A stretch of DNA of 24,785 bases. It comes from a virus. The stretch spans positions 1-24,785 of the IMG/VR virus record IMGVR_UViG_3300044818_000007, one strand, 5' to 3'. How positions within the stretch are numbered: the first letter of the stretch is position 1; each line of letters starts with the position of its first letter. Positions 1-24,785 of the stretch are shown here, one piece after another. The position numbers and the translations under genes were made by a program. The notes beneath the pieces were generated by a model. That model had not been told where the DNA came from. It ran no database searches and was given only the letters and a program-made list of their open reading frames with translations.

Positions 1-15
1 TGGTCGTCCATCAGG

Positions 16-342
16 TCAGCCTGCCATGCCGTCGCTGGTGAGGATCGTCAGGTCCACGCCCGTCTCGACCGCAGCCGCGCGCAGGTCGGCGGCGATGCCC
101 TCCACCGTCGACGGCATCCGGCTCGGGCGTAGTCGGGCCACGGCGAGCATGTGGTCCCGGCAGGTGTCCAGCCAGCAGCAGCCCTCGGATAGAGCGACGA
201 TCGTGGTCGCGCGGGCCGGGGCGCCGCACACGGAGCAGGGCCGGCCGAAGCGCTCGCGGGCCGCCGCCGCCCGCAGCCGCGCGGGCGCCCGGTCGAGAGC
301 GGCCGGGTCGACGGCGAGGGACCGCAGCAGGTCGGCGTCCAT
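16..342 (-). CDS. Small Cys-rich hypothetical protein (zinc-ribbon-like)
   Basis: A 108-residue protein of unknown function. A CSVCG motif (C36, C39) is followed by C55, C56, C61 and H64, a spacing that could bind one zinc ion. The rest is Ala/Arg-rich and probably helical. The ATG at 342 is preceded by AGAGGA five bases upstream, a fair ribosome binding site, so this start is preferred. The gene points away from the plus-strand gene at 400, leaving about 57 bases for divergent promoters. I do not recognise the family; the zinc-binding role is inferred from Cys spacing only. Confidence 0.6.
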   Translation of the reverse strand: MDADLLRSLAVDPAALDRAPARLRAAAARERFGRPCSVCGAPARATTIVALSEGCCWLDTCRDHMLAVARLRPSRMPSTVEGIAADLRAAAVETGVDLTILTSDGMAG

Positions 343-386
343 GCGGTCCTCTCTACCCCTGGGGATGCGGGTGGCAGCCTAGCGCC

Positions 387-400
387 TAGAATCGAACACG
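387..400 (+). promoter_or_regulatory. Candidate -10 box for a leaderless transcript
   Basis: TAGAAT at 387-392 matches the actinobacterial -10 consensus and ends seven bases before the GTG start at 400. Transcription would therefore begin at or next to the start codon. No Shine-Dalgarno sequence is seen upstream of the GTG, which fits a leaderless mRNA, common in Streptomyces. No convincing -35 box is visible at the usual distance. Confidence 0.4.
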
Positions 401-741
401 TGAACGACCAGTCTGCCTCGCGCCTCGCCCAGCTCCTCTTTCTCAAGAGAGTCCAGGAAGCCGACCTCGAGCGCACCCGCAGGTGGATCGCGGACGAGGA
501 GCGACGGCAGGCAGACCGTCGGCGCGGCGAGCAGGCCCGGCCGCCCCAGCCCGACTGGCTCATCGAGCGCGGCCTCAACCGGGATGCGCCCGCGGTGGCC
601 ATCCACGTCGGCGGATGTTGGGACGCCGGGAAACGCAGCCGCGGCATCGACCGGGCCGCCGCACTCCGGGCGCTCGCCGACGGCGTACCCGCCTGCAGCC
701 ACTGCCGGGCAGATACGGAGCTCGGATACGTCGACGGGTAG
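400..741 (+). CDS. DUF6233-like protein
   Basis: A 113-residue protein resembling the DUF6233 family, small proteins common in Streptomyces and of unknown role. The N-terminal half is a charged helix rich in Glu and Arg (about residues 8-45). It is followed by the family-like elements PDWLIERGLN, HVGGCWDAGKRSR and a C-terminal LADGVPACSHC block with a C-x2-C pair. The GTG start at 400 lies directly after a -10-like box and lacks a ribosome binding site, suggesting a leaderless message. The gene converges on the Ku gene with only seven bases between the two stops and no terminator hairpin. Family recognition is from memory of conserved motifs. Confidence 0.7.
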   Translation: MNDQSASRLAQLLFLKRVQEADLERTRRWIADEERRQADRRRGEQARPPQPDWLIERGLNRDAPAVAIHVGGCWDAGKRSRGIDRAAALRALADGVPACSHCRADTELGYVDG

Positions 742-748
742 CCCGACC

Positions 749-1657
749 TCAGGCGCTCTGAGGCTTCCGGCCCGTCGCCTTCTTCGCACTCTTCTTGGCT
801 GCCGCCTTCTTGGCCGGCTGCCTCTTCGCCGCCGTCTTCTTCTTCGGCAGGTCGTGGACGGTGGCCTCTTCGCCCCGCGACGCCTTCGCCTTGGCCACCG
901 ACTCCTTCAGCGCGGCCATCAGGTCGACGACCTTCCCGCCCGGCGCCTCCTGCTCGGGCCTCTCCGGCGGCTCGATGCCTTCCCGCTTCGCCTTGATGAC
1001 CTCGGCGACCGCGTCCGTGTAGTGGTCCTCAAAGTCGGGGCCCTCGAGGTCGTCGCGGGACAGGCGGTCGATGAGATGCTGCGCCTCGGCGATCTCGCCG
1101 TCGGTGAGCTCGACAGCTTCCGGGAGCAATTCGGCGGGGTCGCGGATCTCGTCGTCCCACCGCATGGCATGCAGGACGATCACGTTGTCGCGGACCCGTA
1201 GCAGCCCCAGCCGTTCACGCCCTGACCACGCATACTTCGCGACGCCAACCTTCGCGTTCCGCTCCAGCGCCATCCGCAGCAGCGTGTACGGCTTCGCCGC
1301 CACCTGCCCATCCGGCTGCAAGTAGTAGCCGTCCCCCACCCGGATCGGATCGATGCTCTCGGCCGGCATGAACGCCACCAACTCGATGGCCTTCGCAGTG
1401 GGCAGCGGCATCTCGCGGAGTTCCTCATCAGAGATCGGGATGATCGTGTCCTTGCCGTACTGGAAGCCCTTCCCGATCTCCCCCGCCGTGACCTCGCGGT
1501 CCTCCAGCTCGCAGTACTTCCGGACGCGGACACGCCCCATGTCCTCCACGTGTACCTGGTGGAAGCGGATGCTGTGATCCTCCGTAGCGCTCACGACATG
1601 GATCGGAACGCTGACGAGGCCGAAGCTGATGGCGCCTGACCAGACGGTTCGGGGCAT
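749..1657 (-). CDS. ku: Ku protein (non-homologous end joining)
   Basis: A 302-residue bacterial/phage-type Ku. The homodimer forms a ring that binds broken DNA ends and recruits the ligase LigD. The family N-terminus is clear (PRTVWSGAISFGLVSVPI), followed by the beta-barrel core with the VRKYCELEDREV and YYLQPDGQ blocks. The helical C-terminal segment GKVVDLMAALKESVAKAK is the conserved region linked to LigD binding. The last 30 or so residues are a Lys/Ala-rich tail, as in many Streptomyces Ku proteins, likely DNA-binding. The ATG at 1657 is chosen because MPRTVW is the family start and GGAGG lies seven bases upstream; a start at 1708 adds 17 unrelated residues. No LigD gene is present in the window. 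Confidence 0.95.
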   Translation of the reverse strand: MPRTVWSGAISFGLVSVPIHVVSATEDHSIRFHQVHVEDMGRVRVRKYCELEDREVTAGEIGKGFQYGKDTIIPISDEELREMPLPTAKAIELVAFMPAESIDPIRVGDGYYLQPDGQVAAKPYTLLRMALERNAKVGVAKYAWSGRERLGLLRVRDNVIVLHAMRWDDEIRDPAELLPEAVELTDGEIAEAQHLIDRLSRDDLEGPDFEDHYTDAVAEVIKAKREGIEPPERPEQEAPGGKVVDLMAALKESVAKAKASRGEEATVHDLPKKKTAAKRQPAKKAAAKKSAKKATGRKPQSA

Positions 1658-1711
1658 GGGAAACCTCCGCGACGTGCCCCGAGAAGGCCAGGCTATGACC
1701 GGATGCAACCA

Positions 1712-1723
1712 CCCGCATGCGGG
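1712..1723. promoter_or_regulatory. 12-bp perfect palindrome upstream of ku
   Basis: CCCGCATGCGGG reads identically on both strands. It lies in the 101-base gap between the start of ku (1657) and the stop of the next minus-strand gene (1759). It could be an operator controlling ku or a small hairpin at the end of the upstream transcript. No clear promoter boxes are seen beside it. Confidence 0.35.
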
Positions 1724-1758
1724 CGAGAGGGTGCGCGCTCACTATGACCTCGCGGCTC

Positions 1759-1995
1759 TTACGTCTCGACCGGACCGGGCCGGAAAGCCTGCGCGATCAT
1801 CGCGTACTGTGCGGCGATCTCCAGCTGGCGACCGCTGGGGATCGCCGAATCGGTCGCCTCCGCCCGGGCGAGGAAGGAACGCGAGCGCTCAAGGCAGTAG
1901 GCGCGCACCTCGTCGTCGCCGGCGTCGGCAAAATCGAAGTCGGGATCGGGCCCCTTGGTGAACTCTGCTCGACGCCACGGACGCTTCTCGCTCAT
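1759..1995 (-). CDS. Small hypothetical protein, 78 residues
   Basis: An unrecognised acidic protein of 78 residues. The N-terminal part has a DPDFDFADAGDDEV stretch. The C-terminal half looks like two helices (ERSRSFLARAEATD and QLEIAAQYAMIAQAF). There is no membrane segment or Cys motif. The ATG at 1995 has a strong GGGAGG ribosome binding site eight bases upstream, which supports expression. It reads in the same direction as ku and is separated from the recombinase operon on its right by a hairpin. Function unknown. Confidence 0.65.
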   Translation of the reverse strand: MSEKRPWRRAEFTKGPDPDFDFADAGDDEVRAYCLERSRSFLARAEATDSAIPSGRQLEIAAQYAMIAQAFRPGPVET

Positions 1996-2025
1996 GGCCG
2001 CATCCTCCCAGCCCGACGCATGAAC

Positions 2026-2054
2026 GGCCCGTCCTCAGTGACGGAGGATGGGCC
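2026..2054 (-). terminator. Hairpin terminator after the recombinase operon
   Basis: Two 11-base arms (2026-2036 and 2044-2054) pair over their full length with one G-U type mismatch around a 7-base loop. The hairpin lies 48 bases past the stop of the last operon gene (2102) and just before the next minus-strand gene (1995). There is no T-run after it on the minus strand, which is common for high-GC actinobacterial terminators. Confidence 0.6.
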
Positions 2055-2101
2055 GCAAGGCGATGTCCATGTGGCGGCCGTCGGAGCTCGCCGCGGAGAG
2101 C

Positions 2102-2764
2102 TCAGCGTTTCTTCCCGAGAGTGGGCAAGCCGCCCGACACCGTTCGCACGCTGGAGCTGACCCGGACGACACGGGGCTCCTTCTTGTTGGACTTGCCCGC
2201 AGCCTTGATAGCGGCAGCGACCCTTCTGGCAGCCGCTGCTTCCTTACGCTCCTTCTCCACCTTGGCCTTCAGGCGGGCCGCGGCAGCCTTGCGTCGAGCC
2301 TGGATGCGGTCTGCCTCTGGCGGACGAACCCATACGTGTGGAGGCTCAGAGACGGCCGCTTTCGCCGGAGGTGCGGGCTTCGGTGGCGACTTCCTCTGAC
2401 GTTGAGCCCGACCTTGGGCGGATGGCTTCCCGCTCGGGCGGCTGCCGCCGGCCTGCTGCTCCAGTGCCCGCAGCTTCTGCTTGCACTGGAATAGGGACTG
2501 GCGCTGCTCCCAAGTCAAATGTGGCGGCAACAGATCGGCCTGGTCCCACGCCGCCGCCCGCAGCTGCCGAGCCAGGGGTATCTGCTTGTGCCGGAGCGCG
2601 GTCTTCAGGCCTGAGATGCTGGCATCCAGTTGCGCGAGCGCGGCCCGCTGCTGCTTCGGAAGCTTCTTCCGAGACGCCGGTCGGCTCTTCCCCTGGCTTC
2701 TGCGCTCCGCCGCGGATGGTCCGCCGGTAACGAATTGCACGCGCGGCCGGGCTCGATGCGTCAT
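2102..2764 (-). CDS. Very basic hypothetical protein, possibly nucleic-acid binding
   Basis: A 220-residue protein of unknown family, extremely rich in Arg, Lys, Ala and Pro. It has a basic N-terminus, a central helical part (about residues 40-105, including KQQRAALAQLDASI and LTWEQRQSLFQCKQKLRALEQ), a Pro/Lys linker and a long Ala/Lys/Arg/Glu helix near residues 155-190, followed by a basic tail. The start is placed at the ATG at 2764 because it overlaps the upstream stop by four bases (ATGA) and has GGAGGGG upstream; an in-frame opening further upstream only shadows the neighbour. Coupled translation with the nuclease gene suggests a shared role. DNA or RNA binding is inferred from charge only. 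Confidence 0.7.
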   Translation of the reverse strand: MTHRARPRVQFVTGGPSAAERRSQGKSRPASRKKLPKQQRAALAQLDASISGLKTALRHKQIPLARQLRAAAWDQADLLPPHLTWEQRQSLFQCKQKLRALEQQAGGSRPSGKPSAQGRAQRQRKSPPKPAPPAKAAVSEPPHVWVRPPEADRIQARRKAAAARLKAKVEKERKEAAAARRVAAAIKAAGKSNKKEPRVVRVSSSVRTVSGGLPTLGKKR

Positions 2765-3360
2765 GACACGGGCCCCTCCTGTTCGGTCGCCAACCGTGCG
2801 GCGAGCTTCGCGGCCAGTCGGTAGGCGGGATGATTGTCGAGCTGGCGCGGGATCGTGTCGCGAGGTTGCGCCCATCCGTGGAACGGATTCGAGTAGCGCA
2901 GGCGCACGCCAAGTATCTGGGCCGGGGAGCGTTCGCGGTACTTCCCGAAGAGGCCATCGTCGTAAGGTTCGAGGCCGTTGCAGCTGGGGCACAGCAGGCC
3001 TCGGACGAGGCCAGAGTCGTGGTCGTGGTCCTCCACGAGCCGAGGTGCGCGGTAGCTGCAGACTGCGCAGCGTCCAAAGTGCCAGTCTCTGAACATCATT
3101 AGGAGTGCCCACTCATCGCCTCTGTCGTTCAGCTCGACCACCGGCCAGGACCAGCAATCCGGGGTGCGGGCGTCCAGTCGCTCGACGCGGCGCCGCTCCA
3201 GTTCGGTGAAGCCTGCGTCGCGTATCTCGCGCAGGGGTACGGGTAGGTGCCTGCCGCAGAGCTGCGGGTTGCCGTCGACGTCACGCGGCCAGCGACTGGC
3301 CTGCGCCTTGCATGGACGACCGGACACGGTCGTTGCCGTGCAGACGGGCTCCGCGGTCAC
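2761..3360 (-). CDS. Endonuclease VII-type (His-Me finger) nuclease
   Basis: A 199-residue protein with a recombination endonuclease VII-like core. C98 and C101 (CAVC) and C124 and C127 (CPSC) form the structural zinc site. Between them DHDH (111-114) followed by SGLVRGLLC and N128 gives the His-Me finger active site. This family cuts branched or nicked DNA, for example during phage DNA packaging or recombination. An additional N-terminal Cys/His cluster (C7, C17, C35, H38) may bind a second zinc ion. The GTG start at 3360 overlaps the recombinase stop by four bases (GTGA), and the stop overlaps the next start by four bases, so the three genes form a coupled operon. The substrate is not evident; homing-type activity is also possible. 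Confidence 0.85.
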   Translation of the reverse strand: MTAEPVCTATTVSGRPCKAQASRWPRDVDGNPQLCGRHLPVPLREIRDAGFTELERRRVERLDARTPDCWSWPVVELNDRGDEWALLMMFRDWHFGRCAVCSYRAPRLVEDHDHDSGLVRGLLCPSCNGLEPYDDGLFGKYRERSPAQILGVRLRYSNPFHGWAQPRDTIPRQLDNHPAYRLAAKLAARLATEQEGPVS

Positions 3361-3965
3361 GCTGACGCGCCCTTCGCTTCGTCGTAGTCGCGGAGGGCTT
3401 GCGAGATGGCGCCGATGCTGGGGTTCTTGCCCTTGCTCTTGCCCTCGCCGATCCGGAGGTGGGGCTGGATCTGCTTGAGGCTGTACCCCTTCATGCGCAG
3501 GGCGACGGCCTGAACGACGAGCGCTTCGGTCATGACAGGCCGCCGTCCGCCTACTCGTCCTCGAGCGCGAGCGGCCTCGAGGCCGTTCTTCGTCTTCTTC
3601 ACGATGTCCCGGCGTCGCTCCGAGGCGAGCACGAGGGCCAGCTCGAGCAGAAGGTTCATCTCCTTGTGCTCGCCGGCGCCGACTCCGTCGAGCACCTTGA
3701 CGGCGATGTCGCGTTCGAAGAGTTCGGCGAGGGTCATCAGACCGGTGAGGGTGTCGCGGCCGAGCCGGTCGACTTCCTGGACGCAGAGCATGTCACCGTC
3801 TCGGAGGTACACGAGCGCGGCGCTGAGGCCGGGCCGTTCGGCAACCGCGAGCTTGCCGGAGACCTTCTCTTCGAAGACCTTGACGCAGATCGGGCCGAGC
3901 GCGTCGTGCTGGCGGTCGACGTTCTGCTTGTCGGTGGATACGCGAACGAGTCCGACTAGCGCCAT
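3357..3965 (-). CDS. Small serine recombinase (resolvase/invertase family)
   Basis: A protein of about 202 residues with the resolvase catalytic domain: GLVRVSTDKQNVDRQ carries the nucleophile Ser10, and VDRLGRD holds conserved active-site arginines. A long E-helix and a C-terminal helix-turn-helix (about residues 150-195, GYSLKQIQPHLRIG...SIGAISQALRDY) follow. Small serine recombinases carry out multimer resolution, inversion or transposon cointegrate resolution; this protein is far too short to be a large phage serine integrase. The ATG at 3965 fits the family start and has GAGG just upstream; an in-frame ATG at 3980 is the alternative. It leads the operon with the nuclease and basic protein, and repeat-rich DNA resembling resolvase sites lies just upstream. 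Confidence 0.9.
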   Translation of the reverse strand: MALVGLVRVSTDKQNVDRQHDALGPICVKVFEEKVSGKLAVAERPGLSAALVYLRDGDMLCVQEVDRLGRDTLTGLMTLAELFERDIAVKVLDGVGAGEHKEMNLLLELALVLASERRRDIVKKTKNGLEAARARGRVGGRRPVMTEALVVQAVALRMKGYSLKQIQPHLRIGEGKSKGKNPSIGAISQALRDYDEAKGASA

Positions 3966-4081
3966 GCAGCCTCGTTTCATCTAAGGGTGTGGGGTGGGTA
4001 GTTGAACGCTACCGGTTGTTGAACCCTTTGATGAAAGGATCGCGGGCATCTACGCCTGAACTACGCCTCACGACGGGCCGT

Positions 4082-4105
4082 TTCATCTATCGACCGATTG
4101 ATGAA
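4082..4105. other. Near-palindromic 24-base site, candidate resolvase binding site
   Basis: Arms TTCATC and GATGAA at the ends and ATCG and CGAT inside make 20 of 24 positions symmetric about the AC at 4093-4094. The length and symmetry fit a crossover site for a serine recombinase dimer, and the recombinase gene starts about 120 bases away reading outward, as in classical res regions. Half-site copies in the same region could be accessory sites. Binding by the recombinase is inferred. Confidence 0.45.
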
Positions 4106-4164
4106 CAGCCTGATTCACCCAACGGCCCGCACTTCACCCGACGTTACGCGCTACCACCATCTCG

Positions 4165-4184
4165 TTTACGTGAACCTGCGTAAA
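4165..4184. promoter_or_regulatory. Inverted repeat TTTACG-N8-CGTAAA
   Basis: Perfect 6-base arms are separated by eight bases. TTTACG may double as a -35 element for TAGACA at 4187-4192, sixteen bases further on, which would start transcription of the plus-strand cassette near 4199. A repressor bound here would block that promoter. Inferred from symmetry and spacing. Confidence 0.35.
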
Positions 4185-4227
4185 GGCTAGACAGAGGTGT
4201 CGGCACACCGGTACGGTCGACTCGTCT

Positions 4228-4246
4228 ACCTGACATTCACTCAGGT
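4228..4246. promoter_or_regulatory. Inverted repeat ACCTGA-N7-TCAGGT (operator candidate)
   Basis: Perfect 6-base arms with a 7-base spacer lie 20 bases before the TTG start at 4267 and just before its ribosome binding site. The size suits a dimeric helix-turn-helix repressor. It could also form a weak hairpin in the leader RNA. A shorter dyad GGTGT-N4-ACACC lies upstream at 4196-4209. Confidence 0.4.
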
Positions 4247-4266
4247 TCATTACAACGGGAGGCCAG

Positions 4267-4704
4267 TTGAGAATCACGATCACAGTGGACGAGCCCACCG
4301 GAGACTTTCAGGACCGGCTACTCGCCCTACTCGCCGACTACTCGGGCAGCATCGAAGTCGACGCAACCTGGACGGTGCCGCGCGCAGAGACCTACTACCT
4401 GCGCCTCCCGCCCAAGGCTCGCCGCATCGTCCGCGCGGCCGTTGCCCGAGGCGGTTACGTGTCGGCCGACGACCTCCGCGACGAAGCCACCACCAGCCTG
4501 CGCGGACACAGCGGCGCGCTCACCAAGGCGCTCCACAGCGGCGCTGCGGGCGGAGACTGGCCGGACGGGATGGCGCTGCCGATCCTGGCGCAAGGGCCGG
4601 GCTTCGGAAAGGTCGCCGGGTACCGCATGCCCGACGAACTGCTCGACATCTTCCGCACCGCCATCACAAACACAGACGGGCAAGCGCCCAGCGAGGGGGC
4701 CTGA
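4267..4704 (+). CDS. Hypothetical protein with winged-helix-like segment
   Basis: A 145-residue protein, first of the plus-strand cassette. It begins at a TTG codon with GGGAGG four bases upstream; no better ATG or GTG exists near it. The N-terminus (RITITVDEPTGDF) looks like a beta-strand. The middle part, LPPKARRIVRAAVARGGYVSADDLRD, reads like the helices of a winged-helix DNA-binding domain, followed by LRGHSGALTKALHSG and a C-terminal GKVAGYRMPDELLDIFR segment. Dyads upstream may be its own targets. I do not recognise the family; a regulatory role is an inference from fold appearance and position. Confidence 0.7.
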   Translation: MRITITVDEPTGDFQDRLLALLADYSGSIEVDATWTVPRAETYYLRLPPKARRIVRAAVARGGYVSADDLRDEATTSLRGHSGALTKALHSGAAGGDWPDGMALPILAQGPGFGKVAGYRMPDELLDIFRTAITNTDGQAPSEGA

Positions 4705-4706
4705 CG

Positions 4707-4916
4707 ATGCCGACGAAGCCGCGTAAGCCGTGGCGCGTGATCCTCACCCAGAACGGCGTCCAGCTCGTCGAGGTCGACCACACCAGCGAGGCGAAGGCCT
4801 TCGAGCATGTGCGCATGGCCCTCGGGTCCGGCGCGGACACCGCCAAGGTCATGCAGTGGGAAGACGGCCGCTGGTGGCACTTCGAGACCATGCGCGCCGA
4901 GGATGTTCAGTCGTGA
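4707..4916 (+). CDS. Small hypothetical protein, 69 residues
   Basis: Unrecognised protein. It has a basic N-terminus (PTKPRKPWRVIL), then a probable alpha/beta fold with HTSEAKAFEHVRMALG and a Trp-rich end (MQWEDGRWWHFETM). The ATG at 4707 follows the previous stop by two bases and has a GAGGGGG ribosome binding site in the end of the previous gene. Its stop overlaps the next GTG start by four bases, so the cassette is translated as a coupled unit. Confidence 0.65.
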   Translation: MPTKPRKPWRVILTQNGVQLVEVDHTSEAKAFEHVRMALGSGADTAKVMQWEDGRWWHFETMRAEDVQS

Positions 4917-5092
4917 CCCGCGAGGAGTGCGAGGAGAAGCGCCGCCGCCTGGAAGCCGACGCCGAGGACGCGAAGAAGACGTACATCCGCGCCAAGTCCG
5001 TGTACGACGGCATCTGCGACGAACTGCGGAACCTGCGCGTCGACTGGCAGGAACAGGAACGACAGCATCCCGATCGAATCGACGAGAAGTGA
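4913..5092 (+). CDS. Small coiled-coil hypothetical protein, 59 residues
   Basis: A highly charged protein that is almost entirely helical, with heptad-like spacing (REECEEKRRRLEADAEDA, then KSVYDGICDELRNL), suggesting a coiled coil. The GTG start at 4913 overlaps the upstream stop as GTGA. No catalytic or membrane motif is seen. Function unknown; it may oligomerise or pair with a neighbour in the cassette. Confidence 0.6.
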   Translation: MTREECEEKRRRLEADAEDAKKTYIRAKSVYDGICDELRNLRVDWQEQERQHPDRIDEK

Positions 5093-5100
5093 GGGCGACC

Positions 5101-5304
5101 ATGGAAGGCAACGAGCGACTCTTCGGCATCCGATGCGAGGACGGAGGGATCATCCCCTGCGAGACCAGTAGCCAGCGAGACAGCCTCTGGGACCACATGC
5201 GGAAAGCGAACGGCATGGGAGGCTGCCGGATCCCTGCTGAACGGCTGCACCGCGTCACGCCCAACACGGACTGGGTTGCAATCGCCAGCCCCACCACCAA
5301 GTGA
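5101..5304 (+). CDS. Small hypothetical protein, 67 residues
   Basis: Last gene of the plus-strand cassette, ATG at 5101 eight bases after the previous stop with GAGGG upstream. The protein has Cys at residues 12, 20 and 42 and a short basic segment in the middle. No family is recognised. The gene stops two bases before a strong hairpin terminator, which marks the end of this operon. Confidence 0.6.
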   Translation: MEGNERLFGIRCEDGGIIPCETSSQRDSLWDHMRKANGMGGCRIPAERLHRVTPNTDWVAIASPTTK

Positions 5305-5306
5305 GC

Positions 5307-5337
5307 GGTCCCCGCCTGTCGTTACCAGGCGGGGACC
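5307..5337. terminator. Strong bidirectional hairpin terminator
   Basis: A perfect 12-base stem (GGTCCCCGCCTG at 5307-5318, complement at 5326-5337) surrounds a 7-base loop. It sits between convergent operons: the plus-strand cassette stops at 5304, and the late minus-strand operon ends at 5322, with its stop codon inside the loop. There is no T-run on either side. The symmetry lets it act in both directions. Confidence 0.85.
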
Positions 5338-5492
5338 TCCCCGAACTGTAGCCGCACGACGAAGCCGCCCCCGCTCCCCCCGCCGCCATCAGGCAGCGAG
5401 AGGAACGGAGGCGGCGTCGTGTCCGGCTCAGAGTCCGAGGCAGGCGCTGAGGCTGACGTACAGGTCGAGGGCGAGATGCAGCATGGGCTCAC
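5322..5492 (-). CDS. Possible small late protein, 56 residues
   Basis: A Ser/Pro/Gly-rich reading frame, last before the operon terminator. The GTG at 5492 is preceded by GAGAGGGG, close but plausible as a ribosome binding site. The product starts with a Cys pair, has a PPPFLSLPDGGGGSGGG linker and ends with FVVRLQFGEVPAW; that hydrophobic, conserved-looking tail is the best sign it is real. The last codons and the stop lie inside the terminator hairpin. Codon third positions are GC-rich as expected. No family recognised. Confidence 0.45.
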   Translation of the reverse strand: MSPCCISPSTCTSASAPASDSEPDTTPPPFLSLPDGGGGSGGGFVVRLQFGEVPAW

Positions 5493-5521
5493 CCCCTCTC
5501 TGGCGAGTGGACTGGCGGGGG

Positions 5522-5713
5522 TCAGTCGGTCTCGTCGGCGGACGGCAGTGGTAGGTCTCGCGCCAGGGATCGGCGCCACTCTCGCTTCTCTCGGGATCGC
5601 TGCGCCTTCTTGTCGGCGGCCGAGTCCGGGCAGTCCACTCCTGCCGGGCCGCAACGGCATGAGGGGCAGAAGGACGGGTGCATCCGGCTGAGCATGCGCG
5701 CCATCGGCCTCAC
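5522..5713 (-). CDS. Small Cys-rich late protein, 63 residues
   Basis: The protein has a clustered Cys motif (CPSCRCG then C about seven residues later, around residues 16-28) that may bind zinc, then a highly charged basic helix (ADKKAQRSREKREWRRSLARD). The GTG start at 5713 overlaps the upstream stop by four bases. Function unknown; nucleic-acid binding would fit charge and Cys content but is inferred. Confidence 0.6.
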   Translation of the reverse strand: MRPMARMLSRMHPSFCPSCRCGPAGVDCPDSAADKKAQRSREKREWRRSLARDLPLPSADETD

Positions 5714-5952
5714 TTCCCGTCGGCGAGCGTGGGTGGCGGATCGGGTTCGAGCGTGGAGCGATACCAGGTGACGAGGAATTGCCCGCCAGCCCGGTCGCCT
5801 GGCGCGTGTTCCGTGTTGAGGTGCGCGAGCCAGGCGTCGGCGCCATCCCCGATAGGGGCGCGACAGCAGTCAGACCAAGGAACCTTGCGTCCTCCCCAAC
5901 TGCCGTTCGCCGCCGGGTCGCCGTGCTTGTCGATCCACGCGGCGAAGCTCAC
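5710..5952 (-). CDS. Small late hypothetical protein, 80 residues
   Basis: Unrecognised protein. It contains KVPWSDCCRAPIG with two adjacent Cys, then ADAWLAHLNTEHAPGD, whose Cys/Cys...His/His pattern could be a zinc finger-like site, and ends in GGQFLVTWYRSTLEPDPP. The GTG start at 5952 overlaps the upstream stop, and its own stop overlaps the next start, four bases each. Confidence 0.6.
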   Translation of the reverse strand: MSFAAWIDKHGDPAANGSWGGRKVPWSDCCRAPIGDGADAWLAHLNTEHAPGDRAGGQFLVTWYRSTLEPDPPPTLADGK

Positions 5953-6134
5953 TCGGCACCCGCGTCGTCTGCGGGCGGCAGGTCGGGTTCGAGGAACGGG
6001 CTGATCGACGGGGCGGGTACGGGTTGTTCGTCGGCGCGGCCGAGAGCGACGAGGCTCGTCATGTCGGCGGCGGTGTCGTCGCGGCGCGGGGCGCGGGCGG
6101 CAGGCGGTTCAGGCATTCGCACTCCAGTTCTCAC
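5949..6134 (-). CDS. Small late hypothetical protein, 61 residues
   Basis: A Pro/Ala/Asp-rich, probably unstructured protein with no recognisable domain. The GTG at 6134 overlaps the stop of the upstream gene (GTGA); an in-frame ATG at 6116 is a possible alternative. Support comes mainly from the unbroken chain of four-base overlaps with both neighbours. Confidence 0.5.
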   Translation of the reverse strand: MRTGVRMPEPPAARAPRRDDTAADMTSLVALGRADEQPVPAPSISPFLEPDLPPADDAGAE

Positions 6135-6484
6135 ACGTCGAAGCCATTGAGGATTCGGGCCGCGCGCTCCGGGATGGGCCGGGCGGGAGGCGGCTCTTCC
6201 CCGCGAATCCGGAAAGCACCGACGAGATCCCGCAGCCGCCCCCGAAGCCAGTTGATCGCCTCGTCTTGATCGGTGAGCCTCTGGCCGAGCTGTTCGGCTT
6301 CCCGCTCGCGCAGGGCGACCCGCTTCTCCAGCCGCTCAATCTGCTTGCCCTGCTGCTCAGTGACGGCAGTGAAGTCGTCGCGGCGCTCTTGGCGCTTCGT
6401 CCGGCGCGCCGACCGGGCGGCCACGACGCCACCCCCCGCGCCTACCAGTGCCAGCCCGGCCTGAATCCAGGTGTCCACCGTCAT
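6131..6484 (-). CDS. Membrane-anchored coiled-coil protein
   Basis: A 117-residue protein with a single N-terminal membrane segment (about residues 7-24, IQAGLALVGAGGGVVAA), a basic stretch, and a long charged coiled coil (about 35-85, with QQGKQIERLEKRVALRERE and EQLGQRLTDQDEAINWLRGR). The C-terminus is Pro/Arg-rich. It lies in the lysis region next to two other membrane proteins, so a role in lysis timing or membrane disruption is plausible but inferred. The ATG at 6484 overlaps the upstream stop by four bases. Confidence 0.7.
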   Translation of the reverse strand: MTVDTWIQAGLALVGAGGGVVAARSARRTKRQERRDDFTAVTEQQGKQIERLEKRVALREREAEQLGQRLTDQDEAINWLRGRLRDLVGAFRIRGEEPPPARPIPERAARILNGFDV

Positions 6485-6909
6485 GGGATGCTCTCAAGTC
6501 TCTTGGGCCGGGGCGGTTCCCGCCATCCGGCGGCAACCAACACGGGCGCTGCGATCGCCCCCCACACCACTGCTGCGACCCAGCCGCGCGGAAAATCCCC
6601 GAGGATCCAGGCGAGGAGGTAGGACGCCGCCCACGGCAGCACCATCAGGGGCAGCGCCAGGAACCCTGGCCAGTCTCTCTCCTGGGGCAGCCATGCCGAG
6701 ATGATCGCGATGAGTCCGGAGGCGACCCAGATCCAACCCCATACGTCGAGCGGCATCATCTGAAGCAGCAGCCGCAGTCCGCGCAGGTCGGGTGCTGGGG
6801 AGGTGATCTGCCCGTAGCCGACGATCGCCCACACCACTCCGTAGCTGAGAAGGATCGCGCCGCGGCGGCCGAGGAGGCGGCACAGCCGCCGGACGATACG
6901 GCGCGGCAT
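6481..6909 (-). CDS. Multi-spanning membrane protein of the lysis region
   Basis: A 142-residue very hydrophobic protein. After a basic N-terminus (PRRIVRRLCRLLGRRG) there are about four membrane segments: roughly 18-34 (ILLSYGVVWAIVGYG), 56-72 (WGWIWVASGLIAIIS), 82-101 (FLALPLMVLPWAASYLLAWI) and 109-127 (GWVAAVVWGAIAAPVLVAAG). The C-terminus is basic and Pro-rich. It directly follows the holin-like gene (adjacent stop and start), so it may be a second holin or a holin regulator. No specific family recognised. Confidence 0.65.
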   Translation of the reverse strand: MPRRIVRRLCRLLGRRGAILLSYGVVWAIVGYGQITSPAPDLRGLRLLLQMMPLDVWGWIWVASGLIAIISAWLPQERDWPGFLALPLMVLPWAASYLLAWILGDFPRGWVAAVVWGAIAAPVLVAAGWREPPRPKRLESIP

Positions 6910-7236
6910 CTACACGCCCTGAGGGGTGCTGCGGGCAGTCACGAGACTGTCCTGCGCCTTGCCGGAGATTCCGGTCGGCTTCCACAGGCCGAAGTGGGAG
7001 AGCACGGCCGTACCGAAGCTGACGAGCGTCAGAACGATGGCAGTGCCGAGGTCCCAGCCGTCGGGATGCGGGCCGGCGAGTTCGACGAGGAATCCGTTCG
7101 CCGCGGTGAGCGCAAGGAGCAGGACGGCCTTGGTTCCGGCGTGGGTGACGCGGGTGGTGACGAGGCCGACCAGCACCGGAAGGACGACGCTGATGGCGAG
7201 GCCCAGCCAGTAGGCGGAGTCGAGGTTGACGTTCAT
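6910..7236 (-). CDS. Holin-like protein
   Basis: A 108-residue protein with about three membrane segments (roughly residues 9-28, 35-52 and 65-83) and a hydrophilic tail (KPTGISGKAQDSLVTARSTP). Size, topology and its place near the endolysin fit a phage holin, which makes membrane holes at the end of infection so the endolysin reaches the wall. The ATG at 7236 gives an N-terminus NVNLDSAYWLGLAISVVLP; the ribosome binding site is weak (GTGAGA), which might hold expression low. It is separated from the endolysin by an exonuclease gene. Confidence 0.75.
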   Translation of the reverse strand: MNVNLDSAYWLGLAISVVLPVLVGLVTTRVTHAGTKAVLLLALTAANGFLVELAGPHPDGWDLGTAIVLTLVSFGTAVLSHFGLWKPTGISGKAQDSLVTARSTPQGV

Positions 7237-7243
7237 CGTGGTC

Positions 7244-7792
7244 TCACTTCTGTGCGCGTTCGGCGAGCCAGCGCCGGACGGTCTGGTTGTGACGGGCGTC
7301 CGCGAGCGCGTTGTGTTCGCCGGACTCCTGCTTGGGCAAGGCGTCCCACGGGATACCGAGCCGGGCGCGCTCCTGCTGGATGTCGTTCGTGAACATCGGC
7401 ACACCCTCCGGCAGGTCGATCATGCGGCCCCAGAGCTGGGCGAGCGCGACATGGTCGTATGCGCCGTAGTTCGCCCAGAGCTGCACGCCGGGTCCGGCGG
7501 CGCGGATGAAGTCCATGACGTCGTCGGCGATCCGCTTTCGGGGCTTCACGACCGGGTCTGCATAGTCGAACAGCCAGGACTTCGGCACGTGATTGCGCCG
7601 GTCCCCGTGCCCTTTCGGCAGGCTTGGGACGACGTTCTCCATCAGCCACTTGTGCTTGCGGATCTTCCGCACGGGCATGTCCCGGTTGACGGCGTAGTAC
7701 TCGCGACCGTCATCGCACACCATGCCGATCGAGATCAGCTCGATGGTGCGGCCGTCCTCCAGGAACTCCAGGTCGTAGTCCAGGGCGGTCAC
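7244..7792 (-). CDS. RNase AS-like DEDDh 3'-5' exonuclease
   Basis: A 182-residue protein that resembles the actinobacterial 3'-5' exoribonuclease AS family (Rv2179c type). The active site is visible: D7 and E9 in DYDLEFLEDGRTIELISIG, D113 in YGAYDHVAL, and H160 and D165 in GEHNALADAR, giving DEDDh. Family hallmarks LWGRMIDLPEGVPMF and the block after it are present. These enzymes degrade 3' adenosine-containing RNA ends with two metal ions. The GTG start at 7792 overlaps the endolysin stop by four bases and puts the first strand at the N-terminus, as in the family. Its placement inside a lysis cassette is odd. The precise substrate (RNA or DNA) cannot be told here. Confidence 0.85.
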   Translation of the reverse strand: MTALDYDLEFLEDGRTIELISIGMVCDDGREYYAVNRDMPVRKIRKHKWLMENVVPSLPKGHGDRRNHVPKSWLFDYADPVVKPRKRIADDVMDFIRAAGPGVQLWANYGAYDHVALAQLWGRMIDLPEGVPMFTNDIQQERARLGIPWDALPKQESGEHNALADARHNQTVRRWLAERAQK

Positions 7793-8655
7793 GTGTTCGG
7801 CACCTTCAGCTTGTCCCAACTGGTCTTGCCCGGAACGCCGTCCGCCGGTCCCCCTGGGGCAGTGCTGGCACCGGGGTACAGCTTGAGCTGCCACGCCTGG
7901 TAGGAGCGCTTATCGCCACTCCCCCACACGTCGATGTTGGTCGACGACTGATAGTGGTCGCAGCCGACGGCGACGAGACGCTTGTGCATCGCAGCGATGA
8001 TCGGGCTGCGGCGGCCGGTCGTGAAGAAACCGGAGCGGGGGAACGGCTCGTAGAGCGGCGGCGTGCTCGGCGTCGGCGAAGCCGGGAATGCAGGCCAGGA
8101 CAGCGGGTCTGTGTGGTCGTTCTCGGGGACGCCCTTGTGCGGGAACCAGCCGCTCCTGGTTTCCCACGTCTTCTCGCTGCGGGTGCAGTTCTCGGGGCGC
8201 CCGTTCGGCCAGGCATCGGCGACGCCCCAGGACTTCACCCAGGCGTGCAGATCCGCCCAGCCCTTGCACGGGGTGTCGGCGAGCTTGGCGTACACGGTCT
8301 TCCCGACCCGGCAGTACGGGAAAAACAGCGCCTCGATCTGGATCACCACGCTCCCCGCGCGGTTCGTGCGGGTGCCGCCAGCCTTGTCGACGAGGCTCTT
8401 GGAGCGGGAGTTGGCGGGCACGAACTGGGTGAAGTGCCCCTCGAACGGATCCCACAGGATGTGCGGGGCCACCCCGGCCCCGCCGCCCGCGAAGTACGAC
8501 CGCAGGCTCGTGTACGGGACCAGGTCGACGGGCTTGGCCGCGGTCGCGTTCTCGTCCCACGTGATGTGGGCGATCGCCTTCGCAGGACCACCATCGGGCG
8601 GCGCATGGTCGCCGACGTCGAGTCTGGTCGCGCCAGGCATCCACAGTTCAGGCAT
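7789..8655 (-). CDS. Endolysin, N-acetylmuramoyl-L-alanine amidase type with wall-binding domain
   Basis: A 288-residue protein of the kind used by Streptomyces phages to cut peptidoglycan. The N-terminal catalytic domain (about 1-190) holds AIAHITWD (H30), a central VVIQIEALFFPYCR strand and GWFPHKGVPENDHTDPLSW (H173, H181, D183), consistent with zinc ligands of an amidase_2-type fold. A Pro/Ser/Thr linker (190-206) leads to a C-terminal peptidoglycan-binding-like domain (about 210-284: IIAAMHKRLVAVGC, DVWGSGDKRSYQAWQ, ADGVPGKTSWDKL). There is no signal peptide, so export relies on the holin. It overlaps the upstream peptidase gene by eight bases. Bond specificity is inferred from the fold. 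Confidence 0.85.
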   Translation of the reverse strand: MPELWMPGATRLDVGDHAPPDGGPAKAIAHITWDENATAAKPVDLVPYTSLRSYFAGGGAGVAPHILWDPFEGHFTQFVPANSRSKSLVDKAGGTRTNRAGSVVIQIEALFFPYCRVGKTVYAKLADTPCKGWADLHAWVKSWGVADAWPNGRPENCTRSEKTWETRSGWFPHKGVPENDHTDPLSWPAFPASPTPSTPPLYEPFPRSGFFTTGRRSPIIAAMHKRLVAVGCDHYQSSTNIDVWGSGDKRSYQAWQLKLYPGASTAPGGPADGVPGKTSWDKLKVPNT

Positions 8656-9613
8656 GGTCGCTCCGGTTCTTGCTGTTGGGCGCCCACGGCTGCATCAGAT
8701 CGTTCAACTGGCCGGCCAGAACAGCCGCCTGAGCCAGTCGAGGATCCGGAGCAGGAGTGGGCGACGGAGGAGGGGAAGGCGCCGGTGTGGGGCTCGGAGG
8801 GGTGACGATCGGGAACGGCTTCCCGTGAGTCAGGGCCGAATAGTCGGCGGCCATCGCCGCCAGGTCGACGCCCTCTTGGAAGGCGGGATGTTCGAGGTGC
8901 TCCTCGAAGATGGCGACCCAGGCCTCTTCGACCTTCCGCGACCAGTACCGATCGGTGAAGGAGGTCTCCTCGGCCCAGGTGATGAACCGTTCGTCGCCGC
9001 CCAGCGGACCGTTTCCGGGGGCTCCGTAGCCGCCGGTGATGACGGAGTGGCCTCCGTCGTCCGGGCTGGAGCGGTGGTAGTCCCATGGGCGGCCGGAGTC
9101 GAAGTCGTCCATGTTGGCGTCCTGGACGACGATGCCCGTCCACACGAACCCGAAGATAGAGATGGCGGCTTTGACCTCGTCCGGGGAGGTGGGGTCGACC
9201 TTGGCGAAGGCGAGAACCTTCTTGCCGTCTGGGCCGCCGTGCTTGTGGAGGTGCTCCAGCAGCGTCTGAATGTCCATGCCACCGTCGGCGCTCGAGCCGG
9301 GCCCGTTAACGCCGGGGTCGCCGTCCGGGTCGAAGTGCGGGTTCTGCGTCTTATAGACGGCCCACACGTCAGCCTGGGACGGGTACTTCTCGGCGCCTGC
9401 GATGAACGACATGAGGCGGCGGACATTCGCCCACGTGACGGCCACGCAGTCCCCGGCCTGGTCATTCCCGAGCATCTGCCATGCGGCGAGTCGGGCGAGG
9501 TAGTCGGCCGCGGCCGGATGTGCTGGAGTTGTACCGGTGAAGAACCGGGCAAAGCGGAGCGCCGGGGCCTGCTTCGGGGCGCGGCGGCCATACTTGCGGG
9601 TGGGTCTGGGCAT
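8648..9613 (-). CDS. Papain-like cysteine peptidase (phage lysis or tail associated)
   Basis: A 321-residue protein. NDQAGDCVAVTWANV places a likely nucleophile at C56, and DDGGHSVITGGYG a likely His at H189; TWAEETSFTDRYW may supply the third residue. This arrangement fits papain-like peptidases, and similar proteins are common in actinophages beside lysis genes. A Pro/Ser/Thr linker (about 268-292, PPSPTPAPSPPPSPTPAPDP) separates it from a short C-terminal helical part. The ATG at 9613 has GGAG five bases upstream. It may cut peptide cross-links of the wall or mature a tail protein; which one is not shown by the sequence. Confidence 0.75.
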   Translation of the reverse strand: MPRPTRKYGRRAPKQAPALRFARFFTGTTPAHPAAADYLARLAAWQMLGNDQAGDCVAVTWANVRRLMSFIAGAEKYPSQADVWAVYKTQNPHFDPDGDPGVNGPGSSADGGMDIQTLLEHLHKHGGPDGKKVLAFAKVDPTSPDEVKAAISIFGFVWTGIVVQDANMDDFDSGRPWDYHRSSPDDGGHSVITGGYGAPGNGPLGGDERFITWAEETSFTDRYWSRKVEEAWVAIFEEHLEHPAFQEGVDLAAMAADYSALTHGKPFPIVTPPSPTPAPSPPPSPTPAPDPRLAQAAVLAGQLNDLMQPWAPNSKNRSDHA

Positions 9614-9637
9614 GGTGCTCCAGGGCGTGAAGAAGTC

Positions 9638-9654
9638 CCCGGCTCGGGGCCGGG
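9638..9654 (-). terminator. Intergenic hairpin between tail and lysis genes
   Basis: CCCGGC and GCCGGG arms pair around a 5-base loop in the 48-base gap between the GDPD tail gene and the cysteine peptidase gene. Without a T-run it may be a weak terminator or an mRNA processing or stabilising hairpin at the junction of the tail and lysis modules. Confidence 0.4.
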
Positions 9655-9661
9655 TTCGGGG

Positions 9662-10987
9662 TCAGGCGGCGGTGATGTCCCACGCCTTGGCGGTGACGCC
9701 AGCGGTGGAGGCGGCCCGTCCGAGGTACAGGAACATCGGGCCGCGGTGCGTGCTGTCGGTGGCGACGGCTACGGCGGTCGACAGCTCGGGCACGCAGATG
9801 CGGATCTGCGCGGGAGAAACGGTTACCCGCAGCGTGTAGGCGGTGTCTGCCGTGAACGTGCCGCCCGCCGCGACGGAGACGAGCTTGGTCGACGTTCCGG
9901 AGGCGACGTCGTCCCGGTAGATCGTCAGGTTTCCGCCGCCGGTGAACTGGCAGGTGTAGCCGTCGTGGGTGATGGCGGTCGACTTGAGAACGGCGCTCGC
10001 GTCGTCCATGCCGAGATGCAGTCCGAACCAGGGCCGTGACGTGGCGCTCGAGAGCGAGAACTTCGCCTCGACGGTGAACGTCCCCATCGCGACCGGCGAC
10101 AGCTCGCCGAGCAGCAGCACCTGCGTATCGGTCAGCCAGTCGAAGTGCAGCACCCCGCCGGCCAGGAGCTTAGGCCTGGGCGCGGTCCCGGACGGTACGT
10201 AGCCGTAGCCCCAGCCTGCGGTGAGGCTGTCGCTGCTCCGGGTCGGCGCCAGGCCCGTGACGTAGCCCGGGTAGTCGGTGACGATGCCGCGGCAGCCGAG
10301 ACCGATCGCACGATCACGCTGGGAGCGGCGGGTGAGCGTGTGAGCCCACACGCCCAGCGGCGGGCTCGCCGCCACGGCCTCGGCGATGAGCCCGTCCGTG
10401 GCGGCCTGGTCGACGTCGAGGACGTCGGCGCCCGCCGCGACGAACGTAGCGGGGTCGTCTCCGGCCATCTGTGCGGCGCTGCGCCACAGGTGGGCGCGGC
10501 AGCCCTCCGCGCGGATCGTGCTCACGACGTCCGGGTCGTTGGTGTTGATGAGCACCGACTCGGCGAGGCTGCGGTCGCGGATCAGCGCGGCCAGCTCGGG
10601 CACTCCGGCCGCGTTCTTCGCCTCCACCGTCAGCGGGCGGCGCCCGCCGAGCGCGTCCAGCGCCTGTTCCACCGTCGGCACCGGCAGGGCCGGGCAGCCA
10701 GCGGCGAACCAGGCTGCAGGGTCGGAGCGCAGCATCTGCCACTGGGCGGCGTTGTAGCCGGTGACCGGGCCGGCACTGCTCGTTGTCCGGTCGACGGTCA
10801 CGTCGTGCATGAGCACGGGTGTGCCGTCGCCGAGCACCTGCGTGTCCAGGTCGAGGACGTCAGCCCAGCGGGCGGATGCCCTGAGCGCCTCGATCGTGTT
10901 CTCTGGGGCCTCTCCGGCGCCGCCGCGATGCGCGGAGTAGAAGACGGGCGGGAGATCGGCGAAGGTGACCACAGACTCTCCCGTCAC
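9662..10987 (-). CDS. Tail protein with glycerophosphodiester phosphodiesterase domain
   Basis: A 441-residue protein. Residues about 15-245 form a GDPD domain: AHRGGAGEAPENT (H20, R21, E29), LDLDTQ (D46, D48), GDGTPVLMHD (H61) and RPLTVEAKN. GDPD enzymes hydrolyse glycerophosphodiesters by metal-assisted acid-base catalysis. The usual E-x-D metal pair is D-x-D here. Residues about 270-441 look like a beta-sandwich lectin (laminin G-like) domain with MGTFTVEAKFSLSS and YTLRVTVSPAQIRI. Position after the fibre genes suggests a virion protein that degrades glycerol-phosphate wall teichoic acid during adsorption. The GTG at 10987 overlaps the upstream stop (GTGA); a GTG at 10972 with GGGAGAG upstream is an alternative. 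Confidence 0.85.
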   Translation of the reverse strand: MTGESVVTFADLPPVFYSAHRGGAGEAPENTIEALRASARWADVLDLDTQVLGDGTPVLMHDVTVDRTTSSAGPVTGYNAAQWQMLRSDPAAWFAAGCPALPVPTVEQALDALGGRRPLTVEAKNAAGVPELAALIRDRSLAESVLINTNDPDVVSTIRAEGCRAHLWRSAAQMAGDDPATFVAAGADVLDVDQAATDGLIAEAVAASPPLGVWAHTLTRRSQRDRAIGLGCRGIVTDYPGYVTGLAPTRSSDSLTAGWGYGYVPSGTAPRPKLLAGGVLHFDWLTDTQVLLLGELSPVAMGTFTVEAKFSLSSATSRPWFGLHLGMDDASAVLKSTAITHDGYTCQFTGGGNLTIYRDDVASGTSTKLVSVAAGGTFTADTAYTLRVTVSPAQIRICVPELSTAVAVATDSTHRGPMFLYLGRAASTAGVTAKAWDITAA

Positions 10988-11190
10988 GAGAACTCGGGTT
11001 GCGGCTCGAGAAGCCCGGCGGTGAGGATTTCCATGGGCTGGCCGCAGACGCCGCACTGCACGCCAACGTGGATGCCGTCGTTCGACCAGACCGGGTTGAG
11101 GGTGAAGATTTCCCCGACGTTGCGGCAGTCCTTGTTGGCGTCGCGGGCCGCCACCTCGTACCACTTCGCCGGTTCGAATGCGACGCTCAC
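10984..11190 (-). CDS. Small Cys-containing late protein, 68 residues
   Basis: A short protein between two tail genes. It has AARDANKDCRN near residue 20 and VQCGVCGQPMEI near residue 45, so three Cys could make a partial zinc ribbon. The N-terminus VAFEPAKWYEV and middle EIFTLNPVW read as strands. GTG start at 11190 and stop both overlap neighbours by four bases. Function unknown; probably a minor virion or tail assembly protein by position. Confidence 0.6.
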   Translation of the reverse strand: MSVAFEPAKWYEVAARDANKDCRNVGEIFTLNPVWSNDGIHVGVQCGVCGQPMEILTAGLLEPQPEFS

Positions 11191-11933
11191 AGCCCGATCA
11201 CCATCCAGTTCACGTTGGTCGCCGTGGTGTTGGTGCGGGTGACCCACACGGTCAGGCCACTGGAGGAGACCGAGGTGGCGCCGACGCCGGTGACCTGGGT
11301 GCCCGGAACGGTTGTTGCCGCGGTGACCAGGGGGTAGAAGCTGGAGCCCATCAGGGTCAGCCCGGTGACGTTCACCGATGTCGGCGTATTCGCCGCCGAC
11401 GGGGTGATGCTGACCTGGCCGTAGGCGATGTTGCTGGCAGTGAAGACGCCGAGCACGTCCATGTCGCACTGGTTGCCGTTCTCGGCCTGCACGTAGACGT
11501 TGGGATTGCCGCCCTCGAACGTCGACTCCAGAGTGAGCACGGCCCGATGGGCAGACGGGGCAACGTTTCCGGAAGTCAGGATGAGATCGGTGTACTGGAA
11601 GGCGTCCGAGTCGTAGGTGATCCCCGCCGGGACAGCGACACGATTGTCTTCCACGGGCCGGAACTGGAGACGCCCCGAGGACAGGTAGGCGGACATGTTG
11701 ATCGGGTCCTGCACGCCACGTGTCCACAGCCCGCCGCCACCGTCGGCGCCAGCCTCCGGGCCCAGCTCCGCCAGCAAAGTGGTGCCGTCGTCCGCATACA
11801 CGCGCAGGGTGCCGACGCTCGCGGCCGTCATGCGCCGGGCCGCCCTCAGCTCCTTGACCTGCCGTTCCAGGGAGGCGACCTTGCGCGCCAGTGTGGTCGG
11901 ATCGGAGGGCAGCTGGTCGAGCTGTCGGGGCAT
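11187..11933 (-). CDS. Minor tail or fibre protein
   Basis: A 248-residue protein. The N-terminus (about 10-38, TTLARKVASLERQVKELRAARR) is a coiled coil of the type that trimerises phage fibres. Next comes an anchor-like segment (VGTLRVYADDGTTLLAELG) and a long Ser/Thr/Val/Gly-rich beta region to the end. It lacks recognisable enzymatic motifs. The ATG at 11933 overlaps the upstream stop by one base (TGATG). Position between the tail tip protein and the GDPD protein supports a host-recognition fibre. Confidence 0.75.
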   Translation of the reverse strand: MPRQLDQLPSDPTTLARKVASLERQVKELRAARRMTAASVGTLRVYADDGTTLLAELGPEAGADGGGGLWTRGVQDPINMSAYLSSGRLQFRPVEDNRVAVPAGITYDSDAFQYTDLILTSGNVAPSAHRAVLTLESTFEGGNPNVYVQAENGNQCDMDVLGVFTASNIAYGQVSITPSAANTPTSVNVTGLTLMGSSFYPLVTAATTVPGTQVTGVGATSVSSSGLTVWVTRTNTTATNVNWMVIGL

Positions 11934-13015
11934 CAGCTTTCCTCCACCAGGATCGGGCGGACGCGGTCGGCACCCGGGTCAAGCTCCCAGGACCAGCAGC
12001 GGGCCGTCATGTCGGCGCCCTGCGGATGTCGGGGCGATGTTTCGACGGCGAGGCGGATGGTGTCCCCTAGCACCCAGTCCCGTCCCAGCCGCGGCGAGAT
12101 GGAGGCGACCGCCTCGACGCTCCACACCTGCCCGCCCAGCGCCATCAGGTCTGCCGACTGGGCTGCGTGGGAGTTGAGCTGGTCGGGGTCGGTGAGCCCG
12201 GTAGCCGGGGAGTACCGGTACTCCCAGCGCGGCCAGCCCGCCGCAATCAGGGTCGTCGCCACGTAGGGGGCGGAAGTGAGGCGGGATGATCCTTCGCCCT
12301 CGCCGCGGGCGACGACGACGGTGGCGCCCTTCCCGGCCTCGTAAGACTCGGCGAGGGTGTACGAGGCGACGCAGCCCGGGAAGTCGAAGGTGATCGCTGT
12401 CGCGCCTTGCACGCCAATTTTGGGGCGAGCGCGCAGGGGGAGCTGGAAACCGTTGTGGGAGGCGTTCCATTCAACGTCGATGGTCCATTCGGGCCCCCCG
12501 TCCAGGCCCATGATCTCCTGGAGGCAGGACAGGATGCTCTTGTCGTCGCCGTCCTGCGTCAGGTAGTCCATGACGACCCCGGTGGACGGGGCGTCGATGA
12601 CGAGGGGCGGCCCGTCGGTCAGTGCCGGGGTGGCAAGGGCGCTGATGACGGAGGCTTGGTCGACGCCGATGAGGGTTTGCGTTCCCGGGAAACGGCTGTC
12701 GAGGTAGCGCTCCAGGGTGGCCGCGCCGAGCTGCACGGTCTGCGCGCTGCCGCCTTCGCGGGACAGGGCCGAACCGGCCCAGATCGGGGTGTCGGTGGCG
12801 GTGTCGACGGCGACCAGCATGGTGGCGCCTGGCGTCGTCGCCTCATCCCAGTTCGATGCAGCGCCGGCCAGGGTGAGCTCGAACTGAAGGGTGGTCGAGT
12901 CTCCCAGCTTCCGCCCGAGGGTGCCCGTCGGCTTGAGTGAGGGCAGGTCTTCGATGATGCCGCCGGTACGCAGGTCGCAGCCGTACCAGGCCAGCTGGTA
13001 GGCGGTCCCCGTCAT
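11933..13015 (-). CDS. Minor tail protein, tail tip hub-like (Gp37-like family)
   Basis: A 360-residue protein resembling the ReqiPepy6 Gp37-like tail proteins of actinophages. Typical elements are AWYGCDLRTGGIIEDLP near the N-terminus, RKLGDSTTLQFELTL, IWAGSALSREGG and a C-terminal SPRLGRDWVLGDTIRL block. Such proteins form the tail tip or baseplate hub and help pass DNA through the envelope. It follows the distal tail and fibre genes as usual for siphoviruses. The ATG at 13015 overlaps the upstream stop by four bases. Confidence 0.8.
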   Translation of the reverse strand: MTGTAYQLAWYGCDLRTGGIIEDLPSLKPTGTLGRKLGDSTTLQFELTLAGAASNWDEATTPGATMLVAVDTATDTPIWAGSALSREGGSAQTVQLGAATLERYLDSRFPGTQTLIGVDQASVISALATPALTDGPPLVIDAPSTGVVMDYLTQDGDDKSILSCLQEIMGLDGGPEWTIDVEWNASHNGFQLPLRARPKIGVQGATAITFDFPGCVASYTLAESYEAGKGATVVVARGEGEGSSRLTSAPYVATTLIAAGWPRWEYRYSPATGLTDPDQLNSHAAQSADLMALGGQVWSVEAVASISPRLGRDWVLGDTIRLAVETSPRHPQGADMTARCWSWELDPGADRVRPILVEES

Positions 13016-14043
13016 GTTGCGGATTCGTAGGTGCCGGTGATGCGGAGCTGGGAGCCGTTCGCGAACGTTTCAGGGCGGCTCGGGGTCATGAAGTCGACGC
13101 GGGTGTTCGTTGTCGACAGGTTGAAGAACGCGCTGGTCGTTGTCGCCGCAGGGGAGATGACCATCTGCCCCATCCATCGGTCCGTGCCGAGAAGGTGGGC
13201 CTGCATGATGTAGCTGCAGCCCTGGTTGGCCGCAGCGAACGGCAGCAGCCAGTTGTAGTTGCCGCTGCCGTAGGTGGTCGTCGACCCGGCGGTCAGGTTG
13301 ATGTGGACCGTGACCTGCCGCCCGATCTTCTGGTAGCGGCCGGTGAGAGTGCCGTTGCCGAGCGACGGGTTGCTGCCGGCCGCCGTCCACGTCGGCGTGT
13401 AGGACGTCCAAGCGCCCGGCACCTTGAAGTAGGTGTCCCAGGAGCTGCCGTTCCAGCGCAGCAGATCGGTGCCGTTGTCGTAGAACTGGCCCGTGTACGG
13501 GCTCGACGGGGCCGACGATGAGGGGAGGATGCCGCCCGGTGCGACGGTGTTGGGCCGGACCGCAGTCGACACGGACGCGGTGCTGCCGTTCGACACCGAC
13601 AGCACGGAGATCGTGGCGAGCGGCATATAGATCTGGGTGCCCGCCGGGGTGGGTGCGACAGGCGACGCGGAGGGGGTGCCCGCCAGGTAGACGATGTCGC
13701 CCTTGTTCAGGCCGGACGCGTCGACGGAGTTGTCCCACACGCGCAGGTAGACAAGGTCGATGCGGTTGAGGGTGGCGTGGGCCGCCGTGTACGTGCCCGG
13801 CGACACCGAGGACGGGAACGCCACTCGGTAGACGCCCTGCCCGGCGTAGCCGATAGCGGCGACGCCTGCCGAGCAGTTGATGGTGGTGCCCGCGAGGGTG
13901 ACCGTAAGGCCCGGGTCGCCCGGGCGGACGCCGGACCGGGAACCGAGTGCGGTCCCGTCGGTCATGACCTGCATGGCTTCGACGTTGCGGGCCTCCAGGC
14001 CCGAGAAGGTGAGCGAGTCGATCGCCCAGACGTCTACCGGCAT
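13012..14043 (-). CDS. Tail fibre / receptor-binding-like protein
   Basis: A 343-residue beta-rich protein. The N-terminal third (to about 110) with SGVRPGDPGLTVTLAG and LNRIDLVYLRVWDNS resembles the attachment region of siphoviral baseplate or fibre proteins. A Ser/Thr/Pro-rich connector follows, with a repeated short motif ending in GQFYDNGTDLLRWNGSSWD, then a C-terminal domain starting at SYTPTWTAAGSNPSLGNGTL and GRYQKIGRQVTVHINL, a common phage fibre head pattern. The ATG at 14043 lies ten bases after the upstream stop with GGAGG before it. Receptor binding is inferred. Confidence 0.8.
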   Translation of the reverse strand: MPVDVWAIDSLTFSGLEARNVEAMQVMTDGTALGSRSGVRPGDPGLTVTLAGTTINCSAGVAAIGYAGQGVYRVAFPSSVSPGTYTAAHATLNRIDLVYLRVWDNSVDASGLNKGDIVYLAGTPSASPVAPTPAGTQIYMPLATISVLSVSNGSTASVSTAVRPNTVAPGGILPSSSAPSSPYTGQFYDNGTDLLRWNGSSWDTYFKVPGAWTSYTPTWTAAGSNPSLGNGTLTGRYQKIGRQVTVHINLTAGSTTTYGSGNYNWLLPFAAANQGCSYIMQAHLLGTDRWMGQMVISPAATTTSAFFNLSTTNTRVDFMTPSRPETFANGSQLRITGTYESAT

Positions 14044-14053
14044 GAACGCCTCC

Positions 14054-14926
14054 TCACATCCAGGCCGAACGCCAGGTGGCGGTCAGCATCGCGCTCGCGT
14101 TGTAGGTGCCGGACTGGAACTGGTAGTTGACGGAGGTGCCCGCCGGGATGGTGGGCCAGCCTGACGGCACCGTCAGGAAGCGGCGTCTGCTCACGGACCC
14201 GTTGAGGATCACGGTGTGGGCGTCGGTGTCGATGACGAGGGCATCGCCGCTGGCGAGATCCTGCGAGTAGATGAGCTGGCGGACGCTGCCGTCCGCGTAG
14301 AGCCCGGAGACGACCGGGGCAACGACCGGGCCGGCGATCGTCAGGACCGGCCTTGTGTCCATGGAGCCGGAGTTGACGGCGTTGATCTGCCCGGAGACCG
14401 TGGTCGCCGAGAAGGTGATGGGGAAGGTGACCGGGAAGGCGAGGCCGCCCGTGGTGGACGGCAGGCCGGTCGTCCCTGACGAGAGGGTGGTGCTGTAGCG
14501 GCGTGGGTCTGCGGCCGTCACCATCACGCTGTAGGTGGCGATCCGGTCGGTGACATAGGCGAACAGCGGCTTCCCGGAGCGGCGCACGGTCGCTTGTTTC
14601 GCCGTCGTCAGTTCGTACACCACGAGCGTCGTATCGGTGAGGGCGGCGGCGGAGCGAACGCGCTCCAATGCATCCTCGAGAGATGTCCGGTCCGGTGCGG
14701 TTACTGTTCCGGCCAGCGTGATGGGCCGGGCGCCGAGGTAGACGGGGCTGGCCCAGGCCCCGTGATCCCCCTCCCGCTCGTTGAATTCGGCCCGCACGTC
14801 CGCGCCGTCCCACCCTTCGAGGGACGACAACGCCCAGGCGACGCCCGCTGAATCGACGGCGCCCAGCGGGAGGGAGCCGAGGTCGACGCGGAGGCCGCCG
14901 AGATCTGCACCTGGGGTGAACGGCAC
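14054..14926 (-). CDS. Distal tail protein (Dit-like)
   Basis: A 290-residue protein directly after the tape measure gene, the standard place of the siphoviral distal tail protein that joins tube and tail tip. The N-terminal half carries a phage tail fold (SPVYLGARPITLAGTVTAPD, LERVRSAAALTD) and the C-terminal half a galectin-like beta-sandwich (RPVLTIAGPVVAPVV, DALVIDTDAHTVILNG). The GTG at 14926 with GAGGGGG upstream is the start; an ATG five bases earlier is out of frame. Assignment rests on context plus pattern. Confidence 0.85.
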   Translation of the reverse strand: MPFTPGADLGGLRVDLGSLPLGAVDSAGVAWALSSLEGWDGADVRAEFNEREGDHGAWASPVYLGARPITLAGTVTAPDRTSLEDALERVRSAAALTDTTLVVYELTTAKQATVRRSGKPLFAYVTDRIATYSVMVTAADPRRYSTTLSSGTTGLPSTTGGLAFPVTFPITFSATTVSGQINAVNSGSMDTRPVLTIAGPVVAPVVSGLYADGSVRQLIYSQDLASGDALVIDTDAHTVILNGSVSRRRFLTVPSGWPTIPAGTSVNYQFQSGTYNASAMLTATWRSAWM

Positions 14927-14938
14927 CGCATCCCCCTC

Positions 14939-17900
14939 TCAGCCGACGAACGAAATGACGCGGGCGATGTCGTGCGCCTGCTCGGCCGCCGACTGTTTGG
15001 CGCCGTAGAGGTTGACGGTGATCTGTTTGGTGACCTCGCGGGCGAGCGCCGCCATCGACGACCCGCTCGGCGCGTACCTGCTGGCCGGGATCAGGTGATA
15101 GCCGAGGGCTGCCGCCGCCGTAGTGAGCAGCGCCCGGCTGCGGGCGGTGTTGGCGAGCGGAATGAACGCCTCGGGCACCCCTGCCTCGCCTGCCAGCACC
15201 GCGGTGGGCCTGGTGAGGATGTCGCCGAGCGCCATTGCCTTCCCACCCTGCTGCACCCACTGCCGCACGAACGTGGACTTGTTCGCGGCGGGCAGGCCGG
15301 CGATCTGCTTGGTCATCTTCGGCACAAGGGCCTTGATCGTTGCCGTGTCCAGCCCGGCCGCAATCAGGTCGGCGTAGCCGCGGCCCGTGCCGCCACGCAG
15401 CACGGACAGCAGCGTCAGGCTGTTCGCGAGATCGTCGCCGGTGAGCGTGTTCTGCGCCTTGCTCACGTTGGTGTTGGCCTGGGCGGCGTCCCATTTACTG
15501 CCGGTGGCTGCCTGATGGGCGACGGTCATCGCGTTGGAGTCGCCCTGTGCGGCAAGGGTCTGCGCCAGGTCGCCGAACCCTTCCGCCGCCAGCTTTTGCA
15601 GGTCGGCAGCGAACTGCTGGTTCTCCTTGGTGGAGGCGCCGAGCTGCTTGTTGAAGTCGGCGAGGGTCGCCTTGGCCAACTCGCCGGTCTTCTGGAGCTT
15701 GGACACGATGCTCTTGAACTGCTTGTCGGACGCCCCGGCGAGGGAGTTGACGAGGGCGTAGCCCTCCTCCCCCATGCCCTCAAGCATGGACTGCAGCTCC
15801 TTGCCGCCCCTGGAGCCGATCCTGCTGAGGTTGCCGCGCCACTTCTCCGTCGCCGCGACGCTCTTGTTGAGCTGGGTCTCATAAGCCTTCAGGTCGAAGC
15901 CCTTGGGCGCGTGAGCGCCCCTCTTCACCCCGAGGGCCTTGTCGGCGGCGTAGACGTCGCCGCGCTCCTTCGTAACCTTGGCGTCGGCGGACTTCTTTGC
16001 CTTCTTCGCCTTGTCGACCCGTTCGTTCGCGGCCCGCAGCTGGGCAGCCGTGTGGTGGTGCTTGCGGACGCTGGTGAGGTGCTTCTCGGCGGCCGCGAGG
16101 TCGCCAGCCTTCTTCTTCGCGTCCTTCAGCGCCGCATTGAGGTCGTCCCACGCCTTCCTGAGGTCTTCGACCTCCTTGTCGTAGCGCTGCTTCGCGTCCG
16201 ATGGACCGCCGAGGACGGCCTTCCCGGTCGGGGTGTAGGTGAAGCCGGGGATGCCGCCGCCCGCGAACCAGGACACGGCTCCGCCCAGGCGGCGCACCGT
16301 CTCGGCGGCGATCTGCCGGGAGCGGGGCCGCTTGGTGGGGTTGAGGGGGATGTAGGCCTCGTCTCCTGCCTCGTCCTCCGCCCATACCCGCCAGGAGCCC
16401 TTGCGGGCGATCTGTGCGATGTGGTTCTCGCGCATGCCGCCGTCGGCATAGAAGGAGAGGATGTTTCCGCTGGCGTTGGGCGTGACGCCCGGGTGGCTCT
16501 TACCGTCGACCGCCCCGGTGTGGACCGTGTTGAGGTAGGTGGTCCTGTAGACGCCGATGCCGATGGTCTTGCCGTGCAGGTTGTTGATGGCGCCCTGAAT
16601 GGACTGCGCGGCTGAGATCGGGCCGCCCGCCGGCAGGGTGATGACGATCTTCTTGCCGTGGGTGCGGTCGATGTGGAAGCCGAGCGCCGACAGGGCGCCC
16701 TCCGCCGTCTTGGTCAGGGCGCTCACCGTGACGGTCTTGCCCTTGGTGGAGGACACCTTGCGCTGCACGGCCGCCAGATCTGAGAGCGCCTTGGCGACCG
16801 CGGCACTGACGCTGACCTTCTTGCCCGGCAGCTTCTTCGCGATCAGTGCATCGAGGGCTGCGGCAGCCTTGTCCGTCGGGGCGGTGATCTCCATCTGGCG
16901 TCCGCCCGGCAAGGTCTTCACCTTGAAGCCGACCGACTCGATGGCCTTCTTCGCCTCGGCGGTCAGCGCCGAAACCCTGATCACGCTGCCCTTCGGCATG
17001 TGCCCGGCCAGGCCCTGCACATACAGCAACTGCTTCTGGGAGTCCGACAGTCCGGGCGTGGACATGGTGATGGCCAGCGACGACGGGATGAATCCCATCT
17101 GGTTGGCCAGCTCCTTCGCCTGATCCCCGGTCAGGCCGAACTTCTTCCCGGCCGTGACCGCGGCCTCCCACGACCTCTGCATGCTGGTCTCGGCCTGCCG
17201 CAGAGCGGGCACCACGGCGGTGCCGTTGGCCCGCGCATAGTCGTAGGTGGCCTGGGAGGCGCTCGCGGTCTGCTCGTTGAGGGCCTGCAGCTTGTTCCAC
17301 AGGCCCTGCCCGTTCTCGCTGGTTGTGTTCAGCGAGCCGTCGACCTGCAGCAGGGCCTTGCCGTACCCCTTGGCGTGGTCGACTCCGTCCTTGTATGAGC
17401 CGTTGAGCTCGAGGAGAGACTGGTTCATGTTGGCGACGGCCGCCTGCACGTCCAGTTCGCCGCCGGACAGCAGATCGAGCGCCGTGTGCAGCGCCCGGGC
17501 CTTGGTGTCCGCATCCGACGCCGAGTCGCCCAGGGTATGGATGGCGTCCTGCAGCCGCCCCGTGGGGTTCGTCGCGTCCAGTGCGGCAGAGCCCGTGCCC
17601 TTCGCTGCGGCGGCGAGGTCCTTCTGCCGCCTGATCGCGTCAGGCAGTTCACCCGAGAGCGAGCCGAGAGCATCGGCCGCGTTCTTGTAGATCTGCCCCT
17701 GTGGCGAATACACCTTGCCCGCGGTGCGCCCGGCCGCGATGACCTGCGTGTTCGCCTCGGCCATGGTGAGGAGCTTCTTGCGCAACCCCTCCACGCTGGA
17801 GCCCTGGCCGAGGTAGGCGTCGGTCACCTGTGTCGCCGACAGCCCGGCCCTGCGGGTCACGTCGAGCAGCTGCGTCTTGCCGTCCTTCAGCTTGGCGTCC

Positions 17901-20254
17901 GCGAGAGTCTGCACGACCGATGCCCGCACGTTGCCGTCGATCGCACCGCTGGACTGGGTCAGGGCCTGGGCCAGGCTGGAGACGCGGGCCTGGTGGTCGG
18001 CTGCTGCGCGGGCTGCTTCTTCCTGGCGCTTCGCCAGCAGGTCGAGGCCGATCATGGCGGCGCCGATGGCGACACCCCACGGGCCGCCCAGGAATCCGTA
18101 CAGGCCCTTCGCCGCACCGAGCAGTCCGCGCCCGGCTCCCGTGCCGAGAGCAGCCATCGCGCCGCCGGCCGCCGACCGGAATCCGACCAGTCGGCCGCCC
18201 GCCGTCTGAATGCTGCCGCTCGTGGTGCGGAAGGCGTTGCCCATGGCGGCGATCGTCGGAGAGCGTCGTTCCAGCTCAGCCATGGTGCCGCCGAACCGGC
18301 CCAGGGTGACGCCCGCGTGGGCTGCCTGGACCCGCTGGTACAGGGAGGCGTCTCCGATGCCGCGGAAGGCGGTGATGCCGGAGCGCCCGAAGCGGGTGAC
18401 GGCCTGCTGCATGCCGGTGATCTGTGACCGGAACGGACGCATCGCCAGCATGGCCAGCACTGAAAGCTGGATGGGGCCGGGCAGGGCTCCGAACGCGTGA
18501 GCAATCCCGCCAACCAGTTCGCCGACCGGGCGGAGGATGCCCGTCATGTCGCCGAGTAGGCCGACCCCTACCTGGAGACGCCCTGCGAGCACGCCGACGG
18601 CGCCCGCCCCCGAAGAGACGGATGCGAACATATCGTGCAACCCGCCGAGGAGCGGTGCGGCAGCAGCGCCGGCATTGCCGAACGCCTTCCCGAGCGCCTG
18701 CGCGGAGGTGATGGCCAGCGGCACCGCGGCGACCGCGGTCGCGGTGATGGCCGTCTTCAGCGGCTCCGCCAGGTCGTGTGCGGCCCGCTTGATTCCTCCG
18801 GTCGCCGAGTGGAGTTTCGCCTCGACGGCCGGTCCGTAGATGTCCCACAGGTCTCCGGCGATGCGGATTCCCGACTTGATGTACGGGATCGCCTTCGACA
18901 CGGACGACGTCATGCCGCGCGTGATCCTCTCCAGGCCGGGCGCGATGCCCAGGTACACCTGGAGGAACGCCGACTGGATTTGCTTGCCGAGGCCGCGCAT
19001 CGCGCCGCCCAGTCCCTTCGACTCCGCCGCCGCCAGCGCCGCGGCGCCGCCCACACGTCCGACCTGGACGCCGAACTGCTCGAACGCGGTGCCGCCCTGA
19101 TGGGCGAGGGCGACCATCCCTGCGAGGGCGGGCTTGCCGAACGCCATCGCGGCCGCGGCGGTGAATTGTTTCGTCGTCAGGTGCTCGCTGGCGTCGCCGA
19201 GCTTGGAGATGACGTACTGAAGGCCCTTGAACTGGCCCTGCTTGTCGAAGGCTTCGATGCCGAGTTCGTGCAGGCCCTTCGTGGCCAGCTTGGTCGGCTT
19301 CGCCATGTTGACCAGGGCGGAGCGCAGGGCGGTGCCTGCGGTTTCGCCGATGATGCCGGACTTGCCGAGCAGGCCCACAGCGGTCGCCGTGTCCTTGATC
19401 GATACGCCCATGGTGTGGGCGATCGGGCCCACGTATTTCATGGCGTAGTAGATGTCCATCAGCTCGCCGGAGGCGCTGTTGGACGTGTTCGCCAGGACGT
19501 CGGCGACATGGGTCGCCTCAGTCGACTTGAGGGCGAACTGGTCCATGATGTCGCCCTCGATCTTCGCCGCCGTAGCGACGTCGGTCCGGGCGGCGGCCGA
19601 CAGTTGGATCGTGCCGCGGGCGGCCCTGATGGCGTCCTGCGCAGACAGGCCCGCCTTGGCGAGCTCCACCATGGCCTCGGCGGCCTCTGCGGCGTTCGCC
19701 GACGGCAGCTTCATGTCCGCGCCGAGCGCCTGGGCCTCGCGGCCCGCGGAGGCCATCTGCCCGCCGGAGGCTCGCGTGACCTCGAGGAACTTGTTCATCG
19801 CGTCCGTGTACTCGTTGCCCGAGTGCACGATTTCGTGGATGCCGAAGATGATCGCGCCGCCCGCGAGGAGCGCCCCGAGATGCTTGACGGGGCCGATCAC
19901 CGAGTCGATGCCGGAGCGGACCGTGCCCATCCCGGAGCGGGCCGCCGCGCCCATCCGCCCGAACGCACTCGGGGCCAGGGCCGTTTCGTCGCGGACGGCT
20001 CGCACGCCGCGGCGCGCCGCCAGGGCCGCGGCCTCGGCCTCGCCGACGCCCGCCGCACCTCCGCGCGCGCCCGCACCCATGGCCATCAGGCCGCTGCGGG
20101 CTACCGCCCCGTCCGCGCCGAGGGCGCGAATCCCGCGCCCGGCCACAAGGGAGGCCTCACCAAGTGCGATGAGCTCCCCGGTGCCGGTACGCACGACCGT
20201 GCCGAACCCCGGCATCTCCGCAATGACGCGGACGCGCACAGTACGGTCAACCAC
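14939..20254 (-). CDS. Tape measure protein
   Basis: A 1771-residue protein that sets tail length and is ejected ahead of the DNA. The TP901-type tape measure core lies at about 150-420 (AAEAAEAMVELAKAGLSA, IKDTATAVGLLGKSGI, GETAGTALRSALVNMAKPT). Hydrophobic segments occur near 127-145 and again in the central part (GGPWGVAIGAAMIGLDLL). Two homologous repeats of about 65 residues occupy roughly 1090-1240, and a coiled coil about 1355-1450. Two copies of a GE-x-G-PEA-(Y/F)-IPL-like motif occur, near 1300 and near the C-terminus. At about 0.15 nm per residue the tail would be near 265 nm. The GTG at 20254 has AGGGGGC upstream. Confidence 0.95.
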   Translation of the reverse strand: MVDRTVRVRVIAEMPGFGTVVRTGTGELIALGEASLVAGRGIRALGADGAVARSGLMAMGAGARGGAAGVGEAEAAALAARRGVRAVRDETALAPSAFGRMGAAARSGMGTVRSGIDSVIGPVKHLGALLAGGAIIFGIHEIVHSGNEYTDAMNKFLEVTRASGGQMASAGREAQALGADMKLPSANAAEAAEAMVELAKAGLSAQDAIRAARGTIQLSAAARTDVATAAKIEGDIMDQFALKSTEATHVADVLANTSNSASGELMDIYYAMKYVGPIAHTMGVSIKDTATAVGLLGKSGIIGETAGTALRSALVNMAKPTKLATKGLHELGIEAFDKQGQFKGLQYVISKLGDASEHLTTKQFTAAAAMAFGKPALAGMVALAHQGGTAFEQFGVQVGRVGGAAALAAAESKGLGGAMRGLGKQIQSAFLQVYLGIAPGLERITRGMTSSVSKAIPYIKSGIRIAGDLWDIYGPAVEAKLHSATGGIKRAAHDLAEPLKTAITATAVAAVPLAITSAQALGKAFGNAGAAAAPLLGGLHDMFASVSSGAGAVGVLAGRLQVGVGLLGDMTGILRPVGELVGGIAHAFGALPGPIQLSVLAMLAMRPFRSQITGMQQAVTRFGRSGITAFRGIGDASLYQRVQAAHAGVTLGRFGGTMAELERRSPTIAAMGNAFRTTSGSIQTAGGRLVGFRSAAGGAMAALGTGAGRGLLGAAKGLYGFLGGPWGVAIGAAMIGLDLLAKRQEEAARAAADHQARVSSLAQALTQSSGAIDGNVRASVVQTLADAKLKDGKTQLLDVTRRAGLSATQVTDAYLGQGSSVEGLRKKLLTMAEANTQVIAAGRTAGKVYSPQGQIYKNAADALGSLSGELPDAIRRQKDLAAAAKGTGSAALDATNPTGRLQDAIHTLGDSASDADTKARALHTALDLLSGGELDVQAAVANMNQSLLELNGSYKDGVDHAKGYGKALLQVDGSLNTTSENGQGLWNKLQALNEQTASASQATYDYARANGTAVVPALRQAETSMQRSWEAAVTAGKKFGLTGDQAKELANQMGFIPSSLAITMSTPGLSDSQKQLLYVQGLAGHMPKGSVIRVSALTAEAKKAIESVGFKVKTLPGGRQMEITAPTDKAAAALDALIAKKLPGKKVSVSAAVAKALSDLAAVQRKVSSTKGKTVTVSALTKTAEGALSALGFHIDRTHGKKIVITLPAGGPISAAQSIQGAINNLHGKTIGIGVYRTTYLNTVHTGAVDGKSHPGVTPNASGNILSFYADGGMRENHIAQIARKGSWRVWAEDEAGDEAYIPLNPTKRPRSRQIAAETVRRLGGAVSWFAGGGIPGFTYTPTGKAVLGGPSDAKQRYDKEVEDLRKAWDDLNAALKDAKKKAGDLAAAEKHLTSVRKHHHTAAQLRAANERVDKAKKAKKSADAKVTKERGDVYAADKALGVKRGAHAPKGFDLKAYETQLNKSVAATEKWRGNLSRIGSRGGKELQSMLEGMGEEGYALVNSLAGASDKQFKSIVSKLQKTGELAKATLADFNKQLGASTKENQQFAADLQKLAAEGFGDLAQTLAAQGDSNAMTVAHQAATGSKWDAAQANTNVSKAQNTLTGDDLANSLTLLSVLRGGTGRGYADLIAAGLDTATIKALVPKMTKQIAGLPAANKSTFVRQWVQQGGKAMALGDILTRPTAVLAGEAGVPEAFIPLANTARSRALLTTAAAALGYHLIPASRYAPSGSSMAALAREVTKQITVNLYGAKQSAAEQAHDIARVISFVG

Positions 20255-20290
20255 GGCCGCCCCCTGTTCAGTTGTTGATCTGCCTCAGGG

Positions 20291-20893
20291 TCAGTCCGTG
20301 GCCATTCCGAAAGAGCGCAGCACGTCAGCGGCGGCCTGGGAGGGCGGGCCGAGTTCGCCGGACTGGAACTGGATCCCGATCGCGGCCAGCCACAGCTGAC
20401 CGAGCTGCCCGTCCGACAGGTCGTCCCAGAACGCCGCGAACTCCTCCGGCGTCTCCGGCTTGGGCTCGATCAGCTGGGCTGCGACGAGGGCGGGCGCAAA
20501 CGTGTCCGGGTCGAACGCCGGAGTCTCTTCACCGCCGCGCGCCGCAGCCGCCTCGATCTGTTCCTTCGTCGGCGGATGGTCCGCGCGCAGCGTCTGGTAG
20601 GCGCGGTGGGTGACGGCTTCGAGGACGAAGCGCACCCGCGACTCCTCAGCCTCCGCCTCCGCCTCCTGCAACCGCTTGGCGACCTCGCGTGCCGTCTCCG
20701 TGCCGTTCGCGTCGTCGTGGCGCTGCGCCCGCTCCAGGAGCTCCTCCAGCGCCTCGGTCTCCGCGGACGCTTCCGCGTTCATGATGAGTTCGACGATCCT
20801 CCGGGGCCGCTGGATCTTGGCCCGGATGTCGGCGAACGTCGTCGTCGGCCTTGCGGCCCGCCGGGCGGGCGGCTTCCTGCTCGTAGGGGGCAT
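20291..20893 (-). CDS. Second tail assembly chaperone-like protein
   Basis: A 200-residue protein just upstream of the tape measure gene. It has a basic N-terminus, a charged helical region (EALEELLERAQRHDD, AKRLQEAEAEAEESRVRF) and a C-terminal domain that parallels the first chaperone: HRAYQTLRADHPP matches HHAYSNLLAAHPA, and FDPDTFAPALVAAQLIEP matches YDAGTFLPAVLAACCVVP. Chaperones of this type coat the tape measure protein during tail assembly. There is no frameshift extension, as only 36 bases separate its stop from the tape measure start. The ATG at 20893 has AGGGA upstream. Confidence 0.8.
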   Translation of the reverse strand: MPPTSRKPPARRAARPTTTFADIRAKIQRPRRIVELIMNAEASAETEALEELLERAQRHDDANGTETAREVAKRLQEAEAEAEESRVRFVLEAVTHRAYQTLRADHPPTKEQIEAAAARGGEETPAFDPDTFAPALVAAQLIEPKPETPEEFAAFWDDLSDGQLGQLWLAAIGIQFQSGELGPPSQAAADVLRSFGMATD

Positions 20894-20926
20894 TCGGGTT
20901 CCCTGTCCTGTCCTTGGAGTGCTGCT

Positions 20927-21301
20927 CTACATGGCCTGCCGCACGGCGATCTCGATGCCTGCGATCAGGTCTTCGGCGTTCGCGTCGAGCGCGGGGCCGA
21001 GGTGTGGAATGGGGGCGTTCTTGCTGGTGCCGTACTCGACGATGTTTCCGAGCGGCCCCTGCGCCTTGCCCTTGTCGGGGCCGATCTCGCCCTCGATGCC
21101 TTCGCCGGTGACCTTCACGTCGTAGGTGATCGAATACGGGTAGGCGGGCAGGTACTTGTGGCCCTTGATGCGGTTGCGGGCGTCGTCCCGCACTTTCTGG
21201 CTGGTGATCTTCACGGCCTTTGCCACGTTGGTGGCGAGCCGCACCGGGAACGCCTCGAGGTCGGCCACCACCACGTTGAGGCCGGTCACCTGAACACCCA
21301 T
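20927..21301 (-). CDS. HK97 gp10-like tail completion protein
   Basis: A 124-residue protein of the HK97 gp10 family: VQVTGLNVVVADLEAFP at the N-terminus, AKAVKITSQKVRDDARNR, and the hallmark NIVEYGTSKNAPIPHLGPALD near residues 85-105. Members act in head-tail joining or tail completion. The ATG at 21301 overlaps the upstream stop by one base (TGATG); the frame is open further upstream, but that part is a shadow of the neighbour. It sits between the two chaperone genes, downstream of the major tail gene, rather than with the head completion genes where it is usually found. Confidence 0.85.
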   Translation of the reverse strand: MGVQVTGLNVVVADLEAFPVRLATNVAKAVKITSQKVRDDARNRIKGHKYLPAYPYSITYDVKVTGEGIEGEIGPDKGKAQGPLGNIVEYGTSKNAPIPHLGPALDANAEDLIAGIEIAVRQAM

Positions 21302-21660
21302 CAGGCCTCCCTCCGGAAAACGGACACTTTCAGGCCCTCCGTCTTGCCGCCGTCCTCGGTGTGGGCAGCCACCCTGCGGGCGCCCGCCAGGCAGGCATGG
21401 CATTTGGTGACCGACGCGTCATAGGCGAACTCGTTGTCCGCGTGCGTCGACTCCTTGAGGTCATGTCCGCAGTCCCCGCACAGCCCCGACTCGGCCTCCA
21501 GCAGAGCCATCGCCCACCAGCGGTCCTCAGGAAGAAACAGCGGCTCCCCCGGCCCCGGCATGGGGCGGCCGAGGAGGATGCTGCGTGGCACACCCCACGC
21601 CCGCGCCGCCTCCGCCTCCCGCCGGTACGGAAGGCGGGGATCCCGCAGGCGGGCTACGAG
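21301..21660 (-). CDS. Tail assembly chaperone C-terminal extension, made by -1 frameshift
   Basis: A 119-residue frame in the -1 phase of the first chaperone, open from upstream of its stop. It starts LVARLRDPRLPYRREAEAARAW and continues through GVPRSILLGRP, LPEDRWWAMALLEAE and a zinc-ribbon-like part (LCGDCG, CHACLAG). The only internal start, GTG at 21591, lacks a good ribosome binding site and would cut off the EAEAARAWG block, so expression as a fusion of about 276 residues is more likely. This mirrors the G/GT proteins of siphoviruses, where the T part contacts tube subunits and tape measure. Independent translation from 21591 cannot be excluded. Confidence 0.8.
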   Translation of the reverse strand, partial: LVARLRDPRLPYRREAEAARAWGVPRSILLGRPMPGPGEPLFLPEDRWWAMALLEAESGLCGDCGHDLKESTHADNEFAYDASVTKCHACLAGARRVAAHTEDGGKTEGLKVSVFRREA

Positions 21661-22130
21661 AAAGGGAGCGGACTGGGCTCCTCATTCACAGCCAGAGCGG
21701 CAGCGAACAGCGTCCGCGCGGTGCCGTCGTTCACCACATCCAGCAGCCGGTCCACCTGCCCCGGCGTCAGCGACGGCACGACGCAGCAGGCGGCGAGGAC
21801 GGCCGGCAGGAACGTCCCGGCGTCGTAAGGCTCCTTGGAGCCCTCCGGGGCCGGATGGGCGGCGAGCAGGTTGCTGTAGGCGTGGTGCCCGAGCGCCCGG
21901 AACCGGAACCCGACCGCGGCCTCTCGCACCCGCTGCCGGGCCGCCTCGACGCGCTCCTGCAGTTCGTAGGCCGGGTTCGTTTCGCCGAGCGAGATGGGCC
22001 GCCACTCGCCGAGCTGCCCCAACTCCTCCTCGAGCGCCTCCAGTTCTCCGGCCGCGTGGCCCGCGAGACACACCAGCACGGTGAGCTCGCGGGGCGACGC
22101 CTGCTCCAGCAGGGAGCTGATGTCCGGCAT
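21654..22130 (-). CDS. Tail assembly chaperone (short form)
   Basis: A 158-residue protein between the major tail and tape measure genes. It is helical: SSLLEQASPRELTVLVCLAG, AAGELEALEEELGQLGEW and ELQERVEAARQRVREAAVG, then a conserved-looking core FRFRALGHHAYSNLLAAHPA and TFLPAVLAACCVVPSLTPGQ. It ends ALAVNEEPSPLPFS, where PF is encoded by the slippery site. A minority of ribosomes should shift to add the 119-residue extension. The ATG at 22130 overlaps the major tail protein stop by one base (TGATG). A second chaperone-like paralogue lies at 20291-20893. Confidence 0.85.
   Translation of the reverse strand: MPDISSLLEQASPRELTVLVCLAGHAAGELEALEEELGQLGEWRPISLGETNPAYELQERVEAARQRVREAAVGFRFRALGHHAYSNLLAAHPAPEGSKEPYDAGTFLPAVLAACCVVPSLTPGQVDRLLDVVNDGTARTLFAAALAVNEEPSPLPFS
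21660..21666 (-). other. Programmed -1 frameshift slippery site CCCTTTC
   Basis: On the minus strand the 0-frame reads C CCT TTC, a canonical X-XXY-YYZ heptamer, two codons before the TAG stop at 21654-21656. Slippage by one base moves translation into the open frame that runs to 21301. Six bases downstream GC-rich inverted repeats begin (CCCG/CGGG at 21653-21642; CCCGCC/GGCGGG at 21638-21618), a suitable distance for a stimulating structure. Confidence 0.85.
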
Positions 22131-22609
22131 CAGGCGACGACAGCCCGCGTCGCCGGGTCGCTGGTGACCTTGAGCGGGCTCATGAACTTGTTGACCTCGT
22201 TCGCCGCGGGCGCGATGTTCTGCGCCTCGCCCGCCGTCACGGGGTAGACCTCCACCTTGTCGCCGGTGGCGTAGGCGGTGCCGTAGGCGGTTCCACGGCG
22301 AACCACCAGGTAGCCGGACGCGTTGTAGACGAGCGTCGTGTACGGCTGGTCCTCGATCGTGGTCGAGCCGCGCTTGAACGTCAGCTCCACCGAGTAGGAG
22401 CGGCGGCCGGGCTGGTTGGTGCCGAACGTGCTCGCCAGCGACGACGTGTCGACGTCCGCCGTGGACGGGTCCGTCTTCAACCCGTCCGGGGTGACACGGG
22501 TCGTCCAGTCAGAGCCGCCATTCAGCTCGGTCGTCGTCGGGGCGTTGATGTTGGCGATGGAGCCGACCCACGACACCTTCGTGTTGCCATCGCTGATCAG
22601 GTCACTCAT
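22130..22609 (-). CDS. Major tail protein (tail tube)
   Basis: A 159-residue beta-rich protein with the look of siphoviral tube subunits: a short N-terminal arm (SDLISDGNTKVSWVGSIANI), AELN-like loop TTTELNGGSDWTTRV, and RRSYSVELTFKRGSTTIEDQ and YLVVRRGTAYGTAYATGD strands. It polymerises into stacked hexamers around the tape measure. The ATG at 22609 has a strong AGGAGGG ribosome binding site five bases upstream, consistent with high expression. A T-tailed hairpin terminator lies immediately upstream. It is followed by the chaperone pair, as usual. Confidence 0.85.
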   Translation of the reverse strand: MSDLISDGNTKVSWVGSIANINAPTTTELNGGSDWTTRVTPDGLKTDPSTADVDTSSLASTFGTNQPGRRSYSVELTFKRGSTTIEDQPYTTLVYNASGYLVVRRGTAYGTAYATGDKVEVYPVTAGEAQNIAPAANEVNKFMSPLKVTSDPATRAVVA

Positions 22610-22629
22610 TGCACCCTCCTCAGGGCATG

Positions 22630-22652
22630 AAAAAAGCCCCGGTCAGCGGGGC
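22630..22652 (-). terminator. Hairpin terminator upstream of the major tail gene
   Basis: On the minus strand GCCCCG, a 5-base loop and CGGGGC form a 6-bp stem followed by six T residues (22635-22630), a textbook intrinsic terminator. It lies between the stop of the 109-residue protein (22673) and the start of the major tail gene (22609), so it interrupts the late operon. Confidence 0.85.
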
Positions 22653-22672
22653 GAACGAGTCGAAGACGAGGG

Positions 22673-23002
22673 TCAGATGCGGACGGCAGCGACAGTGACC
22701 GAGGTGGTCGACGAATACGCGACCGAGGCCAGGCCGTCGCTCACGCCTGCGAACAGATCCTGGGTGATGGGGCCGATCATCTGGTCGCCCGTGGTGGCCG
22801 GGACCGTCACGACGACGTCGGCGGCGGCCTGGCCGCGGACCTTCGCCGTCGACGACAGGGTCACCGTCATCGAGGAACCGGCCGTGTTCTTGACGTGCAG
22901 GAACGTCCGCTCGCCACACACGATCTTCGTGGATGCGGCGGCGGCGCTGTAGGTCGGGGCCAGCCCGGCCAGACTGATGACCTGGGTGGTCAGGGTTGCC
23001 AT
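22673..23002 (-). CDS. Small beta-rich structural protein
   Basis: A 109-residue protein rich in Ala, Thr, Val and Ser with alternating strands (FLHVKNTAGSSMTVTLSS, DVVVTVPATTGDQMIGPI, VAYSSTTSVTVAAVRI). This pattern suggests a small beta-sandwich, as in decoration or minor tail proteins. It has no Cys pair, membrane segment or catalytic motif. The ATG at 23002 has GGAGATCTCC just upstream. Its place between the tail terminator-like gene and the major tail gene suggests a virion component; the exact role is unknown. Confidence 0.7.
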   Translation of the reverse strand: MATLTTQVISLAGLAPTYSAAAASTKIVCGERTFLHVKNTAGSSMTVTLSSTAKVRGQAAADVVVTVPATTGDQMIGPITQDLFAGVSDGLASVAYSSTTSVTVAAVRI

Positions 23003-23014
23003 GGAGATCTCCGA

Positions 23015-23425
23015 TCAGGCAGGGATGGATCGCAGCCGGTACCGGCTGGGGGCGTAGAAACAGGGCGGGGTGACGTCGTCATCCCGCTGCACCGGCTGCC
23101 CGTCGAGGGGCTCCGGCTTCCAGGACGTGCGCCCGGTGACCGTCAGAACGGCGGACAGGGCGGCTGCGGCCCGGTCGGACACCGACATGGCCTGCTCCGC
23201 CGTCAGGCCCACACAGGTGAGCTGCACGACGGCCGAGAAGTTGGTGCGGTTGTCGGCGAGAGACGCCACCTCGGCGCGTCCCGGCTCCGGGTACAGCACC
23301 ACATAGGGGTCGGCTGCCGTCGGGGAAACCCCCGGCGGCGCGCCACCCAGGTAGGCGGTCAGACCGGCCGTGGTCAGGGCGGCGCTGACTGCGTCAACGT
23401 GCGGCAGGACGGCGGGAGTCGTCAC
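23015..23425 (-). CDS. Tail terminator-like protein
   Basis: A 136-residue protein in the position of the siphoviral tail terminator, which caps the growing tail tube and joins it to the head. DPYVVLYPEPGRAEVASL, FSAVVQLTCVGLTAEQA and a helix SVSDRAAAALSAVLT give the alternating alpha/beta pattern of that fold, with a TPPCFYAPSRYRL C-terminal strand. The GTG at 23425 has GGGAGG eight bases upstream. Assignment rests on order (adaptor, closure, terminator, major tail) plus the pattern. Confidence 0.7.
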   Translation of the reverse strand: MTTPAVLPHVDAVSAALTTAGLTAYLGGAPPGVSPTAADPYVVLYPEPGRAEVASLADNRTNFSAVVQLTCVGLTAEQAMSVSDRAAAALSAVLTVTGRTSWKPEPLDGQPVQRDDDVTPPCFYAPSRYRLRSIPA

Positions 23426-23439
23426 AGGGCGGCCTCCCG

Positions 23440-23847
23440 TCAGGTGATGCCGATGACGCTGATCCGCCAGGCCGTCGCGGTGGAACTGAAGTCGACGGCC
23501 ATCACCGAAAACGGCTGGCCGACAAGCCGGGTGTCACCGGACGCCGTGATGACGACCGCGTCACCCACGTGCAGGTCGTCCGTGGCCAGCGACCCGAACG
23601 GCAGGGCCAGTTCATAGCGGGCCACCACCGTGAGCCGCTCCCCCGCATCCTCGTCACGCGGCACCCGCTGCGGCTTGAGCCGGCACGGGCCCGAGTACAG
23701 AACAGTCGCCGCACCCGGGGTGAGGGCGCTGGTGGCGCGGTTCAGTGTCGGCGTGCCCGGCCTGCTGATGGTGCAGGTGTCCACCAGCAGTTGATCGTGG
23801 GCGGCACGGCCCGCCGCGAGGAGCGGCGCGATGTCGATGTCCGCCAT
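23440..23847 (-). CDS. DUF6093-like head closure protein
   Basis: A 135-residue protein resembling DUF6093, a family found in Streptomyces phages. Typical elements are LLAAGRAAHDQLLVDTCTISRPG, VLYSGPCRLKPQ, RYELALPFGS and DDLHVGDAVVITASGDTRLVG. By order it is likely the head closure (stopper) protein between adaptor and tail terminator. The ATG at 23847 overlaps the adaptor stop by one base (TGATG). Confidence 0.75.
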   Translation of the reverse strand: MADIDIAPLLAAGRAAHDQLLVDTCTISRPGTPTLNRATSALTPGAATVLYSGPCRLKPQRVPRDEDAGERLTVVARYELALPFGSLATDDLHVGDAVVITASGDTRLVGQPFSVMAVDFSSTATAWRISVIGIT

Positions 23848-24479
23848 CACGTCACCGGGTCTACAGAGAACGCGCCCACCCGGTACGGGCGAAGCGACGC
23901 CTTGTGCTCGGCCGTGAGCTGCGGGCCGCCGATCGTCTCCGCCGCGAAGGTCCGCGAGTAGTCGTCGATCGACTCCGAGCGCAGACCCTGCGGGTTGGTC
24001 ATGCCTATCGAAGCCAGGTCCAGCACGACGTCGACGACGTCGTCCGGGAACTCGTCGGCGTAGCCGTGCGAGCAGGTGACGCGCACCCGCGGCGCCCAGA
24101 CGCCCATCGGGCGCATGAACGGCCAGCCCATCAACCGGGTCGGCGCCCACCAGGCCTCACCGCGGGTCAGCTCCGAGCCGATCCGCGTGAAGTCCCGGCC
24201 CTCCACGGCCTCGTACTCGCTATTGGCGACACCGAACAGCTCCACCACCGTCAGCGGATGCGCGTCGTCGACGACCAGCGGACGCTGCGGCAGCCGCAGC
24301 ACCCGCCCGCCGCCCGGCAGGACGGCCGTGTCGTTCTCGACGAACGTGAACTCCTGCCGGCAGTACTTCCGCACCCGGGCCGATGCCCGGCGCAGCGCCA
24401 TGGCGGCCTGCGCCGGATCGAGCGTCCGCTGCAGTGCCGCCTCGAGGTCGGCCTGCGTTGCGAGGGGAGTCGGGGACAC
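23847..24479 (-). CDS. Head-tail adaptor (gp6-like connector)
   Basis: A 210-residue protein with a helical N-terminus typical of connector proteins: ATQADLEAALQRTLDPAQAA, LRRASARVRKYCRQEF, then a beta region VLRLPQRPLVVDDAHPLTVV and a C-terminal helix DDVVDVVLDLASIGMTNPQG with SESIDDYSRTF, which is a common signature of gp6-like adaptors. The protein forms a ring below the portal. The GTG at 24479 has GAGGGGG upstream. Confidence 0.8.
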   Translation of the reverse strand: MSPTPLATQADLEAALQRTLDPAQAAMALRRASARVRKYCRQEFTFVENDTAVLPGGGRVLRLPQRPLVVDDAHPLTVVELFGVANSEYEAVEGRDFTRIGSELTRGEAWWAPTRLMGWPFMRPMGVWAPRVRVTCSHGYADEFPDDVVDVVLDLASIGMTNPQGLRSESIDDYSRTFAAETIGGPQLTAEHKASLRPYRVGAFSVDPVT

Positions 24480-24491
24480 TGCGGACCCCCT

Positions 24492-24785
24492 CTACTCCTC
24501 GGAGTCGACCAGGGCCGTCAGCCGCTTCACGACAGTCGAGCGGGGCTTGTCCTTGGCCTGCTCTGCGGCGAGCGCCTCGGCGGCCCGCTCCTTGTCGTCA
24601 CCGACCCACGCCATGAGGTCGTCGATGGTGCCGTCGACCGGCGGCTCGTCGCCGTCCACGGGAGTTTCGGGCTCCGGGTCCGGCGCGGGCGGGGCCGGAT
24701 CCGGCTCGGGGTCGGCCTCCAGGATTTCCACTGTTCCCGCGGGGGCGTTGTCGGCAAGGTGCCGGGCCAGATCGCCGTCGGTCTC
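24492..24785 (-). CDS. Unidentified acidic phage protein, partial (5' end outside window)
   Basis: The frame is open to the right edge of the window, so only the last 97 residues are present. The visible part has DGDLARHLADNAPAGTVEIL, a Pro/Asp/Glu-rich linker (DPEPDPAPPAPDPEPETP) and a C-terminal helical module (TIDDLMAWVGDDKERAAEAL and KPRSTVVKRLTALVDSEE). A GTG at 24731 could start a shorter product, but the in-frame sequence upstream reads as coding. Position between the unseen capsid genes and the adaptor suggests a small structural or assembly protein. Family not recognised. Confidence 0.7.
   Translation of the reverse strand, partial: ETDGDLARHLADNAPAGTVEILEADPEPDPAPPAPDPEPETPVDGDEPPVDGTIDDLMAWVGDDKERAAEALAAEQAKDKPRSTVVKRLTALVDSEE

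Follow-up and report, generated by a model that had tools for sequence, protein, structure and literature searches.

The minus strand of the window, by which we mean the whole 24,785-nucleotide stretch of IMG/VR record IMGVR_UViG_3300044818_000007 analyzed here, almost certainly carries a tail assembly chaperone locus of the lambda G/GT type with a -1 frameshift at the heptamer CCCTTTC, in an actinobacterial siphovirus or prophage (Table 1). The heptamer is conserved among relatives, as are both of the reading frames that meet there, the genes stand in the order of a tail chaperone locus, and the frame-0 product has a chaperone fold. This resolves the gene model at a locus that automatic annotation misreads.

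Table 1. Features of the chaperone locus and its neighbors, in positions of the window.
Feature	Positions	Strand	Basis
Major tail (tube) protein	22130..22609	-	Pfam PF25595, E 1.9e-45; PHROG 2491
Frame-0 product, tail assembly chaperone G, 158 aa	21654..22130	-	ORF; PHROG 19248; AlphaFold model
SD-like GAGGAG, candidate 5' stimulator	21678..21683	-	11 nt 5' of the heptamer; best anti-SD match
Slippery heptamer CCCTTTC (C CCT TTC -> CCC TTT C)	21660..21666	-	Sequence and conservation
GC-rich inverted repeats 3' of the site, candidate stimulator of the initial annotation	21618..21653	-	Not supported as conserved
-1 frame extension T, 119 aa and stop TGA, CxxC...CHxC	21301..21660	-	PHROG 19456, PHROG 20192
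Predicted GT fusion, 157 + 119 = 276 aa	21301..22130	-	Follows from a -1 shift at 21666-21660
HK97-gp10-like tail completion protein	20927..21301	-	PHROG 5, 3.5e-10; TIGR01725 below its cut-off
G2, second chaperone-G paralogue without T extension	20291..20893	-	PHROG 19248; hhalign to G profile
Tape measure protein, 1771 aa	14939..20254	-	PHROG 10780, E 1.3e-87

The chaperone gene and its predicted frameshift site

The G open reading frame ends as CTC CCT TTC TCG TAG, in which CCCTTTC (21666-21660) lies in the X XXY YYZ phase suited to tandem -1 slippage and is separated by a single codon (TCG) from the TAG at 21656-21654. In the -1 frame no stop occurs between 21681 and the TGA at 21303-21301, which leaves 119 residues after the site. 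Both the in-phase heptamer near the chaperone stop and the open frame running 119 residues to 21301 had been described in an initial annotation made from the letters alone, and reading the minus strand bears them out. From this arrangement we infer ribosomal slippage, at a rate such that most ribosomes would stop at the TAG and release G, while a minority would move back by one base at C CCT TTC, with tRNA-Pro and tRNA-Phe re-pairing with CCC and TTT, and read on to 21301 to produce GT. By analogy with lambda, where the role of gpG and gpGT in tail assembly has been summarized (PMC5009743), G and T may have lambda-like binding roles, G coating the tape measure protein and T recruiting the tail tube subunit.

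The assignment of the frame-0 product as a chaperone, already made in the initial annotation, is supported by gene order together with fold matches to YqbN and HK97 gp13. The AlphaFold model of G (pLDDT 91.7) matches YqbN (3klu) at Z 9.2 and the HK97 gp13 tail assembly chaperone (2ob9) at Z 5.7, in alignments that span residues 1-150 at 12-15% identity, so that the chaperone fold extends over most of the model; most other structural matches of G cover just one helix pair. With Foldseek alone, no PDB hit for G was convincing and 3klu and 2ob9 fell outside the best 50 matches, and a sequence search against solved structures returned only chance-level matches. Compared with viral models, the G model matches the tail assembly chaperones of the Arthrobacter phages Faja and Molivia (E 4e-7 to 5e-5). 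Searches of isolated phages with the nucleotide sequence of the window or with the G protein gave no direct match, and T gave one.

The slippery site of lambda is GGGAAAG. Like the lambda genes, G/GT in the window is located between the major tail protein and tape measure genes, shifts to the -1 frame near the end of G, and acquires a C-terminal T extension. Unlike lambda, the window uses CCCTTTC, its T has a four-Cys motif, and T is separated from the tape measure gene by two additional genes, one gp10-like and one a G paralogue.

Conservation of the heptamer and of both frames

A protein search with the T extension recovered 48 loci in viral contigs, and an alignment-based search recovered 20 loci in bacterial genomes, nearly all of them Streptomyces or Kitasatospora, along with further viral loci. 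One of the relatives is a prophage-like contig of Streptomyces olivochromogenes DSM 40451 (L051). After removal of identical sequences, 75 relatives and the window provided 76 distinct sequences readable across the junction, the T of the relatives ranging from 90% down to 48% identity to that of the window, and column and codon statistics were drawn from 49 representatives that are less than 88% identical. An in-phase CCCTTT[C/T] is present in all 76 distinct sequences, a count to be read with the shared descent of the relatives in mind, which makes counts among them non-independent. Among the 49 representatives, the heptamer is the longest run of columns at least 95% identical within 240 nt, and identity at the three frame-0 third positions of the site is 100, 100, and 96%, compared with a mean of 63% upstream. 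Every representative (49/49) has an in-phase XXXYYYZ at the site itself, a pattern found by chance at 13 of the 5390 other frame-0 codon positions. The frame-0 stop follows the heptamer by 0, 3, 42, 45, or 48 nt depending on the relative, and the retention of the heptamer while the stop and its surroundings change is the pattern expected under selection for frameshifting.

The T frame is conserved as protein from its first residues, with L5, R13, E15, A19, and R20 invariant in 59 sequences, in which C61, C64, C87, H88, and C90 are likewise invariant. The cysteine motifs CGDCG and CHACLAG pointed out in the initial annotation are both present in T, and C61, C64, C87, and C90 constitute four candidate metal ligands with CxxC...CxxC spacing. 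All 59 members match PHROG 19456, a family whose N-terminal edge falls near T residue 17, which gives the impression that truncated calls went into it, and 15 of the 59 match PHROG 20192 ("tail assembly chaperone"). Because the model of T is confident (pLDDT 95.5) and still found no convincing PDB match with Foldseek and nothing at Z ≥ 2 in a second structural comparison, a zinc site in T may reasonably be inferred from the cysteines but is not advanced as a result; in the earlier description of the extension as "zinc-ribbon-like", the four cysteines hold up and the PDB comparison gave no fold match for a ribbon. Among the titles and abstracts listed for open-licence papers, none gave an account of a zinc T domain.

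Joined chaperones of this kind already exist in GenBank. The Arthrobacter phage Seahorse has a GenBank-joined tail assembly chaperone with an in-phase CCCTTTC identical to that of the window, and the joined chaperones of Anekin (CCCTTTT), EvePickles, and LuckyBarnes (both CCCAAAA) have related sites; for these four phages the joins were taken from the records and the heptamers were located here within the frame overlap. Seahorse, Anekin, and EvePickles resemble the window in having a -1 frame T with Cys motifs in a joined CDS, and differ from it in that T is only ~30-36% identical and neither a gp10-like gene nor G2 stands between T and the tape measure gene. Given these annotated joins with the same arrangement, one of them at an identical heptamer, the window does not represent a new phenomenon: the site and the Cys-rich extension were correctly read in the initial annotation, but they are less new than it implied. 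More broadly, a tool paper (PMC10885494) that covered 3679 SEA-PHAGES genomes reports 2397 joined chaperone genes among them, and each position of XXXYYYZ was occupied by any of the four bases. Among open-licence papers, none was found that connects CCCTTTC with frameshifting in phage tail genes.

Streptomyces phage ZL12 (pZL12.53/.52) and Brevibacterium phage AGM1 (gp14/gp15) also encode a homologous G followed by a short Cys-bearing frame that is reached via an in-phase slippery site (GGGAAAA in ZL12, CCCTTTT in AGM1); the two frames are annotated as separate genes, without a frameshift, which supports the remark in the initial annotation that gene callers miss the fusion. In the window, too, the mechanical open reading frame starts at GTG 21591 and encodes 96 aa, which is the truncated call that had been foreseen there.

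This call, together with the separate short T genes of ZL12 and AGM1 in GenBank, would be expected if T were a gene of its own, started internally (for example at GTG 21591), translationally coupled to G, and never fused to it. We consider this very improbable. GTG 21591 encodes the Val of WGVPR, and many relatives have Ile there (WGIPR); that position holds a start codon in only 18 of the 49 representatives, and no other position in the T frame does better. In view of this lack of a conserved start codon in the T frame among the 49 representatives, an internal start was rejected. Moreover, the residues before 21591 are among the most conserved of T, a separate gene would leave the invariant heptamer unexplained, and ZL12 and AGM1 themselves have in-phase slippery sites where their frames meet. 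The initial annotation had proposed conservation of the heptamer in related phages, and of the EAEAARAWG block before 21591, as support for a fusion, and both are kept across relatives down to 48% identity, with no relative found to have lost the heptamer while keeping both frames with separate starts. As a side observation, AGM1 gp15 (L146 2642-2860), labelled "translation initiation factor", and ZL12 pZL12.52 (L143 4034-4345) are each probably the T half of an unannotated frameshift chaperone.

P156 and F157 are invariant in G, and the heptamer could in principle be conserved only for this Pro-Phe pair at the G end, the overlap of the frames being a coincidence of two conserved genes. Such a reading has next to no credibility, as it does not account for the codons used: the Pro codon at the site is CCT in 76/76 sequences and is always preceded by C, whereas CCT is rare among upstream frame-0 Pro codons (52 of 701, ~7%). 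It also leaves T without a start of its own, and in the distant phages Seahorse, Anekin, and EvePickles the same place is occupied by CCCTTTC, CCCTTTT, and CCCAAAA, with annotated joins. Among the sequences compared, none was seen to encode Pro-Phe by non-slippery codons while keeping the two frames intact. Equally hard to credit is a change of frame by transcriptional slippage or a sequencing indel, since homopolymer runs of only three bases (CCC, TTT) fall short of what transcriptional slippage typically requires, and the presence of the same arrangement in dozens of independent assemblies, isolate genomes included, excludes sequencing error.

Candidate stimulators of frameshifting

Known frameshifting in dnaX is aided by an SD element and a stem-loop (PMC5009743). 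In the window, a GC-rich repeat, CCCGCCTGCGGG, begins six bases after the heptamer, where the initial annotation had located it with an implied role in frameshifting. Folding of the 70 downstream nucleotides in 22 sequences, and of an alignment of 20, does not support a conserved stem. The fold of the window is more stable than its shuffles (z = -2.2), while the z-scores of the other sequences scatter around 0 with no conserved structure, and the RNAalifold consensus reaches -3.9 kcal/mol with 10 pairs, one of them compensated, under a fold model without pseudoknots. On these two grounds, z-scores near 0 in relatives and compensation in 1 of 10 pairs, a downstream RNA stimulator was rejected as a conserved structure. 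The relatives offer many sequences for comparing a CCCTTTC site across G+C-rich actinobacterial phages, where no conserved 3' structure seems to accompany it.

Upstream of the site, GAGGAG (21683-21678) is the best anti-SD match in 260 nt when averaged over the 49 representatives, with a mean energy of -6.6 kcal/mol as against -1.9 (SD 1.35). An SD-like core is found 10-12 nt before the heptamer in 36 of the 49 and is missing in 13, and it overlaps conserved Glu codons. GAGGAG is a better candidate stimulator than the downstream repeats, but one that is confounded by codon conservation.

A second chaperone gene and the surrounding gene order

The gene order differs between two groups of relatives. 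In the clade of the window, in which T is ≥66% identical, the tube gene is followed by G/GT, gp10-like, G2, and tape measure, such that two genes separate G/GT from the tape measure gene; in a distant clade, the gp10-like gene has its place upstream, in the connector region, and T is directly followed by the tape measure gene.

G2 is a paralogue of G. Profiles of 51 G and 23 G2 sequences align by hhalign with a probability of 99.3% (144 columns, 28% identity), and when G2 is the query, G is recovered in nine of ten relatives' genomes. Readable members of the clade of the window retain G2 ahead of the tape measure gene, and none was seen in the more distant clade. No T-like frame follows G2 in the window, and it is plausible that G2 would be a supply of G-only chaperone. 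It may be, as a tentative and somewhat doubtful proposal, that the balance between G and GT in the window's clade depends in part on the duplicated G2, beyond frameshifting alone, or else that G2 serves a different region of the tape measure. The simpler idea that G2 is a chaperone for an enlarged tape measure was rejected as a rule, because the presence of G2 does not track length: tape measure proteins are 1287-1377 aa in three G2-bearing relatives and 1758-1779 aa in the others with G2, and about 990-1610 aa in relatives without it. Among the titles and abstracts listed for open-licence papers, none mentioned such a chaperone paralogue. The duplication exposed here could serve as a test case for how the ratio of G to GT is determined.

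Two further observations concern the neighbors of T. In the distant clade (L048, L055, L061, and others), frames 0 and -1 overlap for ~15 codons after the site, and the stretch 0-45 nt past the heptamer is read as protein in both frames. The gp10-like gene, which lies between T and G2 in the window, is upstream of the tail tube gene in distant relatives such as L048, L055, and L061. In the window its ATG overlaps the T stop (TGATG), such that translation of the gp10-like gene might be coupled to frameshifted ribosomes, and an SD-like GGAGGGAGG is also present just upstream.
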